This document shows positions 1 to 64,000 of a DNA stretch of 64,000 bases, piece by piece. Under the pieces are notes generated by a model. That model worked only from the letters and a program-made list of their open reading frames with translations. It was not told where the DNA came from and did no database searches. The translations under genes and the position numbers were made by a program. The stretch is taken from assembly GCF_000158915.1 (NCBI RefSeq), contig NZ_GG657754.1, positions 8,801,387 through 8,865,386 of the forward strand, in the 5' to 3' direction. Position 1 is the first letter of the stretch; each line of letters begins with the position of its first letter. The stretch is from Streptomyces himastatinicus ATCC 53653. Its GTDB lineage: Bacteria; Actinomycetota; Actinomycetes; Streptomycetales; Streptomycetaceae.

Positions 1-228
1 GCCTCCCGCGCGCACACGGCGGTCGACCGCCCGGCGCGGTGGCTGGTCGGCCACACGGTGGTCCGCCTCGCCCCGGGCGCCACGGAAACCGTGAACGTCA
101 CTGTCCCGGCCCGCGCCTTCGCCCACTGGGACGAGGGCGCGTGGGCTTATGAACCGGGGGAGTTCACCCTCCACGTGGGCTCCAGCGTCGACGACCTGCC
201 CGCCTCCGTTCCAGTACACCTGCGCTGA
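1..228 (+). CDS. GH3 family beta-glucosidase, C-terminal end (partial)
   Basis: This is the last 75 codons of a gene that begins outside the window and ends at TGA 226-228. The translation contains FAHWDEG followed by EPGEFTLHVGSSVDDL. That is the pattern of the fibronectin-III-like domain closing many glycoside hydrolase family 3 enzymes, where an aromatic-Trp-Asp strand is followed by a Gly-containing strand ending in VGxSSxDL. The enzyme would hydrolyse beta-linked glucose or xylose from oligosaccharides or glycosides. The catalytic domains lie upstream and cannot be checked, so substrate and localisation are unknown. The family call rests only on this tail. Confidence 0.7.
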   Translation, partial: ASRAHTAVDRPARWLVGHTVVRLAPGATETVNVTVPARAFAHWDEGAWAYEPGEFTLHVGSSVDDLPASVPVHLR

Positions 229-229
229 G

Positions 230-261
230 CCCGGCCACAGCGAAGCCCGCGGCGGGCCGGG
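230..261 (+). terminator. Possible hairpin terminator after the GH3 gene
   Basis: CCCGGCC (230-236) pairs perfectly with GGCCGGG (255-261), starting one base after the stop codon. An alternative inner pairing of GCCCGC with GCGGGC lies in the loop. There is no T tract, which is usual for streptomycete terminators. The rest of 262-506 shows a triple GTCACC repeat near 279-296 and nothing gene-like. Confidence 0.4.
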
Positions 262-506
262 TGCCATGCCGCCTCGGGTCACCGTCACCGTCACCGGCCC
301 CCGGCTGAGGCCCGAGGGTCACCTCGTGTGCGACGGTCACCCTGACCGCGGGTGCCCCCTGTCTGACCGCGTTGCCGCACTGGAACCCCCGTCGGACAGC
401 GACACGGGTCCACGATCGGCTGGACAATCGCCCACCCGGACGGGCACGCGCGCGAGACCGATCACGTGGCCTGCCGGCCTCCACGGCCGGCGAGTCGCGA
501 CACCCC

Positions 507-1421
507 CTAGGACTGCTGGCGGCGTACGGCTGCCCAGTCCCCGCGGACCGTGTCGCGGAAGGTGATCGGGGTGTGGCCGGTGCGGTGGTGGAAGTACTTG
601 CTGAAGTGGGTCGCGCTGGAGAAGCCGAGGCGGTCGGCGATGCGCGCGGCGGCCTGGTCGCTGTGGGCCAGGAGGCGCTTGGCCTCCAGGACGACGCGGC
701 GGTCGATGAACTCCTTGGCGCCGAGGCCGGCGGCGGCGAGCGTGGCGCGGGAGAGGGTACGGACCGAGTAGCCGAGCGTTTCGGCGTAGTCCTCCACCCG
801 GCGGGTGCGCGCGAAGTCCCGTTCCACGGCATCGCGGAAGCGCAGGTAGGTGGCGTCGGGTTCGGAGGCGGGGCTGCCGGCGGGTGCGGTGAGGTGGGCC
901 AGCCGCAGGACGAGGACCGCGAGCAGGTGGCGGAGGGCCGCGGTGTGGATCTCAAGGGGCAGGTGTCCGAGGGCGTGGAACTCGGTGGTGAGGTGGTCGG
1001 CGGCCAGCCGCAGGGCCGCTTCGTCGTCGGGGAGGGGACGGCGCAGGATCGGGGCGTGCGGGTCTTCTGTGTGAGCGCCGTGTGTGGTGGCCGGGTCGAG
1101 GAAGTGCTGGCCGAAGAGGATCAGGGTGCCGTCGGCGTTGGTGAGGTCGCCCCACTGCTGGACCTGCCCGGGGCGTACCCAGAGCCAGGAGCCGGGGTCG
1201 AGGACGTAGGCCGTGAAGTCGACCGTGTGCCACAGGGTCCCGCCGGTGAGGGTGATCAGGTGGTGGAAGCCCGGGCGCTGGGGGACCACGAGCCGCTCTG
1301 CGGGGACCCGGTGGCGCAGGTCTGTGAGGGACAGCACTTCTACGCCGGCGGGGGTGCCGACGGGCGCGGCGAAGGAGATCTCCGGGATGCCGCGATCGGC
1401 ATCGTGTCGCTTTTTGACCAT
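507..1421 (-). CDS. AraC family transcriptional regulator
   Basis: This is a regulator of about 304 residues. The N-terminal half is a cupin-like sensor (VPQRPGFHHLITLTGGTLWHTVDF) of the AraC_binding type. The last 100 residues form the double helix-turn-helix: VEDYAETLGYSVRTLSRA for the first HTH and AARIADRLGFSSATHFSKYF for the second, followed by the usual TGHTPITFR. The start is taken at ATG 1419-1421 because homologous N-termini begin close to MVKKRHDADR. An in-frame ATG at 1457 would add 12 residues, and neither has a strong Shine-Dalgarno. The gene is divergent from the SnoaL-macrodomain-sirtuin operon at 1694 and is its most obvious candidate regulator, though a regulatory link is only inferred from position. 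Confidence 0.85.
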   Translation of the reverse strand: MVKKRHDADRGIPEISFAAPVGTPAGVEVLSLTDLRHRVPAERLVVPQRPGFHHLITLTGGTLWHTVDFTAYVLDPGSWLWVRPGQVQQWGDLTNADGTLILFGQHFLDPATTHGAHTEDPHAPILRRPLPDDEAALRLAADHLTTEFHALGHLPLEIHTAALRHLLAVLVLRLAHLTAPAGSPASEPDATYLRFRDAVERDFARTRRVEDYAETLGYSVRTLSRATLAAAGLGAKEFIDRRVVLEAKRLLAHSDQAAARIADRLGFSSATHFSKYFHHRTGHTPITFRDTVRGDWAAVRRQQS

Positions 1422-1457
1422 GGTGAGTCGCCAGCGTATCCGATGCGACCTGTTCAT

Positions 1458-1693
1458 CGCCCATAGCGTGAAGGTGTCAGCTCGTCCGGAGCCGAGCCGA
1501 TGTCGGAAAGCAGTAAGAGAGAAGGAGTGTGGCGCCTTCGGCGGAGCGTCTCGCCGAGGACAACGCGCACGGGCCCGTTCAGCGGCCGGCCGGATGACAC
1601 GCCCACGCCTGCTTCCGCGCGCTGAGCCGCCTGCGCCCGACCACAACCGTCCAAGCCTCCACCATGACCTGACCTTGCAAGGAGAGAACCGTC
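1458..1693. promoter_or_regulatory. Divergent control region between AraC regulator and SnoaL/macro/SirTM operon
   Basis: This 236-bp gap must hold promoters for both directions. No convincing -35/-10 pair can be assigned by eye. The only clear element is the ribosome binding site AAGGAG (1679-1684) of the downstream gene. It overlaps a perfect 10-bp palindrome CCTTGCAAGG (1673-1682) that could partly hide it in RNA or serve as a half-operator. No AraC direct repeats were recognised with confidence. Confidence 0.4.
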
Positions 1694-2455
1694 ATGAGCA
1701 ACGCCAAGAACACCGTCCTGACCGCAGCCGGCGAGCTGTTCGGAAAGAAGGACCCGAGCGCGGTGGACCGCTGGGCCGCCGCCGACTACCGCCAGCACAG
1801 CGCCCTGGCCGCCGACGGCCCCGAGGCTCTGCGCCAGCTGGTCGCCGGCCTGCCGGAGGGCTTCCGGTACGAGGGCGCCCGTGTGATCGCCGACGGCGAC
1901 CTGGTCGTCCTGCACGGCACGTACCACGGCTTCGGCCCCGTCCCGCTGGTCGCCTTCGACATCTTCCGCGTCGACGCCGACGGCAAGCTCGCCGAGCACT
2001 GGGACGCCCTGACCCCCCTGGTCGAGGACACCGCCTCCGGCCGCTCCCAGACCGACGGCCCCACCGAGCCGGGCGACCAGGACAAGACCGAGGCCAACCG
2101 CGCCCTGGTGGGGGAGTTCGCCGAGAAGGTCCTCAAGGGCGGCGACTACTCGGTACTGACCGACTACATCTCGACCGAGACCTACCACCAGCACAACCCG
2201 GAAGCGGCCGACGGCCTCGACGGCTTCGGCGCCGCCGCCGCGAAGTGGGCCGAGCAAGGCAAGAACCTCGTCTACAAGACCGTCCACAAGGTCATCGCCG
2301 ACGGTGACTTCGTCCTGCTCCAGTCCGAGGGCGAGTTCGGCGTCCCCGCCGCGTACTACGACCTCTTCCGCGTCCAGGACGGCAAGATCGTCGAGCACTG
2401 GGACGTCGTCGTGTCCGTGCCCGCCGAACTCCCGCACTCCAACGGCCTGTTCTGA
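1694..2455 (+). CDS. Tandem SnoaL/NTF2-like fold protein
   Basis: The protein has 253 residues and two copies of a SnoaL-type cone fold. Copy 1 spans roughly 5-118 and copy 2 about 136-253. Matching segments are YRQHSALAADGPEAL and YHQHNPEAADGLDGF (the family's His/Asn pocket region), VIADGDLVVLHG and VIADGDFVLLQS, then FRVDADGKLAEHWD and [13 protein letters not shown]. Such proteins bind or isomerise small hydrophobic molecules. The actual ligand is unknown, and single-domain members are far more common than this duplicated form. AAGGAG stands about 9 nt before the ATG. It is the first gene of an operon with the macrodomain gene (10-nt gap), the sirtuin and another SnoaL-like protein at 4286, which copies the same EHWD-containing C-terminus. 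Confidence 0.85.
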   Translation: MSNAKNTVLTAAGELFGKKDPSAVDRWAAADYRQHSALAADGPEALRQLVAGLPEGFRYEGARVIADGDLVVLHGTYHGFGPVPLVAFDIFRVDADGKLAEHWDALTPLVEDTASGRSQTDGPTEPGDQDKTEANRALVGEFAEKVLKGGDYSVLTDYISTETYHQHNPEAADGLDGFGAAAAKWAEQGKNLVYKTVHKVIADGDFVLLQSEGEFGVPAAYYDLFRVQDGKIVEHWDVVVSVPAELPHSNGLF

Positions 2456-2465
2456 CAGGACAACC

Positions 2466-3401
2466 GTGTACACGACCGCACTGCCGATCGCCGCCTACCG
2501 TGCCGCCGTCGCCCTGGACGAGCCGTTCCGGCCCGCCATCGGCCATGATCTGGATCAGCGGTCCGCCGGCCTGGTCCGCGAGGCGCTTGGCCTGCTGGGC
2601 GATGACCCGGTGGGAGTGAGGGCCGGGCTGCGCCCCGGCGCGGCGGACCGGCTCGACGATGCCGCCGCCCGGCGACTCCTGCGCGCTGTGCTGACCGTCC
2701 GGGAGGCAGGCCCTCTGCCCAGCGGGGCCGCCCGTGTGCTGGACGCGCTCCTGTCCGGCGAACGCCTGGGGCGCGGCACCACCGACGCCGCCTCGCTGCC
2801 CACCATCCGCACCACACTTCCCCACACCACGTACCGGGCCGCCGACCGTACGGTGCTCTGGCAGGGCGACATCACCACCCTTGGCGCCGATGCCGTCGTG
2901 AACGCCGCCAACAGCGCCCTGCTCGGCTGCTTCGCCCCGATGCACCCGTGTATCGACAACGCCATCCACACCGCGGCCGGCCCCCGCCTGCGCGCCGACT
3001 GCCACACGATCATGACCCGGCAGGGCCACCCGGAACCGACCGGCACCGCCAAGATCACCCGCGGTTACCACCTGCCCGCCCGCTACGTCCTGCACACCGT
3101 CGGCCCCATCGTCGACGGCCCTCTGCGCCCGGTGCACGATCGGGCGCTGGCGGCCTCGTACCGTGCGTGTCTCGACCTCGCCGCCGAGGTCGACGGCCTG
3201 CGCACCGTCGCGTTCTGCGGCATCAGCACCGGCGTCTTCGGCTACCCCCGGAAGCCCGCCGCCCGCGCCGCCCTGGACACCGTGGCCGACTGGCTCGGGA
3301 CCCACCCCGGACGCCTCGACCGCGTGATCTTCAACGTGTACGCGGACGACGACCACGCCGCCTACACCCACGCACTGACCGAAGGGACCCCGTCCCGATG
3401 A
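2466..3401 (+). CDS. Zinc-type macrodomain protein (putative ADP-ribosyl hydrolase)
   Basis: This is a protein of about 311 residues with a helical N-terminal region (1-115) and a macrodomain (about 120-310). Visible signatures are the ribose-binding [13 protein letters not shown] (near residue 146) and, directly after it, a Cys155-x4-His160-x-Cys162 cluster in [24 protein letters not shown] forms the phosphate loop. The C-H-C insert is the hallmark of the zinc-containing macrodomains that pair with class M sirtuins in bacterial and fungal operons and remove ADP-ribose placed by the sirtuin. The start is GTG 2466, preceded by AGGAC; there is no in-frame ATG nearby. The stop overlaps the start of the sirtuin gene (ATGA). 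The family call is firm; the target protein here is unknown. Confidence 0.9.
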
Positions 3402-4289
3402 ACCAGCCCATCTTCGACCTGGCAGACGCCGTCGGCACGATACGCACCTGGCTCACGGAGGCCGACCGCGTCCTGATCACCGCCGGAGCCGGCCTGAGCG
3501 CCGCCGCCGGGTACGACTACGGTGACGAGGACCGCTTTGAGCAGCTCTTCCCCGCCCTGCACCGCCGCGGCCTGCGCTCGCGCTACATGGTCGGCGTGCC
3601 CCTGCCACCGGCCCTGTTGTGGGGCTACTGGGCCGTCCATATCGACGACGTTCGCTTCTCCACCGCCCCCAACCCCCTTTACCAGCGGCTGCGCGCACTG
3701 GTCGACGGCAAGGACCACTGGGTGATGACGTCCAACGTGGACGGTCTCTTCGCCCGGGGTGGCTTCGCCCCCGACCGGATCTTCACCCCGCAGGGCGACT
3801 ACGGCCGTTACCAGTGCAGCACCCCCTGCACTCCCGCCACGTGGGACAGCCGCCCTCTCGTCGGACAGCTCCTCGCCGCCTACGACCCGGCCACCGGCGC
3901 CGTCACCGACCCCGATGCCCCGCCCCGATGCCCGAACTGCGGAGGCGAGGCCGAGATCAACGTCCGCGTCGGCCCCCAGTTCGTCGACACCCCGTACCCT
4001 CCCCGCGGGGCACCGCCTCCAGGAGTGGCTGGGCACGGCGCCCGCCGACACCCGCCTGCTGATCCTGGAGTTCGGCGCCGGATTCAACACCCCCGGCGTG
4101 ATCCGACGGCCTGGCGAACACCTCGCCCGCCACTTCCCCGCCGCACGCCTCGTCCGCGTCAACCCCGACCGTCCCGAAACCCCCGCCGACCTCGCCGACC
4201 GGGCCCTGCCGGTCCCCGTCGGCGCGGACCACCTGCTGGACGTACTCACCGCGCCGCACCCGGCGCCCGACCCTACGGTGACACCATGA
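3398..4289 (+). pseudogene. Class M sirtuin (SirTM), frameshifted at about position 3998
   Basis: This is a protein-ADP-ribosylating sirtuin. Frame one gives residues 1-200: the NAD-binding [12 protein letters not shown] (29-41), TSNVDG with Asn113, and [10 protein letters not shown] with Gln132 where classical sirtuins carry the catalytic His. Two zinc Cys pairs follow (C140/C144 and C178/C181). The Asn-to-Gln spacing of 19 matches the SirTM pattern. After VDTPY the reading jumps one base. The next frame continues [11 protein letters not shown], then [19 protein letters not shown] and LVRVN, the normal SirTM C-terminus. It ends at TGA 4287-4289, overlapping the next gene's ATG as ATGA. That preserved junction argues that the second frame is the true one. 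A single extra C near 3998-4004 explains it: real mutation, sequencing error or, less likely, programmed slippage. Confidence 0.85.
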
Positions 4290-4666
4290 GCGCCCCGGAA
4301 AAGAACAAGGCCGCGGCCGAAGCGTTCTACCACCTGATGTTCAACCAGTGCCGCCCGGCCGAGGCCATCGACCAGTTCGTCGGTGACACCTACATCCAAC
4401 ACAACCCGCACGTCGCCGATGGCAAGCAGGCGTTCATCGACTACTTCGAACGCATGGCCGCCGAGTATCCCGGCAAGCGCGTTGAATTCAAGCGCGCCTT
4501 TGCCGAAGGCGACCACGTCATCCTGCACTGCCACCAGATCTGGCCCGACGAGGAGTACGCGGGCATCGACATCTTCCGCTTCGATGCCGACGGCAAGATC
4601 GTCGAACATTGGGATGTCCTCCAGATCATCCCGCCCACCTCCAAGAACGACAACACCATGTTCTGA
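4286..4666 (+). CDS. SnoaL/NTF2-like protein, single domain
   Basis: This 126-residue protein has one SnoaL-like fold: [19 protein letters not shown] (the H-N pocket region), [31 protein letters not shown] and a closing DNTMF. It resembles each half of the tandem protein at 1694, including KIVEHWDV, so the two genes bracket the macrodomain/sirtuin pair with related folds. Its ATG overlaps the sirtuin stop by 4 nt, which suggests translational coupling and a shared role. Members often act as hydroxylases, cyclases or binding proteins. Whether this one is an enzyme or a target of the ADP-ribosylation module cannot be told from sequence. Confidence 0.87.
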
Positions 4667-4671
4667 GACCG

Positions 4672-5157
4672 GCTCCCCGGCGAACTCACGCAGCAGCGCG
4701 ACGGTGACGGCGGCGCCGGCGTCCCAGTCGACGAAGAAGTCCTGTGAGCCGGCGCCAGGCGGCCGTTGCGTACGAAGGCGGCGGACATCGTGATGGAGTC
4801 GAGCAGCCACTGGATGCGGGGCGGGGCCTCGACGTCCCTGCGGCGCGACGGCGTGCTGCGGGTGGGCCGGGCGGCGCGGGCCAGGTCGAACAGGTAGGTG
4901 CGTTCGTCCTCGTCCAGCTGCACAGCTTGGGCGACGGCGGCGAGGACGTCTTTGGACACGCCGCTGATGTGGCCCTTCTCCAGCCGGGTGTACCACTCGG
5001 TGCTCACGCCGGCGAGCACGGCGACCTCCTCACGACGCAGGCCCGGGACCCGGCGCCGCCCGCTGGTGGGCAGCCCGGCCTCCTCGGGGGTGATCTTGGC
5101 GCGGCGGCTGGCGAGAAAGTCCCGGATCTCCGCGCGGTAATCGTGTCGGTCGTTCAT
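4672..5157 (-). pseudogene. MmyB-type helix-turn-helix regulator, internally deleted and truncated
   Basis: The gene starts at ATG 5155-5157 with MNDRHDYRAEIRDFL. It shows a good Xre-type HTH (RRVPGLRREEVAVLAGVS, then WYTRLEKGHISGVSKDVL) and the linker typical of regulators with an MmyB ligand-binding domain. The ligand-binding part begins (IQWLLDSITMSAAFVRNGRL) but then jumps frame into SQDFFVDWDAG followed by AAVTVALLREFAGEP. In intact relatives that stretch lies about 30 residues further on. The last third of the protein is missing, and the sequence runs into the 3' end of the SnoaL gene. So there is one internal deletion of roughly 90-100 bp plus loss of the 3' end, leaving an HTH that may still be made. 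Confidence 0.75.
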
Positions 5158-5291
5158 GCGTTCCACGGTAGCCAGAGAGGGGCGCGGAGGGAGGTTGAGC
5201 TTGTCCCCCCTATAAACGCGACCTTCTCCACGTGCGCAGTCGCCGGTCTCCTGGAACACCTACCTCGATCACGACCGCACGGAGATGAACC

Positions 5292-6224
5292 TTGAGTACG
5301 CGAGGAGGAACCCTCCACGCCTCCGATGGCGTACGGGCCGACCAGCCCCGGCAGGTCCGCCACCCGGCTGCCGCTCGTCGTCTACACCTGGCACTGGGTA
5401 CGTTCCTGATGGGCACGACCGAGTTCGTGGTGGCGGGCCTGCTGCCTCAGATCGCGGGCGACCTACAGGTCAGCGTCGCCCGGACCGGCCTGATGATCAC
5501 CGTCTTCGCCATCGGCATGATCGTCGGAGCACCGCTGATGGCGATGCTGACTCTGCGGTTGCCCAAGCGGCTGACGCTGATGCTCGCCCTGGGCGTCTTC
5601 GCCGCCGGGCACGTCATCGTCGCCCTCGGCTCGAACTTCACCCTGCTCTTGGCGGCACGGTTCCTGACCGCGATCGCCACCGGAGCGTTCTGGGCGGTGG
5701 CCAATGTGGCCGCCGCACGCGCCGCAGGCCCTACCGCCAGTTCCCGCGCCCTGGGACTGGTCGGCGCCGGAGCCATGCTCGCCAGCGTCGTCGGCGTGCC
5801 GCTGGGCGCGTTCGCGGGGCAGCTCATGGGCTGGCGCGGCCCCTTCTGGGCCCTCGCGGCCCTGGCCGCGGCAGCCATCGCGCTCATCGCACGCACTGTT
5901 CCCCACGACGGCGGCGACCAGCAGGCAGTGTCGATCCGCTCGGAGCTGACCGCTCTGGCCTCCGGCCGCCTGTGGCTGGTGCTGGCCGCCTGCACCACCA
6001 CGACCGGCGGCGTCCTGGCCACCTACTCCTACATTGCGCCGCTGCTGACCGGCCGGTCGGGGATCGCATCTGGCCTCGGGGTGCCGCTGGTCCTGGCCGG
6101 CTTCGGCCTCGGCGCCCTGGCCGGCTCGCTCGTCTTCGACGTCACCACCGACCTCGACGGCGTCCCGGCGGGCTACCAGAACATGGCCGACCGCAAGAGC
6201 CTCAAGGTCCTGGTCGCCAGCTGA
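5292..6224 (+). CDS. Truncated MFS transporter fused to an alcohol dehydrogenase tail (deletion chimera)
   Basis: The product is about 310 residues. From residue 33 on it matches drug-efflux MFS proteins of the chloramphenicol-resistance type (LALGTFLMGTTEFVVAGLLP, then about eight membrane segments up to VPLVLAGFGLGALAGSL). It then switches to VFDVTTDLDGVPAGYQ and MADRKSLKVLVAS, which is the C-terminus of a zinc-binding alcohol dehydrogenase. The junction is near 6130-6140, so the last four MFS helices and most of a dehydrogenase have been lost. The first 30 codons are also suspect: the frame just upstream of 5390 encodes RLPLVVYT, the expected MFS start, which points to a one-base deletion there. 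TTG 5292 with GGAG at 5280-5283 is the best start for the open frame. It is unlikely to transport. Confidence 0.65.
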   Translation: MSTRGGTLHASDGVRADQPRQVRHPAAARRLHLALGTFLMGTTEFVVAGLLPQIAGDLQVSVARTGLMITVFAIGMIVGAPLMAMLTLRLPKRLTLMLALGVFAAGHVIVALGSNFTLLLAARFLTAIATGAFWAVANVAAARAAGPTASSRALGLVGAGAMLASVVGVPLGAFAGQLMGWRGPFWALAALAAAAIALIARTVPHDGGDQQAVSIRSELTALASGRLWLVLAACTTTTGGVLATYSYIAPLLTGRSGIASGLGVPLVLAGFGLGALAGSLVFDVTTDLDGVPAGYQNMADRKSLKVLVAS

Positions 6225-6241
6225 CCCCTGGCACGACGAAG

Positions 6242-6272
6242 AGAGGGTGCGGCTCCATCCGCATCACCCTCT
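6242..6272 (+). terminator. Hairpin terminator after the MFS/dehydrogenase chimera
   Basis: AGAGGG pairs with CCCTCT and, inside, TGCGG pairs with CCGCA around a six-base loop, with a small bulge. It starts 17 nt past the stop. Because the reading frame it follows is the tail of a lost dehydrogenase gene, this was probably that gene's terminator. Confidence 0.5.
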
Positions 6273-6343
6273 GCAAACGACGACCCCTCCATCTGCCCTG
6301 CCGTGGTTGCGGCTGATCCGTCTACTGACGCGAAGGCATACGT

Positions 6344-6985
6344 ATGTCGACTGAATCTGTGTCTGCTGTTCCACCCCCCGCCGAACCGGGCGAGCCCTCC
6401 TCGGCGCCCACGCGGCGGACCTTCATCGCCACCACCACCGCGGTCGGTGGTGCCGCGGTCGCGGGTGGCGTGATCGGAGGGTCCTTCCTCGTCGGCTCGG
6501 AGGAAGCGGCAGCCGCGCCGCCTGCCAGCCGTGTATCCCTGACGGTGAACGGCACCCGTCGGACGGTGACGGTGGACAACCGCACCTCGCTGCTGGACCT
6601 GCTGCGAGAGCACTTCGGCCTCACCGGCTCCAAAAAGGGCTGCGACGCCGGGGCGTGCGGCGCGTGCACGGTGCTGGTCGACGGGCAGCGGCACAACGCC
6701 TGCCTGACCCTCGCGGTGCGCCTGGAGGGTGCCGAGGTCATCACGATCGAGGGCCTGGCCGACGGCGACGAACTGCACCCGCTGCAACAGGCGTTCATCG
6801 ATGAGGATGCCTTCCAGTGTGGCTACTGCACCCCCGGACAGATCATGTCCGGCGTCGGCTGCATCAAGGAGGGCCACACCGGCTCCCCGGAGGAGATCCG
6901 GGAGTGGATGAGCGGCAACATCTGCCGCTGCGGCTGTTACGTGAAGATCGTGCGCGCGGTCGAACAGACCGCCGACCGGAAGTAG
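6344..6985 (+). CDS. paoA: Molybdenum aldehyde oxidoreductase, [2Fe-2S] subunit (PaoA/YagT-like)
   Basis: This is a 213-residue electron-transfer subunit. A Tat signal (TRRTFIATT followed by a hydrophobic Ala/Gly/Val stretch and AAAAPP) occupies residues 23-60, so the complex is probably exported folded. The plant-type ferredoxin cluster follows ([16 protein letters not shown] and, further on, NAC). The C-terminal helical domain carries the second cluster ([11 protein letters not shown] and [11 protein letters not shown]). It passes electrons between the molybdenum and FAD subunits of a xanthine-oxidase-family enzyme. The ATG at 6344 is preceded by AAGG. The order 2Fe-2S, FAD, molybdopterin and the gap of 13 nt to the next gene match the paoABC (yagTSR) operon. 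Confidence 0.92.
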
Positions 6986-6998
6986 AGGTGCGGCGATC

Positions 6999-7979
6999 AT
7001 GTTTCCCTTCTCCTACACCCGCGTTTCCGATACAGATGAGGCCCTCGACGCCGGTCGCCGCGGTGGCCGTTACATCGCCGGGGGCACCACCCTGGTCGAC
7101 CTGATGCGCGAGACCGTGGAGCGCCCCGAGAGCCTGGTCGACATCAGCGGCCTGCCACTGCGCGAGGTCAGGGCCACCGAGGGTGGTGGACTGCGTATCG
7201 GCGCTCTGGTGCGGATGGCCGAGGCCGCCGCCCACCCCAAGGTGCGCACCCTGTATCCCGTGATCTCCGAGTCGCTGGAGCTGAGCGCGTCGGCGCAGCT
7301 GCGCAACATGGCGACCATCGGCGGCAACATCATGCAGCGCACGCGGTGCACCTACTTCCGTGACGTGACCGCCGACTGCAACAAGCGCGAGCCGGGCTCG
7401 GGCTGTGCCGCGCTGGAGGGCCACAACCGCACCCACGCGATCCTCGGCACGTCCGACGCCTGCGTGGCCACACACCCCTCCGACGTCGCGGTGGCGTTCG
7501 CCGCCCTGGAGGCGACCGTGCACCTGCTGGGCCCGGACGGAGAGCGCCGAGTCCCTTTCGCCGACTTCCTGCTACGGCCCGGCAATACCCCCCACCGCGA
7601 ACAAGCCCTCCGTAAGGGTGAGTTGGTCACCGCGGTGGAGGTCCCGGCTCTTCCGCGTCCGCTGAAGTCGGGCTACCTGAAGGTGCGTGACCGGCAGTCC
7701 TACGAGTTCGCCCTGACCTCGGCGGCCGTAGCGCTGCACATACGCGGCGGGGTGATCCGCGAGGCGAAGGTCGCCTCCGGCGGGGTGGGCACCGTGCCCT
7801 GGAAGCTGCCCGCCGTGGAGCGGCACCTGGTCGGCGAACGCCCCTCGGCAGCCCTGTGGACAGCCGCCGCGGAGAAGGCGGCGGACGGGGCACGCCCCCT
7901 GAAGCACAACCGGTTCAAGACCGAGTTGCTCAAGCGGACCGTCGAGCGTCAGCTGCGCGTCGTGGGAGGTACGAAGTGA
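6999..7979 (+). CDS. paoB: Molybdenum aldehyde oxidoreductase, FAD subunit (PaoB/YagS-like)
   Basis: This 326-residue subunit begins MFPFSYTRVSDTDEAL. The FAD-binding PCMH fold is visible in GGRYIAGGTTLVDLMRE and ASAQLRNMATIGGNIMQRTRC. A cysteine-rich insert (RTRCTYFRD, DCNKR, GSGCAAL, SDACVATHPSDVA) is the extra [4Fe-4S]-binding loop specific to PaoB-type and related subunits and absent from ordinary xanthine dehydrogenases. The CO-dehydrogenase flavoprotein C-terminal domain follows. Its TGA overlaps the GTG start of the large subunit (GTGA), so the two are translationally coupled. Confidence 0.92.
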   Translation: MFPFSYTRVSDTDEALDAGRRGGRYIAGGTTLVDLMRETVERPESLVDISGLPLREVRATEGGGLRIGALVRMAEAAAHPKVRTLYPVISESLELSASAQLRNMATIGGNIMQRTRCTYFRDVTADCNKREPGSGCAALEGHNRTHAILGTSDACVATHPSDVAVAFAALEATVHLLGPDGERRVPFADFLLRPGNTPHREQALRKGELVTAVEVPALPRPLKSGYLKVRDRQSYEFALTSAAVALHIRGGVIREAKVASGGVGTVPWKLPAVERHLVGERPSAALWTAAAEKAADGARPLKHNRFKTELLKRTVERQLRVVGGTK

Positions 7980-10171
7980 GTCCCCAGCCCCAGGCCGCCG
8001 TCGGCGCGCCGCTGTCCCGGGTGGACGGGCGGCTGAAGGTCACCGGCCAGGCCCCGTACGCCGCCGAGCACGACGTCGAGGGCGTCGTGCACGCGGTCAT
8101 CGTCGACAGCGGTGTCGGCCGTGGCCGCATCACCTCGATCGACACGCGTGACGCCGAAGCCCAACGGGACGTGCTGCGGGTGATCAGTCACCGCAACGCG
8201 CCGAAGTTGCCGTACCGCGACAACCCCGGGTCCAACAACCCGCCCGGGCGCAGGCTGCGGGTCTTCCAGGACGACCGGGTGCTCTTCCACGGTCAGCCGG
8301 TCGCCGTCGTGGTGGCCACCACCTTGGAGGCCGCTCAGCACGGCGCGAGCCTGGTCAAGGTCGCATACGACACCGAGCGGCCCTCGACCGACCTGCACGA
8401 GGCCGAGCGGGACAAGCCGACGACCTACGCGCGCGGTGACGCGGACGCCGGCTTGCGTTCCTCCGCCGTGCGGCTGGACCTGACCTACCAACTGGCGCGC
8501 AATCATCAGAACCCGATGGAGCCGCATGCCACCATCGCCCGCTGGGACGGCGACAAGCTGACCGTGTGGGACAAGACGCAGTGGGTGGTGGGCACGCGGG
8601 ACGAACTCGTCACGGTCTTCGACCTGCCCGAGGAGTCGGTGCGGATCATCTCACCGTTCGTCGGCGGCGCCTTCGGCAGCGGGCTGCGCTGCTGGCCGCA
8701 CACGGTGGTCGCCGCGCTGGCCGCGCGGGAGACGGGCCGCCCGGTCAAGCTGGTGCTGAGTCGCAAGCAGCAGTACTTCGGCACCGGCTTCCGGCCCTCG
8801 TACGAGTACCGGCTGCGGCTGGGCAGCGACCGCCGCGGCCGGCTGACGGCGATGGCCCACGAGATGGACGCCGAAACCTCGTCCTATGAGACGTTCACCG
8901 AGACCGTGATGCCCGCAGGGCAGATGCTGTACAGCATGCCGAACGTGAGCCAGGAGTACCGTACGGTGCCCCTGGACGTGAACACCCCGTTGTGGATGCG
9001 CGGCCCGGGCTTCGCCACGGCGTCCTTCGTGATCGAGTCGGCCATGGACGAACTCGCCCACAAGCTCGGCATCGATCCCCTGGAGCTGCGCCGGCGCAAC
9101 GAACCGAACGAGGACGAGTCCAACGGGCGGCCGTTCTCGACCCGCCGACTCCGTGAGTGCTACACCGTCGGTGCCCGCGAGTTCGGCTGGCACCGGCGCT
9201 CGTCCCGGCCGCGCTCGCGACGCGAGGGGGACTGGCTGATCGGCCTGGGTGTCGCGGTCGGCGTGTACGAGACACAGCGCAACCAAGCCCAAGCCCGGGT
9301 CCGCCTCGACGCCGACGGCACCGCCCTGGTCGAGACCGCGGCCAGCGACATGGGGCCGGGCACCTACACCTCCCAGACCCAGGTCGCCGCCGACGCCCTC
9401 GGGCTGACCATGCGCACGGTCACCTTGCGGCTCGGCGACTCCCTGTACCCGCCGACCCCGCCGCACGGCGGCTCGCAGACCATGGCGAGCGTCGGCTCCG
9501 CCGTCCTCGACGGCTGCGACAAGGTGCGCCGCCAGGCGATCGAACTCGCCGTCGAGGACCGCGAGTCACCGCTGTACGGAGCGGACGCCGACGACGTGGT
9601 GGTCCGCGGCGGCCGACTGCACGTGAAGGGCAACCCAGGGCGTGGTGAGACGTACCGGAGCCTGCTGACCCGCAACGACCGCACCCACGTCGAAGCGGGC
9701 GGCTCCTACGCGGGAGCGTCGAAACCGGAGAGGCACTCCTTCTACGCCTACAACGCCACGTTCGCGGAGGTCGCCGTCGACGCGAAACTCGGCCTGGTGA
9801 GGGTGCGGCGCATGCTCGGAGTGTACGACGCGGGCCGCATCATCAGCCCCAAGCTCGCCGAGAGCCAGGCGATCGGCGGCATCGTGGGCGGCATCGGCAC
9901 GGCCCTGCTGGAACACACCGTCACCGACCACCGCGACGGCCGGATCGTGAACGCCAACCTCGCCGACTACCTCGTCCCCGTCAACGCCGACGTCCCCGAC
10001 GTCAGGGCGATCTACCTGGACGGCGAGGACCGGAAAGCCGACCCGCTCGGCGTCAAGGGACTGGGCGAGGTCGTCCACGTCGGCGTGGCACCCGCCATCG
10101 CCAACGCGGTCTTCAACGCCACCGGCCGCCGCGTCCGCGAACTGCCCATCACCGCAGAGGCCTTGATGTGA
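7976..10171 (+). CDS. paoC: Molybdenum aldehyde oxidoreductase, molybdopterin subunit (PaoC/YagR-like)
   Basis: This is a catalytic subunit of about 731 residues. The start is GTG 7976, overlapping the FAD-subunit stop; an upstream in-frame start at 7856 would lie inside paoB and is rejected. It begins with the a/b hammerhead domain (VDGRLKVTGQAPYAAEH). Molybdopterin-binding segments follow: NHQNPMEPHATIARW, SPFVGGAFGSG and MRGPGFATASFVIES. Near the end, GVKGLGEVVHVGVAPAIANA contains the conserved active-site Glu of the family. The related E. coli enzyme oxidises a broad range of aldehydes to acids in the periplasm. Here the Tat signal on PaoA predicts action outside the membrane. The natural substrate is not evident. 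Confidence 0.93.
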   Translation: MSPQPQAAVGAPLSRVDGRLKVTGQAPYAAEHDVEGVVHAVIVDSGVGRGRITSIDTRDAEAQRDVLRVISHRNAPKLPYRDNPGSNNPPGRRLRVFQDDRVLFHGQPVAVVVATTLEAAQHGASLVKVAYDTERPSTDLHEAERDKPTTYARGDADAGLRSSAVRLDLTYQLARNHQNPMEPHATIARWDGDKLTVWDKTQWVVGTRDELVTVFDLPEESVRIISPFVGGAFGSGLRCWPHTVVAALAARETGRPVKLVLSRKQQYFGTGFRPSYEYRLRLGSDRRGRLTAMAHEMDAETSSYETFTETVMPAGQMLYSMPNVSQEYRTVPLDVNTPLWMRGPGFATASFVIESAMDELAHKLGIDPLELRRRNEPNEDESNGRPFSTRRLRECYTVGAREFGWHRRSSRPRSRREGDWLIGLGVAVGVYETQRNQAQARVRLDADGTALVETAASDMGPGTYTSQTQVAADALGLTMRTVTLRLGDSLYPPTPPHGGSQTMASVGSAVLDGCDKVRRQAIELAVEDRESPLYGADADDVVVRGGRLHVKGNPGRGETYRSLLTRNDRTHVEAGGSYAGASKPERHSFYAYNATFAEVAVDAKLGLVRVRRMLGVYDAGRIISPKLAESQAIGGIVGGIGTALLEHTVTDHRDGRIVNANLADYLVPVNADVPDVRAIYLDGEDRKADPLGVKGLGEVVHVGVAPAIANAVFNATGRRVRELPITAEALM

Positions 10172-10177
10172 GCCGCA

Positions 10178-11030
10178 GTGTCCCGGGCGACCAAGGAGCG
10201 GCCCAGCCGCCCGGGACACTCCACGCATGTCCGGCAGGCACGCCCCTTCGCACTTGCCACCATCGTCGATGTCCACGGCAGCGCACCCCTCCCGGCCGGT
10301 ACGTCGGTAGCGGTGGACATGGACGGCAACGCGGTCGGCAGCATCTCCGGCGGCTGTGTCGAGGGCGCCACTCGGACGACGACGCCTTGGCCGTCGGGCT
10401 GACCTGCGGTGGTGAACTCGACGTCCTGGTCCAGTGCATCGACCCCATGGCGCAGCCCCACCTGACCGCCGCCTTCGAGGAGGTCCTCCGGGTCGACCCA
10501 CAGCTGTGGCACAGGTCGTCGACGGCCCCGATGAATTCCTCGGCCGCACCCTGTGTGTCCTCGGTGCCGGGGAGGTGGACCGTGCGGTGACGGCACAGGC
10601 CGGTGCCCTCCTGCGGGCGGGACGTACCGCCCGCGTCGAGGTCGGCGGCGACGCGGACACCTGCCCCGAAAAGCTGTCCGTCCTCGTCCATGTCCACGCG
10701 TCCCGGCCCCGCATGCTGATCTTCGGCGCCGTCGACTTCGCCACCGCGGCCCGGTTCCCGGAGGCGGACGAGGTCGTGGTCGACTGGCCCCACCGGTACC
10801 TGGAACGAACCGAGGCCGACACTCGCATGCGTCCTCACCCACGACGCCAACCACGCCACCGGCCTGCCCCTGTCCCACGGCTCGGGGCCGATTCACGGCC
10901 CCGGGCCGTCGACGGTACCTGGGAGCGGGTGCTTACCGCGCTGATTCCGCCGGGGCGGCTTCCCCACCCGAGACGCGGCCGCCGCCGCGCTGCGCCGGAT
11001 GCTGGAGGGTGCATGCGACCACGATGCGGG
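10178..11030 (+). pseudogene. XdhC/PaoD-type molybdenum cofactor insertion protein, multiply frameshifted
   Basis: Pieces of an XdhC-family protein are readable in order but in changing frames. From GTG 10178 comes PFALATIVDVHGSAPLPAG, then SGGCVEGA. In another frame follow DDDALAVGLTCGGELDVLVQ and DEFLGRTLCVLGAGEVDRAV, then RMLIFGAVDFATAARFPEAD and LACVLTHDAN. About 15-20 residues are missing after CVEGA, and at least three frame changes occur. In intact paoABCD-type operons this gene inserts sulfurated MCD/MPT cofactor into the large subunit, so the enzyme upstream may lack its chaperone unless a homologue exists elsewhere. It lies 6 nt after paoC, which fits an original four-gene operon. 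The 185 bases after it show no gene. Confidence 0.8.
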
Positions 11031-11263
11031 CGAACAGGCAGTGGCGTGGAGTTTCCGCGGCGCAGCACCAGGGCCGGCGTCCGATGGGGCGGCCGACACG
11101 TATCGTCGTACCGGGCTGGGGCATTCAGCGGTAAGTCGGCATCCTTTTGAGTTGCGGGCTTGTGGGACGAACTCGTTTCGCGGCTGTGCTGACCAGCAGA
11201 GTCGGTTGACTTGGCGTGGGAAGCGATCGCTTCTCCGACGCGTCTCTTGTGAGGGCAGCTACC

Positions 11264-12862
11264 TTGATCAACAGACGGAGCGTGCTGCGGGCAGGCACTG
11301 TGGGTGTCTGGGGAACGGAGATGGTGGGTTCGCAGTCGCTGCCCGCAGCTGCCGCGCCATCCACCGAAGAGACGGAGCGGGTCAGCCAACGGGACTGGGA
11401 GTTGCTGGCTGAGGCGCTGTCGTCGCGTTCCACTCTCTACCGGCCGGGAGATTCCGGCTACCCGCCGCTGGCACTTCCGTTCAACCATCGGTACGCCGGG
11501 GTCCGCCCTGCTGGAATCGTGGCGTGCGCCACCACCCGGGATGTCCGGGCGGCGGTCCGCTGGGCCCGCGCGGTGGGGCTGCCCGCCGTGCCTCGTTCCG
11601 GGCTGGGCCACAACTACGCCGGGTACTCCGCCACCACTGGTCTGCTGCTCAACATGGCCCGCATGAAAAGCATCGTCTCCACCCCGCGGCCGGGTGCCGT
11701 CTCCCGGACCCGGACCTACGGGCGGATGAGGGTCGTTCACGACGCGGGTACCGTCACCGTGGGAGCCGGGGTCACCAACGGCGACCTGCACCCGCTGCTG
11801 GAGGACCGCGGCATGTTCGTGCCGACCGGCCGCTGCCCTACGGTCGGGGTGGCCGGGCTGGTGCTCGGTGGCGGAATCGGCTTCAGTGACAAGATGTTCG
11901 GCCTGACCTGCGACCGGCTTGTGTCGACGACCGTGGTACTCGCCGACGGCAGCGTGGTGGAGGCCAGTCAGGACGCGCACCCCGACCTGTTCTGGGGTTG
12001 CCGCGGCGGGGCGGGAAACAACTTCGGTGTCAACACCTCCTTTACGTTCCAGTACGAGCGGTTCCAGGGCGACGTGGGCGTCTACCAGTTGCGCTGGAGT
12101 TTGGACTCGGTGGTGCAGGTGATCGCCACCGCGCAACAGATCGCCGTGAACACCCTGGACGACAAGCGGTTCCATCTCCGCGTCGGCATCGGGACCCACG
12201 GGCTCACCAGGGACCAGATTCGTGCCAACGCCAACGTCAATGCCATCGGTCAGTACTACGGCTCCCTCGAGGAGTTGCGCGACACCCTGGCCCCGCTGCT
12301 CGCCATCGGCACGGCTGAGGAGCGCGCTCGCAACAACGCGTCCGTCCGCGAGGTCGCTCCGGGTGTGGCGAGCGTGCTGCTCAGTGCCACCACTCCGGTG
12401 CAACAGTTCGCCGCCAAGTCGGCGGTTCTGACCTCCCGGACGCTCCTGACCGATGACCAGATCGGTGCCGCCGCCGATCAGCTGCTGGACTGGCCTGGCA
12501 GTGATAACGAGGACGGAGCCGGGTTCGCCATGTTCGCCCTCGGCGGCGAGATCAATCAAGTGCCGCCGGACGCCACGGCGTTCGTGCACCGAAACGCCGT
12601 GTTCATCCTCGCCGCCGAGACCTCCTGGGCGGATTATGATCCGCCCAGCGTCGCCGACGCGAACCTTCACTGGCTCCGTGAGTTCTACTGCGGCATTTTC
12701 GGTGACACACCGCCCCCGCACTCGTATCAGAATTTCCCGGATCCGACCCTGAAGGACTGGCGGCGGGCCTACTACGGTGCGAACTACGACCGGCTGGTCC
12801 GGGTGAATCGGAAGTACGATCCGACCAACTTCTTCAGCTACCCGCAGGGGGTCGGCACCTGA
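11264..12862 (+). CDS. Tat-exported FAD-binding oxidoreductase with BBE domain
   Basis: This secreted flavoprotein has about 532 residues. LINRRSVLRAGTVGV gives a twin-arginine signal. The FAD_binding_4 (PCMH) domain is seen in ACATTRDVRAAVRWAR, GLGHNYAGYSATTGLLLNM and VGVAGLVLGGGIGFSDKMFG. The C-terminal berberine-bridge motif YYGANYDRLVRVNRKYDPTN ends the protein. In VPRSGLGHNYAG the family's usual GGHS region reads GLGHN, so the covalent His appears kept. Such oxidases act on sugars, alkaloids or polyketides with O2. TTG 11264 is chosen because GAGGG lies 8-12 nt upstream and the Tat motif follows directly; GTG 11249 or GTG 11216 would lengthen the N-terminus. No clear link to the neighbouring operon. 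Confidence 0.85.
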   Translation: MINRRSVLRAGTVGVWGTEMVGSQSLPAAAAPSTEETERVSQRDWELLAEALSSRSTLYRPGDSGYPPLALPFNHRYAGVRPAGIVACATTRDVRAAVRWARAVGLPAVPRSGLGHNYAGYSATTGLLLNMARMKSIVSTPRPGAVSRTRTYGRMRVVHDAGTVTVGAGVTNGDLHPLLEDRGMFVPTGRCPTVGVAGLVLGGGIGFSDKMFGLTCDRLVSTTVVLADGSVVEASQDAHPDLFWGCRGGAGNNFGVNTSFTFQYERFQGDVGVYQLRWSLDSVVQVIATAQQIAVNTLDDKRFHLRVGIGTHGLTRDQIRANANVNAIGQYYGSLEELRDTLAPLLAIGTAEERARNNASVREVAPGVASVLLSATTPVQQFAAKSAVLTSRTLLTDDQIGAAADQLLDWPGSDNEDGAGFAMFALGGEINQVPPDATAFVHRNAVFILAAETSWADYDPPSVADANLHWLREFYCGIFGDTPPPHSYQNFPDPTLKDWRRAYYGANYDRLVRVNRKYDPTNFFSYPQGVGT

Positions 12863-12867
12863 CGTCC

Positions 12868-13130
12868 TCAAACCGACGCCAGGCGGCGGGCTGACCGACG
12901 AACGGCGAGGAGGTGCGACGACCGCGAGGTAGGTGTTCTCACCGAAGATGCCGTCGATCGTGACAGGGCGACCTCACTTGTCGAGCTTGCATTTGTCCGC
13001 CTCTTCGAACGTCCCTCCAGCGCCGCCTCGTGCTCCCGCAGCAGCCGCTCCAACACCGGCACCGCCGACGTCCGGCACAACGCCAAACGTCGAAGTGGCT
13101 CCTCGGCGTGGCCGACGAAGCCGAGGAGGT
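12868..13130 (-). pseudogene. Unidentified degenerate coding remnants
   Basis: On the minus strand, RTSAVPVLERLLREHEAALEG is readable and shifts into TFEEADKCKLDK followed by a stop at about 12977-12979. Beyond it a separate scrap reads VTIDGIFGENTYLAVV, which resembles the repeat of peptidoglycan-binding (PG_binding_1) domains. None of the pieces has a start or an intact domain. I do not recognise the parent genes with confidence. Confidence 0.35.
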
Positions 13131-13137
13131 CGGCCTG

Positions 13138-13414
13138 GCGTGCCCATCGCCTTCGCGGTAGAGCACCAGGTGTTCGTGGTAGAGAACGCCGTCGCGGATG
13201 TCGCCGGTGGCGGTGAAGCCGGTGTCGTCGACGTAGTCGAGGTGGTTTCCGGTGACGGCGCTCCGGCGGTCGCCGCGGGCCTCGTCGTAGCGGCCGTTCG
13301 GCAGCAGTTCCTGGCGGATGTATCCGTCAGCGGTCACCCACATCCCGAGGTACGGATGCGGGTCGCGGAGGCGGCGGCAGGCCGAGCGGGTCGGGGCACC
13401 CACGGGGCCACCCA
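13138..13414 (-). pseudogene. Atu4866-family protein remnant
   Basis: The minus strand encodes DPHPYLGMWVTADGYIRQEL, then LPNGRYDEARGDRRSA, VTGNHLDYVDDTGFTATGDI and RDGVLYHEHLVLYRE. This is nearly the whole small Atu4866 beta-barrel domain. Between RRSA and VTG about nine residues present in relatives (a GxYxVTG strand) are missing. The frame continues into unrelated arginine-rich sequence instead of stopping. There is no convincing start codon with a ribosome binding site. I read it as a decayed gene. The family's function is unknown; members often neighbour SDR or MFS genes under LysR/AraC control. Confidence 0.6.
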
Positions 13415-13424
13415 CGGGCCCACG

Positions 13425-14021
13425 TCACACCGGTTCTGTGGTGGCGGGAGCGGTGGCGGCCTCGCCCGCCAGCTCGACCAGGGTGATCAGGACCTCCTTC
13501 CCGGACTCCCGGTCCCGCGCGTCGCACAGCACCACCGGAGTCTCCTCATCCAGGTCGAGTGCTGTCGCCACTTCACCCGCGCTGTAGTCGCGGACGCCGT
13601 TGAAGCAGTTGACGGCGACGACGAACGGCAGTCGGCGCCGCTCGAAGTAGTCGACGGCCGGGAAGGAGTCCCGCAGTCTCCGGGTGTCCGCGAGCACCAC
13701 CGCGCCCAGAGCGCCGGTGGCGAGCTCGTCCCACAGGAACAAGAACCGGTCCTGGCCCGGAGTGCCGAAGAGATACAGCGCGAGGTCGTCGCCGAAGGTG
13801 ATCCGGCCGAAGTCCAGTGCCACGGTGGTGGTGCGCTTGTCGGTGACCTCGTCCAGGCTGTCGTCCATCCGGCCCGCCTCGGTCAGGAGCTCCTCCGTGT
13901 TCAACGGCCGGATCTCGCTGACCGTGCCGACGAACGTGGTCTTGCCGACGCCGAAGCCCCCGGCCACCAGGATCTTGAGGGTGAGAAAGGGCGCTGGCGC
14001 GTCAGAGCGCTCGGAGTCCAT
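13425..14021 (-). CDS. cvnD: Conservon GTPase CvnD
   Basis: This 198-residue small Ras/Gtr-like ATP/GTP-binding protein shows Walker A GGFGVGKTTF (about 21-30), the switch region KRTTTVALDFG and the GTPGQDRF motif. It is the last gene of a four-gene conservon (cvnA-B-C-D, all minus strand) and overlaps cvnC by 20 nt. In studied streptomycete conservons these proteins form a membrane-associated complex resembling eukaryotic G-protein-coupled systems and influence development or antibiotic production. The stimulus for this copy is unknown. Confidence 0.93.
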   Translation of the reverse strand: MDSERSDAPAPFLTLKILVAGGFGVGKTTFVGTVSEIRPLNTEELLTEAGRMDDSLDEVTDKRTTTVALDFGRITFGDDLALYLFGTPGQDRFLFLWDELATGALGAVVLADTRRLRDSFPAVDYFERRRLPFVVAVNCFNGVRDYSAGEVATALDLDEETPVVLCDARDRESGKEVLITLVELAGEAATAPATTEPV

Positions 14022-14379
14022 CGATCACCTTCCTGAGGATGCGTGCGTCGGGGAGTCGGGCCGGCGGGACGGGCGGCGTGGCGCGGATCAGGCCCATCGC
14101 CAGCAGATCGCTGAGGAGCACTCGTACGACCGCCAGTGGCAGTCCGGAGTCGGACGCGATGTCGGCCACCGGGTGCGGCCGTGGTCTGCACAGGTGGAGG
14201 ATCGCCGCCTGCTCGGGCGAGAGCACCGGGTCGTGACCGGCATCCGGCAGTGCGTGGATGACGGTCATCAGGTCGAGTCGCTGCTCGCTGCCGACGTGCG
14301 CCCGCCCGGTCGTCACGGCGTAGAGCCGTACCAAGGGCCCCGCCGCTTCGTCGTACCAGCGCTGATCGGAGTCAGTCAT
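14002..14379 (-). CDS. cvnC: Conservon DUF742 protein CvnC
   Basis: This 125-residue DUF742 protein has GPLVRLYAVTTGRA near the start and a winged-helix-like segment at the end: EQAAILHLCRPRPHPVADIA followed by LPLAVVRVLLSDLLAMGLI. DUF742 proteins are the constant third member of conservons, between the roadblock protein and the GTPase. Start at ATG 14377-14379, overlapping cvnB by 8 nt. Confidence 0.92.
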   Translation of the reverse strand: MTDSDQRWYDEAAGPLVRLYAVTTGRAHVGSEQRLDLMTVIHALPDAGHDPVLSPEQAAILHLCRPRPHPVADIASDSGLPLAVVRVLLSDLLAMGLIRATPPVPPARLPDARILRKVIDGLRAL

Positions 14380-14800
14380 CGAGGCGTGAGGTCTCACCGG
14401 CCTCGCCGCGTGCCGGACTGCCGAGGTGCGCGCCGACCCGCTTGACGAGCCGGGCCATCTCGTACGCGACCAGGCCGACATCGGCGTCGGCATCGCTGAA
14501 CACCGCCAGGCAGGAGCCCTCGCCGGCGGCGACGACGAACAGGAATCCGTCCTCCAGCTCGACCAGTGTCTGGACGACCCCGCCCGCCCTGAAGTGGCGT
14601 CCGGCGCCTTTGGCGAGGCTGTGGAAGCCGGAGGCGATCGCGGCGAACCGCTCTCCGTCGTCCCGGGACACGGCCTTCGACACGCCGACTGGCAGCCCGT
14701 CGCCGGAGAGTACGACCGCCTGTCTGATCTCCGGCACATGAGCCACGAGTTCCTCCAGGAGCCAGTCGAGTTCACTGGAGCGGTGGGCGGTGCGGGTCAT
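14372..14800 (-). CDS. cvnB: Conservon roadblock/LC7 protein CvnB
   Basis: The product has 142 residues and a roadblock/LC7 fold. It starts TRTAHRSSELDWLLEELVAH, then VVLSGDGLPVGVS, FAAIASGFHSLA and GFLFVVAAGEGSCLAVFSDA. Proteins of this type act as GTPase-regulating scaffolds. Its ATG overlaps the cvnA stop (ATGA) and its 3' end overlaps cvnC, so the four genes are translated as a coupled set. Confidence 0.93.
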   Translation of the reverse strand: MTRTAHRSSELDWLLEELVAHVPEIRQAVVLSGDGLPVGVSKAVSRDDGERFAAIASGFHSLAKGAGRHFRAGGVVQTLVELEDGFLFVVAAGEGSCLAVFSDADADVGLVAYEMARLVKRVGAHLGSPARGEAGETSRLDD

Positions 14801-17253
14801 CGGTTCTCTCCTTCGCCTTCTGTGCCGTGGTCGCTCTCCCCCTGGGGGCGCGGCGCCGTTCTGACGGCCTGGCCACGGGCCCAGCCCGTCCGGAAGGACG
14901 CCATGGTGGCGCGGGCCTCCTCGGGTGTTCTCCCGGATGGTTTCCGCGTCTGCTCGTACGGTTCGGTCTCGTCGGACGGCTCGGTCGCCGGACCGGACTG
15001 GCGTATGCGACGGGGCAGTTCGGGCCGGGCCGCGTGAGGCGGAGGTTCTTCGCCGGTGGCCGGCGACGGCCGCTCGGCGGGAGCAGAAAGCGACGTGGGG
15101 GGCAGGGGCTCCGTTACGTGTGCGTTCGTGGGGTGTACCGGCTCCCGCGGCGGCCCGGCCGGGACCGGGACGGAAGCAGCGGGCGCCGCACCCACGTGGC
15201 CCGGATACGGATCCGTATCCGCGGCCGCCGTCCTCGCCGAGGCGGTGGCACCCGGCCTGGCCGAGATCCGGCGGGGCAGACCGGCGGTCGTGCCGTCCGC
15301 GGCCGCTTCGCCCGCCTCCGTACCGTCACCTGTCTCATCGATCGGTTCGCCCGCCACTTGGCCGGGCAGCAGGACCACGGCGACGATGCCCCCGTACACC
15401 GACGATCGCAGGGCCACCCGCACGTCCAGGCGGTGCGCGAGCCGGTTCACCACGAACAGGCCGAGCTGGCCGCTGTCGAGCAGGTCGATGCGTTCGGTGT
15501 CGGTCATGCGCCGGTTGGCCTCGGCGAGCGCGGACTGCTCCATGCCGAGCCCGCGGTCCTCGATCTCCAGCGCGATGCCCGCGCCGACGCGCTCGGCGGA
15601 CACGCGCACCCTGGTGGGCGGAGGCGAGAACGCCGTGGCGTTCTCGACGAGTTCGGCAAGCAGGTGCGTGAGGTCCGCTACCGCTGCGCCCGGCACCCGG
15701 ACCGCTGGGATGTCCGTGACCAGCACCCGATCGTAGTCCTCGACCTCGGCCACCGCTGCCCGGACGATGTCCATGAGCGGTACGGGGCGCCGCCAGCGCC
15801 GCCCCGGCATGGCACCGGAGAGGATGATGAGGCTCTCCGAGTGGCGACGCATCCGGGTGGTGAGATGGTCGAGCCGGAACAGATCCTCCAGCTCGGCCGG
15901 GTTCTCGTTGCGGCGTTCCATCGTGTCGAGCAGGGCGAGCTGGCGGTGTACCAGTATCTGGTTGCGGCGCGCGAGGTTCACGTAGACGCCGGAGATGCCG
16001 TGCAAGACTTCGGCCCGATCGGCCGCTGCCTTGACCGCGGCCCGGTGGACGGCGACCAACGAGGCGCCGACCTGGCCCACTTCGTCGTCGGGCTGGGGGC
16101 GCACGGGCGCTACGGCATCGAGGTCGACGGGCTTCCCGGCGTGCAGTCTCGCGATGGCGCGAGGCAGTTCGCGGCCCGCCAGGGTGAGCGCGGAGTTGCG
16201 CAGGCCGGTGAGTTCGACGATCAGGCCACGGCCGATCCGGACCGAGATCACCAGCGAAAGCACCACCCCCACGAGGCCGAGGACCACGGCGACGCCCGAG
16301 CCGCCGAGGGCGTCGAACGAGAGGGGGTCCGCGCTGTCGGCGGCGCCCGTGCTCGCCTGCCGCTGCGCCTGTGCGAGCTGCTGGAGGACGTCTCCGGCGG
16401 GCGTGCTCCAGCCGGCGGACGCGGCGACCTGACCGGCTTGCCCATCTTGTGTGCGGTTACCTGCCTCGAAGATGGCGTCCTCGATGCCCCGCAGGTCCCG
16501 CATCGCGGTCCCGGTGAGGATCTTCCGGTACGGGGCCGCGTCGGCGGCCCGTAGATCGTCCACGGAAGCGGAGAGCAGGTACCGCTGGGTGTGGGCGGCG
16601 CCGACGAACTCCACGTACTGGCCCCCGGTGATATGGCCCGACACCTGTGCGGCGCCCATCAGCGCGTCCTCGCGGGCGATCATCTCCCGGGCATGCGCCA
16701 GTTCGAGGACGACGCGTGCCGCCGAGGCGGTGTCGGGGCCCGGCATGACGGCCAGGGATCCTTTCAGGGCGAAGGCCCGGGCGATCGTGCTGTTGTAGGC
16801 GTCGTAGGTGTCCTGCCACCCGGCATCGCGTCCGCGCAGCCGCTCGCGCAGGGCGCCGAGGCCGTCGACGCCGGTCATCAGCTGGTCCACGCGGTCCGCG
16901 GGGTTCGCACCCACGGCCTCGCTGTCCAGGCTGCTCGCCCGGATTCCGCTGCGGAGCGCGGCGGCCGCCGCGTCGGTGTTCCTCTCCTTGTCCACCGTGT
17001 CGTCGGCGCGTTCCCGGCTGGGTGCGGCGAGTTGTCGCAGCGCGGCGGAGCGTTCGGACTGCACGGCGGTGACGAGCGAGTCCAGTGGGTTCAGGAGGGA
17101 GGCGTTGGCTTCTTTGTACTGGCTCAGTTCCGAGACGCTACGCGCCGTCGTGACGGTGGCGAAGGCCCACAGCGACATCAGGGAGACGGCGGGGACCATC
17201 AGCAGGCAGACGATCTTCGCCCGGATCGAACGTGGCACCAGGAATGTGCTCAT
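14797..17253 (-). CDS. cvnA: Conservon sensor histidine kinase CvnA (nitrate/nitrite-sensor type)
   Basis: This is a membrane sensor kinase of about 818 residues. The first transmembrane helix (IVCLLMVPAVSLMSLWAF) is near residues 15-32. A long extracytoplasmic helical NIT-like sensor follows, with a second helix (VAVVLGLVGVVLSLVISV) around 320 and a HAMP-like region. The ATP-binding domain has the N box ELVENATAFSPP, the G box EIEDRGLGM and SGQLGLFVVNRLAHRL. The last 200 residues are a Pro/Ala/Thr-rich disordered tail. The usual H-box phosphorylation site is not obvious, as in other conservon kinases. ATG 17253 is preceded by GAGGAA; a TTG at 17256 would add one residue. Confidence 0.92.
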   Translation of the reverse strand: MSTFLVPRSIRAKIVCLLMVPAVSLMSLWAFATVTTARSVSELSQYKEANASLLNPLDSLVTAVQSERSAALRQLAAPSRERADDTVDKERNTDAAAAALRSGIRASSLDSEAVGANPADRVDQLMTGVDGLGALRERLRGRDAGWQDTYDAYNSTIARAFALKGSLAVMPGPDTASAARVVLELAHAREMIAREDALMGAAQVSGHITGGQYVEFVGAAHTQRYLLSASVDDLRAADAAPYRKILTGTAMRDLRGIEDAIFEAGNRTQDGQAGQVAASAGWSTPAGDVLQQLAQAQRQASTGAADSADPLSFDALGGSGVAVVLGLVGVVLSLVISVRIGRGLIVELTGLRNSALTLAGRELPRAIARLHAGKPVDLDAVAPVRPQPDDEVGQVGASLVAVHRAAVKAAADRAEVLHGISGVYVNLARRNQILVHRQLALLDTMERRNENPAELEDLFRLDHLTTRMRRHSESLIILSGAMPGRRWRRPVPLMDIVRAAVAEVEDYDRVLVTDIPAVRVPGAAVADLTHLLAELVENATAFSPPPTRVRVSAERVGAGIALEIEDRGLGMEQSALAEANRRMTDTERIDLLDSGQLGLFVVNRLAHRLDVRVALRSSVYGGIVAVVLLPGQVAGEPIDETGDGTEAGEAAADGTTAGLPRRISARPGATASARTAAADTDPYPGHVGAAPAASVPVPAGPPREPVHPTNAHVTEPLPPTSLSAPAERPSPATGEEPPPHAARPELPRRIRQSGPATEPSDETEPYEQTRKPSGRTPEEARATMASFRTGWARGQAVRTAPRPQGESDHGTEGEGENR

Positions 17254-17337
17254 CAATTCCTCGAGCTGTCAGGGGTGAGGGTGTGCGGTGGGGAGGCGGG
17301 GGACGGCAGTGCGGCGGGGGCAAAGCGGTGGCTGGGC

Positions 17338-18126
17338 TCAGCCGGCCGGTGCCGCGGCGTCGTCGAGCGGTGCGACCGCGGTGGCGTCGGCGCTTTCGAC
17401 TGCCTCGTGCTCCGTGGGCGACAGGGCCACGAAGGCCGACGCGAGGAAGAGGAACGAACCGAGGACCACCGCGAGAGGGAAGATGAACTGCGTGGCCGTG
17501 GCACCGTCCAGCACGCCCCCTTGTGGGGTGAGTTCGATCCGCACGGCGGCCATTCCGGTGTAGTGCATGCTGGACACGGCGAGCCCCATGACGAGGGAGG
17601 CGAGTGTCGCTCCCGCGGGGCCGCGCACCACAACGGCGGCCCACAGCGCGGCCGTTGCCGCGACGACGGCGATGACCAGCGAGAGGGCGACGATCGGCAG
17701 CTCGTAGCCGACGCTGCCGTGGAACCGGAGTGCCGCCATCCCGAGGTAGTGCATGGCACCGACGCCGAGGCCGGTACCCAGACCACCCACGAGGAGCGAG
17801 CGCCCGCGTGACCGCCCGTAGCCGACGGTGAAGACGCCTGCCCCGACGACCGCCACGGCCACCAGCAGGCTGAGGAGTGTGAGCGGGACGTCGTAGCGGA
17901 TCGGGGTCCCCTCGACTCCGAAGCCGAGCATGGCGATGAAGTGCATCGTCCAGATGCCCGATCCGATCGCGACCGATGCCGTCACCAGCCAGTTGTGCCG
18001 GGAGCGGCCGTCCGACACCAGTGCCTTCATGGTGCAGTGCAGTCCGAGCGCGGCGCCGATGCAGGCCATCACATACGCGGTGACAGGTGAAAGCCATCCG
18101 GCGCTGAAGTGGTCAAGGTGTGCCAA
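17338..18126 (-). CDS. MHYT-domain integral membrane sensor
   Basis: The protein has 262 residues and about seven membrane segments. The three repeats of the MHYT family are visible as TMHFIAMLGFG, AMHYLGMAALRF and SMHYTGMAAVRI. Paired His and Met residues near the outer membrane face are thought to bind copper and sense O2, CO or NO. There is no attached GGDEF, EAL or kinase domain, so any signal must go to a partner. It begins at TTG 18126 with a strong AGGAGGGG five bases upstream and lies 84 nt before cvnA on the same strand, making the conservon a possible partner. Confidence 0.88.
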   Translation of the reverse strand: MAHLDHFSAGWLSPVTAYVMACIGAALGLHCTMKALVSDGRSRHNWLVTASVAIGSGIWTMHFIAMLGFGVEGTPIRYDVPLTLLSLLVAVAVVGAGVFTVGYGRSRGRSLLVGGLGTGLGVGAMHYLGMAALRFHGSVGYELPIVALSLVIAVVAATAALWAAVVVRGPAGATLASLVMGLAVSSMHYTGMAAVRIELTPQGGVLDGATATQFIFPLAVVLGSFLFLASAFVALSPTEHEAVESADATAVAPLDDAAAPAG

Positions 18127-18472
18127 GACGTCCCCTCCTTCTTCTCAACTTCAAGGCGATGTGGACGCTAGCATTCCGTTTCCTCACAGAAGCTTCACAG
18201 GAAAACGCATGTCTGGAGCTCGCGGCCGGTGCGGTCACTTCGAGCTGTCCTACTTGCGAGTTCCGTGGTCGCAATCTGCGTCAGCCGGACACTTCAGCTG
18301 TTTTGGCGACGAGACTCTCGCAGTGCGCCTATGGCATAGATCACGGTCCGGCGTGCGGGGAAGCGCTTGAAGTCCCGTTCGGACTTGACGGGCTGCGGGT
18401 TCTTCGCAAGCCTGACGGCGGCCAGGCGTTGTCGCTTCGTTCGAGGGTGGGTCGGAGACAGGGGGGCTCACG
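18127..18472. other. 346-bp gap between divergent MHYT and PAP2 genes
   Basis: This stretch holds the promoters for both neighbours. It is less GC-rich near 18170-18220 than its surroundings. I see no RNA gene, no conserved motif and no coding sequence that I would defend. The ribosome binding site AGGGGGG at 18460-18466 belongs to the PAP2 gene. Confidence 0.3.
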
Positions 18473-19183
18473 TTGGATCGCCTTGACCGCCACCACCAAC
18501 GCGGTCAGCGTCTTGTTGCGGTGCTGCCCCCATCGCCGCGCGTGTGGCTGGGGCCGATCGCGGCCCTCGCCGCGCTGGTGGTCGTCCTGCTCGGGGTCCT
18601 GTACGCCGACGACGGCGAGCCCGGCACGGTGGACGCGTGGTTCGTCGAACCGACGGCGGACAGTGTTCAGCCACCGTGGCGGCGCGTGGCTCTGGCCGTG
18701 GATTTCCTGGGGGAGCCCGCCGGAGCCGCGGCGCTGGTCGTGGCCGCGGTGGCGGGCTGTCTGCTGCTGCGGCAGCTTCGCGCGGCGGTGCTCGTCGTTG
18801 TCGGCACCGGCATGACCGTGGGGACGGCGACGCTGCTCAAGCACCTGGTGGGACGCACCATCCACGGCGACGGCAACCTGTCCTACCCGAGCGGGCACAC
18901 CGCCTTCGCCACCGCGCTCGCCCTCGTGGTGGCGCTGGTCGCGACCGGCCGGCTCGGCCTCGGCAGGACGGCCGGCACGTTGCTCGTGCTCGCCGCGGCG
19001 CTGGTCGCCGGTGCCGCCATGGGCTGGGCGCAGGTCGCCCTGGGCGCGCACTACCCGACCGATGTCCTCGGTGGCTGGTGTACCGCGCTGGCGGTGGTAC
19101 CGGCGACCGCGTGGCTGGTCGACCGGACGGCTGACCGGCTGGCCGACCGGCCGGCCGACGCCGGTCGGCGGGAGCATTCCTGA
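18473..19183 (+). CDS. PAP2 superfamily membrane phosphatase
   Basis: This is a 236-residue protein with five to six membrane helices. The phosphatase motifs are KHLVGRT (motif 1 in shortened form), YPSGHTAFATA (motif 2 with the catalytic His) and GAHYPTDVLGGW (motif 3). It would remove phosphate from lipid pyrophosphates or phosphatidic acid at the membrane. Next to an exopolysaccharide cluster, recycling undecaprenyl pyrophosphate is a reasonable guess, but it is on the opposite strand and separate. It starts at TTG 18473, supported by AGGGGGG. It ends convergently 7 nt from the aminotransferase stop. Confidence 0.87.
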   Translation: MDRLDRHHQRGQRLVAVLPPSPRVWLGPIAALAALVVVLLGVLYADDGEPGTVDAWFVEPTADSVQPPWRRVALAVDFLGEPAGAAALVVAAVAGCLLLRQLRAAVLVVVGTGMTVGTATLLKHLVGRTIHGDGNLSYPSGHTAFATALALVVALVATGRLGLGRTAGTLLVLAAALVAGAAMGWAQVALGAHYPTDVLGGWCTALAVVPATAWLVDRTADRLADRPADAGRREHS

Positions 19184-19193
19184 CGTTACGTCA
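19144..19193. terminator. Bidirectional terminator region between convergent genes
   Basis: CCGACCGG pairs with CCGGTCGG (about 19144-19168) inside the 3' end of the PAP2 gene. A 13-bp palindrome TGACGTTACGTCA (19181-19193) contains the stop codons of both convergent genes at its ends. Either could end transcription in both directions. Neither has a T tract. Confidence 0.45.
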
Positions 19194-20516
19194 CACCAAG
19201 CGGCGGAATACGGGCTTCACCGGTCGTCCGGCCAGCCAGGGGGTGGGGTCACCCGCGTCCAGTGCCTTCCGGTACACCGCACACGCCTGGGCCACCACGT
19301 CGACGGTGTGGTCGATGTCGGCGTCGCTGAGCGCGCTGCTCACCACGAACGACGGGGCCAGCACCCCGCCCGTGAGGAGCCGGCGCAGGAACAGGGTGCG
19401 GTACTGCTGCGACGGCTGCCCGTTCTCGTCGAGGGTGGCGAAGACCAGGTTGCTGGCCCGGCCCCGGACGACGATGTGGTCGCCGACGCCCATGCCGGCC
19501 GCGGCGTCGCGGACACCGGCGGCCAACCGCTCGCCGAGGGCGTGCAGCCGTGCGGTGATGCCCTCTTCGACGTAGGTGGCGAGCACGGCCATCGCGGCTG
19601 CCAGGGAGTGCGTTTCCGCACCGTGCGTGGTGGACAGCAGGAACACCCGGTCGCCTGAGTGACGCAAGCCTCCCAGCTCCATCAGATCGCGGCGCCCGGC
19701 CAGCGCGGAGACGGCGAATCCGTTGCCCAGCGCCTTGCCGAACGTGGAGAGGTCGGGGACGACGCCGTACAGGCCCTGGGCGCCCGCCTCGGACCAGCGG
19801 AAGCCGGTGATCATCTCATCGAAGATCAGGACGCAGCCGTGCCGGTCGGCCAGCTCGCGCAGGCCGGCGAGGTACCCGGGCGGAGGCTCGGTGTGGCCGG
19901 CGGGTTCGAGGATCAGGCAGGCGACCTCGTCCTGGTACCGGGTGAGCAGCTCCTCCGTGGCGGCCAGGTCCCCGTAGGGGAACGTCACGGTGAGCTCGTT
20001 GGTCGCCTCCGGGATACCGGCGGACATCGGTGTGGTGCCGATGAACCAGTCGTCGACGGAGAAGAACGGATGGTCGGCGCAGATGGCCACCCGCGGGCGC
20101 CCGGTGGCGGCGCGGGCGAGGCGCACCGCGGCGGTGGTGGCGTCGGAGCCGTTCTTCGCGAACTTCACCATCTCGGCGGTCGGCACCGTGGCCAGGAAGC
20201 GTTCGGCGGCCTCGACCTCCACGATGGACGGCCGGACGAAGTTGCTGCCGCGGTCGAGTTCCCGCCGCACCGCCTCGATCACGCGTGGGTGGGCGTGGCC
20301 GAGGCTGACCGACCGCAGGCCGGAGCCGTACTCGACGTAGCGGTTGCCGTCGATGTCCCATACGTGGGCACCGCGGCCGTGGTCGATGACCGGCGCCAGG
20401 TTCTCGGGGTACTGGTCGTCGCCCTTGGCGTAGGTGTGCGCGCCCCCGGGGACCAGGGCGTGCAGCCGCTCGTTCGCCGTCCGCGACCGGGGCAGTGAAA
20501 ACTCTTCGGTGTCCAC
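19191..20516 (-). CDS. Class III aminotransferase (glutamate-1-semialdehyde aminomutase-like)
   Basis: This 441-residue PLP enzyme shows GGAHTYAKGDDQYPENLAPV and GSGLRSVSLGHAHPRVIEAV near the N-terminus, FAKNGSDATTAAVRLAR, and the PLP-Asp segment LIFDEMITGFR. The Schiff-base lysine is in STFGKALGNGFAVSALAG. It is the last gene of the long exopolysaccharide operon, 7 nt after the RmlC-like gene. In this setting it more likely aminates a keto-sugar or a small side-chain donor than makes tetrapyrrole precursors, because HemL genes normally sit with hem genes. The substrate is inferred only from context. Confidence 0.87.
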   Translation of the reverse strand: MDTEEFSLPRSRTANERLHALVPGGAHTYAKGDDQYPENLAPVIDHGRGAHVWDIDGNRYVEYGSGLRSVSLGHAHPRVIEAVRRELDRGSNFVRPSIVEVEAAERFLATVPTAEMVKFAKNGSDATTAAVRLARAATGRPRVAICADHPFFSVDDWFIGTTPMSAGIPEATNELTVTFPYGDLAATEELLTRYQDEVACLILEPAGHTEPPPGYLAGLRELADRHGCVLIFDEMITGFRWSEAGAQGLYGVVPDLSTFGKALGNGFAVSALAGRRDLMELGGLRHSGDRVFLLSTTHGAETHSLAAAMAVLATYVEEGITARLHALGERLAAGVRDAAAGMGVGDHIVVRGRASNLVFATLDENGQPSQQYRTLFLRRLLTGGVLAPSFVVSSALSDADIDHTVDVVAQACAVYRKALDAGDPTPWLAGRPVKPVFRRLV

Positions 20517-20523
20517 GCTGACT

Positions 20524-21075
20524 TCAGCTCTCTTTCTGCTTCAGGACGTCGGCGAGGCTCGGCGCCTCCCGGTCCCGCTGGGACATCGATGTGGCGGGCA
20601 GCGGCCAGGGAATGGCGAGCTCCGGGTCGTCGAAGGCGATCGTCACGTCCTCCGCCGGATCGTGCGGGCGGTCGATCCGGTACGAGGTGTCGGCGGTTTC
20701 GGTCAGCGCCTGGAAGCCGTGCGCGCACCCCGCCGGGATGTACAGGGTCGTCTGCGTCTCGCCGGACAGCTCGAAGAAGGCCCGGCCCAGGTAGGTCGGC
20801 GAGTCCGTCCGCAGGTCCACGATGACGTCGAAGATCTTCCCGTACGAGCACCGCACCAGCTTGGCCTCGCCGGCGCCGGAGCGCAGGTGCAGGCCGCGCA
20901 GTACGCCCCGTACCGAGCGGGACAGGCTGTCCTGGACGAAGGCGTCCGGGTCGAGGCCCACCGAGCGGACCACCTCGGCGTCGAAGGTGCGGCAGAAGAA
21001 GCCGCGTTCATCGGCGTACGGGGTCGGCTCGAAGAGGTACGCGCCGGAGATCTCCGGGACTTCGGTCGCTTTCAT
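20524..21075 (-). CDS. dTDP-4-dehydrorhamnose 3,5-epimerase family (RmlC-like)
   Basis: This 183-residue cupin has FEPTPYADERGFFCRTFDAE, QDSLSRSVRGVLRGLHL (with the catalytic His), GKIFDVIVDLRTDSPTYL and PAGCAHGFQALTETADTSYR (with the active-site Tyr region). The family epimerises C3 and/or C5 of 4-keto-6-deoxy nucleotide sugars. No rmlA or rmlB gene is present in the cluster, so its substrate may come from the CDP-sugar branch (rfbF) rather than dTDP-glucose. It overlaps the pyruvyltransferase stop by 4 nt. Confidence 0.9.
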   Translation of the reverse strand: MKATEVPEISGAYLFEPTPYADERGFFCRTFDAEVVRSVGLDPDAFVQDSLSRSVRGVLRGLHLRSGAGEAKLVRCSYGKIFDVIVDLRTDSPTYLGRAFFELSGETQTTLYIPAGCAHGFQALTETADTSYRIDRPHDPAEDVTIAFDDPELAIPWPLPATSMSQRDREAPSLADVLKQKES

Positions 21076-22271
21076 CGGGTCTCCTGCGGGGCGGTCGGCG
21101 GGAACAGGGTCGAGGTCAACGTGGCGAACTGGCGGGCGAGTTGCCGTGTCGCGGCCTCGTTGCGTTCGGTGAGGGTCCGGCGTAGCTCCGCCGCGTGTTT
21201 CTCCAAAGACCGGAACTGGTCGAGGAGTCGGTCGGCGTCGACCTCGCGGGCCGGGTGGCAGTACGCGCCGAGGCCCATCCGGTCCATGAGCGCGTCGCTC
21301 TTCGCCGCGTAGCTCACGGCGAGGGTCGGAGTCCCGGACTTCAGGGCGCAGACCAGATTGTGGTAGCGGGTCGCCACCACGGTGTCGGCGGCAGCCGTCT
21401 CCTTCATCAGGTCGGCGAGGGAGGCCGTCTCGGCGGCGGTGACCAGCGGCGAGTCCACCGCGTCGAGGATCGCGGCGACCACCGGCGCGTCGCAGGCGTC
21501 GCCGGTGAGCAGCCGGACCGGGCGGCCGTCCTCGGCCAGTGCGCGCACGAAGGCGGTCGTCCCGGCGAGGTAGCGGCGGTGGATCTCCTCGGCCCGGGCG
21601 CGGTCGTCGTTGCCGCCGTGGAAGTCCATGACGCCGACGCAGACCGTGCCCGAGGACCCGGCGGCCGACGGCGTCGGCAGGGCGAACGCGAGGTCCGGGT
21701 AGACCTCGTCGCGCGCGGTGTCCACGCCCATCGCCCGCATCGCGTCGCGGGACAGGGTGTCCCGGTACGAGCGGTAGGCGGCGAGCCGCGCCGACCAGCG
21801 CACCAGGGCCCGGGTCGGCCGGGCCCCGATCGGGGCGGCGCCGACACCGACCAGCGCGACCCGGGTGCCGATCAGCCGGCCACTCGCGCAGAGCAGGAAC
21901 AGCGAGTACGGGAAGCCCCACGGCCGCAGCGGCAGCGTGGCCTCCAGGACGCCCATCCCGGGCACGATCACCACGTCGTGCCGGCGCACCCAGGCGGCGG
22001 TGCGGACGGCGTCGACGAGTTTTCCCAGACCCTTGGCCGCGATCGCGCCCGCACGTGACGCGGTCCGGTACTCCCCGCGGTACCAGTGCAACCGCGTCGC
22101 GGGGATGCCGTACCGGGTCGCGACGGTCTCGGGTCCGCCGCACAGCGCGTCCACGACCGCCTCCGGGTGCTCCGCGCGGAGGTAGCCGAGCACGGCCTCG
22201 AGCGACCCGTCGTTGCCGAGGTTGCCGGAGCCGAGCAGGCCGAACACCCCCACCCGGGTGGGGGACTTCAT
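21072..22271 (-). CDS. Polysaccharide pyruvyl transferase family protein
   Basis: The product has 399 residues: RVGVFGLLGSGNLGNDGSLE at the N-terminus, HDVVIVPGMGVLEATLPLRP, and ADTVVATRYHNLVCALKSGT with the conserved R-x-H motif late in the protein, all typical of PF04230. Such enzymes add pyruvate ketals from PEP to sugars of capsular polymers, giving acidic groups. It overlaps both neighbours by 4 nt within the operon. Confidence 0.9.
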   Translation of the reverse strand: MKSPTRVGVFGLLGSGNLGNDGSLEAVLGYLRAEHPEAVVDALCGGPETVATRYGIPATRLHWYRGEYRTASRAGAIAAKGLGKLVDAVRTAAWVRRHDVVIVPGMGVLEATLPLRPWGFPYSLFLLCASGRLIGTRVALVGVGAAPIGARPTRALVRWSARLAAYRSYRDTLSRDAMRAMGVDTARDEVYPDLAFALPTPSAAGSSGTVCVGVMDFHGGNDDRARAEEIHRRYLAGTTAFVRALAEDGRPVRLLTGDACDAPVVAAILDAVDSPLVTAAETASLADLMKETAAADTVVATRYHNLVCALKSGTPTLAVSYAAKSDALMDRMGLGAYCHPAREVDADRLLDQFRSLEKHAAELRRTLTERNEAATRQLARQFATLTSTLFPPTAPQETR

Positions 22272-23224
22272 GCCCGCCGCCCCTCACGGCCGGCGACGAG
22301 GGCGTCGACGGAGACGGTGAGCTTGGCCGGATCGATCGGGGCGCGGTCCTCGACCCGCTCGCCGGCACCCGGCCGGGCCCGGCTGGTCATCCAGGCGGCC
22401 AGGTGGCGGTAGCACGCGCGCCGGTCGGCCGCGGACAACGGAGCCCGCCGGATCGCCGCGACGAAACCCCAGACGTACTCGGCGAGCAGCCGCGGCGTCG
22501 GGTGCAGCAGGCCCGCCCGGCGCGGGTCGAGGTTGACGCACCGGGAGCGCTTCGACGGGTTCGCCCGCTCGGCGCGGGTGGGGTGGTCGCGGCGGAAGTA
22601 CAGCAGCTCCGGCACCTGGTGGAAGGGCCCGTGCAGGCCGATCTCGGTGACGAAGGTGCGGTCCGCGTGGTGGTAGCTGTCGTGCGGCTTCACCCGGCGC
22701 AGCACGTCGGCCCGCATCACCCCGTAGAAGTCGTCGCCGCCGGGCTCGAACAGCATGCTGCGGAAGCGCTCGGGCGCGCGCGGCGAGTCGGTGGCGAGCC
22801 CGTACTCGTACGGGACCTTCACCTGGCCGTCGCCGTCGATGACCGCCTGGTCGGCGTGCGCGAGGATCACGTCCGGCCGCTCGTCCAGCGCCTCCACGCA
22901 AGCCCGCAGCAGGTCCCGGGCGTACAGGTCGTCGTGCGAGGCCCACTTGAACAGTTCGCCGTGGCACTGGGTGAACACATAGTTGTGGTTCGGCGCGGCG
23001 CCGATGTTCCGGGACAGCCGGATGTACCGGATACGCGAGTCCTGCGCGGCGTACTTGCGGCAGATGTCCTGGGTTCCGTCGGTCGAGGCGTTGTCGGAGA
23101 TGACCAGCTCGAAATCCTCGTAGGTCTGGCCGAGCAGGGCGTCGAGCGACTCGGCGAGGTACTCCTCGCCGTTGTACACGGGCAGGCCGATGCCCAGCCG
23201 GGGAGTGCGGCCAGAGACAGTCAT
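22268..23224 (-). CDS. Glycosyltransferase family 2
   Basis: This GT-A-fold glycosyltransferase has 318 residues: LGIGLPVYNGEEYLAESLDA, ELVISDNASTDGTQDIC, and FKWASHDDLYARD supplying the acidic metal/nucleotide-binding motif. It is cytoplasmic with no membrane segment and adds a sugar to the lipid-linked repeat unit. The start at ATG 23222-23224 overlaps the flippase stop (ATGA). Donor and acceptor cannot be predicted. Confidence 0.9.
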   Translation of the reverse strand: MTVSGRTPRLGIGLPVYNGEEYLAESLDALLGQTYEDFELVISDNASTDGTQDICRKYAAQDSRIRYIRLSRNIGAAPNHNYVFTQCHGELFKWASHDDLYARDLLRACVEALDERPDVILAHADQAVIDGDGQVKVPYEYGLATDSPRAPERFRSMLFEPGGDDFYGVMRADVLRRVKPHDSYHHADRTFVTEIGLHGPFHQVPELLYFRRDHPTRAERANPSKRSRCVNLDPRRAGLLHPTPRLLAEYVWGFVAAIRRAPLSAADRRACYRHLAAWMTSRARPGAGERVEDRAPIDPAKLTVSVDALVAGREGRRA

Positions 23225-24519
23225 GACGTCCTCACTTCGGGGATGGGGTTCTGGTGGCGCTCGCGCAGGGCGGAGCGCAGTTGGAGCCACCACACGGCCG
23301 AACCGCAGACGGTCGCGGCGGCGACGCCCCAGGCCGAGCCGACCGTGCCGGACACGGCAGCGCCGCCGAGCCCGCCGATGACGTAGCAGGCGGAGGCGAT
23401 CAGTTGGCTGCGCAGGCTGCGCCGGGCCGCGCCGAGCGCGCGCAGCCCGGCCGCAGCGCCGGTGCCGAGGCCGGCGCCCGCGACGCCGAGCGTGACCGGC
23501 ACGATGAGCTCCGAGGCGGAGCTCCAGACGTCGCCGAGCACGAACTCGCCGAGCCGGTCCGGCATCAGGAGCAGGGCCGAGCCCCACAGCAGCGCGCCGA
23601 CGGCCTGTCCGCCGCCCAGGAGGAGGCAGAACCGGCCGAGGCGGTGCGGGGCCTGCCGCAGCACCCGCGCCGCCTCCGGGACGGTGACCAGGGACAGCCC
23701 CATCAGAACGGCGAGGAACGGGCCGAGCAGGAGCTCGGCGCCCCGCACCGCGCCCACCGCGCCGACCCCGACGATGGCGCCGAGCCCGTAGGCCCGCAGT
23801 TGGCTCGCGCCGCTGAGGCAGGTGTTCTCGACCAGGTACCGGTAGCCGAGATCGCGCTGTTCGCGCAGCCATCCGCGCGCCTTGGCCACCCGGGGCCGGA
23901 TGCCGGACTGGAGGTAGCCGTACGCGGCGGCCACCGTGGCGGACGCGCCCCAGGCGAGCACGAACGCGGCGACGGTTCCCACGCGGGCCGCCACGAGCAT
24001 GGCGGGCACGAGCGCGACGCCCCAGACGACGTCGTTGAGGAACGCCTTGCGTCCGGTGCCCGCGGCGAAGAACGAGAACCGCCAGGCGTCCTGGAGCAGC
24101 AGTCCCGGCAGCATGACACCGAGGGCGACGAACGCGGGCCCCAGACGACCGCCGACGGTGAGCCCGGTCACCAGGCACGCCGCGCCGATGGCCGCGCCGA
24201 CGCCGAGCGCGGTCCCCGTCGATCTGGCCACGGCCCCGCGCCAGGACGCGTCGGACACGCCGCTGAAGCGCACCACGAGAGGGTCGGTGGCAAGGCCGCG
24301 GGAGATGTTGAGGACCACGCCGTAGGTCACCCAGGCCAGGCTGAACACGCCGAACGCGGTCACCCCGAGCGAGCGGGCCACGTAGAGGCCCACCACGAAG
24401 TTGGACATGCTGGAGGCCGCCTGGTCGGCCAGGCCCCAGGACAGCCTGCCGACGAGGGCCCGCTTGGCGGAACCGCCCGGTCTCGTGGCCCTTTCCCCCT
24501 CGGTGGTCGGGTGCGTCAT
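23221..24519 (-). CDS. Wzx-like polysaccharide flippase
   Basis: The protein has 432 residues and about 12 hydrophobic segments. The N-terminal ALVGRLSWGLADQAASSMSN and FVVGLYVARSLGVTAFGVFS are typical of MATE/MVF-superfamily oligosaccharide flippases. It would move the undecaprenyl-linked repeat unit across the membrane for polymerisation by the Wzy-like protein at 30703-31952. It overlaps both neighbours by 4 nt. It is called from topology and the N-terminal motif, since flippases diverge strongly. Confidence 0.82.
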   Translation of the reverse strand: MTHPTTEGERATRPGGSAKRALVGRLSWGLADQAASSMSNFVVGLYVARSLGVTAFGVFSLAWVTYGVVLNISRGLATDPLVVRFSGVSDASWRGAVARSTGTALGVGAAIGAACLVTGLTVGGRLGPAFVALGVMLPGLLLQDAWRFSFFAAGTGRKAFLNDVVWGVALVPAMLVAARVGTVAAFVLAWGASATVAAAYGYLQSGIRPRVAKARGWLREQRDLGYRYLVENTCLSGASQLRAYGLGAIVGVGAVGAVRGAELLLGPFLAVLMGLSLVTVPEAARVLRQAPHRLGRFCLLLGGGQAVGALLWGSALLLMPDRLGEFVLGDVWSSASELIVPVTLGVAGAGLGTGAAAGLRALGAARRSLRSQLIASACYVIGGLGGAAVSGTVGSAWGVAAATVCGSAVWWLQLRSALRERHQNPIPEVRTS

Positions 24520-25790
24520 GCCTTGATCAACCCTGCGCCGTGCAAGGCGTCGGCCGCGGTGGCGACGGTGTCGAACGGCAGCCCGGACTGCTCGGTGACG
24601 TCCAGCAGACTGTGCTCACCGTCGGACAGGTTGAGCACCCAGAGCATGGCCATCTGGGCCTGCTTGGTGTCGCTGCGGCCGCCGAGCGCGTCGTACAGCC
24701 CGCGTCGGCCCAGCTGCGGTTCGCCGTAGGGGCTGAGGTTGACGTAGCTCCGGTTGCGGTCGAGCACGGCGAACGCCTCGCGGCACACGGCGAGGGTGTC
24801 CGCCATCGCCTCCGGGGAGACGAAGTCCAGGTTGTCCGCCGACGTGTGGTACTCGGGGTAGCCCGCGTACGGGGTCCGGGTGAGCGAGCCCACGCCGAGG
24901 TTGAATCCGGGCGAGCAGAATTGCCGCTCGTCGTAGCCGTACGGAGTGAACTCGTTGACCTGGTGCGGGCGTTCGGACGCGGCCAGCACGTGCCGCATCA
25001 CCCGGTCGATCTCCGCGTCGCCGCGCCTGCTCCGCTTGTACGTCAGCGGGCCCGGGTCGCCCGCGCAGGCCAGCACCAGGCCGTGCTTGACCCGGTCGAT
25101 CCGCTCCGCATTGCGGGCCAGCCAGGTGATCGCCCCGATGGTGCCGGGCGCGAACAGGAAGCGGTACGTGTAGTACGGCGTCCGCTCCGCCAGCGCCCGG
25201 GCCAGATACGCCGCCACCGCGATGCCGGCCAGGTTGTCGTTGGCCAGCGACGGGTGGCAGACGTGGCAGGAGACGATCACCTCGTCGGGGACCTGCCCGG
25301 GGACCACGTGCTCGGCGTAGGTGAGGTGGCCATCGGCGAGGGTGGAGTCGATGCGGACCTCGTACTCACCGTCCGGCATCGCGTCCAGGGTCTCCTGGGC
25401 CAGGCAGAACCCCCATTCCGGCCTGTAGTAGCTGGTGCGGTACGGCACCCAGGTCGGGTGGTCCGGAAGCGTGTGCAGGTGCGCGCGCAGCTCGGACAGC
25501 GGCATGGTCGCCGACACCGGCACGCTGTAGCCGAGCACATGCAGGCTGGACGCGGCGAAGTCGACGATCCGGTTGCCCGCGGCGTCGGCGATGTACGCGT
25601 CCCGGATGTTCCACTCCTGCGGCACCGTCCAGTCGAGCACCTGGGTCCCGGTCGGCACCTCGTGCACCTGTAGGGGGATGTACTCGCCGACGATGTCCAG
25701 GGTGGCGCGCACACCGTCGCCGGTGATGCTCCGGCACAGCGGGTACAACCGCTCCACCAGCGCGTGCATCTCTTCGCCGACCGTGGTCAC
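24516..25790 (-). CDS. DUF4910 aminopeptidase-like protein with C-terminal winged helix
   Basis: This protein has about 424 residues. It starts at GTG 25790 (VTTVGEEMHALVERLYPLCR), overlapping the SDR gene by 4 nt. Its core has the layout of an M28-type zinc peptidase: VSCHVCHPSLANDNLAG (His and Asp ligands), FTPYGYDERQFCSPGFN (Asp-Glu) and EYHTSADNLDFVS (His). The last 60 residues (LSDGEHSLLDVTEQSGLPFD and on) look like a winged helix. Relatives recur in nucleotide-sugar and surface-polymer clusters, often beside RfbF and PIG-L genes, but no reaction has been settled that I know of. It might hydrolyse an amide on a sugar intermediate. Confidence 0.82.
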   Translation of the reverse strand: MTTVGEEMHALVERLYPLCRSITGDGVRATLDIVGEYIPLQVHEVPTGTQVLDWTVPQEWNIRDAYIADAAGNRIVDFAASSLHVLGYSVPVSATMPLSELRAHLHTLPDHPTWVPYRTSYYRPEWGFCLAQETLDAMPDGEYEVRIDSTLADGHLTYAEHVVPGQVPDEVIVSCHVCHPSLANDNLAGIAVAAYLARALAERTPYYTYRFLFAPGTIGAITWLARNAERIDRVKHGLVLACAGDPGPLTYKRSRRGDAEIDRVMRHVLAASERPHQVNEFTPYGYDERQFCSPGFNLGVGSLTRTPYAGYPEYHTSADNLDFVSPEAMADTLAVCREAFAVLDRNRSYVNLSPYGEPQLGRRGLYDALGGRSDTKQAQMAMLWVLNLSDGEHSLLDVTEQSGLPFDTVATAADALHGAGLIKA

Positions 25791-26812
25791 CGGCGCCACC
25801 GCAGAGTGTCGTCGACGGCGCCGGTGGCGGATGCCGCGCGCAGCACGGCAAGGCGGGTGAAACGTCGCTCGAAATCGTCCTTGGTCAGCCCGTGCTTCCG
25901 GTAGGCGTCGGCGAGTTCGAGCGCGCCCTGCTTCACGGTCCACTCGCAGTCGAAGCCGCGTATCGCGGCGCGGAACCGGGAGAAGTCCACGCGGTACGAC
26001 CGCGGATCGGCACCGTTCTCCCCGGTGATCCTCACCTTCGCGCCGGACACCGCCTCGGCGACCTGCTCGGCGATCTCGGCGACCGTCACGTTGTTGATCT
26101 CGCTGCCGATGTTGAACGCCCGGTCGTGCACCGCCTCGCGCGGCGCGGTCAGCGCGGCCGTGAAGGCCCGTGCGATGTCGGCGGCGTGCACCAGCGGGCG
26201 CCAGGGGGTGCCGTCGGAGAGCACCAGCACCTCGCCGGACAGGAGCGCGTGGCCCACCAGGTTGTTCAGCACGATGTCGGCGCGCAACCTGGGGGAGTAG
26301 CCGAAGGCGGTGGCGTTGCGCATGTACACCGGGCTGAAGTCGCCGTCGGACAGCGCGTGCAGGTCGTCCTCCACCCGCACCTTGGACTCCGCGTACGGCG
26401 TCACCGGCCGCAGCGGGGCGTCCTCGGCCACCAGGTCGTCGCCGCCGGTGGCGCCGTACACCGAGCAGGTCGACGCGTACAGGAAACGCCGCACTCCGGC
26501 GTCCCGGGCCAGTCGGGCGAGGCGTACGGACGCGTGGTGGTTGATGTCGTAGGTGAGCTCCGGCGCCAGCGAACCCAGCGGGTCGTTGGACAGCGCGGCC
26601 AGGTGGATCACCGCGTCCACCCCTGCCACGTGTTCGGCCGTGACGTCGCGCAGGTCCACCCGGTGCCCCGACGGGTCCGCGGGTGTCGGGCCGAGGACAC
26701 AGCCGGCGAACAGCCCGGCGTCAAGACCGACGACCTCGTGTCCGGCGGCGTTGAGCACCGGGGCCATCACGGTGCCCAGGTAGCCCTGGTGTCCGGTGAG
26801 CAGTACGCGCAA
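25787..26812 (-). CDS. NAD-dependent epimerase/dehydratase (extended SDR)
   Basis: This nucleotide-sugar-modifying SDR has 341 residues: TGHQGYLGTVM (NAD-binding GxxGxxG), HLAALSNDPLG, the catalytic STCSVYGATGG and YAESK (Tyr-x3-Lys). RNATAFGYSPRLRADIVLNN follows. It could be the 4,6-dehydratase or the 4-reductase of the CDP-hexose made by the RfbF protein; sequence alone does not decide. It lies 3 nt after the PIG-L gene. Confidence 0.9.
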   Translation of the reverse strand: MRVLLTGHQGYLGTVMAPVLNAAGHEVVGLDAGLFAGCVLGPTPADPSGHRVDLRDVTAEHVAGVDAVIHLAALSNDPLGSLAPELTYDINHHASVRLARLARDAGVRRFLYASTCSVYGATGGDDLVAEDAPLRPVTPYAESKVRVEDDLHALSDGDFSPVYMRNATAFGYSPRLRADIVLNNLVGHALLSGEVLVLSDGTPWRPLVHAADIARAFTAALTAPREAVHDRAFNIGSEINNVTVAEIAEQVAEAVSGAKVRITGENGADPRSYRVDFSRFRAAIRGFDCEWTVKQGALELADAYRKHGLTKDDFERRFTRLAVLRAASATGAVDDTLRWRR

Positions 26813-26815
26813 GGT

Positions 26816-27463
26816 TCAATCCCCCAGGTCGAGAGTGAGTTTGGTGACGGCGAACGCCTCGGCGTAGCGGGCGTGGCATTCGATGCCGCGGATCCGTGCG
26901 AGACCGAGGAAGGCTTCCCGGTCGTACCAGGGCCGGTGCCGCTGCGAGGCGTAGTGCTCCTGCAACAGCCGCACCTTCTCTTCGGCGATCTCCGGCGACA
27001 GCGGCTGGTACGCCGCCGGACGGCCGAGATCGCCGTCCCACTTGACGATCTCGTAGCCGAGCACGAGGTGGTCGCGGAACGCGGTGGGCATCAGCTGCGC
27101 CAGGCCGCGGTGATCCTGGTGGGCGTCGTCGGTACGCGGGGCCAGGATCAGGTCCGGCTCGGTCTGCCTGCGCAGTTCCTCGACCGCGGCCTTGGCCTCG
27201 TCCCAGTGCACGGGCATCCGGCCGTCCGGCAGCTTGAGCACGGTCAGCCGCAGGTCGGCGCCCGGGCAGAAGGCGGCGAGCGCCGCCCGCTCCTCCTGCT
27301 CGCGCTCGCTGCCGCCGCCGGAGAGCACCAGCGCGTCGACACGGAGACCCGGCCGCGCGTGGCACAGGGTCAGCAGCGTGCCACCGGCGCCGATGGCGAT
27401 GTCGTCGCAGTGCGCACCCACCGCGACGATCCGGTCCAGGGGTCCGGCCCCGAGCCGGATCAC
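26816..27463 (-). CDS. PIG-L family deacetylase
   Basis: This deacetylase of about 215 residues has the zinc-binding VGAHCDDIAIGAGGTLL (AHxDD) near residue 15 and APRTDDAHQDHRGLAQ (HxxH) near 115. PIG-L enzymes remove N-acetyl groups from GlcNAc-type sugars, which suggests an amino sugar on the pathway. It starts at GTG 27463, overlapping the rfbF-like stop by 4 nt (GTGA). The next gene follows after 3 nt. Confidence 0.9.
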   Translation of the reverse strand: MIRLGAGPLDRIVAVGAHCDDIAIGAGGTLLTLCHARPGLRVDALVLSGGGSEREQEERAALAAFCPGADLRLTVLKLPDGRMPVHWDEAKAAVEELRRQTEPDLILAPRTDDAHQDHRGLAQLMPTAFRDHLVLGYEIVKWDGDLGRPAAYQPLSPEIAEEKVRLLQEHYASQRHRPWYDREAFLGLARIRGIECHARYAEAFAVTKLTLDLGD

Positions 27464-28254
27464 GCGCTCACCGCCGCGTTGTCCCGTTCCCACACGGCCC
27501 ATGGGCGGTCGCCCCGGGCGTACGCGGCGTCGAGCGCGGCCCGCTCCTTCACGGTGTCGGTCGGCTTCCAGAAGCCCCGGTGCTGGTGCGCCACCAGCCG
27601 CCCCTGCTTGGCCAGTTGGGCGCATCCGTCGGCGACCAGGTCCCCGTTCTCCGGTATGTGGTCGAAGACCTCCTGGCGGAGCACGAAGTATCCGCCGTTC
27701 TCCCACAGCGGCAGTTCGCTCACCGCGGTGATGCCCCCCACCAGTCCGTCCTCGCCCAGCTCCACGCAGTGGAACGAGGACTGCGGCGGCACCACCATCA
27801 TCGACGCACCGGCGTCGCGGCGGGCGAACCGGTCGATCATCTCCGGCAGCGGGGCGTCGGTGAGCACGTCGGCGTAGTTGGCGAGGAACATCTCGTCGCC
27901 GTCGAGGTGGTGGCGCACCCGGCGCAGCCGCTCCCCGATCGGTGACTCGATGCCGGTCTGCGCGAACGTGATCGTCCAGTCCGAGATGTCGGTGGACAGC
28001 AGCTCGGTCCGCCCGCCCCGCAGGACGAAGTCGTTGGACGTCGTCTCCTCGTAGTTGAGGAAGAAGTCCTTGATGTGGTGGGCCCCGTAGCCGAGGCACA
28101 GGATGAACTCCGTGTGCCCGAAGTGCGCGTAGTAGCGCATGACGTGCCAGATCAGCGGTCTCGGGCCGACCATCGCCATCGGCTTGGGCACGTCGTCGGC
28201 GGCGCCGCTGCGCATCCGCATCCCGTAACCGCCGCAGAACAGGACGACCTTCAT
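27460..28254 (-). CDS. rfbF: Glucose-1-phosphate cytidylyltransferase-like nucleotidyltransferase
   Basis: This is a nucleotidyltransferase of 264 residues: VVLFCGGYGMRMRSGAADDV (nucleotide loop), PKPMAMVGPRPLIWHVMRYY and ILCLGYGAHHIKDFFLNYEE are the RfbF signatures, with YADVLTD supplying the metal-binding Asp. It converts glucose-1-phosphate and CTP to CDP-glucose, the entry to CDP-6-deoxy sugars. No typical RfbG dehydratase is recognised besides the SDR at 25787. It overlaps both neighbours by 4 nt. Confidence 0.9.
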   Translation of the reverse strand: MKVVLFCGGYGMRMRSGAADDVPKPMAMVGPRPLIWHVMRYYAHFGHTEFILCLGYGAHHIKDFFLNYEETTSNDFVLRGGRTELLSTDISDWTITFAQTGIESPIGERLRRVRHHLDGDEMFLANYADVLTDAPLPEMIDRFARRDAGASMMVVPPQSSFHCVELGEDGLVGGITAVSELPLWENGGYFVLRQEVFDHIPENGDLVADGCAQLAKQGRLVAHQHRGFWKPTDTVKERAALDAAYARGDRPWAVWERDNAAVSA

Positions 28255-29486
28255 CGCTTTACCTCGACAATGCTCAGTTCCGGGATGGGAAAGACAAGGC
28301 GGCCGCCCCAGTCGTGCACGAAGGACAGCTGCTCGACCAGCTCGGCCCGCAGGTTCCACGGGAGGACGAGGACGTAGTCCGGCCTGTCGGCGGCAATCTG
28401 CTCGGGCGGCAGGATCGGGATGCGGGTGCCCGGGGTGAACCTGCCGTGCTTGTAGGGGTTGCGGTCGACCGTGTACGGGAGCAGGTCGGGCCGGATGCCG
28501 CAGTGGTTGAGCAGGGTGTTGCCCTTGCCCGGGGCGCCGTAGCCGACGACCGTCTCGCCGCGCTCGGCCGCTGTGATGAGGAACCGCAGCAGATCCCGGC
28601 GCACCTTGGCCACCCGGGCGGAGAACTCGGCGTACCCGGACAGCTCCTGCAACCCGGCGGCCTTCTCCCGGGCCAGCACGTCCGATACGCGCTGCGTCGG
28701 CTCACCGGCCACCTCGGCCGGCCTGGCCCACAGCCGGATGGATCCGCCGTGGGTGGGCAGCAACTCGACGTCCACGAGCGTGAGTCCGCCGCTGGCGAGG
28801 GCCCGGATCGCGGACGCGACCGTGTAGTACTGGAAGTGCTCGTGGTAGATCGTGTCGTACTGGTTCTCCTCGATCAGGGTCAGCAGGTGCTGCACCTCGA
28901 TGGAGACCCAGCCGTCGTCGGCGACCAGGGCGCGCAGCCCCTGGGTGAACCCGACCACGTCGGGGATGTGCGCGTACACGTTGTTGGCCACGACCAGGTC
29001 CGCCGGGCCGTGCTCGGCGCGGACGGCCGCTCCGGTGTCCGGGGACAGGAACTCCGTGAGCGTGGGCACACCCTTGTCCCGCGCCGCGGCGCCGACGTTC
29101 ACCGACGGCTCGATGCCGAGGCAGCGGATCCCCCGGTCCACCACGTGCTTCAGCAGGTACCCGTCGTTGCTCGCCACCTCGACCACGAAGGCGTCGGGGC
29201 CGAGACCCACCCGCGCTGCCGCGTCGGCGACGAACGTGCGCGCGTGCTCCACCCAGGAGGTCGAGTACGAGGAGAAGTACGCGTACTCCTCGAACGTCTC
29301 CTCCGGCGTGATCAGCGGAGGTATCTGCGCCAGCCAGCAGTCGGTGCAGACCCGCAGGTGCAGCGGGTACGCGGGCTCAGGCCGGTCCAGTTGGTCCGCG
29401 GCGAGAAAACTCTCGCACGGTGGCGTCGCCCCGAGATCGACGACGCTCGCCAGCTTCGCCGAGCCGCAGAGTCGGCATCGTGTCAT
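28251..29486 (-). CDS. Class I SAM methyltransferase (NDP-sugar C-methyltransferase type)
   Basis: The product has 411 residues. The N-terminal zinc-binding domain has CRLCGSAKL and CTDCWLAQ. The SAM fold shows VVEVASNDGYLLKHV and VANNVYAHIPDV, and EVQHLLTLIEENQYDTIYHE is the conserved YxxHE segment. The C-terminal domain has VVGYGAPGKGNTLLNHCGI. The order methyltransf_13, methyltransf_11/23 and methyltransf_14 is that of the TylCIII-type enzymes that methylate C3 of 4-keto-6-deoxy sugars, which fits a branched CDP-sugar. It overlaps neighbours by 4 nt. Confidence 0.92.
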   Translation of the reverse strand: MTRCRLCGSAKLASVVDLGATPPCESFLAADQLDRPEPAYPLHLRVCTDCWLAQIPPLITPEETFEEYAYFSSYSTSWVEHARTFVADAAARVGLGPDAFVVEVASNDGYLLKHVVDRGIRCLGIEPSVNVGAAARDKGVPTLTEFLSPDTGAAVRAEHGPADLVVANNVYAHIPDVVGFTQGLRALVADDGWVSIEVQHLLTLIEENQYDTIYHEHFQYYTVASAIRALASGGLTLVDVELLPTHGGSIRLWARPAEVAGEPTQRVSDVLAREKAAGLQELSGYAEFSARVAKVRRDLLRFLITAAERGETVVGYGAPGKGNTLLNHCGIRPDLLPYTVDRNPYKHGRFTPGTRIPILPPEQIAADRPDYVLVLPWNLRAELVEQLSFVHDWGGRLVFPIPELSIVEVKR

Positions 29487-30694
29487 GTACTGCCCCCCAT
29501 TGATTCCGTCCGACCCGCGATCGCGGTGCGGTACTCATCCACCAGGCGCTCCAGCCCGACGGCCGGGCTGAAGCGCTGTTCGTAACGGCGCCGGGCCGCC
29601 TTCCCCATCTCCTGGTTGCGGGCCGGGTCGGCCGTGATCCGGCGCAGGCAGGACGCGAGCGAGGCGGGCTCGCCCGGCCGGTGCAGCAGCCCGGTCACCC
29701 CGTCCTCGACGAGTTCGACGAAGGCACCGTGGCCGGCGGCGACGGCCGGGACCCCCGCCGCCATCGCCTCCGCGACGACCAGGCCGAACGTCTCCATGGC
29801 CATCGAGGGAGCCACCACGGCGACCGACCGCGCGACGGCCTGCCTGCACTGATCCAGGTCGAGCAGGCCGACGTAGCGCACGTCGTCCCGGCCCGCCGCC
29901 CAGGCGGTCACCTCTCGCTCCAGTGGCCCCGCGCCGGCGAGCACGAGTGGCACACCCACGCCGCCGCTCGCCGCGATGTCGTCCCACGCGGCCATGAGCA
30001 GCCGCACGCCTTTGGGCTCCGCGAGCCGGCCGAGAAAGAGCAGCTGCTCACCGGCGCCCGCCCGGAAGGCGCCGGGGTCGGGTACGAAGTTGTGCTTCAC
30101 CGTCAGCCGCTCGGGTGGCATGCCGGACCGCACCAGGACGTCGCGCTGCGCCGCCGAGATGCAGAAGAACCGCTCCACGCCGGACCACCACCGCCGCCGG
30201 TTGACCGTCAGACTGACCGCGAGCGGCACCGTCGCAAGGCGGGAGTTCCGGTAGCAGCCGTGCCGGACGGCGGGCAGCGACGCCACCGACCCGACGCATT
30301 CGAAGCACGGCCGGCCGTCCCGGTGCAGCGTGCCGGGCGGGCAGACCTGGGTGTAGTTGTGCAGCGTGGCGACGGCGGGTATGCCGGCGTCGGCGCAGGC
30401 GGCGAGGACCGCGGGGGACAGGAGCGGGAAGACGTTGTGGATGTGCACCACGTCCGGCCGCTCGGTGCGCAGCCGGGCGGCGAGCTCCGCGCGGACCGCC
30501 GGGTTCCACGGTACGAGGAGCGGCACCGCGGCCTTCCCGGGGAGGGACCGGCCGGCGATGTCGTCGCTGCGCCGCTCGAACACCTCGACCCGGTGGCCGG
30601 CCGCGCGCAGCAGCCCCACTTCCTGGTCGACGACCCTGTTCTCCCCGCTCGGCTGCGCCGAGGAGTAGCGGTTGTGCACCACGAGGACGTGCAT
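29483..30694 (-). CDS. Glycosyltransferase family 4
   Basis: This GT-B glycosyltransferase has 403 residues: MHVLVVHNRYSSAQPSGENR at the N-terminus, HIHNVFPLLSPAVL, ATLHNYTQVCPPGTL with a Cys-rich insert, FLGRLAEPKGV, and near the C-terminus APSMAMETFGLVVAEAMAAG (the E-x7-E donor-binding motif). It adds a sugar to the repeat unit on the cytoplasmic face. The 4-nt overlap is with the methyltransferase; an 8-nt gap separates it from the polymerase gene. Confidence 0.92.
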   Translation of the reverse strand: MHVLVVHNRYSSAQPSGENRVVDQEVGLLRAAGHRVEVFERRSDDIAGRSLPGKAAVPLLVPWNPAVRAELAARLRTERPDVVHIHNVFPLLSPAVLAACADAGIPAVATLHNYTQVCPPGTLHRDGRPCFECVGSVASLPAVRHGCYRNSRLATVPLAVSLTVNRRRWWSGVERFFCISAAQRDVLVRSGMPPERLTVKHNFVPDPGAFRAGAGEQLLFLGRLAEPKGVRLLMAAWDDIAASGGVGVPLVLAGAGPLEREVTAWAAGRDDVRYVGLLDLDQCRQAVARSVAVVAPSMAMETFGLVVAEAMAAGVPAVAAGHGAFVELVEDGVTGLLHRPGEPASLASCLRRITADPARNQEMGKAARRRYEQRFSPAVGLERLVDEYRTAIAGRTESMGGST

Positions 30695-30702
30695 GCGGGG
30701 GG

Positions 30703-31952
30703 TCACCTCCGGGCCCATCGCGGGATACGTCGTTGAGGGACTGCGGGCGTCATGAAGGGGGTGGCCGTCGCGCGGGGCGTGGCCGTGGCCGGTGCCGCGA
30801 GGAGCGAGGCGGCCAAGGCCAGATGCAGCAGATACGGCGAGGCGTCGCCGAGACCGGCCTCGGTGTACGACGAGATCGCGACGTAGCTGATCAGGAAGAT
30901 CGCGCAGGCCCTCGGCAGCGACGGTGGTCGCAGCAGTGCGACGCCGGCGAGGACGATGATGATCGCCGCCACGAGGGTGACGCCGATCAGACCCTGCTCG
31001 TTGTAGACGGCCAGCCAGCTGTTGTCGATCGGCAGCCCGCCGAACGACTTGTCGCCCAGGCCCACGCCGAACGCCTGCTCCGCGGCCGTACGGGGCGCTG
31101 CCAGCAGGGCGTCCCAGACCTTGGCCCGACCGGTGAGGTTGGAGAAGTTCTCCTTGCTCTGTCCGCGCAGGAACCACGCCTGTAGCGCGGAGGCGAACAC
31201 CACTGCGGCCACCGCGGCGACCAGCACCGCCCAGGCGAAGAACCGGCGGGCGGCAGCGCTGGTCAGGACGAGTGAGCCGATCGCCAGCACCAGCCCGATG
31301 AGCAGGCCGACCGTGGCCGTCCGGGTATGGGTCAACGCGAGCAGGACGAGGGACGGCACGATCACGAACGCCGCGCTGCCCCTGGTGGTCCGGCGGCCGA
31401 GTACGAGCAGCACCGTGAGCCCGATGATCACCGCGGCGTACTGTCCGATCTGCGGCGGGGGTGAGCGGCACCAACGCCGCCGGACCAACCGCCCGCCGTA
31501 GTACTCCGGGCCAGGGCCGTGCCCGGTGAGATGGCCAGCCCGGCGGCCGCCGTCCCGAGCGCCGCGAAGTACATCCGGATGTGGTGCCGGACGAACGTCA
31601 GGCTGCCGTCCCACCAGCGGCTGAGCAGCCACAGCGTGCCGACGAAGAGCGCCAGCCGGGTGCAGCGGAACAGCGCGCCGAACCCGACCTCCAGGTTCGC
31701 GCTGGAGATCACGCTCGGCACCAGCAGCAAGGTGAGCAGGAACACGAAGGCGCTGGGTCGGACGCGCAGCCGGGGGTTGAGCGCGAGCGCCAGCGTGAAC
31801 GCGGCGACCAGCGCGCCCATGGTGGCCATCTGGATGAGGGAGCGGGGGAGCGGAACGATGGTCTTCGCCCCGGCGGAGCCGAGCGTGTTGAGGCCCAGCA
31901 ACGCCCAGACGATCCCGACGGCCTTCGGCGTTTTCCCGTCCATCTCAACCAC
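30703..31952 (-). pseudogene. O-antigen ligase/Wzy-like polymerase, frameshifted near 31460-31510
   Basis: Two overlapping frames together encode one polytopic protein of about 415 residues. The first, starting at GTG 31952 or ATG 31943 (MDGKTPKAVGIVWALLGLNT), runs through five or six helices to AISPGTALARS. The second picks up EYYGGRLV and PPPQIGQYAAVIIGLTVLLV, then LTHTRTATVGLLIGLVLAIG and the late periplasmic loop LLAAPRTAAEQAFGVGLGDK. Joined, they give the usual Wzy/WaaL layout, with the R-x-GG region at the break. The segment between contains LVPLTP in the third frame, so more than one lesion may exist. Polymerisation would fail if the break is real. Since all other genes of the operon are intact, a base-calling error is plausible. 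Confidence 0.8.
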
Positions 31953-33477
31953 CGGCCCGTGGGGCGAAGGTGCTGCCCGCGTCTTGCCGGTACGGCGTGC
32001 CCTGCCACTGCCCGGAGTCGAACTGCTGATCCGTGTTCTCCGCGACGAAGCTCCACGGTCCGCCGTAGACGTTGTCGTGCCAGCGGTTGTGCTGCTTGTG
32101 GGCGATCGCGTCGGCCACCCGCTTTCCCTTGTACGGCGACCACTTCGGATAGGTGCCGTAGTTGGCGAGGACCGCCATGCGGCCGCATTCGGTCTCGCAC
32201 TTGACGACCGACGTGTCCAGCAGGAAGCGGTTGTCGTGGATGTCCACCCGCTGCGTCTTCCAACGGCAGTCGGCGTAGAGCGGCGCGGTGGCGATCGCCG
32301 GCCTCGCGCAGCGCTTGGTGTCCTTCACCAGCAACGTGCAGTAGCCGGTCGAGGTGTTGGCCGGGCTGTTGCAGAACCGGTCGGCGTTCTCCCACAGGGT
32401 GATGCCGTTCCAGTTGTTCTCCAGCACGTTCCCGTGGATCTCTATCTTGTCCGTGCGGGCCCGGATCCGTGGTTCGCCGCCGGCCTCGGACACGTAGATG
32501 GTCGCGTACGGGAAGTTGTCGCCGCGGTCGGCGTACTTGCGGCCCTCGACCCAGTTGTTCCGCCGGATCGTGTTGTTCCGGATGACCGCGTTGTAGCTGG
32601 TCTCGTACATCAGCGCGGCACCGTCGTTGGCCTCGAGCAGGTTGCCCTCGATGCGGAAGTCGTTGTTGTTGTTGTCCGCCCACAGCCCGGCCCCGCGGTT
32701 GTCGTGCACCCAGTTGCCACGTATCTCGGCGCCGTTGACGGCCCAGAACTTGATGCCTCCGGTGCATCCGCAGCCCGGCTTCCGCCGCTCCCAGTCGTCG
32801 GTGTTGTTGCCCGTGATCTCGTTGTCCTCGACCACCAGCCCGCGGATGGAGTCGCCGGTCTTGTATGCGTTCATTCCGTACTGTCCGTTGCCGCGCAGGC
32901 AGTTGGCGCGGACGTGCTGGTGTGCACCGGCCATCAGCCCGGCGCCGGAGTTGTACTGGACCTTCGCGTGCTCGATCACCCACCCGTCGGCCATGTCGTG
33001 GTTGACCACGCCCTCATCGGGCGGCGCGACGAAGTGCTGCACGGTCAGGTAGCGGATGGTGACGTCGCGGGCGGTGCCGCTGAACGCGTAATTGTTCTTC
33101 TTCCCGCCGTCGAGCACCGCGCCCGGCGCGCCGAGGTAGCGGTTCCCCTTCTTGGCGATGACCTGGGCGTAGCGGTCCGGCTCGAGCCTGTGCTTGCCCG
33201 GCCGAAGCCAGAACGTGGTGCCCGGGGGGCTGCTCCTGGTCTTTTCGGCCAGGTCATCGACCACCCCGGGGTCGACCGTCACCGCGCCGGCCGGCGCCTT
33301 CGGCGGCCCGGTCGCGGGCTTGGCGCACACCCGGGCCACGGCCGTGGAGGGCGCCCCGGACGCGGATGGCGCATCGGTCGGCTCCGCCCCGGCGTCGGGC
33401 GTGCTCGTACAGCCGGTCGCCGTCAGCAGGACCAGCGCCAGCGGTGCCGCCGCCCACGCCCAGTGCCGCCGCTTCAT
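31945..33477 (-). CDS. Right-handed beta-helix repeat lipoprotein/secreted protein
   Basis: This protein of about 510 residues starts at ATG 33477 (MKRRHWAWAAAPLALVLLTA), chosen because AGGGGGG sits about 9 nt upstream; GTG 33483 is too close to it. A signal ending near TATGC is followed by an Ala/Pro/Ser-rich linker, suggesting an anchored or secreted protein. The rest is a parallel beta-helix with Asn ladders (EDNEITGNNTDDWE, NNNDFRIEGNLLEANDGAAL, NAVIRNNTIRRNNWVEGRKY). Such folds bind or cleave polyuronides. Because it is coded inside the operon, processing of the polymer outside the cell is likely. Catalytic residues are not assignable by eye. Confidence 0.85.
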   Translation of the reverse strand: MKRRHWAWAAAPLALVLLTATGCTSTPDAGAEPTDAPSASGAPSTAVARVCAKPATGPPKAPAGAVTVDPGVVDDLAEKTRSSPPGTTFWLRPGKHRLEPDRYAQVIAKKGNRYLGAPGAVLDGGKKNNYAFSGTARDVTIRYLTVQHFVAPPDEGVVNHDMADGWVIEHAKVQYNSGAGLMAGAHQHVRANCLRGNGQYGMNAYKTGDSIRGLVVEDNEITGNNTDDWERRKPGCGCTGGIKFWAVNGAEIRGNWVHDNRGAGLWADNNNNDFRIEGNLLEANDGAALMYETSYNAVIRNNTIRRNNWVEGRKYADRGDNFPYATIYVSEAGGEPRIRARTDKIEIHGNVLENNWNGITLWENADRFCNSPANTSTGYCTLLVKDTKRCARPAIATAPLYADCRWKTQRVDIHDNRFLLDTSVVKCETECGRMAVLANYGTYPKWSPYKGKRVADAIAHKQHNRWHDNVYGGPWSFVAENTDQQFDSGQWQGTPYRQDAGSTFAPRAGG

Positions 33478-33492
33478 CCCCACGCGCCCCCC

Positions 33493-35478
33493 CTAGCCGC
33501 GGAACCTGAGCACGGTGGTGAACCCCTCCGCGCCGTCGGTGAATCCGGTGCCGACCAGTGTGGTGATGGGTTCCTTGCGCCCGAAGCCGGCGGAGTACCA
33601 GCCCAGTGGCGGGTCGGTCTCGCCCCGATGCGCCTGCCAGTTCAGCTGCCCGGGCAGGTCGAGCACCGCTGAGCGGTCCTCGCCGTCCCGGGTCCAGGTG
33701 AGCTGGGCCCGGTTGTCCGCCAGGTCCGCGGTGATCGCGGGGCCGAGGTGGAACGCCAGCCGCGCGGCCCGGCGCGGGCCGCGTACCTCGTCGATGACCC
33801 TCAACTCGCGGCTCGCGGCCGTCAGTTCCACCCGGCGGCGGTGCACGGAGGGCCGGTAACCGTCGTGCTCGGCGCACCAGCGGACCGTCCCCCCGTCGGA
33901 GGCGCCGGACGTGTCCGCTGTGCCTGCTGTGTCCGCGACCAGGACGCGGCTGCGGGCATGCCCGGTCCACAGGAACGGGCCGCCGGAGACGGACTGATCA
34001 CCGCCGTCCACTTGCAGGGTGTTGTGGCCGAGGGTCGACCGGAAGTACTGCCGCCACTCGGGCTGCCCGTGGTAGCAGAACGTCCCCGGGTCGGCGAGCA
34101 CGTCGACCCCGTCGTGCCGGACCTCCACGGACAGCGCGTCCGCGTGAGCGTGCGCGGCGATGGACAGGAATCCGTGCGGACCGCCGTCGCAGCGGCACCA
34201 GATCTCTCCCGGACCGCGCAGGATGGTGAGCCCCGCGTCGGCGAAATGGCCTGGTCGGCTTGGTGGGCGGGGCACGGCCGGTGCGGTTCCACCTTTCGAG
34301 TACGGCCGGATGAGCGCGGCCAGCAGCGGGGTGCGCACATCGGTGCCGGTCACCGCCGGCCACCAGGTGAGCCGGCCGAACACGGCGTCCCCGGTGGCGA
34401 GCAGCGAGCCCCAGCGGTCGGTGCCCGCCCCGTCCACGACCAGACCGTGCCCGTCGTCCGCGTCGCCCTGGCGCGGCGGCCGCAGGTGGCTGTCCACGAC
34501 GGCCGCGAGCGCGTCGGTCATCCGCAGCAGCACCAGCCGGATCGACGCGGGGACCGGCACGTCCGCGGCATCCGCCTCGGCCACCGCGGCCAGGCCGAGC
34601 TCCAGCACGAGTCCGTGGTACTCGGAGGCCAGCTCACGGTTGAGACCGGAGCCGAAGGTGTTGCCGCGCAGATGCCGCTCCAGCGACCGCAGCGCGTCGG
34701 CCCGCCAGCGCGCCGAGGAGGGGAACCACCCGAACGCGCAGGCCGCGGCGAACTGCCCGGCGGCCTCGGCGATGACGTGGTTGTTCGCCGAGGACCCCCG
34801 GCTGGGGAAGGCGGCCAGCCAGCGCTGGTGGTGCCAGATCTGGTTCAGCGCCACCGGGTTGTCCTCGAACAGACCGGCCGCGCCCGGCCAGCCGTCGAGC
34901 AGTCGGCGGATCCACACCCAGGACAGCAGCCGGATGCCCAGCTCGATGCCGCTGATCCAGTGCACGCCACGCAGCGGTGGGTTGGCAGCCCACCACGACC
35001 GCAGGTGCGCGGCCACGCGCTCGGCGTACCGCTCGTTCCCGGTGATCGCGTAGGCGGCGGCGAGCACGGTGAGGTACTGATGCCGGGACAGCTCCCAGAT
35101 CTGCTTGATGTCCCCGACCGCGTCCTCGTTCCGGTACGGCACGTCGAAGGCGTAGCCCCACGGCGCCCGGCGCCCGGTCTTCGGGTCGCGCCACCAGTCC
35201 GGGTCGGCCAGGTCATCGCGGACCACCCCGAAATACTCGGCGTGCCCGTCCATCAGCCGGTCCGCCTCGGCGATGAGACGTTTCGCGGCGTCCGGAGGTA
35301 CCGCGGCGATCGTCCCGGCGGGCAGTACCGCGCTGAACCGGGCGCCGGTCACGCTCGGGCAGTCCGGCCGCGCCGACCGCCACCGCCGCCTGCGCACCGC
35401 GTCGCCCACCCGGCCGCCGACCTCCCGCGGTCCCATTCGGGACAGCCGCCGCAGGTACCAGCCCGCGCTCATGCTCAT
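33493..35478 (-). CDS. Heparinase II/III family protein
   Basis: The protein has 661 residues. The N-terminal (alpha/alpha) toroid includes GVHWISGIELGIRLLSWVWI and SSANNHVIAEAAGQFAAA with the conserved Asn-His. The C-terminal beta-sandwich has SIAAHAHADALSVEVRHDG with the catalytic-type His residues, DPGTFCYHG and FRSTLGHNTLQVDG. Relatives are polysaccharide lyases that cut uronic-acid polymers by beta-elimination, and many exopolysaccharide operons encode one. No signal peptide is evident. ATG 35478 overlaps the upstream stop (ATGA). Confidence 0.9.
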   Translation of the reverse strand: MSMSAGWYLRRLSRMGPREVGGRVGDAVRRRRWRSARPDCPSVTGARFSAVLPAGTIAAVPPDAAKRLIAEADRLMDGHAEYFGVVRDDLADPDWWRDPKTGRRAPWGYAFDVPYRNEDAVGDIKQIWELSRHQYLTVLAAAYAITGNERYAERVAAHLRSWWAANPPLRGVHWISGIELGIRLLSWVWIRRLLDGWPGAAGLFEDNPVALNQIWHHQRWLAAFPSRGSSANNHVIAEAAGQFAAACAFGWFPSSARWRADALRSLERHLRGNTFGSGLNRELASEYHGLVLELGLAAVAEADAADVPVPASIRLVLLRMTDALAAVVDSHLRPPRQGDADDGHGLVVDGAGTDRWGSLLATGDAVFGRLTWWPAVTGTDVRTPLLAALIRPYSKGGTAPAVPRPPSRPGHFADAGLTILRGPGEIWCRCDGGPHGFLSIAAHAHADALSVEVRHDGVDVLADPGTFCYHGQPEWRQYFRSTLGHNTLQVDGGDQSVSGGPFLWTGHARSRVLVADTAGTADTSGASDGGTVRWCAEHDGYRPSVHRRRVELTAASRELRVIDEVRGPRRAARLAFHLGPAITADLADNRAQLTWTRDGEDRSAVLDLPGQLNWQAHRGETDPPLGWYSAGFGRKEPITTLVGTGFTDGAEGFTTVLRFRG

Positions 35479-37667
35479 CGCGTCCTCGCCAACGCCACCG
35501 GCGCACCGCCGGCCAGGGCGGTCTGCACGGCGAGGGTCGCCGCCGTGGTGGCGACCAGCGACTCCAGCGGCACCGGCATCGGCCCGCCGGTCCGCACGGC
35601 CTTGATGAACGCGGCCAGCTCGGCGTTCTGGCCCTTGTCCCGGGCCCTGGGCAGCCGCGAACTGACCCACCGCTTGCGGTCGTACACCGTGGCCCGGACG
35701 AAGTCGTCGAGCCGCAGCGCACGACCGTCCGCGACCAGGTCCAGCGTCTCCTTGGGGAAGCCGGCCGGGCCGGTGGTGACGTAGCTGATGGTGGCGGTGG
35801 AACCGTCCGGGTAGCGGAGCACGACCTGAAGGTCCTCGTTGCCGGACGTGGCGACCGCGTACACCGAGACCGGGTCGTCCCCGAGCAGCCAGCTCGCCGT
35901 GTCGATGAAGTGTCCGCCCTCGCCGGCGAACCGCGAGCCCTCGGTGCCTTGCCGGAGGTACCAGCTGCCGTGCGCGAGGCGGCCCGCGTTGACCAGGTAG
36001 CGCAGGTTCGCCGGACCGGTCCGGGCGCCGAACCGCTTCCTGGCCTCCTGGAGCAGCGGCGCGAACCGGCGATTGAAGCCCACCTGAAGCCGGTCGTTGC
36101 CGGACTCCTCCACCGCCGCGAGTACGCCGGCCAGCTCGTCCTCGGTGAGGGCCAGGGGCTTCTCCACGAACACGGTCTTGCCGGCCAGCAGCGCTTTTCG
36201 GGTCAGTTCGGCGTGCGAGCCGTGCCGGGTGACGATGAACACCGCGTCGATGGACTTGTCGCCGAGCACGGCGTCGAGGTCGGTGGTCGCCTCGGCGAAG
36301 CCGAACTTCCGTTTCGCGTTGGCCGCGGACAGCGCCGTCGTGGTGACGACGGTCGACAACACGACGCCGTCGCGCTGTTCCAGGTGCGGCAGCAGCATCG
36401 ACGTCGCGTAGTTTCCGGCGCCCACGAACGCGAGGCGCGCCGAGGTGTTGGCGGACCGGGCCGGGGTGAACGCCCCGCTGCTGTGCCGCTTCACCGTGGG
36501 CACGGCCACCGCCGGGGCCCCGGCTTCCTCCGCCTGCTCTACGTGTTCGGGGTACCGGAACAGCACGGCCACGGCCTTCAGGTCGCCGTCCTTCAGGCTC
36601 TGGTACGTCTCGACGGCGTCATCGAAGTCGGCGACGTGGGAGACCAGAGGCTCCACGTCGACGCTGCCGCGGGCGAGGAGGTCGAGGAAGCACGCCAGGT
36701 TGCGGCGCTCGGTCCAGCGCACGTAGCCGATCGGGTAGTCCCGCCCCTCCAGCTCGTACTCCGGGTCGTAGCGACCGGGGCCGTAACTGCGGGAGAAGCG
36801 GACGTCGAGCTCTTTTTCGTAGTACGCGTTCCACGGCAGGTCCAGGCGGCACTTGCCGATGTCGACGACCCGGCCGCGGTCCCGGCAGAGCCGGGCGGCC
36901 AGCTCGACGGGCTCGTTGCTGCCGCCGCCGGCGGCCAGGTACACGTGGTCCACCCCGTGACCGCCGGTGAGCTCGGCGACGGCGGTCTCGACGGCCGCGG
37001 ACGCCGGATCGCCGCAGGCCACAGCACCCAGGCGCGCGGCGAGTTCGCAGCGCACCGGGTCGGGGTCGGCCCCGACGACGCGGACTCCCGAGGCGGCGAG
37101 GAGCTGCACCACCAGCTGCCCGATCAGCCCGAGGCCGATGACCAGTGCCACGTCGCCGAGCTGCGGCTCGCCCTGGCGGACGCCCTGCAACGCGATCGAC
37201 CCGACGGTGCCGAAAGCCGCGTGCCGCGGCGCGAGGCCGTCCGGTACCGGGGCGTAGAGGTTCTTCGGCACCCAGTTCAGCTCGGCGTGCAACGCGTGCT
37301 CATTGCCGGCGCAGGCCACGAGGTCGCCGACCTTCACATCGTCGATCCCGGCGCCGACCTGCTCGACCACCCCGCACAGCGAGTAGCCCAGCGGCGTGTA
37401 GGAGTCCAGCTTGCCCATCACCTTGCGGTAGGTGGCGGGCACCCCGTTGGTGGCCACGCTCTGCATGACCTTGGCCACCTGGTCGGGCCGGGAGCGGGCC
37501 TTGCCCAGCATCGACATGCCGGCCTCGGACACCTTCATGAGCTCGGTCCCGGTGGATATCAGCGAGTAGGCGCTGCGGACCAGCACACCGCCCGGCTTGC
37601 ACCCCGGCACCGGCACGTCGAGCACCGCCAGCTCGCCGCTCTTGTAGTTCTGCACAACCTGTTTCAC
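35475..37667 (-). CDS. Two-domain oxidoreductase: zinc-type dehydrogenase plus Gfo/Idh/MocA
   Basis: This is a 730-residue fusion. Residues 1-350 are an MDR dehydrogenase (SAYSLISTGTELMKVSEAGM, LGYSLCGVVEQVGAGIDDVK, DVALVIGLGLIGQLVVQLLA). Residues 400-730 are a Gfo/Idh/MocA domain (ARLAFVGAGNYATSMLLPHL, KTVFVEKPLALTEDELAGVL). This fusion commonly sits beside heparinase II/III and asparagine-synthase-like genes in exopolysaccharide clusters. It probably performs coupled oxidation/reduction on a sugar. The reaction is unproven. Confidence 0.88.
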   Translation of the reverse strand: MKQVVQNYKSGELAVLDVPVPGCKPGGVLVRSAYSLISTGTELMKVSEAGMSMLGKARSRPDQVAKVMQSVATNGVPATYRKVMGKLDSYTPLGYSLCGVVEQVGAGIDDVKVGDLVACAGNEHALHAELNWVPKNLYAPVPDGLAPRHAAFGTVGSIALQGVRQGEPQLGDVALVIGLGLIGQLVVQLLAASGVRVVGADPDPVRCELAARLGAVACGDPASAAVETAVAELTGGHGVDHVYLAAGGGSNEPVELAARLCRDRGRVVDIGKCRLDLPWNAYYEKELDVRFSRSYGPGRYDPEYELEGRDYPIGYVRWTERRNLACFLDLLARGSVDVEPLVSHVADFDDAVETYQSLKDGDLKAVAVLFRYPEHVEQAEEAGAPAVAVPTVKRHSSGAFTPARSANTSARLAFVGAGNYATSMLLPHLEQRDGVVLSTVVTTTALSAANAKRKFGFAEATTDLDAVLGDKSIDAVFIVTRHGSHAELTRKALLAGKTVFVEKPLALTEDELAGVLAAVEESGNDRLQVGFNRRFAPLLQEARKRFGARTGPANLRYLVNAGRLAHGSWYLRQGTEGSRFAGEGGHFIDTASWLLGDDPVSVYAVATSGNEDLQVVLRYPDGSTATISYVTTGPAGFPKETLDLVADGRALRLDDFVRATVYDRKRWVSSRLPRARDKGQNAELAAFIKAVRTGGPMPVPLESLVATTAATLAVQTALAGGAPVALARTR

Positions 37668-39619
37668 CCGAACTCCCCTGATTCCTCAGCCGTTAACCGA
37701 GTGCTCTGGCCGGACCCAGAGGTCGCGTCGCGATACCAGTACTCGAGGGTCAGCACATGCCACAGATGTTTGGAGAAGTCCCGCTGACCGGCGGCGTCCT
37801 CGGCGACGAGCCGCTGAAGCGCGTCGCGGCGCAGGAACCCGGAACGGACGAGCAGGCCGTCGTTCACCACCTCGCGCACCAGCGGTGCCAGGTCCCGGCT
37901 CATCCAGGCCCGCAGCGGAGCGCTGAACAGGCCCTTGGGCCGGTACACGATCTCCCGGGGCAGGATCGAGGTGGCCGCCTCCTTGAGGACGGCCTTGCCC
38001 TGCCGTCCGACGATCTTGCGCTCGCCGGGCACGGCGAACGCCGCCTTGACCACCTCGACGTCCACGTACGGCACCCGTACCTCGGTCGAGGCGGCCATGC
38101 TGGAGCGGTCCGTGTACGTAAGGTTCAGGCCCGGCAGGAACATCCGGGCGTCGGTCAGGCACATGCGGTTGACGAAGTCGTCGAGGTCGTTGTCCTGGTA
38201 GACATCCGCATGTTCGGTCAGCACGTCGTCGACCGTCCCGGCCAGGTCCGGATCGAGAAGGGCGAGCAGCTCGTCCTGGTCGTACATGGTGTAGCTGCGC
38301 CGGAACGCGGTCTCCTCCGGCAGATCGGCGAAGGAGAGGAACCGCTTCGCGAAGCGCACCGACCGGTACCCCCGCCGGGAGGTGGCGACCGGCAGCCGGT
38401 CCACGGCCGCGGACACCCCGCGGCGCAGCGGCCGCGGGACGCGCTGGTAGCGCAGCGCGATCAGGTTGGCCAGGTGCTTGCGGTAACCGGCGAACAGCTC
38501 GTCGGCGCCCATCCCCGAGAGCATCACCTTGACCCCGGCCTCCCGGGCGGCCGAGCAGATCAGGTACGTATTGATCGCGGCGGGATCGCCGATCGGCTCG
38601 TCCAGGTGGTACGTCATCTGCGGCAGCAGGTCGAGCACGTTCGGGGCGATCTCGATCTCGTGCAGATCGACGCCGAACCGCTCGGCCACCTGCCGGGCGT
38701 AGCGCAGGTCGTCCGGCATGGCCTCGAACTTGGCGTCCTCGGCGCGGAATCCGATCGTGTAGGCGGAGATCCCGGGTTGGTGGCGGGCCGCGAGCGCGGT
38801 CAGGTAGCTGGAGTCGAGACCGCCGGAGAGGAAGGTCGCCACGGGTACGTCGGAGAGCAGGTGGCGCCGGGTCGACTCCTCGACGATGGCGGCCAGGTCC
38901 GGCCGCTCGCCGCCCCGGGCCCGTTCCCGGCCCTCGGCTGCGATGTCCTTCAGGTTCCAGTAACTGCCGCGCTCCACCCGGCCGTCGGGCCGGATCCGCA
39001 GCCAGCTCCCCGGCGGCAGCTTCTCCGCCTCGCGGAACGCGCAGCGCGAGTCCGGCACCCAGTAGTACAACAGCGAGGCCACCAGCGCCGCATGGTCCAC
39101 CTCCAGCGACCCACCCGTCGCGGCGGCGAGCGCCTTGAGCTCGGAGGCGAACACCAGGCCCTCGCCGCGCCGGAGCAGGAACAGCGGCTTGATGCCCAAC
39201 TGGTCGCGGGCGAGCACCAGTTCACCGGTGCGCTCGTCGAAGATGCCGAACGCGAACATGCCGCGCAGCCGGGGCAGGCAGTCCCTGCCCCAGCGCCGCC
39301 AGGCCTCGAGCACCACCTCGGTGTCGGAGGTACCGCGGAAGCGCACCCCGGCGGCTGCCAGCTCGGCACGCAGCTCGGGCGCGTTGTACAGCTCACCGTT
39401 GTACGTCAGGGCGAGGCCGCCCGAGACCATCGGCTGGGCCCCGGTCCCGGACAGGTCGATGATGGCCAGTCGGCGGTGCCCGAGGTGCACTTCGCCGTCA
39501 CCGGCGGGGTGGCTGTACCGGCCCGCCCCGTCCGGACCGCGGTGGGCGAGGGTATCGGTGAGCCGGTCGGTCACGGCCTTCCCGTCCGGCCACCGGTACG
39601 TGCCTGCGATGCCACACAT
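37664..39619 (-). CDS. asnB: Asparagine synthase (glutamine-hydrolysing)-like amidotransferase
   Basis: The enzyme has 651 residues. The N-terminal glutaminase has the nucleophile Cys2 (MCGIAGTYRWPDGKAVTDR), AHRGPDGAGRY and LTYNGELYNAPELRAEL. The synthetase domain shows SGGLDSSYLTALAARHQPG (PP-loop) and VMLSGMGADELFAGYRKH. In polymer clusters such paralogues probably amidate a sugar carboxylate or other acid instead of making asparagine. The cluster's sugar dehydrogenase at 43801 could supply a uronate. The 4-nt overlap with the two-domain oxidoreductase gene supports joint function. Confidence 0.92.
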   Translation of the reverse strand: MCGIAGTYRWPDGKAVTDRLTDTLAHRGPDGAGRYSHPAGDGEVHLGHRRLAIIDLSGTGAQPMVSGGLALTYNGELYNAPELRAELAAAGVRFRGTSDTEVVLEAWRRWGRDCLPRLRGMFAFGIFDERTGELVLARDQLGIKPLFLLRRGEGLVFASELKALAAATGGSLEVDHAALVASLLYYWVPDSRCAFREAEKLPPGSWLRIRPDGRVERGSYWNLKDIAAEGRERARGGERPDLAAIVEESTRRHLLSDVPVATFLSGGLDSSYLTALAARHQPGISAYTIGFRAEDAKFEAMPDDLRYARQVAERFGVDLHEIEIAPNVLDLLPQMTYHLDEPIGDPAAINTYLICSAAREAGVKVMLSGMGADELFAGYRKHLANLIALRYQRVPRPLRRGVSAAVDRLPVATSRRGYRSVRFAKRFLSFADLPEETAFRRSYTMYDQDELLALLDPDLAGTVDDVLTEHADVYQDNDLDDFVNRMCLTDARMFLPGLNLTYTDRSSMAASTEVRVPYVDVEVVKAAFAVPGERKIVGRQGKAVLKEAATSILPREIVYRPKGLFSAPLRAWMSRDLAPLVREVVNDGLLVRSGFLRRDALQRLVAEDAAGQRDFSKHLWHVLTLEYWYRDATSGSGQSTRLTAEESGEFG

Positions 39620-39622
39620 GTC

Positions 39623-41140
39623 CTACCGCACCTCCTGGTCGCTGTCCGGGACCCGTGCGGCCCGCATCGGCAGCCGCTCCGTCCGCGGCTGGCCCGTCCC
39701 GTGTCGCAGGGCCTGCCGCTCGCCATGGCCCCGCAGCGCGACGTGCCCGTCCCACAGCGTGCCGTCGGTCCGGTCACGCGGATCGGGGTCGATCAGCACC
39801 ACACCGATCACCGGAATGCGCTGGTCCGCGAGCTGCCGCGCCACCGTGTGCAGCCATGCGGCGCTGCCGTGCCCGGCCCGTACGACGAGCACGGTCCGGG
39901 TGCCGAGGTACTGGAGGTCGGTCCACGCCGTGCCGGGCGCGACCGAGCCGACTCCGAGCCGGTGCCCCTGAGCCGGCACGGCCGCGGCACGCTCGCCGCT
40001 GACCACGGTGGGGTCTCCTGGCTTCGGGCGGTGGCCTGCGAGCTGCGGTCCTGGCAGACCATCGATGATGACAACGGGCCCCTCGGCCGCCAGTGCCCTG
40101 GCGACGTTCAGGGCGATCACGCTCGTGCCGCGCGCACAGCCCAGTTCCAGCAGCGACACCGGTTCCGCGGAGTCGCGCACGGTGCGGGCCAGGGACGCGG
40201 TGAGTCTTTGCCGTGCCGCCCGGGTGCGTCGGCGCTGCCACAGGGGGCCCGACCGGCGGGGCAGCTCCGTGATGACCGAGGCGCCCAGGTTCGCCGCGAT
40301 CTCCCGGCGCAGCACGGGGCGGTCCGCCACCACCGCGCCGACCGCGGCCAGCGCGAGCCCGAGGACGAGGCCGAGGACGAGCCCGATCGCGGCGTTGGTG
40401 ACGGCGGCCCTGGGCAGGGAGTGCCGCACCACGCGCGGGGCGTCCACGATCTGCGTGCCGGCCGTGACCCGGGGCGTGCCGATGCGCGCTTCCTCGGCGC
40501 GCTGGCCGTAATCGGCGATCCGCGAAGTGAGTTCGGCCCGGCGGGAGAAGAGCGACTCGATGTCCGCCGACGCCTGCGGGTCGCTCTCCGGCGATCGGCC
40601 TCCGATCGCCTTGTTGACCTTGAGGAGCTCGTCCTGCATGCGGTCACGCTGGTCGAGCAGGGCCTTGGCCTCGGCGTTCGCGGTCTCCCGCATCCGCTTC
40701 ACATGGTCGGCGACGAACGCGTCGGCCAGCGCCTTGGCCCGGGCCGCCGCCGCCGCGTCGCTGTCACCTGTCACGGTGATCTGGAGCAGGTTGTTGGTCA
40801 AGCCGGTACCCCGGTAGTCCCGCATGAAGTCTTCGGGGCGTTCCGGGGACTTGAGGGACCGCAGGGCCTTGGCGGCGATCCGCGTGGTCCCCAGCACCTC
40901 GACATCGGTGCGGATCAGCGTTCCGGTGTCGTTCGGCTGGTCCTCCTGATGCGCGACCAGAACCTTGGTCGCCGCGGTCGGCCGCGGCGGCAGCAGGACC
41001 GCCACCGCCGCGCCGGTCAGCAGCCCCAGCAGCGCCAGCGAGTACCAGAGGCGGCGGCGCCTGCGCACCGCCACCACCAGCGCCTGGAGGTCGATGAGTG
41101 GAGCGGCTGCCGACGACTCCGCGGTGGTGTTCGTCGTCAC
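39623..41140 (-). CDS. Wzz-type chain length/BY-kinase-like protein with degenerate kinase domain
   Basis: This protein has about 505 residues and starts at GTG 41140 (VTTNTTAESSAAAP), overlapping the other wzz-like gene by 4 nt. The two membrane helices (YSLALLGLLTGAAVAVLLPP near 40 and AIGLVLGLVLGLALAAVGAV near 245) flank a coiled extracytoplasmic region. The cytoplasmic C-terminus aligns in layout with bacterial tyrosine kinases. However, the Walker A reads ELGCARGTSVIALNVARALA with no Lys, and the second loop reads VVIIDGLPGP. It looks like a pseudokinase that may still bind a partner. It probably sets chain length or helps export. Confidence 0.85.
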   Translation of the reverse strand: MTTNTTAESSAAAPLIDLQALVVAVRRRRRLWYSLALLGLLTGAAVAVLLPPRPTAATKVLVAHQEDQPNDTGTLIRTDVEVLGTTRIAAKALRSLKSPERPEDFMRDYRGTGLTNNLLQITVTGDSDAAAAARAKALADAFVADHVKRMRETANAEAKALLDQRDRMQDELLKVNKAIGGRSPESDPQASADIESLFSRRAELTSRIADYGQRAEEARIGTPRVTAGTQIVDAPRVVRHSLPRAAVTNAAIGLVLGLVLGLALAAVGAVVADRPVLRREIAANLGASVITELPRRSGPLWQRRRTRAARQRLTASLARTVRDSAEPVSLLELGCARGTSVIALNVARALAAEGPVVIIDGLPGPQLAGHRPKPGDPTVVSGERAAAVPAQGHRLGVGSVAPGTAWTDLQYLGTRTVLVVRAGHGSAAWLHTVARQLADQRIPVIGVVLIDPDPRDRTDGTLWDGHVALRGHGERQALRHGTGQPRTERLPMRAARVPDSDQEVR

Positions 41141-42534
41141 CCTGAGCCTCCCGTCGCGTGCACGGGAACCGCGAGTGCCAGAGTGGTGTTCTCCGGAGGG
41201 CGGCCGGCGGATCGCGTCGGGCGGGCCCGGACCGTGCCGGTGACGACGATGCCGACGACCTCGTGCCCCGCGTCCGCGCACGCCTCGGCGATGCCGGCGA
41301 GTTCCCCCGCGGTCCAGTTGCCCGCGCTGAGCACGACCAGGGCACCGGACTCGGTGTCGCGGTCCGGCACCATCGGATGGGACACCGAGACCTCCACCAC
41401 CCGCAGCATGGGGTATCCCCCGCTCGAAGAGCCCGGGGAGGGATCGCTCTTGGCCTCGGCGACGAGCTGCCCGGCGGCCTGGCGGGCGATCTCGTCGCCC
41501 TCCGGTACGACAACCAGCAGCCGCCGGGGGGCCGGCAGCCGGTTCCGCAGGCGAGCGCACACGCGCCGGTAGCGAATCCGCCTGCTGGCCTCGTCGCCCG
41601 ACCTCTGCGGGGTCGGTATGTCCCACCGGGTGTCGACGCCGAGGAGCCGGCGGATCCGGGCCCGCGCGCCACCGCCTTCCGGCCGGTGCGCGGGCCGTTC
41701 ACCAGGTACGTCGACGGTACCCAGCACTGCCGAGCCCAGCGCAGCGGCGATCTCCGGTGCGGTGCGCAGCCGGCGGTTCACCCGTGCGGCGGCGAGATGA
41801 CCGATGACCGCGAGCAGGAGGAACAACAGCGCCCCGCCGACGATGAGCTGCATCCTCGTCGGCGGTGCCTCGCCGGTGGGCCGGGCCGCCGGCCCCATGA
41901 CGACCATGCCGGCCTTGTCGGTCGCCGGGTCGGCCTCGTCCAGCTTCTTCATGGACTCCGCCAGCGCGGTGCGCAGCTTCTCGAGTTCGGTGCGGGCCTG
42001 CACGCTCTCCACGGTCTGCCCCGGATCGGCCGCTTCGGCCAGATCGGTGATGCGGCGGTTGGTCTCCTCCACCTTCTTTCGCAAGTCCTCGAGCCCCGTC
42101 GCCGCTGTGGGGTCGGTGTCGTCGCCCGCGATCCGCGCGGCGTAGGTGACGAACTGCCGGGCCACTTGGTCGGAGAGCCGTTGTGCGCGCTCCGGGGTGT
42201 CGGCCGTGCCCGAGATCTTGAGGATGTTCCCGTCGGCGGCCTTGGCGCTCACCTGATCCCGCAGCTCGGTGCCGCTGACGCCGGTCCAGCGGAGCGTGGC
42301 GGCCGCCCGGTCGACCACCTCCGAACTGGTCGCGATCTGCGCCTGGGTCAGCAGCTCGCGCTCCTCCCACTGCCCCGGCAGCAGGACCGATGCCGACGTC
42401 GTGTAACTCGGCGGGATCAGCAAGGAGGCGCCGTAGCCGACGAGTGCGCCCACCAGGGTGAGGATGGCGAGAAGCCGCCGGCGCCGACGGAAAATCCGCC
42501 CGATCGTGACCAGGCGTATCGTGTCATCGCTCAA
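41137..42534 (-). CDS. Wzz/polysaccharide co-polymerase family protein
   Basis: The protein has 465 residues: MSDDTIRLVTIGRIFRRRRR, helix LLAILTLVGALVGYGASLLI, then SYTTSASVLLPGQWEERELL, a coiled-coil region (LEDLRKKVEETNRRITDLAE) and a second helix (IVGGALLFLLLAVIGHLAAA near 230). The 200-residue cytoplasmic end contains RRLLVVVPEGDEIARQAAGQ and GALVVLSAGNWTAGELAGIA, again a worn P-loop-like fold without Walker lysines. Together with the next gene it forms a pair of co-polymerase proteins without a recognisable active kinase. 4-nt overlaps on both sides. Confidence 0.87.
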   Translation of the reverse strand: MSDDTIRLVTIGRIFRRRRRLLAILTLVGALVGYGASLLIPPSYTTSASVLLPGQWEERELLTQAQIATSSEVVDRAAATLRWTGVSGTELRDQVSAKAADGNILKISGTADTPERAQRLSDQVARQFVTYAARIAGDDTDPTAATGLEDLRKKVEETNRRITDLAEAADPGQTVESVQARTELEKLRTALAESMKKLDEADPATDKAGMVVMGPAARPTGEAPPTRMQLIVGGALLFLLLAVIGHLAAARVNRRLRTAPEIAAALGSAVLGTVDVPGERPAHRPEGGGARARIRRLLGVDTRWDIPTPQRSGDEASRRIRYRRVCARLRNRLPAPRRLLVVVPEGDEIARQAAGQLVAEAKSDPSPGSSSGGYPMLRVVEVSVSHPMVPDRDTESGALVVLSAGNWTAGELAGIAEACADAGHEVVGIVVTGTVRARPTRSAGRPPENTTLALAVPVHATGGSG

Positions 42535-43811
42535 CGGTGCTGCCTCTTTCCTGGCCGCACCGGGTCGCCCGCCGACACCGGAGTGTGTGCGCGGCAGGCA
42601 GCGGCGTAGGCGGCGAGCAGCGATGCTTGCGAGTTCCGCCAGGAGAGCGGCCCGCTGATCCGCTCCTGGCCGATCTTGCCCATCCGGGCGCGCTTCTCCG
42701 GATCGTCGAGGAGCAGCGCGATGAGCCCCGCGAACGCGGCCTCGTCGTTGGCGGGCGCGTAGACGGCGGCGTCACCGGCGGAGACTCGCGCCTCCCGGAG
42801 GTCGAACGAGACGATCGGCCGGCCCATCGCCATGTACTCCAGGACCTTGTTCATGGTCGACACGTCGTTGAGCGGATTGCGTGGGTCGGGGGAGAGGCAC
42901 ACGTCCGCGGTGGACAGGTAGCGCACCAGGTCGGCGTCCGGGATGCGTCCGGTGAACTGCACCTGCTCGGAGAGCCCGAGCCGCCGGGACAGCTCCACCA
43001 TCGCGTCGAAGGCGTCGCCGGCGCCGACGAACACCGCATGCCAGTCGGTCCGTCCGAGCTCGTCGCGCAGCTTCGCGAGGGCCCGCAAGGCGTAGTCGAC
43101 GCCGTCCTGCGGGCCCATGACGCCGAGGTAGCACAGCAGATGAGGCTTGCCGCGCTTCAACTCCGGCTCGGGCGGCACCGGTTGGAACCGTTCGATCGCG
43201 GGCGCGCTGCGCACCACGAACACGTCCTCCGGCCGCCGGCCGCCACGGCGCACCGCGACGTCCCGGTAGCTCTCGTTCGTGGCGAGCACGATGTCCGCCG
43301 CCCGGTAGGTCCGCCGCTCCAGCGCGCACACGGCGCGGTAGAGCAGGTCTTCGCCGCGGTCGAACCGGGAGAGGTACAGCTCGGGCACCAGGTCGTGCTG
43401 GTCGAAGACGAACCGCGCGCCGCGCCGCTTCAGCCACAGAGCCGGCAGGAACAGCAGGTCGGGCGGGTTGCAGGCGTGGACCACGTCGACCGGGCCGACC
43501 TTGCGGGCCAGCCGGACCGTGTGCCACAGCGCCGATCCGTACTCCCGCAGGTACCCGGCCGGTCCTCCGGTGGCCGCGCGCAACGGGTAGCGGTGGATCC
43601 GTACCCCGTCGATCTCCGCCTCGGGCTCCGTGTCCCGCTTTTCCCCCCGGGGACAGATGACGTGCACCTCCCAGCCCGCGTCGCGCAGCGTCGTGCACTC
43701 CTGCCACACCCGCCGGTCGAACGGCACCGACAGGTTCTCCACCAGGATCAGCGCGCGCCGGCCTGCCCCGTCGCCGCCGGCCGTGTCATCGAACGACGTG
43801 TCACCAAGCAA
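42531..43811 (-). CDS. Glycosyltransferase family 4
   Basis: This GT-B enzyme has 426 residues: LVENLSVPFDRRVWQECTTL, HVICPRGEKRDTEPEAEIDG, DVVHACNPPDLLFLPALWLK, LLCYLGVMGPQDGVDYALRA, and the C-terminal NPLNDVSTMNKVLEYMAMGR acceptor/donor loop with the Glu. Close relatives stand after the primer glycosyltransferase in exopolysaccharide clusters and usually add the second sugar. Its ATG overlaps the dehydrogenase gene by 11 nt. Confidence 0.9.
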   Translation of the reverse strand: MLGDTSFDDTAGGDGAGRRALILVENLSVPFDRRVWQECTTLRDAGWEVHVICPRGEKRDTEPEAEIDGVRIHRYPLRAATGGPAGYLREYGSALWHTVRLARKVGPVDVVHACNPPDLLFLPALWLKRRGARFVFDQHDLVPELYLSRFDRGEDLLYRAVCALERRTYRAADIVLATNESYRDVAVRRGGRRPEDVFVVRSAPAIERFQPVPPEPELKRGKPHLLCYLGVMGPQDGVDYALRALAKLRDELGRTDWHAVFVGAGDAFDAMVELSRRLGLSEQVQFTGRIPDADLVRYLSTADVCLSPDPRNPLNDVSTMNKVLEYMAMGRPIVSFDLREARVSAGDAAVYAPANDEAAFAGLIALLLDDPEKRARMGKIGQERISGPLSWRNSQASLLAAYAAACRAHTPVSAGDPVRPGKRQHR

Positions 43812-45126
43812 GGCCCATGTACCCCGGTTCGGCCCGGCGCGCCTCGGCGTCGGGAAGGCGGATGAGGTCGACGAGCACCGGTCCTTCGCCCTGGGGCAGC
43901 TCCGACAGCACGGCCGGATCCCCGGTCCCGACCAGGCACACCTCGGCGTGTTCGAGCACCTCGCCGACGGAGTCCGCGAGCAGCTGCGCGAGGTGCGGCA
44001 GCCGGTTCTCGATGTACTCGCGGTTCGCGCCGATCAGCCGGGAGAGGTTCACATTGGCGTCGTAGATCCGCAGGTCGTAACCCTTACCGAAGAGCCTCTC
44101 CGCCAGTTCGACGAGCGGGCTCTCGCGGAGGTCGTCGGTGCCGGGTTTGAAGGACAGCCCGAACATGCCGATCCGGCGCTTGCCGGTGCGCTCGACCAGG
44201 TCCACCGCGCGTTGCAGGTGGTCGGAGTTGGAGGGCAGTACGTGGGCGAGAATGGGCACCGAGACATCGGCCCGCTGCGCCGCATGCACCAGGCTGCGCA
44301 GGTCCTTGGGCAGGCAGGAGCCACCGAAGGCGAAGCCGGGCCGCAGGTAGGCGGGGCTGATGTTCAGCTTGCGGTCGGCCAGGAACACGTCCATCACCTG
44401 GTGCGAGTCGACCCCGAGCGCCTGGCACACCGCGCCCAGCTCGTTCGCGAAGCCGATCTTGAGGCCGTGGAACGCGTTGTCCGCGTATTTGATCGCCTCG
44501 GCCGTCGGGACCGGTACCCGGAACACCTCGCCGGGCAAGCCGCCGTACAGCGCCGTCACCGCGTCGCCGCTCGCCGGGTCGAGCTCGCCGATGACGGTCT
44601 TGGGCGGGTCGAAGAAGTCCCGCACGCTCGTGCCCTCGCGCAGGAACTCCGGGTTGACCGCGACCCCGAAGCCCACCCCGGCCGTGCCGCCGACGTTCTT
44701 CTCCAGGATCGGCACCAGCAGGTTCAGGCAGGTGCCGGGGAGCATGGTGCTGCGGAACACGACGGTGTGCCGGTCTCCCCGCTTGCCCCCCTCGGCCAGC
44801 GCGGCGCCGATCTGCTCGGTGACCCGCTCCAGGTACGTGGTGCACAGACTGCCGTTGGGCTCCGACGGCGTGCCCACGCAGACCAGCGACACCTCGCTCT
44901 CCATGATCGCCTCACGGACGTCGCCGGTGGCGCGTAACGCTCCGGTCCGCACGACCTCGGCGATGAGCTCGCCGATCCGCTCCTCGACCACCGGCGCCTT
45001 GCCGTCGTTGACCAGGTCGACCTTCACCTGGTTGACGTCCACCCCGATGACTTCGTGACCCAGGCTCGCCAGGCACGCGGCCGACACGCAGCCCACGTAG
45101 CCGAGCCCGAAAACGCTGACTCTCAT
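43801..45126 (-). CDS. UDP-glucose/GDP-mannose 6-dehydrogenase
   Basis: This 441-residue dehydrogenase has VFGLGYVGCVSAACLASLGH (NAD-binding), CVGTPSEPNGSL, NPEFLREGTSVRDFFDPPK, the catalytic Cys in AFGGSCLPKDLRSL, and GMFGLSFKPGTDDLRESP. Two-step oxidation gives a UDP- or GDP-uronate. The GLSFKPGTDDLRESP segment is closer to GDP-mannose dehydrogenases, but I cannot choose the substrate safely. It provides the acid sugar for the polymer and possibly the substrate of the AsnB-like amidotransferase. Confidence 0.92.
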   Translation of the reverse strand: MRVSVFGLGYVGCVSAACLASLGHEVIGVDVNQVKVDLVNDGKAPVVEERIGELIAEVVRTGALRATGDVREAIMESEVSLVCVGTPSEPNGSLCTTYLERVTEQIGAALAEGGKRGDRHTVVFRSTMLPGTCLNLLVPILEKNVGGTAGVGFGVAVNPEFLREGTSVRDFFDPPKTVIGELDPASGDAVTALYGGLPGEVFRVPVPTAEAIKYADNAFHGLKIGFANELGAVCQALGVDSHQVMDVFLADRKLNISPAYLRPGFAFGGSCLPKDLRSLVHAAQRADVSVPILAHVLPSNSDHLQRAVDLVERTGKRRIGMFGLSFKPGTDDLRESPLVELAERLFGKGYDLRIYDANVNLSRLIGANREYIENRLPHLAQLLADSVGEVLEHAEVCLVGTGDPAVLSELPQGEGPVLVDLIRLPDAEARRAEPGYMGLAW

Positions 45127-45199
45127 GCCCCGTCTCTCCCCCCAGGCAGGCCCTCGCGGCCTGCCTCCCATGCGTCGGCCGGACAACGACCTCCGCGCA

Positions 45200-46723
45200 T
45201 CAATAGGCCCCCTGCCCTTGGAGCACCGCACGCAGCGTCTTCCACAAGATCACTGTGTCCAGGGCGAGCGACCAGTCCTCCACGTACCGCAGGTCCAGCC
45301 GGACCGCCTCCTCCCACGGCAGGTCGCTGCGTCCGCTGATCTGCCACAGGCCGGTGAGCCCGGGCTTGACCAGCAGCCGCCGACGGATGTCCGGGCCGTA
45401 CGCGGCGGACTCCTCCGGTAACGGAGGCCGCGGGCCGACGAGCGACATCGAGCCGGTGAGCACGTTGAAAAGCTGCGGGAGCTCGTCGATCGAGTACCGG
45501 CGCAGCACCGCTCCCACCCGGGTCACCCGCGGATCCCGGCGGAGCTTGAACAGCAGTCCGGCGCCCTCGTTGCGGTCGGCCAGTTCGGCACGTGCGCGGT
45601 CAGCCCCGGCGACCATGGTGCGGAACTTGAGAATGGTGAACTCGCGGCCGTCCTTGCCGACCCTGCGCTGGCGGTAGAACACCCCGCCCCGACTGTCCAT
45701 CAGCACGAGCAGCCCGACGAGCACCATCAGCGGCGCGAACAGCATCAGCAGGATCGCTGAGCCCATCCGGTCGACGACCGCTTTGACCGCCCGGCGGCCC
45801 CCGGTGAAGGTCGGCATGCTGACCCGCAGCAGCGGGATCCCGAGCACCGCGTCGACGTGCAGCCGCGGGCCGGCCACCTCCATCAGTACGGGTGCCACGA
45901 CCATCTCGGTGTCGCTGCCCTCGAGGTTCCAGGCCAGCCGCTGCAACCGGTCCGGTGACCAGTGCGGGTCCGGTGTGACCGCGACGACACGGTAGCCGTC
46001 GTGGCGGACGTGCTTGGCGACGTCCGCCAGTCGGCCGACGACCCGCACTCCGTCCAGTTGGTCACCGTCGAGCCCGCGACCGTCCGTCGTGCACACCGCC
46101 TCCACCCGCCAGCCGAGGTGCGGGAACTTGCGGGTTCGGGTAATCAGGTCGCGCAGGGTGGCGGGGCTCCCGGCAGCGAGCACCGGTCGCAGGCACCGTC
46201 CGTCCTTGCGCTGTTTGTGCAGCCAGAGGCGCAGCAGATACCGCGCGGTCATGGTGATGAGGGCGATCGCGGGGATCGCGACGAAGATCCAGAGCTTGAT
46301 GTTGCGCGAGGTGAGGGCGATCCCGCCGAGCGCCAGGACGACGGTCGCCATGAACAGTGAGCGTCCGAGCCGGCGGAATTCCTCGGCGCCCTGGCCGAGC
46401 ACGGCCGGAGCCCATGACCGGCTCACCGCAAGCGCTCCCAGCACCAGCAGCTCGGTGCCGAAGGCGAGAATTCCCCACTTCTCGTGCCAGTTGGCCGCGT
46501 CCCGGGCCCCGAAGAAGTTGCCGATCGCCGCCACCACGCAGGCGGTGGCCACGGTATCGCTGGTGATCACGGTACGGCGGTAGCGCTGCTCCCAGTCGCT
46601 CGCGGGCCGGCTGATCGCCCCGTTCGCCGGACGACCGCCCGCCGATAAAAACGGGCTGGCTGATTCCCCCTGCTGCACAGACCCCCCCAGGTCGCCAGTG
46701 GGCTCGACGTGTTTGCTCCACAC
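45200..46723 (-). CDS. Priming sugar transferase (polyprenyl glycosylphosphotransferase)
   Basis: The protein has about 507 residues. The N-terminal half has four to five helices and a CoA-binding-like domain. The second half is the bacterial sugar transferase: GVFYRQRRVGKDGREFTILK, FNVLTGSMSLVGPRPPLPEE and LLVKPGLTGLWQISGRSDLP. It attaches the first sugar-1-phosphate to undecaprenyl phosphate. The start is GTG 46723 with GGGGGAG five nt upstream; an upstream extension would translate the GC-box repeats and is unlikely. This is the first gene of the operon, 73 nt before the dehydrogenase gene. Confidence 0.92.
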   Translation of the reverse strand: MWSKHVEPTGDLGGSVQQGESASPFLSAGGRPANGAISRPASDWEQRYRRTVITSDTVATACVVAAIGNFFGARDAANWHEKWGILAFGTELLVLGALAVSRSWAPAVLGQGAEEFRRLGRSLFMATVVLALGGIALTSRNIKLWIFVAIPAIALITMTARYLLRLWLHKQRKDGRCLRPVLAAGSPATLRDLITRTRKFPHLGWRVEAVCTTDGRGLDGDQLDGVRVVGRLADVAKHVRHDGYRVVAVTPDPHWSPDRLQRLAWNLEGSDTEMVVAPVLMEVAGPRLHVDAVLGIPLLRVSMPTFTGGRRAVKAVVDRMGSAILLMLFAPLMVLVGLLVLMDSRGGVFYRQRRVGKDGREFTILKFRTMVAGADRARAELADRNEGAGLLFKLRRDPRVTRVGAVLRRYSIDELPQLFNVLTGSMSLVGPRPPLPEESAAYGPDIRRRLLVKPGLTGLWQISGRSDLPWEEAVRLDLRYVEDWSLALDTVILWKTLRAVLQGQGAY

Positions 46724-46730
46724 GGTTTCT

Positions 46731-46829
46731 CCCCCCGGGGAGGCCCCCGCCCCCCGCACTGTTCCCCCTCGGGAGGCCCCCGCCCCCCGCGCCGCGCTGT
46801 TCCTCCCCTCGGGAGGCCCCCGCCCCCCG
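46731..46829 (-). repeat. Three identical 19-bp GC boxes in the exopolysaccharide leader
   Basis: The 19-bp sequence GGGAGGCCCCCGCCCCCCG occurs exactly at 46738-46756, 46771-46789 and 46811-46829 (spacing 33 and 40 bp). Copies two and three are also preceded by CTGTTCC-like sequence and CCCTC. They lie 15-110 bp upstream of the first gene's start. On the transcribed strand each reads as two long G runs, so G-quadruplex or protein binding sites are possible. An operator, leader-RNA element or slippage repeat cannot be told apart here. Confidence 0.7.
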
Positions 46830-47230
46830 GCGGATGACATCCCCGATATTGCAGCGCTACTTGGACACCCAACCCAGACGGGAGCGGACTCGCATGTCCT
46901 GCCGGACTCTTGAGGTGCGCCGGAACCCGTCGAAACCCCGGGTGCTCCCCACACCCCAAGGCCCCTCTCGGGCTCCAGGAATTGATCACCCCCACGTCTG
47001 GCGCCGGGAACGAGCCTGCTGGCTGTCCGTAGCGCCGGACCTGAAGATCATTATTTGTCGCTCGTGTCCAAACATGTGAAGCACGGGTCAATCTAGAACA
47101 TGAGGGCCGGTCTGAAGAAGAGATGTGTGTAATTTGTGCTCAACCTTTGAAGCCGGCTCCACCCAGCGGTGACTTCCTACGGGGGCCTTGGCGACAAAGA
47201 CATGCCGTGTGACCTGCGGTGACGGGAGTT
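46830..47230 (-). promoter_or_regulatory. Likely promoter region of the exopolysaccharide operon
   Basis: No gene is visible in this stretch. 47040-47150 is strikingly A/T-rich compared with the rest of the window (AAATAATGATC, CAAATTACACACATC and TCTAGATTGACC on the minus strand). That is what a promoter region in such a genome looks like. I could not fix a -35/-10 pair: TTGACC is present near 47090 but lacks a good partner. Confidence 0.45.
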
Positions 47231-47260
47231 CTCGGGGCTGCCGGCACCGGCACCCCCGAG
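47231..47260 (-). terminator. Strong hairpin between LuxR gene and exopolysaccharide operon
   Basis: CTCGGGG (47231-47237) pairs with CCCCGAG (47254-47260) and, inside, TGCCGG pairs with CCGGCA around a two-base loop with one C-C mismatch. It lies 210 nt beyond the regulator's stop. It would keep regulator transcripts from running into the exopolysaccharide leader. Confidence 0.55.
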
Positions 47261-47472
47261 GTGTCCCCCCAACTGCCGACTGGGCCGCGCTTAAAGGCCT
47301 GTCCGGTCGCGCCGCACCCCGACGGTGCGTGCCGGGCGGCGGTCGGACCCGTCGGCCACCGTTGCCGGGGGCGCGCGTTCCTCCGCTGGACCTCGGTGAC
47401 AGGGCTGGGTGCTTCCGGTTCGTCCCGACGCCGCCGCAAAGCCCACAGTCCAACGCGTTCGTCCGCTTCCCG

Positions 47473-48786
47473 TCAGCAGGTACCGGCCGGGCGGCAGTCG
47501 ACGGCCGCGCGCGGCGGCCACGCCTGCGGATCGAGGATGCCCAGTACATACGCCCGGCTGACCAGCGCCAGCCGGGTCGGTGCCGCCAGCAACTCCCGCA
47601 GCCGGCCGAGGTGGTAGTCCAGGGTCTGCCGGGAGAGCCGGAGCGAGGCGGCGATCTCGTTGTTGCCGTGCCCGGCGGACAGCAGGGTGAGGATGCGCAA
47701 CTGCGCCGCGGTGAGCGGTGGCAGCGGCGGGTGCGGCAGGGTGTGGTGGGGCAGTACCGCCCAGACGCCGCGGGCCCGCCGTGAGCCGCTGCTGACGGCG
47801 GTGAGCAGCACCCGGGCCCGCCACTCGTCGCCCCGGGCGTCGAGGAAGACCGCGGAGGTCTGGAACCGGCGCCGGCGCCGGTTCACCAGATCCCGCCAGG
47901 CGTGGCGCAGTCCGGCCAGATCGTCGGCGGGGGCCAGATAGCGGTGGGCTGGGCGGCCGAGCAGATCGGGCACATGGACCCGGAGCAGTTCCGCGGCCGA
48001 GGCGCTGACCCGGCGTATCCGGCCGCCCGGCGAGAGCAGGGCGCAGGGCAGACCGCTGTGTTCGCTGAGCGCCTGGAGGTCCTCCTCGGCGGCGCGCCGC
48101 CGGCTCAGGGCGAGGGTGTAGTCGGTGATGTCGATGTAGATCCCGGCCACACAGGTCCGGCCACCCTCGGCCACCGGGAAGCGGTGGCCGACCGCGCGCC
48201 CGGGTGAGCCGTCGGGGCGGTGGTAGCCGATGGTGTGCCGTACCGGCTTGTCCGAGCTGAGCACCTGCCGGTCCAGGGTCTGGAAGGTCGCCACGTCCTC
48301 GGGGGCGTCGACATCGGTGACGCTGCTGCCGATCACGGCGTCGGGGGTGGTGCCGTACAGATGGGCGTAGGCGTGGTTGGCCCACAGGTAGCGGCCGTGG
48401 GCGTCGCGGATGAACGCCGCGGCGGGCGCGAAGTCGGCGAAGTCGGTGAACGCGGCGTAGCCGTGGCGGCCGAGCTCCAGGGCGCTGATGTCCACCGCGA
48501 GCCCGCTGACCCCGCCGCGGGCGTCACCGGCCAGTCGGCCGGGACAGGAGGTGACGTCGAACAGCCGCCCGCCGAACCGGACCTGGCGGCGGTCGATCCC
48601 CGACTCCCGGCCCTCGGCGGCCGCCCCTTCCCGCGCGGCGGCGGCCGCGCCGCCGAGGGTGTCGACGAACCGCTGTGCGGTGCCGGGGTCATGGAAGGCG
48701 CCCCCGCCGCAGTTGACGATGCGCAGCCGCTCATCGGCTTCCCACCATGACACGGGCATGTGCTCGAGCAGCGTACTCAGGCCCAT
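47473..48786 (-). CDS. PAS domain LuxR-type transcriptional regulator
   Basis: The regulator has about 437 residues. Residues 1-100 form a PAS-like module (LEHMPVSWWEADERLRIVNC). A second PAS follows (AAAFIRDAHGRYLWANHAYA, RHTIGYHRPDGSPGRAVGH), then a third (LPCALLSPGGRIRRVSASAA). The C-terminal LuxR HTH is PPLTAAQLRILTLLSAGHGN followed by NEIAASLRLSRQTLDYHLGR. No receiver domain is present. ATG 48786 is used; GTG 48795 would add three residues. It is divergent from the ATP-grasp/dikinase/MFS operon, with a perfect palindrome between them, so it probably controls that operon and itself in response to a small ligand. Confidence 0.88.
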   Translation of the reverse strand: MGLSTLLEHMPVSWWEADERLRIVNCGGGAFHDPGTAQRFVDTLGGAAAAAREGAAAEGRESGIDRRQVRFGGRLFDVTSCPGRLAGDARGGVSGLAVDISALELGRHGYAAFTDFADFAPAAAFIRDAHGRYLWANHAYAHLYGTTPDAVIGSSVTDVDAPEDVATFQTLDRQVLSSDKPVRHTIGYHRPDGSPGRAVGHRFPVAEGGRTCVAGIYIDITDYTLALSRRRAAEEDLQALSEHSGLPCALLSPGGRIRRVSASAAELLRVHVPDLLGRPAHRYLAPADDLAGLRHAWRDLVNRRRRRFQTSAVFLDARGDEWRARVLLTAVSSGSRRARGVWAVLPHHTLPHPPLPPLTAAQLRILTLLSAGHGNNEIAASLRLSRQTLDYHLGRLRELLAAPTRLALVSRAYVLGILDPQAWPPRAAVDCRPAGTC

Positions 48787-48795
48787 ATAGGACAC

Positions 48796-49111
48796 CAGCC
48801 GCCTTCCGGTCCGGCCTCCGGATACGGACCGCCGAAGGCATGGCTAAGGATTGCCCAGGCCCCGCGCTCACATGCGGCGTAACCAGCCGGAACGCAAAAG
48901 GGGCCGAAAAGGGCTGAAACCCATGCCGACGGCCTCGCTCACCGTGAATCCCTCGTGACACTCAGGCATTTGCCTGAGTGCCCACCCCCGATTCGAGGGG
49001 TAGGCGTCATGCCCGACTGGTTCGCTTGACGGGCCCGGATCGCGGCGGATGTGCCGGCCCGCCGGTTTTCGCTGAGTCGTCGGGAAACTCTGAACCGAGG
49101 AGTCGTTATCT
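48796..49111. promoter_or_regulatory. Divergent control region of the PAS-LuxR regulator and ATP-grasp operon
   Basis: This 316-bp gap contains no gene. CGGTCCG and CGGACCG (48807-48831) form a 7-bp inverted repeat near the regulator start. The main element is the 22-bp palindrome at 48959-48980, described separately. GAGGAG at about 49098-49103 is the ribosome binding site of the ATP-grasp gene. Confidence 0.5.
48959..48980. promoter_or_regulatory. Perfect 10-2-10 palindrome, probable LuxR operator
   Basis: CACTCAGGCA (48959-48968), TT, then TGCCTGAGTG (48971-48980) is a perfect inverted repeat about 130 bp before the ATP-grasp start and 170 bp from the regulator start. The centre (GGCATTTGCC within CT...AG) resembles in layout the CTVGGGAWWTCCCBAG sites of PAS-LuxR activators such as PimM. 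An RNA hairpin is an alternative, but no gene ends here, so an operator is more likely. Confidence 0.65.
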
Positions 49112-50494
49112 GTGAGTAAGGTGCTGTTTGTCTACGCCAAGGGTGGGCCGCCGCTGGAATACGCGCTGTCCCGGGTCGCCGCGAAGGCCGAAGTGCATCT
49201 GCTCGAGCTCAGTCCCCTTCCGCCCTCCGCCCACGAGGTGGTCACCCGGCTGTGCGCCTCGGTGGTCGCCCCCGTGGACACCGCGTCCCAGGACCTCGTC
49301 GCGCTCATCACGGCTCAGGCACAGGCCGTCGGTGCCGACGCGGTGTTCACCCCGTCCGAGTACGCCGTGGTGGCGGTGGCCGACGCCTGCGAGCGGCTGG
49401 GTCTCGCCGGGGCCGGTGCGCACTGCGTGCTGGCCCGGGACAAGCGGATGATGCGCCGCACCTGGGATGCGCACGGGGTGTCCCAGCCACGGTTCCGCTC
49501 CGTGGCCACCGAGCGCGATCTGCACGAGGCCGCGGCCGAGTTGCCGTACCCGATGCTGATGAAGGCGGCCTGGAGCGCCGGGTCCACCGCCCATCAGATC
49601 CTGCGCGGCCCGGAGGACATCGCGCCCGCCTGGGCCCGGGCCCGTGAGGTGATGGAGGAGTCCGCCCGCCAGGGCTACGCCGAGCTCCATGTGGCCGGGG
49701 CGGACGCCGACTTCCTCGTCGAGGAGATCGTGACGGGCACGGCCGGGGACTGGTTCGAGGAGCCGGGCTGGGGCGACTACGTCAGCGTCGAGGGCGTCGT
49801 GGCCGAGGGCGTCCATCACCCGGTGTGCCTGAGCGGGCGGATGCCCACCGTCGAGCCGTTCACCGAGCGCGCCGGGATCACCCCAGCCCTGCTCCCCGAG
49901 GACGCCCAGCACAAGGTGGTGGAGCTGGCGACGGCCGCCGTGGACGCGCTCGGCCTGCGCACCTGCGGCACCCACACCGAGATCAAGCTGGGCGCCGACG
50001 GACGGATGTGGGTCATCGAGACCGCTGCCAGGTTCGGCGGCGCGATGACCGTCCCCCAGATCGAGGAGGTCTTCGGGGTGGACGTCATCGGCATGCTCAT
50101 CGACCGGCTGCTCGGCCGCGAGGTCGACTGGCCCGCTCCGGGGCCCGGTTCGGTGCTGGGCGCAGCGGACGCCAAGGGCGCGGCCGGCTCGCTGGTGGTG
50201 CTGGCCGTGGACGGCTCCGGCGCGCCGTGGCCGGACCGGCGGCTGTGGGACTTCGACGCCGTCCAGCGCTCCGGACTGATCTCCACCGGGGCACGGCTGA
50301 CGAAGGTGGCCGAGCACTCGCTGCCGGACGGCACCCCGGTGCCGGTCTACGACCCGGCGGCGGGCGCGAACACCATGGCAGCGCTGTGTCTGCTGGTGGC
50401 CGACGATCCGGTCACGGTGATACGTGACTTCGAAAGGCTCAACGACGCGCTGCCCACCGCCCTGCCGCCCGTCCCGGCCACCGGGAGGCCGTGA
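49112..50494 (+). CDS. ATP-grasp domain carboxylate ligase
   Basis: The enzyme has 460 residues and starts at GTG 49112 (MSKVLFVYAKGGPPLEYALS). The ATP-grasp fold is visible in HCVLARDKRMMRRTWDAHGV (entry to the A subdomain), YPMLMKAAWSAGSTAHQI, FLVEEIVTGTAGDW (hinge) and THTEIKLGADGRMWVIETAA followed by RFGGAM (the Mg/ATP-binding E...N-like site). Family members couple carboxylates to amines via acyl-phosphate, for example dipeptide-forming L-amino acid ligases. Its stop overlaps the dikinase start (ATGA), and an MFS gene follows, the same ligase-plus-exporter pattern as bacilysin-type genes. Substrates are unknown. Confidence 0.88.
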   Translation: MSKVLFVYAKGGPPLEYALSRVAAKAEVHLLELSPLPPSAHEVVTRLCASVVAPVDTASQDLVALITAQAQAVGADAVFTPSEYAVVAVADACERLGLAGAGAHCVLARDKRMMRRTWDAHGVSQPRFRSVATERDLHEAAAELPYPMLMKAAWSAGSTAHQILRGPEDIAPAWARAREVMEESARQGYAELHVAGADADFLVEEIVTGTAGDWFEEPGWGDYVSVEGVVAEGVHHPVCLSGRMPTVEPFTERAGITPALLPEDAQHKVVELATAAVDALGLRTCGTHTEIKLGADGRMWVIETAARFGGAMTVPQIEEVFGVDVIGMLIDRLLGREVDWPAPGPGSVLGAADAKGAAGSLVVLAVDGSGAPWPDRRLWDFDAVQRSGLISTGARLTKVAEHSLPDGTPVPVYDPAAGANTMAALCLLVADDPVTVIRDFERLNDALPTALPPVPATGRP

Positions 50495-52509
50495 TGACCG
50501 GAATCAGCGTGTTTCCGAGCCCGGCCACCGCGCCCGGCACCGATGCCACCGTGGTCGGCGAGAACCTGTCGCTGCCGCTGTTCCGGTCGCTGTCCGGAGT
50601 GCTTGCCGGACACCCGTATCTGAAGGTGGTGGTCGACCGCACCGAGCACACCTGGCATCTGCTGGACACCGCCGTCCACCCCTTCCACGTCAACTATGTG
50701 GCCACCCGCATCCTCGGGATGGGCCTGGACGAACTCGACGCCCGACTCGACGTGTTCAATGCCTCGGTGTACACCGACCCCGGCCGCCGCTTCCTGCTCG
50801 GTGTGCTGTCGCTGCACGCCGACGAGGACACCGAGGGCCGGGACCGGCCGTTCCTGGTGCTGGAGACCACCGAGGCCGACACCATGGACGGCCCCTTGCT
50901 CCAGGAGTTCTACGATTTCGTCCGGGAGCGGGTGGACGGGCGGCTGCCGTTGCTGCTGAAACCCGCCAACCACGGCCAGGAGGCGGCGCTCGCCCCCGTG
51001 AGCGACGTAACGCTGCCGCGCATCCTCAGCCACGAGCTGTTCGTCAGCCGCCCCCGCACCCCGCTGAACACCGGGGAGGCCACCGGCCGGCTGCGCTGGT
51101 TCGCCTCGCTCGAGGAGTACCGCGCGCACGCCGCGGACCTCGGCTGGTCGGACATCGTGGCCATGGACTGTCTGCCCGACGATGTGCCACGGGTGGCCGG
51201 ATTCATCAACGCCGCCCCCATCACCCCGCTGTCCCACACCAATGTGCTGGCCTCCGGCTGGGGCATCCCGAACGCCATCGTGCGCGACATGGCCCGGCTG
51301 GTGGAGTCGGAGGAGCTGGACGGGGCGTGGGTGTGCTACCGGGTCCAGGACGACGAGGTGAGCCTGGTCCGGCTGCACGAGGTCCCGGAGCTGGACGAAC
51401 CCGCGTGGCACCAGCAGCGGATCCGGCTGGAGCCGCCGCTGCTGGAGGACATCCCCGTCCTGGAACTGCGCCGGCTGCGCCGCGAGGACCGGGACCGCTA
51501 CGGCACCAAGGCCGCCAATCTCGGTGAACTCCACCATGTGCTGGACAGCCGCACCGCCGATCTCACCGCTTTCTACGGCCGCGCCCGGCCGCCCCGGAAG
51601 GATCTGTACGGCCATCTCGCCTCCCGGCTGGCCGCGTCCGCCGATCCCGAGGCGCTGCGCCAGGCGGCCTCGGAGTTCGTGGCGGCCACCGTCACCGCGC
51701 CCGACGGCGTGGCGCTGCCGTTCGCCCTCCAGCACCGCTTCCTGATCTCCTCGCCCGCTCTGCAACAGGGCATCGGCAAGCTGAAGATGGCGCTGGAGCT
51801 GGGAGCCACCGATGTGCTGGACCCGCTGTGCCTGAGCCTCCAGCAGCTGGTGCGCGGCACCCCGGTGCCGGAGGATGTGGCCGCGCGGATCACCGGCCCG
51901 TTCGCGGACCGGGTCGGCCGCAAGCGGCTGGTGGTGCGGTCCTCCTCCAACGCCGAGGACCTGCCCGGCTTTTCCGCCGCCGGGGTCTACGACTCCATCA
52001 CCACGGTGCACGGCACGGACGAACTCCTCGACGCCGTCCGGCAGGTGTGGGCCTCGCTGGTGTCGCCGCGCAGTGTCCGGCTCCGTCACGAGGCGGGCAT
52101 CTCCCTGGACGACACCTACATGGGCGTGATCGTGCAGGAGTACACCCCGGCCGAACTCGGCGGGGTGCTGGTCACCCGCAACCCCACGCGGCGCGAGGAC
52201 TTCCGCAACGTCTACATCAACTGCACGCCCGGTTCGCCCGAGAGCGTCGTCGACGGCACCGCGCTGCCGTTGCAGTACCTCTACAACACCGTGGAGGGCG
52301 GGGGCCGCACCGTGGACCTCGGCTCTTCGGTTGAGGATCTGCCGTCCCCGGCCCGGGCGCGGCTGGCGGATCTCGCGCTCACCGGGCGGCTGCTCCAGTC
52401 GCACTTCGCGGACGATCCGGATGATCCGGACGACCCGCTGGACATCGAGTGGCTGATGACCGAAGAGGGCGGTTTCAAGCTGGTCCAGCTCCGCCCGTAC
52501 GCGCTGTGA
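50491..52509 (+). CDS. PEP-synthase-like dikinase with GWD-type domain order
   Basis: The protein has 672 residues. Residues 1-200 are not recognised. A phosphohistidine swivelling domain follows: AGFINAAPITPLSHTNVLAS then GWGIPNAIVRDM, with His249 in the position of the phosphoryl carrier. The ATP-binding PPDK_N domain occupies the C-terminal half (YGTKAANLGELH, VVRSSSNAEDLPGFSAAGVY, YMGVIVQEYTPAELGGVLVT and the closing VQLRPYAL). In PEP synthase and PPDK the ATP domain comes first and a PEP-binding barrel ends the protein. Here the order is reversed and there is no barrel, as in glucan/phosphoglucan water dikinases. It may phosphorylate a small molecule, giving AMP and Pi. The ATP-grasp and MFS genes overlap it on either side. 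Confidence 0.85.
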   Translation: MMTGISVFPSPATAPGTDATVVGENLSLPLFRSLSGVLAGHPYLKVVVDRTEHTWHLLDTAVHPFHVNYVATRILGMGLDELDARLDVFNASVYTDPGRRFLLGVLSLHADEDTEGRDRPFLVLETTEADTMDGPLLQEFYDFVRERVDGRLPLLLKPANHGQEAALAPVSDVTLPRILSHELFVSRPRTPLNTGEATGRLRWFASLEEYRAHAADLGWSDIVAMDCLPDDVPRVAGFINAAPITPLSHTNVLASGWGIPNAIVRDMARLVESEELDGAWVCYRVQDDEVSLVRLHEVPELDEPAWHQQRIRLEPPLLEDIPVLELRRLRREDRDRYGTKAANLGELHHVLDSRTADLTAFYGRARPPRKDLYGHLASRLAASADPEALRQAASEFVAATVTAPDGVALPFALQHRFLISSPALQQGIGKLKMALELGATDVLDPLCLSLQQLVRGTPVPEDVAARITGPFADRVGRKRLVVRSSSNAEDLPGFSAAGVYDSITTVHGTDELLDAVRQVWASLVSPRSVRLRHEAGISLDDTYMGVIVQEYTPAELGGVLVTRNPTRREDFRNVYINCTPGSPESVVDGTALPLQYLYNTVEGGGRTVDLGSSVEDLPSPARARLADLALTGRLLQSHFADDPDDPDDPLDIEWLMTEEGGFKLVQLRPYAL

Positions 52510-53798
52510 AGGGCCGTGTGCCGTTCCTCCGCCGCTCCCCGGCGGAGGGACGGACCCCGCTCACCGCCGGGGCACGCCGGGTCATCGCCCTCAACAACGG
52601 TTTCCAGCTGCTGTTCAACCTGCTGTGGTGGATGCCGGTCTTCTACGCCTACCAGCGGCAGGCCGGGCTCTCGGACGCGCAGATCTTCGGCATCCAGTCC
52701 CTCTACTACATCGCGTTCTGCCTGTTCGAGATCCCGACGGGCCTGGTGGCCGACCGGATCGGCGCCCGCAACTGTCTGCGCGCGGGCGCCGTGGTGATGA
52801 CCGCGGCGAACCTGGTCCCGGTTCTTTCCCCCGACTACACCGGCTTCCTGGTGCACTTCCTCGCCATCGCCGCGGGCCGCTCCCTCACCTCCGGGGCGGC
52901 CAGCGCCTACCTCTACGACGCACTGCACGCGGAGGGCGCGGACGACCACTATCTGCGCGCCGAGGGCAACGCGCGGGCGCTCGGGCTGGCCGCGAAGGTG
53001 ATGTGCTGGCCCCTGGTGGGCCCCCTGATGGCGCTGTCCCGGCCCACCCCGTACCTCCTCAGCGCGGTCAGCGCCGGGGCGTCACTGGCCTGTGCCATGG
53101 CCCTGCCCCGGCTGGCCGGCGCGGAGTCGGGGACACGCCGGTCGGGGGTGTGGCGGGAGGCCGGGCGGGCGCTGCGCGGGCTGCGCGGCTCCCCGTGGCT
53201 GGCCCTGGTGATGGTGCAGGGCGTGGCAGTCTTCACGCTCTCCCGGATCTGCCAGGTGAACCTGTTCCAGCCGATCCTGATCGACCAGGGCATCCCGGAG
53301 CCCTCGCACGGCAGTGTGCTGGCGGCGGTGACGGTGGCCGAGGCCGTGGGCGCGGCCCGGCCGCAGTGGCTGGGCCGCAAGCTGAAACCGCTGACGCTGG
53401 TGTCCGTCCTGAGCCTGGCGATGGCGGTGTCCCTGGCCGGGATCACCCTCGGCGGGCCGATGGCGGCGGTGGCGCTGCTCTGCCTGTTCTCGGCGGTCAC
53501 CGGCTTCGCGTATCCGATCCAGCGCAAACTGGTGAACGACGCGGTGCCACCGGGCGCTCCGCGCGCCACCCTGCTGTCGGTGGAGAGCATCATCGACCGC
53601 GCGGTGTGCGCCCTGGTGGCGGTGGCTGCGGGCGCGTACCTCTCGGCGGGCCGGATGGACGCGTTGCTGTGGCACAGCGCCGCCGTGACCGCTGCGGTGA
53701 TGCTCGCGGTGCACCTGGCCGTGCTGATCGGATGCCCCCGCCCACCACGGGCAGCCCGCGAGGAGCGTCAGGAGGCCGTCGGGCACGCACGAACGTGA
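52506..53798 (+). CDS. MFS transporter
   Basis: This major facilitator protein has about 430 residues and starts at GTG 52506, overlapping the dikinase stop by 4 nt. RVIALNNGFQLLFNLLWWMP opens helix 1, and FGIQSLYYIAFCLFEIPTGL then VADRIGARNCLRAG gives the loop 2-3 signature. About 11-12 helices follow. As the third gene of the ATP-grasp/dikinase operon it probably exports, or takes up, the product. A clean terminator follows at 53882. Confidence 0.88.
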   Translation: MKGRVPFLRRSPAEGRTPLTAGARRVIALNNGFQLLFNLLWWMPVFYAYQRQAGLSDAQIFGIQSLYYIAFCLFEIPTGLVADRIGARNCLRAGAVVMTAANLVPVLSPDYTGFLVHFLAIAAGRSLTSGAASAYLYDALHAEGADDHYLRAEGNARALGLAAKVMCWPLVGPLMALSRPTPYLLSAVSAGASLACAMALPRLAGAESGTRRSGVWREAGRALRGLRGSPWLALVMVQGVAVFTLSRICQVNLFQPILIDQGIPEPSHGSVLAAVTVAEAVGAARPQWLGRKLKPLTLVSVLSLAMAVSLAGITLGGPMAAVALLCLFSAVTGFAYPIQRKLVNDAVPPGAPRATLLSVESIIDRAVCALVAVAAGAYLSAGRMDALLWHSAAVTAAVMLAVHLAVLIGCPRPPRAAREERQEAVGHART

Positions 53799-53881
53799 TA
53801 TCGGGCCAGTGAGGGTGCCAACGACGCCACCTCCCGCCCCAAGCTGATCGCCTGGGCCGTCAACGGCACCCCTCTGTCGTC

Positions 53882-53905
53882 CCGACCTGCGCTTTCGCAG
53901 GTCGG
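53882..53905 (+). terminator. Intrinsic hairpin terminator of the ATP-grasp operon
   Basis: CCGACCTGCG (53882-53891) and CGCAGGTCGG (53896-53905) form a perfect 10-bp stem with a CTTT loop, 83 nt after the MFS stop. It separates the operon from the small secreted protein gene. There is no strong T tract. Confidence 0.75.
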
Positions 53906-54059
53906 AGGCCGTTTCCGCGGGTGGCGGAGGCGGCCAGCGTATTCATAACCTGTGGGCTATCAATCGGCCCTGAAAACGCATCAGGTACCCCCTTTCCCGG
54001 GGCAAGACGGCCACGTAAGACTTCTCTGGTCACATCGGCAATACGAACGGGGGGAATGC

Positions 54060-54350
54060 ATGCGTGCATCGCCTTATCGACGGATTTCCATAGTCGTGGT
54101 GGCCGCTGCCGCGATAGCGACGCTGGGGGCGTCTTCGTCGGCCATGGCGGCGCCGTCGCACACGGCGGGCGCGCCGGAGTGCGAGCAGGTCGTCGCTTCC
54201 TACGGTTACGTCGTGGGTCCGGGAGTCCAGGGCGCCTGTGGGGTCCTTGAGCCGCCTCCGCCGACGTACGGCGAGCGCCTGGATTGCCAGGGTCGCCTGG
54301 AGGGCCTGGGGGTGGCCAACAACATCGCCATCGAGGCGTGCTGGAAGTAG
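54060..54350 (+). CDS. Small secreted protein with four cysteines
   Basis: This is a 96-residue product of unknown function. The start is ATG 54060, preceded by CGGGGGGAA. A signal peptide (RRISIVVVAAAAIATLGASS, cleavage likely after SAMA) leaves about 65 residues with four Cys in PECEQVV, QGACGVL, LDCQG and EACWK, enough for two disulfides. The mature part also has PPPPTYGERLD. Short exported proteins of this build are frequent in streptomycetes. The gene is flanked by hairpins on both sides, so it is a single transcription unit. GC content of 53,920-54,060 is lower than its surroundings, as expected for its promoter. Confidence 0.72.
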   Translation: MRASPYRRISIVVVAAAAIATLGASSSAMAAPSHTAGAPECEQVVASYGYVVGPGVQGACGVLEPPPPTYGERLDCQGRLEGLGVANNIAIEACWK

Positions 54351-54372
54351 GCCATACCCCGAAACGCCATGG

Positions 54373-54407
54373 GGCCGGTCCGGGAGCGATTCGCACCCGG
54401 ACCGGCC
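54373..54407 (+). terminator. Strong intrinsic terminator after the small secreted protein
   Basis: GGCCGGTCCGGG (54373-54384) pairs perfectly over 12 bp with CCCGGACCGGCC (54396-54407), with an 11-base loop that can itself pair GCGA with TCGC. It begins 22 nt after the stop codon. Confidence 0.8.
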
Positions 54408-54497
54408 GCGTCACCACCACCGGCTGGCCCGATCAGCCTGGACGGCTTCCGCGCCGCCCCCGTTCCCTCGATCCCGACGGGGCGAGGATGCCGCTTC

Positions 54498-55168
54498 TCA
54501 GCGCCGCCGGTTGGGCACGAGGTCAGGCGGTGTCAGTTGCCGTTCCGGGGTCCCGAAGTAGTCGGTGGGGCGGTAGGCGCGCTCTTGCGATCGGTCGGGG
54601 AAGCGGGCGCAGGGGCTGGTGCCAAGGCCGGTGATCTCCTTCACATCTGCCTCCCAGCGGATCGACAGCCGGTAGCCGTCCTTGTCGGCTATCACGTCGA
54701 ATCCTGCTTGTCGATTGATTCGCCCCAGTCGACTTCCCAGCCATCTGCCGCGAGATGGCGCTTCAGGCGGCCGAAGGCGGCCCGCACGCCGGAGCCGTCT
54801 TTCCTGACGATGGTCCAGCCGTGCAGGATGTCGTAGACACCGTCAAGCGGCTTGTCCTCCATCGCTTCCAGGCCGTCGGGGTAACACTCGCCCGTCGACG
54901 CGGAGTTGCTCGATCGGTGTTCGGTGGGGTGCCCGGGCCCGGACCGCGGCTTCAGGACGGGCCCGAGATCCAGCACGCGGTAGGCCTCCTGGTTGTGGGC
55001 CGCCATGCGCCGCAACATTTCCGGCGGCGGCACTTCGTCGTACCACTCGGGCAAGCCGTACATCACGTACCAGGCGCCGCCGAACAGTGCCACCACTGGT
55101 GCGACCAAAAGTACGGTGATCCGGCGCCCTCTTCGGCTGGGCGCGGAGGCGGACTCGGGTGCAGTCAT
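54498..55168 (-). pseudogene. Membrane-anchored protein of unknown function, frameshifted near 54700
   Basis: The first open frame (ATG 55168, MTAPESASAPSRRGRRITVL) has one membrane helix (VLLVAPVVALFGGAWYVMYG) and a soluble part ending GWEVDWGESIDKQDST at 54692. A second frame starts there (GTG 54695) and gives AGFDVIADKDGYRLSIRWEA then TGLGTSPCARFPDRS to 54498. Related streptomycete proteins carry both parts in one chain, with a strand like the second segment directly after the DGWxVD segment. I therefore read it as one gene broken by a one-base change, although the GTGA overlap would also allow two coupled genes. Confidence 0.6.
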
Positions 55169-55387
55169 GAACGTCACCGTAGGCAGGCCCCTCGACGGTA
55201 CGAATCCGTGCGGATACTCAGCTCGGGCCCCTGCGTCCCTGGGTATCCGTACTTGGCAGGTCAGGGCGAGGCCGTCGACGCACGCCGCGCGGCTCGGCGT
55301 CGGGGCGTCCCGCAGTACCGCAGCGGGATCAGTTGAGGCCGAATGAGTTCAAGGGGAGGGGTCTGCCGACCGCCCCGGCGGCACGTG

Positions 55388-56281
55388 TCAGACGGTCGAG
55401 GTGATCGCTCGGGTGACGGCCGTGATCGCAGGGGTGGGGCGGCCGGGGAGGCGTGCCACGAGGACACGGCGGACCTCAGGAGGCGCGCCTTCGACGTGTA
55501 CCAGGCTCACCCCGGGCGGTAGCACAGGCGAGAGCCCGGACGGCACCGTCGTCACCCCGAAGCCGCTGGCGACCAGCTGGAGTTTCGTCAGCCAGTCGCG
55601 TGCGCGGTGGACGATGTGCGGCCGTCCGGGCAGGCCGGGCCAGACGCCGAGGAGTGGCTCGGAGTTCGACGACGGGGTGGCGATCCACGCGGCGTCGACC
55701 AGTTCGTCGACATGCACCGTGGTGCGGCCGGCGAACTTCCCGGTCGAAGGCGTCGCCAGGACCAGTTCGGTGTCCACGGCGGTCTCGACGTGCAGGCGCG
55801 GCGACTCGCTGTCCAAGGGCCGGTGGGGCGGGCGGGACGTCAGCACGGCGAGGTCGATCGAGCCCGCCCGCAGCGCCCGGATCAGGGTGGGCGTGGTGCC
55901 CTCGGTCGTCGTGACCGTGATCTGCGGGTCGGTTGCCGTGAGGCGGGTGAGCGCGGCGGGCAGGATGATGGCGCCCGCGCTCAGGAACAGTCCGAGCCGC
56001 ACCACTTCGGTCCGTGGGACGGTGCCGGTGAGGTCGGACTCGGCCGCCGCGAGGCAGTCCAGGATGGTACGGGCGTGGCGCAGCAGGGTCAGACCCGCGG
56101 GGGTGAGCCGCACCCCGTCGGGGCGGCGGTCGAACAGGGTGGTGCCCGCGCTCCGTTCGAGGGAGACGGCCTGTCGTGAGACCGCCGACTGCGTGTAGCC
56201 GAGCCTGGCGGCTGCCGCGGTGAAGCTGCCGGATTCCGCGATCTGCTGCAGGACCCGCAGGCCCGTACTGGAGATGTCCAT
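55388..56281 (-). CDS. LysR family transcriptional regulator
   Basis: The regulator has 297 residues. The N-terminal HTH is LRVLQQIAESGSFTAAAARL then GYTQSAVSRQAVSLERSAGT, with LFDRRPDGVRLTPAG after it. The substrate-binding part contains VVRLGLFLSAGAIILPAALT and LQLVASGFGVTTVPSGL. It is divergent from the alcohol dehydrogenase at 56383 with a 101-bp gap. That gap contains GCAT-N7-ATGC (56291-56305), a possible binding half-site. It most likely controls the dehydrogenase gene. Confidence 0.9.
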   Translation of the reverse strand: MDISSTGLRVLQQIAESGSFTAAAARLGYTQSAVSRQAVSLERSAGTTLFDRRPDGVRLTPAGLTLLRHARTILDCLAAAESDLTGTVPRTEVVRLGLFLSAGAIILPAALTRLTATDPQITVTTTEGTTPTLIRALRAGSIDLAVLTSRPPHRPLDSESPRLHVETAVDTELVLATPSTGKFAGRTTVHVDELVDAAWIATPSSNSEPLLGVWPGLPGRPHIVHRARDWLTKLQLVASGFGVTTVPSGLSPVLPPGVSLVHVEGAPPEVRRVLVARLPGRPTPAITAVTRAITSTV

Positions 56282-56382
56282 GCGGCATACGCATACCACA
56301 GATGCTTGATCGTCGCTTCCCGCATGGCCACCGGACTCCTAGTGTCGATGCCGAAGGACCCGGACGAACATGGAGTCATCGC

Positions 56383-57549
56383 ATGCGAGCAGCAGTACTG
56401 ACGCGGTTCGGCGCCCCGCTCACGGTGCGGGAGATACCCGACCCCGAGGCCGGCGGCGGCGAGGTGGTGGTCGAGGTACTGGCCGCCTGCGTCCCTCCGT
56501 ACGCCGTCGAGGTCTTCAGCGGCGAACGGAACTACCCCCTGGTCCCTCCCGTCGTGCCCGGGGTCGGCGGCGTGGGACGGATCGTCCACGTCGGTCCGGA
56601 CGCCACCCGGCTGAGCGCCGGGGACCTGGTGTGGTGCGACTCCACGGTGCGCTCGCGGGACGACGCCCTGACGCCCGACATCACGCTTCAGGGCTGGAGC
56701 TCCCGCGGCGAGGGCGGCGCGCGGCTGGCCCGGCACCTGCACGACGGCTCGTTCGCCGAACTCATGCGGGTCCCGACGGAGAACGTCTTCCCGCTGCCGG
56801 CCGCCGCGGGGGACGACCCGGCCCGCTGGGCCGCACTCACTGTGCACACCATCGCTTACGGCGGGCTGCTGGCAGGCGGGCTCGCGGCTGGTGAGACGCT
56901 GCTCGTCAGCGGGGCCACCGGCAACCTCGGCAGCAGCGCGGTCGCGGTCGCGCTCGCGATGGGGGCGGGCCGCGTGGTCGCGCCGGGCCGCAACCGGGCA
57001 GCGCTCGACCTTCTCGCCGACCGGTTCGGTCCGCGTGTGCGCCCGGTGCCGCTGACCGGGGACGAGGCCGTCGACCGAGCGGCGATGTCCGCGGCGGGCG
57101 ACGGCCCGATCGACATGGTGATCGATCTGCTCCCGCCGAGCGCACCCAGCTCCGCGGCGCGTGTGGCGGCCATGGCCGTGCGCGAGTACGGACGTGTCGT
57201 CCTCATGGGCGGCGTCGCCATGCTCGGTGGCGATGACCTCGCGCTCCCGTACCCATGGATCATGCGCAACTCGGTCACGGTGCGCGGCCAGTGGATGTAC
57301 CCGCGTACGGCGAACGTCGGCATCATCCGGCTCATCGCCTCGGGCGCGCTGGACCTCGCCCCCGAACACGTCCGGTCGTTCGGCCTCGATGCCGTCAACG
57401 ACGCCGTCGCGTACGCCGCCTCACACGGCGGCCCGTTCGACCGCACCGCCCTCGTCCCAGTGGCCGAACTCGAACCGCCATCCCTCCGCGAGGGGCCCGG
57501 CGTCGACGACGCCGTAGCCGATGCTGCGCCGTCCCGTTCGGGGAAGTAG
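56383..57549 (+). CDS. Alcohol dehydrogenase catalytic domain (MDR) protein
   Basis: This MDR enzyme has 388 residues: MRAAVLTRFGAPLTVREIPD, VPPVVPGVGGVGRIVHVGPD (catalytic domain), LLVSGATGNLGSSAVAVALA (NAD(P) motif) and MRNSVTVRGQWMYPRTANVG. The usual catalytic Cys/His pair is not obvious (LAACVPPYAVEVFSG), so it may be a zinc-free reductase. The natural end is probably near VPVAEL. The last 25 residues (EPPSLREGPGVDDAVADAAP and on) run into the antisense of a F420/NADP reductase remnant, so the original stop was lost by deletion or the tail was extended. Confidence 0.85.
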   Translation: MRAAVLTRFGAPLTVREIPDPEAGGGEVVVEVLAACVPPYAVEVFSGERNYPLVPPVVPGVGGVGRIVHVGPDATRLSAGDLVWCDSTVRSRDDALTPDITLQGWSSRGEGGARLARHLHDGSFAELMRVPTENVFPLPAAAGDDPARWAALTVHTIAYGGLLAGGLAAGETLLVSGATGNLGSSAVAVALAMGAGRVVAPGRNRAALDLLADRFGPRVRPVPLTGDEAVDRAAMSAAGDGPIDMVIDLLPPSAPSSAARVAAMAVREYGRVVLMGGVAMLGGDDLALPYPWIMRNSVTVRGQWMYPRTANVGIIRLIASGALDLAPEHVRSFGLDAVNDAVAYAASHGGPFDRTALVPVAELEPPSLREGPGVDDAVADAAPSRSGK

Positions 57550-57705
57550 TTGCTCGTGTCGATGACCACCTTGCCCGCCAGTTCGGCGATCAGATCGGCC
57601 AGGGCTTCCGGACTCCGGGAGTTGCTCAGAACCACGCGGTGTCCCGCGGCGGTCGCCATCCTCGCAAGGTTGGTACCGATCTTGCCTGTGCCGTTCTCCT
57701 CAGTG
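57531..57705 (-). pseudogene. NADPH-dependent F420 reductase-like fragment
   Basis: The minus strand reads GTGKIGTNLARMATAAGHRV, VLSNSRSPEALADLIAEL then directly AGKVVIDTSNYFPERDG. In intact reductases about 30 residues (the DLVVVTIPL strand) separate the last two pieces. The N-terminal M-x-I-G-x-x-G start and the C-terminal half are missing. A short deletion relic, not a functional gene. Confidence 0.65.
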
Positions 57706-57743
57706 GTGTGTTGCGGTTGTCCGCTGCGGGAAAGAGGGGTTCG

Positions 57744-58405
57744 GGGCTCGGCTCCAGCGATCCGATCGCTGATGCCGTCGGCCTCCTGCGGCCCCGCACT
57801 GTGGTCGAACCCCGTCTCCACGCTGCGGGACGGTGGGCGGTGCGTTTCGAGCCGTTCCCGCACGTGAAACTCGGCGTCGTCGTGCGTGGCGAATGCTGGC
57901 TGGCCCTCGAGGGGTACCAACCCGTGCTCCTCAGCGAGGGCGACTTCTACTTGCTGGGCAACCCTCCGCCCTACGTGCTGGCCAGCGAACTCGCCGCGAC
58001 ACCGCGCGCCGCGAAGTCATTGTGGGACAGCGCTGCGAACGGTGCTGTGCGCATCGGGCCCGAGGCCGAAAAATCGAGAGCGTCGCCGCCGGCAGTTCCC
58101 TGGTCCTGGACCACCTCGCACAGATCCTGTTCGTCCACATGCCGCGCGCCCACGCCGACCAGGCCGCCCGGCCCGCCGGCTGGCTCGCAGCGCTCAACGA
58201 CGACGGCATCGGTGCCGCACCGCTGGAGTACTTGATCGAGTGTCGAATGAGCCTGGCCCGTGATGCCCTGCGCCGCAGCACTCGATCGATCTCCGAGCTC
58301 GCATTCGCGACCGGCTATGAATCCGAGAGCGCCTTCAGCACCGCGTTCCGTCGCGTGGTCGGCTCCTCACCCAAGCAATTCCGCGATGCGGCACATAGCG
58401 GTTGA
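57744..58405 (+). pseudogene. AraC family regulator with two internal deletions
   Basis: Frame one (57744-58080) gives the cupin_6 sensor: DPIADAVGLLRPRTVVEPRL, AGRWAVRFEPFPHVKLGVVV then EGDFYLLGNPPPYVLASELA. Near 58080 the reading shifts to a second frame with SSLVLDHLAQILFVHMPRAH and GWLAALNDDGIGAA. It then jumps to PLEYLIECRMSLARDALRRS and ISELAFATGYESESAFSTAF, the second HTH, ending at 58405. The end of the cupin and the whole first HTH (30-50 residues) are absent. The C-terminal HTH frame remains open, but the protein as a unit is lost. Confidence 0.75.
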
Positions 58406-58475
58406 CCGGGCTATGACCGATGTCAGAACCTGGTCCGGCTGGGCCTCGCTGCGCCTGCCCATTGCCACTACCGAC

Positions 58476-59030
58476 TCATTTCGTTCTCAGGCTGCGGTTT
58501 CCGGCTCGGTTCTTCGCGATGTTTCGTGTCTTCTTCCTGCTGCCTGACTCGGCGAGCACGGTGAGTACCGCCGGTGACGTCGACTCCTCGGCGAGTATGC
58601 GCTGCATCCAGTCCGTGATTTTCGCCAACTCGGCCGGTGTCGGCACGTGGCCGTCCTCGATGGACAGGTAGAACAGCCAGTCGTGGATGCGGCGGCGAAT
58701 GAACTCGCGGTTCCCTTCCGCCTTGAGCTGGTCGATCTCTGGCAGTAGTTCGGCCGACCACTGCCGGAACTCAGCGGGACCGGTCACCTTCATCGCGATC
58801 CTGTCCACGAGGGCGACCACCGCCGTCTTGGACACGATCTCGATGGGGTCCCGCAGGATCGTGGCCACCATCGCGCGGTCTCGGTCGCGGCTCCGCGAGG
58901 AAGCGGTCGCCGAGACGACGCGTTGGTACGCGGACGATCGGACGTGCTCGTCCGCGACGGCATCGTCGACGTCCACGTCGAGGATGCCGGCCCCCGCCAG
59001 CAACTCGGCCAGATCGGAATGCAATGTCAT
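58476..59030 (-). CDS. Hypothetical protein
   Basis: This is a 184-residue protein of unknown function. It starts MTLHSDLAELLAGAGILDVD, has a helical, charged middle (DRDRAMVATILRDPIEIVSK, FIRRRIHDWLFYLSIEDGHV) and a basic tail (SRKKTRNIAKNRAGNRSLRT). No membrane segment, signal peptide or known motif is visible. Codon positions show the normal GC3 bias and the length is maintained, so it is probably a real gene. The neighbours (AraC wreck, IS scrap) give no clue. Confidence 0.6.
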   Translation of the reverse strand: MTLHSDLAELLAGAGILDVDVDDAVADEHVRSSAYQRVVSATASSRSRDRDRAMVATILRDPIEIVSKTAVVALVDRIAMKVTGPAEFRQWSAELLPEIDQLKAEGNREFIRRRIHDWLFYLSIEDGHVPTPAELAKITDWMQRILAEESTSPAVLTVLAESGSRKKTRNIAKNRAGNRSLRTK

Positions 59031-59089
59031 CGCTTCATTCCTTGTCGCAGGGTTGGTTCCTGGCGGTCTCGCGATCTGAGGTGAGGTAG

Positions 59090-59186
59090 CGGGCGATTCG
59101 GTGGGAACGCAGGGCCCACATCCACGGAGCGTTCCTCAAACTCGCCTGCTGCCTGATCACCCACCGACAGCTCGGCTCATTGTCCG
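59090..59186 (+). mobile_element. IS5-type transposase C-terminal remnant
   Basis: The plus strand encodes RAIRWERRAHIHGAFLKLAC then CLITHRQLGSL. IS5-family DDE transposases end in a similar segment (YERRxDIHxAFLxLGC...ICWRRL). Only about 32 codons remain, without ends or inverted repeats. It marks an old insertion between the hypothetical gene and the SDR gene. Confidence 0.55.
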
Positions 59187-59308
59187 ATGCGACCGAACCT
59201 CGAGGGAGGGGACAGGCGTCGGGCTGGGGGCTGCGCTGAGCCTGTCCCTCGGAGTACTGGTATCGGCGAGATCTGGAACGCGACGATCCAGCTGCCGACT
59301 ATGAAGGC

Positions 59309-60337
59309 ATGGCACATGTACTCGTCACGGGCGGAACCGGGTTTCTGGGTTCCCACACGATCGCGCAGCTCCTGACCGCCGGGCATACCGTCACCACCAC
59401 CGTGCGCTCCCTGACCCGGCGGACCGACGTCGAGCGGATGCTCATCGCGGCCGGATCTCCGCACGCGGACGCCGTCTCCTATGTGGAGGCGGATCTGACC
59501 TCTGACCGCGGCTGGGACCGGGCCGTGGCGGGAGCCGACTACGTCCTGCACGTGGCCTCGCCGTTTCCCGGAGCGCGGCCGAAGAACGAGGACGAGGTGA
59601 TCGTCCCGGCCCGTGACGGGGCCCTGCGGGTCCTGCGCGCCGCCCGGGGCGCGGGCGTCCGTCGCACCGTGCTGACCTCCTCCTTCGCCGCGGTGGGTTA
59701 CGGTCACGGGCGGACCGGACGGACGTTCAGCGAGGACGACTGGACGCAGACCGACGGGCCGGGGGTGTCCGCGTACGTCAAGTCCAAGGCGGTGGCCGAA
59801 CGGGCCGCCTGGGCCTTCGTCGAGAGCGAGGGCGGCGGGCTGGAGCTGACGGTCGTCAACCCCGTGGGAATCTTCGGGCCGGTCCTCGGACCGGACTACT
59901 CCGCGTCGATCCGTATCATCCACGCGATGCTGACCGGCGGGATGCGGGCCGCGCCGCCGATCTGGACCAACACGGTAGACGTCCGGGACGCGGCCGACCT
60001 TCATCTACGTGCCATGACGGCGCCTCAGGCGGCCGGACAGCGGTACCTGGCGCTCGCGGGCGAGCCGATCTCCTTCCACCACATCGCCCTGGCGTTGCGC
60101 ACACGGCTGGGCGAGGCCGCCGCCAAGGCCCCCACCGGTTCGGCCCCCGCCTGGCTGCTGCGCCTGCTGGCCACGGTCAACCCGGCGCTGCGTGAGACGG
60201 TGCCGCAGCTGGGCGTGGTGCGCCGCGCCTCCAACGCGAAGGCCCGCAAGGAGCTGGACTGGGCTCCGCGTTCCAACGAGGACGCCGTCGTGGCCACCGC
60301 GGAGAGCCTGGTCCGCCTCGGGCTGCTGAGCGGTTAG
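59309..60337 (+). CDS. NAD(P)-dependent SDR reductase (dihydroflavonol reductase-like)
   Basis: This extended SDR has 342 residues: VLVTGGTGFLGSHTIAQLLT (NADP motif), VEADLTSDRGWDRAVAGADY, VLHVASPFPG, LTSSFAAVGYG, and the catalytic YVKSKAVAERAAWAF (Tyr-x3-Lys). The pattern matches aldehyde/ketone reductases and DFR-like enzymes, reducing a carbonyl with NADPH. The next gene, an MmyB-type regulator, starts 10 nt later on the same strand, and may regulate it; such SDR/HTH pairs are frequent in streptomycetes. Confidence 0.9.
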   Translation: MAHVLVTGGTGFLGSHTIAQLLTAGHTVTTTVRSLTRRTDVERMLIAAGSPHADAVSYVEADLTSDRGWDRAVAGADYVLHVASPFPGARPKNEDEVIVPARDGALRVLRAARGAGVRRTVLTSSFAAVGYGHGRTGRTFSEDDWTQTDGPGVSAYVKSKAVAERAAWAFVESEGGGLELTVVNPVGIFGPVLGPDYSASIRIIHAMLTGGMRAAPPIWTNTVDVRDAADLHLRAMTAPQAAGQRYLALAGEPISFHHIALALRTRLGEAAAKAPTGSAPAWLLRLLATVNPALRETVPQLGVVRRASNAKARKELDWAPRSNEDAVVATAESLVRLGLLSG

Positions 60338-60347
60338 CGTCAAGAGC

Positions 60348-61163
60348 ATGGCGCATGAGACGGCCGACACCCTGGGCGAGTTCCTGCGGGCCCGGCGCGG
60401 GCAGATCAGCCCCCAACAGGTCGGGCTGCCCGCCGGTGAGCGGCGCCGCGTCCCCGGACTGCGGCGCGAGGAGGTCGCCCAGCTCGCCAGCATCAGCCCC
60501 GAGTACTACCTGCGCCTGGAACAGGGCCGCAACCTCAACCCCTCCGACCAGATCCTCGCCGCCCTGGCCGGTGCCCTCCAGCTCGACGAGGACGCCGTCG
60601 CCTACCTGCACCGCCTCGCCCACCCCGCCCCGCCCGCCCGCAGGCCGCGCAGCCGCGCCCGTACGAACCAGGGCGACCTCCAACCACTGCTGGACAGCTG
60701 GCCGCAGACCCCCGCCTACGCCCAGGGGCCCAGCGGACGCGTCGTCGCCGCGAACCGGCTGGCCGTGCTCCTGTGCCCGTTCTTCGCCGTGGGCCACAAC
60801 CCGCTACGGGCTGCCTTCCTCGAACCCGAGATGCGCGGCCTCTACCCGCAGTGGGACGACATGACCGCCAAGGCCGTCTCCGGACTGCGCGCCGTGATCG
60901 ACGTCGACGAGGCCGACTCGGAGCTACTGGAGACCATCGGCGAACTCACCGTCGCCAGCGAGCGGTTCAGCACCCTGTGGACCCGCCGCGAGGTCCGCCG
61001 CCGCGACACCGGCCTCACCCGGCTGAACCACCCGCTCGTCGGCGAACTCGACCTGCACTACGAGAAGATGGTGCGCCCGCAGGCCCGCCAGCTGATCGTC
61101 TTCTACTACGCCGACCAGGGCTCCACCAGCGCCGAGCGCCTGGCACTCCTCAGCAGCCTCTGA
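60348..61163 (+). CDS. Xre/MmyB-type transcriptional regulator
   Basis: The regulator has 271 residues: LGEFLRARRGQISPQQVGLP, RRRVPGLRREEVAQLASISP then EYYLRLEQGRNLNPSDQILA for the HTH. The MmyB PAS-like ligand-binding domain follows (LQPLLDSWPQTPAYAQGPSG, VVAANRLAVLLCPFF, GLRAVIDVDEADSELLETIG). This is an intact member of the same family as the wreck at 4672-5157 and shows what that gene lost. It follows the SDR gene by 10 nt and probably regulates it. Confidence 0.92.
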   Translation: MAHETADTLGEFLRARRGQISPQQVGLPAGERRRVPGLRREEVAQLASISPEYYLRLEQGRNLNPSDQILAALAGALQLDEDAVAYLHRLAHPAPPARRPRSRARTNQGDLQPLLDSWPQTPAYAQGPSGRVVAANRLAVLLCPFFAVGHNPLRAAFLEPEMRGLYPQWDDMTAKAVSGLRAVIDVDEADSELLETIGELTVASERFSTLWTRREVRRRDTGLTRLNHPLVGELDLHYEKMVRPQARQLIVFYYADQGSTSAERLALLSSL

Positions 61164-61193
61164 CAACGTGCGGAGACGAGGGCGCTCATTGTG

Positions 61194-62453
61194 TCAGCCA
61201 TTGTGAGAAGGCGGCCAGGATCGGTGGGTCAGCCGGGTGGCAGTGGCCGCGAGGGTGGCCAGGGCGAGGCAGGCTGCCATGATGGCTGCCATCGGTGCGG
61301 GGCTGTGGGTGCCGAACAGCCCGACCAGTGGGGATACGGCCGCGCCGAGGAGGAACTGGCCGCCGCCCAGGAGGGCGGAGGTGGCTCCGGGTGCTGTGCG
61401 CCCGCGGCGTTGGGCGATGGTGACCACGGTGGGGAAGAAGACCCCGAACGCGGTGAGGGAGAGCAGGAGACACAGCCACGTCATGGACATGGTGCTGCCG
61501 ACGGTCACTTGGACGAGCAGCAGGGCCGCTGGGCCTGCCATCGCCAGCACGGCGCTGGCGATGAGGAGGGTTTCGGCGGACCAGCGTGTGGCCAACCGTC
61601 CGTAGGCCACGCTGCCCGCCATGTTGCCGATGGCGTTGACACCGTAGACGAGGCTGCCAAGGGCCGGGGCGAGGTGGTAGATGTCCTGGAAGACGAAGGT
61701 GGCCCCGGCGATATAGGCGAATACCGCTGCCCCGCCGAAGGCCAGGGTCAGCACCGGGGCGATGACGGCGCGCTGGGCGGCGACCTGTCCGATGGTGCGA
61801 AGGCTGGCGGCCAGTCCTCCGGTCAGGCGCGCTTGTGGGGGATGGGATTCCGGGACCCAGCGCAGTACGCCCAGGACGAGGAGCAGGCCGATCAGGGCGA
61901 GGGCTGCGAAGACGTAACGCCAGGACACCACCAGCAGCAGGGCCCCGCCCGCCAGCGGGGCCAGGACCGGGGCCGCTGCGCCGATCGCTCCTAACCGGGA
62001 GAAGACCGTGGCGAGTTCACCGTCGTCGAACAGATCGGTGACCACCGCACGGGCGATGACGATCCCGGCCGCTCCCGAGAAGCCCTGCCCGACCCGCGCC
62101 GCGTTCAGTACGGGCAAGGTCGGGGCCAGTGCACACACGACGGAGAAGAGGACGAACAGCCCAGTCCCCGAAACGAGGACCGGGCGGCGCCCCACCGCGT
62201 CACTGAGCGGCCCCAGGACGAGCTGTCCGGCGATGATGCCCGCCAGGAAGCCGGTCAGGGACATTTGCGCGCCCGAGGCGTCGGCCCCCAGTGAACGTGC
62301 CAGGTCCGGGAGTCCGGGAACGTACATGTCGGTCGCCAGCGGACTGGCCGCGCTCAGCCCGGCCAATACCAGGAGCAGCCGCGCCCGTTGCCCGGACGCG
62401 ACAGGAGAGGCGTGACGGGGCCGGTTCGCGTTCTCGGTGCGGTGAACGGTCAT
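61194..62453 (-). CDS. Bcr/CflA-type MFS drug efflux transporter
   Basis: The transporter has 419 residues and 12 predicted helices: LLLVLAGLSAASPLATDMYV then PGLPDLARSLG (the Bcr/CflA helix 1 signature), LTGFLAGIIAGQLVLGPLSD then AVGRRPVLVSGTGLF (motif A). It exports drugs with proton exchange. Its ATG overlaps the MarR gene stop by 4 nt. The co-transcribed MarR protein is the likely repressor. Confidence 0.92.
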   Translation of the reverse strand: MTVHRTENANRPRHASPVASGQRARLLLVLAGLSAASPLATDMYVPGLPDLARSLGADASGAQMSLTGFLAGIIAGQLVLGPLSDAVGRRPVLVSGTGLFVLFSVVCALAPTLPVLNAARVGQGFSGAAGIVIARAVVTDLFDDGELATVFSRLGAIGAAAPVLAPLAGGALLLVVSWRYVFAALALIGLLLVLGVLRWVPESHPPQARLTGGLAASLRTIGQVAAQRAVIAPVLTLAFGGAAVFAYIAGATFVFQDIYHLAPALGSLVYGVNAIGNMAGSVAYGRLATRWSAETLLIASAVLAMAGPAALLLVQVTVGSTMSMTWLCLLLSLTAFGVFFPTVVTIAQRRGRTAPGATSALLGGGQFLLGAAVSPLVGLFGTHSPAPMAAIMAACLALATLAATATRLTHRSWPPSHNG

Positions 62454-62986
62454 AGCGGGGGAGCCGCCCCCTCCGCGTCCGTGGATGCGTGTGCCGGCCT
62501 GTTTCGCGGTTCAGTGGCGACTTCGGCCGCGGCCACCTGCTCCAGCAGTCCGGCGGCGATCTGCAACACGCCGCGCTCGGCAGGCGACAGCGTCTGCCCC
62601 AGTGCCTCCGCCAGCCATCTATTGCCGTCTCGGACGTGCTCTTTCAGCGCATCCCGCCCCGCGTCCGTGATCGCGATGTTCTGGCGCCGCGCGTCCACCT
62701 CGCTGCGCGAGCGGCGGATACGGTCCTGTTCCTCCAGCTCGTTGAGCACCCGGGTCAGGGACTGCACCTGCATGCCTTCGATGGCGGCCAGTTCGGAGGG
62801 CGTCAACGCGCCGCTGTGCCGAAGGTTGGCCAGCACCGAAGCAGCCAGTCGCGTCAGCGTCCGGCCACTTCCCGGCTGCTCGGCGCGGAGCCGGGAAGCC
62901 AGTCGGGACACACCCCACCGCCAACGCCAGGGCGGCAACGCCGTCAGGAGTGCTGTGGGGCGCGGGGTCGCGGCGGAGGCGGGCAT
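62450..62986 (-). CDS. MarR family transcriptional regulator
   Basis: The protein has up to 178 residues. Winged helix: LTRLAASVLANLRHSGALTP, SELAAIEGMQVQSLTRVLNE, LEEQDRIRRSRSEVDARRQN then IAITDAGRDAL. It is the first gene of a marR-MFS operon. The N-terminal 30 residues (MPASAATPRPTALLTALPPW) do not look like a MarR start and lie over a TetR fragment on the other strand, so the true start may be further in, or the 5' end was replaced. Confidence 0.85.
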   Translation of the reverse strand: MPASAATPRPTALLTALPPWRWRWGVSRLASRLRAEQPGSGRTLTRLAASVLANLRHSGALTPSELAAIEGMQVQSLTRVLNELEEQDRIRRSRSEVDARRQNIAITDAGRDALKEHVRDGNRWLAEALGQTLSPAERGVLQIAAGLLEQVAAAEVATEPRNRPAHASTDAEGAAPPL

Positions 62987-63120
62987 GTCGCTGAACCTCG
63001 TGCAGTACTACTTCGACTCCAAGGCGAAGCTGATGCACGCGGCGCTGGAACGGCTGGAGCGGCAGAGCCATGAACGATGGTCGGTCAGGCTGGCCGACCT
63101 GCCGCAGCCGCCGACCGCGC
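62958..63120 (+). pseudogene. TetR family regulator fragment
   Basis: The plus strand reads RGVAAEAGMSLNLVQYYFDS then KAKLMHAALERLERQSHERW, the second half of a TetR HTH and its following helix. The beginning and the ligand-binding domain are missing. It overlaps the 5' end of the MarR gene on the opposite strand and ends before the MerR gene. Confidence 0.6.
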
Positions 63121-63128
63121 ACGCCTCG

Positions 63129-63536
63129 TCACCGGGAATCCTGTGCAGAGGTGAGGCGCTCGCTCAGCGTGGCGGCGAAATCCTCCGCCCGCGCCAGCTG
63201 GGTCCGCAGGTCCGCCACTCGTTGCTGTGCGGCCTCGTGGAAACCGTTCACCCGCTCCAGCAGGTCCTCCCGCTCACCGGGCGGCAACTGCGCACCGGAG
63301 TCGAGGCGGTCGGTGGCCTCCAGCAGGTCGCGCATCTGATCCAGTGTGAAACCGAGCGGCTTCATGCGCCGGATGACCATCAGGCGGGCGACGTCGGCCT
63401 CGGTGTAGAGGCGGAAGCCGCCCTGGGAGCGGGCGGAGGGGACCACGAGACCGGTCTCCTCGTAGTGCCGGATGGTGCGCAGGGACAACTCGGTCCGCGC
63501 GGCTACCTCACCGATCTGCATGTGCTTGCCGTCCAC
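63129..63536 (-). CDS. MerR family transcriptional regulator
   Basis: The regulator has 135 residues, or 130 if it starts at ATG 63521. HTH and wing: MQIGEVAARTELSLRTIRHY then EETGLVVPSARSQGGFRLYT, and EADVARLMVIRRMKPLGFTL. A coiled-coil dimer helix follows (REDLLERVNGFHEAAQQRVA). There is no Cys metal site at the C-terminus, so a metal sensor is unlikely. A 24-bp palindrome lies 63 bp upstream. The SulP transporter on the other side of that palindrome is the probable target. Confidence 0.9.
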   Translation of the reverse strand: MDGKHMQIGEVAARTELSLRTIRHYEETGLVVPSARSQGGFRLYTEADVARLMVIRRMKPLGFTLDQMRDLLEATDRLDSGAQLPPGEREDLLERVNGFHEAAQQRVADLRTQLARAEDFAATLSERLTSAQDSR

Positions 63537-63598
63537 GCCCGTGATCCTCTGGCCCTTCTCAACTCCGCGGGCCGCATCCGGTCGCGACCCCTCCCGAT

Positions 63599-63622
63599 CT
63601 CTACCCTAACGTTAGGGTAGAG
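63599..63622. promoter_or_regulatory. Perfect 24-bp palindrome, probable MerR operator
   Basis: CTCTACCCTAAC (63599-63610) is followed directly by its exact reverse complement GTTAGGGTAGAG (63611-63622). MerR regulators bind dyads of this size inside promoters with stretched spacing. It stands between the MerR gene and the SulP gene, so it could serve one or both directions. No clean -35/-10 pair is assigned. Confidence 0.7.
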
Positions 63623-63840
63623 TTGCTGGCGGCGCGGGCGGCCTGCCGCCGCCCCGCCGTTGCCGTGTCGGGGCCGATGGCGCCCCCGGCGAAGATCCGA
63701 TTCTTGCAGGAGAACCGCGTGCGCGAGCCCATGACGCCCGCCGCAGCGGCCTGCTCACCGTGACGCCTCGTACCCGGATGTGAGTCCCGCCGGACCATCG
63801 CGCCACGTTTCCCCCGCACCGTTTCCGCACGCCCCCGGCC
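63623..63840. other. 218-bp gap between MerR operator and SulP gene
   Basis: No real gene is seen. CAGGAG followed by GTG at about 63719 would give a 14-codon open frame (VREPMTPAAAACSP) with a good ribosome binding site. It may be a leader peptide or the relic of a lost MerR-controlled gene. Confidence 0.3.
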
Positions 63841-64000
63841 TTGCTGAAGAGGGCGCGCCCGAGCTTGAGGTTCCTACTCCCTTTGTCTGGTTCCGCTCTG
63901 TCCCCGGCCGCGCGCCTTCGCGGTCTGAAGCCCGATTGGCTGACCGATCCGAAGGTCTGGCGTACCGAGGTCCTGGCCGGCCTGGTGGTCGGGCTCGCGC
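63841..64000 (+). CDS. SulP family anion transporter, N-terminal start (partial)
   Basis: An open frame reaching the window end reads LKPDWLTDPKVWRTEVLAGL then VVGLA. This is the beginning of SulP transporters, where a cytoplasmic W-x-x-D-x-x segment leads into helix 1 (LAGLVVGLAL). The start is uncertain: TTG 63841 or TTG 63865 are in frame and no ATG is available after the stop at 63781. It would import sulfate or bicarbonate. The MerR gene and palindrome upstream suggest regulation. Confidence 0.65.
   Translation, partial: MLKRARPSLRFLLPLSGSALSPAARLRGLKPDWLTDPKVWRTEVLAGLVVGLA

Follow-up and report, generated by a model that had tools for sequence, protein, structure and literature searches.

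A conserved Streptomyces cassette of a dipeptide ligase, a His-first dikinase and an MFS protein as a candidate pathway to phosphoramidate metalloprotease inhibitors

The window, a 64,000-nucleotide stretch of the Streptomyces himastatinicus ATCC 53653 genome, contains a conserved cassette that consists of a PAS-LuxR regulator, a BacD-like dipeptide ligase, a dikinase as the middle gene, and a putative MFS exporter (Table 1). The dikinase could start at either of two codons, GTG 50491 (672 aa) or ATG 50494 (671 aa). The GTG start produces a 4-base overlap with the ligase gene, an overlap that 74 of the 80 named relatives (the best 80 of 104) share according to our own gene calls. The start of the MFS gene in turn overlaps the dikinase stop by 4 bases. 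Residues are numbered here from ATG 50494, and His249 of the original prediction is therefore His248.

Table 1. Features of the cassette, in positions of the window
Feature	Position	Strand	Basis
PAS-LuxR regulator gene, divergent, 437 aa	47473..48786	-	Pfam PAS_4 and GerE
Perfect inverted repeat CACTCAGGCA-TT-TGCCTGAGTG, candidate operator	48959..48980	.	Divergent promoter region
BacD-like ATP-grasp L-amino-acid (dipeptide) ligase, 460 aa	49112..50494	+	ATP-grasp_4
Dikinase gene	50491..52509	+	N-terminal module, phosphohistidine domain, ATP domain
N-terminal module, residues ~16-185, candidate acceptor-binding region	50539..51048	+	Model confidence
Phosphohistidine (swivel) domain, residues 185-296	51046..51381	+	VIA-align, hhalign; PF00391 below its cut-off
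Codon of His248, candidate phosphoryl carrier	51235-51237	+	Alignment and conservation
PPDK_N-type ATP domain, residues 318-671	51445..52506	+	PF01326; 5hv1 superposition; conserved residues
MFS protein, predicted exporter	52506..53798	+	MFS_1, 57.2 bits against a cut-off of 33.4

The operon is the strongest clue to the function of the dikinase. Of the 80 named Streptomycetaceae loci, chosen as the best 80 of 104 relatives, 78 carry the ligase, 76 a homologue of the MFS protein and 76 one of the regulator. Most of the remaining neighbours vary, and just two other clusters occur in more than 5 of these loci. A phosphoramidate dipeptide calls for a ligase and a phosphotransferase encoded together; this was found in the same 78 loci, and in one relative (L140) the two are fused in a single gene of 1118 aa. 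Loci L009-L037 partly duplicate genomes of L038-L117 and carry little flanking sequence, and neighbour counts were therefore restricted to the 80 named loci; the 110-row alignment used for residue conservation includes L009-L037. Genes of the loci were called with a simple codon-usage caller, on which the intergenic gaps also rest, so that some small neighbours may have escaped it or been given a wrong start. A match to the whole dikinase was found in 32 of 295 Streptomyces genomes, about one tenth. The remote homologue L146 (26-27% identity), which lies outside the family, gave no plasmid match. A role in anti-phage defence was rejected, since the three operon proteins had no PADLOC match at E values up to 0.01.

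The closest solved structure to the ligase is BacD (E 2.1e-52, residues 60-341). Its score against the NCBIfam BacD equivalog, 182.6 bits, is under the cut-off of 850, which identifies it as a related ATP-grasp ligase and excludes BacD itself. The regulator gene lies upstream and divergent in 69 of the 80 named loci (best 80 of 104), 3' of the MFS gene in 7, and is absent from 4.

The 18-base core of the palindrome between regulator and ligase occurs exactly at 48961-48978, with no second copy at 0 mismatches in the window or the genome. With up to 3 mismatches allowed, 66 of the 79 loci scored have it in the 450 bases upstream of the ligase and 13 lack it there, against 5 matches elsewhere in 1.38 Mb. 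The 79 loci are the window plus 78 named loci, because no ligase was called in L088 or L109. The exact core is found in 18 of the 80 named loci (best 80 of 104 relatives), and of 16 other loci from other clades just L154 has the palindrome near its ligase. We infer that the regulator binds this candidate operator. The PimM-type operator of PAS-LuxR regulators was rejected as a candidate, as it showed no enrichment in 69 regulator-ligase intergenic regions, where the conserved palindrome was found instead.

The architecture of the dikinase was examined with a structure model built from a diverse alignment (pLDDT 85.9), which superseded a first model with a pLDDT of 69. Structural alignment placed the His domain (185-296) before the ATP domain (318-671). 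The original prediction that a phosphohistidine domain stands ahead of the ATP domain was thus borne out, by structural and profile-profile alignment together with Pfam PPDK_N. The predicted lack of a PEP barrel and of a starch-binding domain held as well: the reading frame terminates with the ATP domain, PPDK_N is the sole Pfam family over cut-off, and a Pfam scan of the ORF found neither a PEP/pyruvate barrel at the C-terminus nor any carbohydrate-binding or starch-binding module. PEP synthase or pyruvate phosphate dikinase proper was rejected for lack of the C-terminal barrel.

The middle domain is a phosphohistidine domain, despite a PF00391 score below cut-off. On the dikinase fragment this family reached 12.0 bits, under its cut-off of 23.1, and a genome scan at E values up to 1 returned 5 matches with the place of the dikinase not among them. 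By VIA-align of the model, however, the His domain of rifampin phosphotransferase (5fbu) matches residues 185-295 with a Z of 11.1, and Enzyme I matches residues 187-301 with a Z of 9.9. Profile-profile comparison by hhalign with 27 PEP-utilizer domains gave 83% probability and a score of 35.6, with His248 paired with the catalytic His; controls scored no more than 20.0 in 100 column shuffles and no more than 14.0 when four other regions of the dikinase were used. The probability depended on the reference alignment. From 34 loci fetched, 3 lacked a clean frame, and the 31 used initially gave 12%; filtering by pattern to 24 rows gave 84% at the loss of three real domains; the final 27 rows, from which 4 reverse-strand translations were removed, gave the 83% cited. 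Removal of L146, one of the 40 rows of alignment A3, lowered it to 76%. His248 is conserved in 110 of 110 aligned homologues, and the window protein and 15 divergent homologues (46-70% identity) all share P245, L246, S247, H248 and N250. Model confidence near residues 241-260 is 62-78 pLDDT. A phosphohistidine mechanism, as in the original prediction, is plausible.

Pfam placed PPDK_N (PF01326) at residues 398-669, with 122.7 bits against a cut-off of 27, and structural alignment to rifampin phosphotransferase (5hv1, Z 29.9) widened the domain to 318-671. Residues K339, R482, E652, Q665 and R667, the catalytic residues of the ATP site, are identical in 110 of 110 rows and unchanged in alignment A1 and in the 16-row homologue set; in A3, which includes the remote L146, slight variation is seen at K339, E652 and R667. 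With PPDK_N over cut-off, this residue set, and a swivel domain carrying the catalytic His, the dikinase belongs to the PF01326 superfamily. The N-terminal module is well predicted, at 80-95 pLDDT for most 10-residue blocks. No Pfam family rose above cut-off in it, and a profile of residues 19-393 drew one match among solved chains, at E 1.8. About 200 unassigned N-terminal residues had been claimed; this stands for residues ~16-185, whereas those from 185 onward form the phosphohistidine domain. The module may hold the acceptor site.

Two kinds of variable neighbour bear on the product. In another clade, all 10 of the loci fetched have a glycosyltransferase of a single cluster beside the ligase; the genes run dikinase, ligase, glycosyltransferase, and an MFS homologue lies neither between them nor directly after them. 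Pfam named the enzyme EryCIII-like on 2 of the 10, and an 11th such genome (G793) lies outside the fetched set. No deoxysugar glycosyltransferase was called beside the window cassette, so that phosphoramidon itself would need another locus.

A gene for a thermolysin-family M4 protease adjoins 11 of the 80 named cassettes (best 80 of 104) against 0.48 expected, a figure uncorrected for relatedness and derived from 270 matches in 61 genomes with rounded genome sizes. One of these neighbours was assigned by Pfam and the others by cluster and profile. They occur in three arrangements, one of which is shared by two separate clades, and 9 of the 11 belong to one clade. The tree as drawn needs two changes of the M4 label, of which well-supported branches force only one; changes were counted against two other labelled groups only, with 53 unlabelled rows excluded. 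The M4 profile had no match in the window, L056, L118 or L140-L154. This association was noticed post hoc.

We propose that the cassette makes and exports a phosphoramidon/FMPI-type metalloprotease inhibitor, and put the probability of this reading at about 0.6. As a self-contained biosynthetic unit governed by its own regulator, it would begin with the ATP-grasp ligase coupling two L-amino acids. With ATP held in its C-terminal domain, the dikinase would use the beta-phosphate to phosphorylate His248 of the swivelling middle domain, with release of AMP and Pi. A P-N bond would then arise as His248 hands the phosphoryl group to the alpha-amino nitrogen of a dipeptide bound by the N-terminal module, and the MFS protein would carry the N-phosphodipeptide, a predicted inhibitor of thermolysin-class metalloproteases, out of the cell. 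The BacD-like ligase, the L140 fusion, and the intact phosphohistidine domain and ATP site support this reading, as do the conservation of the cassette, the glycosyltransferase of the other clade, the M4 neighbours, the cassette of S. rishiriensis, and the N-P bond precedents of Campylobacter and PhtL cited below.

Other schemes draw on part of the same evidence. Since rifampin phosphotransferase, which inactivates rifampin by phosphorylation, is the best structural match to both the ATP and the His domain, and the ligase is BacD-like, the cassette might serve self-protection: a bacilysin-like toxic dipeptide would be inactivated inside the cell through N- or O-phosphorylation by the dikinase and restored by an outside phosphatase after export. 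A HAD-like protein, apparently equipped with a signal peptide, adjoins 22 of the 80 named cassettes (best 80 of 104) and would fit such a phosphorylated pro-drug. However, the HAD-like gene is restricted to one clade and owes its name to sub-cut-off Pfam matches of a fragment, a full-length copy having no match, and the glycosyltransferase clade and the M4 neighbours suit a phosphoramidate inhibitor better. We regard self-protection as unlikely. It is more improbable still that the dikinase works in the manner of RedH and PigC, as another ligase or a condensing enzyme, in which the phosphoryl group activates a carboxylate or carbonyl and the final product is phosphorus-free. The NCBIfam models for RedH (74.9 bits) and PigC (62.6 bits) do match, over the ATP domain only, but far under their cut-offs of 1350 and 1300, and the rifampin phosphotransferase and PEP synthase models outscore both.

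Neither the acceptor atom nor the order of steps is fixed by sequence, and a scheme otherwise like the one proposed could instead phosphorylate an amino acid ahead of ligation, or act on the dipeptide at a hydroxyl or guanidino group. FMPI is phosphorylated on the alpha nitrogen. Its description as a phosphoramidate phosphodipeptide (PMC6429109) also argues against such acceptors, for which we see a slim chance. The likeness to glucan water dikinases drawn in the original prediction is one of domain order only. That prediction dealt with a single gene and overlooked the operon, whose conserved members besides the dikinase are the regulator, the dipeptide ligase and the exporter. The domain order would agree with a dikinase acting on glucan or another glycan, but no carbohydrate-binding module was found, the conserved partners of the gene encode a dipeptide ligase and an MFS protein, and it is fused to the ligase in L140; a glycan substrate is very hard to credit.

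To our knowledge, few P-N-bond-forming enzymes are known. According to PMC6429109, P-N bonds are rare among natural products, ATP-dependent N-phosphorylation of glutamine in Campylobacter is a precedent, and the FMPI of S. rishiriensis is phosphophenylalanylarginine, a metalloprotease-inhibiting phosphoramidate. S. rishiriensis NBRC 13407 (L056) carries the whole cassette and the exact palindrome core. The FMPI producer is given in the literature as strain NK-122, which differs from NBRC 13407, and the compound as described in papers of 1982-1984; our literature searches found no reported gene cluster for FMPI. We tentatively suggest, at rather less than even odds, that three genes constitute a full pathway to FMPI-type N-phosphodipeptides with the P-N bond made by a His-first dikinase, and that the cassette spreads between streptomycetes as a unit of its own, phosphoramidon-like with a glycosyltransferase in one clade and repeatedly beside the M4 class that its product inhibits. 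That the main clade makes FMPI itself (phospho-Phe-Arg) is a guess, and a doubtful one. If the phosphoramidate reading is true, the cassette provides a candidate gene set for FMPI, a marker for related metalloprotease inhibitors in about one tenth of streptomycetes, and a short system for direct study of P-N bond formation.

Several known systems invite comparison. TalE was reportedly identified by Baulig in 2019 as the N-P-bond-forming kinase of phosphoramidon/talopeptin biosynthesis. By description, the predicted logic here is alike, a dipeptide followed by N-phosphorylation; the EryCIII-like glycosyltransferase accompanies the dikinase family in another clade, whereas the window cassette has none. 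For the FMPI of S. rishiriensis, a ligase, a kinase and an exporter would be enough, and the cassette is present in this species; the literature strain is a different one. PhtL of the phaseolotoxin cluster is described as a PPDK/PEP-synthase-like bidomain enzyme postulated to form an N-P bond (PMC11278893). It too is likened to the dikinase by description, and its product, from Pseudomonas syringae, is a sulfodiaminophosphinyl tripeptide (PMC11278893). The ATP domain of HpeI from Rhodococcus rhodochrous (9goj) superposes on residues 318-671 (Z 22.3, rmsd 6.1), but its chain of 387 residues (330 resolved) is too short for a His domain and N-terminal module in the style of the dikinase. Rifampin phosphotransferase superposes in both domains, but its ATP domain (1-315) comes first and its His domain (754-867) follows after about 440 residues, the reverse of the order in the dikinase. 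The dikinase was rejected as a rifampin phosphotransferase on this opposite order and on an NCBIfam score of 101.2 bits, from the ATP domain only, against a cut-off of 999. In glucan, water dikinase the His domain precedes the ATP domain; the likeness is one of domain order only, the present enzyme having other partners and no carbohydrate-binding module found. In its His-before-ATP order the dikinase is unlike PEP synthase, PPDK and rifampin phosphotransferase.

Inspection of the dikinase with Pfam revealed a single domain over cut-off, PPDK_N at residues 398-669, when residues were numbered from the alternative start ATG at 50494, which turns His249 of the original prediction into His248. 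An AlphaFold2 model of the protein was built from 40 aligned sequences (mean pLDDT 85.9, pTM 0.82), and the predicted model was compared with known structures by VIA-align. Rifampin phosphotransferase matched twice: its ATP domain superposed on residues 318-671 (Z 29.9, 291 residues, 2.5 Å) and its His domain (5fbu) on residues 185-295 (Z 11.1, 99 residues, 2.6 Å). The latter region gave comparable scores with pyruvate kinase (Z 10.9 to 3t05) and Enzyme I (Z 9.9). In profile-profile alignment with 27 PEP-utilizer domains, His248 fell on their catalytic His at a probability of 83% and a score of 35.6; controls reached at most 20.0 over 100 column shuffles and at most 14.0 for four other parts of the dikinase. 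PF00391 stayed below its Pfam cut-off on this region, and a genome search with PF00391 reported no match there. His248, K339, R482, E652, Q665, and R667 were identical in 110 of 110 aligned rows, and also across the window protein and 15 divergent homologues. We take the last five, in the registers given by the alignments, to be counterparts of ATP-site residues known from PPDK and rifampin phosphotransferase. From these results the order is an N-terminal module (about 16-185), the phosphohistidine domain (185-296), and the ATP domain (318-671). The predicted placement of a phosphohistidine domain ahead of the ATP domain is confirmed; in the dikinase, known domains stand in a distinct arrangement.

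The genes around the dikinase are listed in the table. Across the 11.03 Mb genome PPDK_N gave 7 matches, 3 of which are fragments of one 1022-aa frame. A polysaccharide-type gene set, read by eye as a sugar-nucleotide dehydrogenase, a lipid-carrier sugar transferase, and partners, adjoins the cassette; in two other loci (L080, 9178-14542, and L081) the cassette is flanked on its opposite side by homologues of these four genes.

Features of the dikinase cassette in the window
Feature	Position	Strand	Remark
Polysaccharide-type gene set	41137-46570	-	adjoins cassette
PAS-LuxR regulator gene	47473..48786	-	transcribed away from operon
Palindrome	48959-48980		between regulator and ligase genes
Ligase gene	49112..50494	+	before dikinase, ends overlap
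Dikinase ORF	50491..52509	+	middle gene of operon
MFS gene	52506..53798	+	after dikinase, ends overlap

Neighbours were counted in 80 named loci, the best 80 of 104 relatives; the dikinase has its closest named relative in Streptomyces niphimycinicus (96% identity). The dikinase was accompanied by the ligase in 78 loci, and by the MFS gene and the regulator in 76 each. The ligase-dikinase gap was −4 bases in 74 of the 80 and the dikinase-MFS gap −4 in 51; the regulator lay upstream and divergent in 69 and after the MFS gene in 7. The nearest solved structure to the ligase is BacD (E 2.1e-52), so that, despite a score under the BacD cut-off, dipeptide synthesis is its natural reading. In one locus (L140, 7707-11063, +) ligase and dikinase are fused into one protein of 1118 residues, sharing 56% and 58% identity with the proteins of the window; their steps are therefore probably consecutive, and this natural fusion should be of use in structural work.

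The perfect palindrome, CACTCAGGCA-TT-TGCCTGAGTG, has an 18-base core with no second exact match in the genome. Of the 79 loci scored, 66 carry this core with up to 3 mismatches no more than 450 bases upstream of the ligase, compared with 5 matches elsewhere in 1.38 Mb; the exact core occurred in 18 of the 80 named loci. Being common there and present near the ligase in only one (L154) of 16 loci that are unnamed or more distant, it is a feature of the main clade. Its uniqueness in the genome and conservation upstream of the ligase suggest a dedicated regulator whose regulon is this one operon, the palindrome being the candidate operator.

Matches to the dikinase at E ≤1e-20 were present in 49 of 295 Streptomyces genomes, as a whole dikinase in 32 (one split in two pieces) and the ATP domain only in 17. 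Among 249 genomes of the family, a profile of residues 19-393 matched 41, spread over 4 of 17 genera; among 396 of the phylum it matched 4, of which three belong to the genus of the window and the fourth is remote. The dikinase family is almost wholly confined to Streptomycetaceae in this sample. A remote relative from another family of the phylum (L146, 7716-10379, -; 26-27% identity), which has an apparent lipoprotein signal and, ahead of its ATP domain, a TPLAHVN motif, is possibly an exported dikinase-like protein. The whole cassette is present on two linear plasmids, 555 and 561 kb in size (NZ_CP109451.1 and NZ_CP108236.1), where the dikinase is annotated merely as 'PEP/pyruvate-binding domain-containing protein'; this suggests transfer between strains. 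The cassette is small, and it is probably both mobile and self-regulated.

Beyond the cassette genes, just two blast clusters occurred in more than 5 of the 80 loci. One, a HAD-like gene flanking the cassette beyond the MFS gene, was seen in 22 cassettes of one clade (for example L047, 11481-12134, -). By eye its product has an apparent signal peptide and a DLGETLVHT motif; Pfam matches were below cut-off in one test and absent in another. It could be a phosphatase acting on the exported product. The other (c5) belongs to the thermolysin (M4) family by Pfam in the one member tested. Of the 80 loci, 11 had an M4 gene beside the cassette, where the 270 M4 matches in 519.8 Mb would lead one to expect 0.48 (Poisson tail 5e-12, although the cases are related). 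They took three placements (downstream +, downstream −, and upstream −), downstream + in two separate clades; the tree as drawn requires two changes of the M4 label, and well-supported branches force one. Phosphoramidon and talopeptin are described as inhibiting thermolysin and other metalloproteinases, and FMPI as inhibiting metalloproteases (PMC6429109).

Another clade, from one other genus (46-49% identity), was covered by 10 loci from 10 of its 11 genomes. A glycosyltransferase of one cluster, EryCIII-like in the two members run against Pfam, adjoined the ligase in all 10. In phosphoramidon and talopeptin a deoxysugar is joined to a dipeptide via a phosphoramidate. It is described as a 6-deoxysugar (PMC6429109). 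Near cassettes of this type we also observed a zinc carboxypeptidase (M14) gene directly adjoining one of them (L142, 10808-12130, +), a single case that may be chance, and a gene for a type 2A encapsulin shell protein carrying a cNMP-binding domain (L143, 17307-18614, +), probably chance. A divergent cassette in the order dikinase-MFS-ligase (L118, 8626-13276, +) groups with this clade on a long branch, with no glycosyltransferase called beside it.

In established dikinase chemistry, ATP yields a phosphohistidine, AMP and Pi leave, and the domain swings to pass the phosphoryl group to an acceptor. Here ATP would bind the C-terminal domain, His248 would be phosphorylated with release of AMP and Pi, and the phosphohistidine domain would swing to the N-terminal module, where the acceptor would receive the phosphoryl group. 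N-phosphorylation from ATP has a precedent in Campylobacter glutamine kinase (PMC6429109), and the PPDK-like PhtL is postulated to form the N-P bond of phaseolotoxin (PMC11278893). The parts of the cassette match the requirements of a pathway to an N-phosphodipeptide protease inhibitor, and we give the phosphoramidate reading a probability of about 0.6. FMPI is phosphophenylalanylarginine from S. rishiriensis (PMC6429109), and S. rishiriensis NBRC 13407 has the full cassette with an exact copy of the palindrome core. Since the producer named in that review's reference list is strain NK-122 (PMC6429109), the match is at species level only. FMPI itself is a tentative and somewhat doubtful candidate for the product.

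Within partial literature coverage, no paper was found that treats phosphoramidon together with ATP-grasp, or that brings together phosphoramidate, ATP-grasp, Streptomyces, and a dipeptide; on metalloproteinase inhibitors and S. rishiriensis it yielded two reviews, both about drug resistance. The cassette, more than the dikinase alone, makes the case worth attention. The closest functional precedent is TalE, a published phosphoramidon kinase. Should TalE turn out to be homologous, the cassette would represent a known pathway in a variant lacking the deoxysugar; otherwise it would offer a second way of forming P-N bonds.
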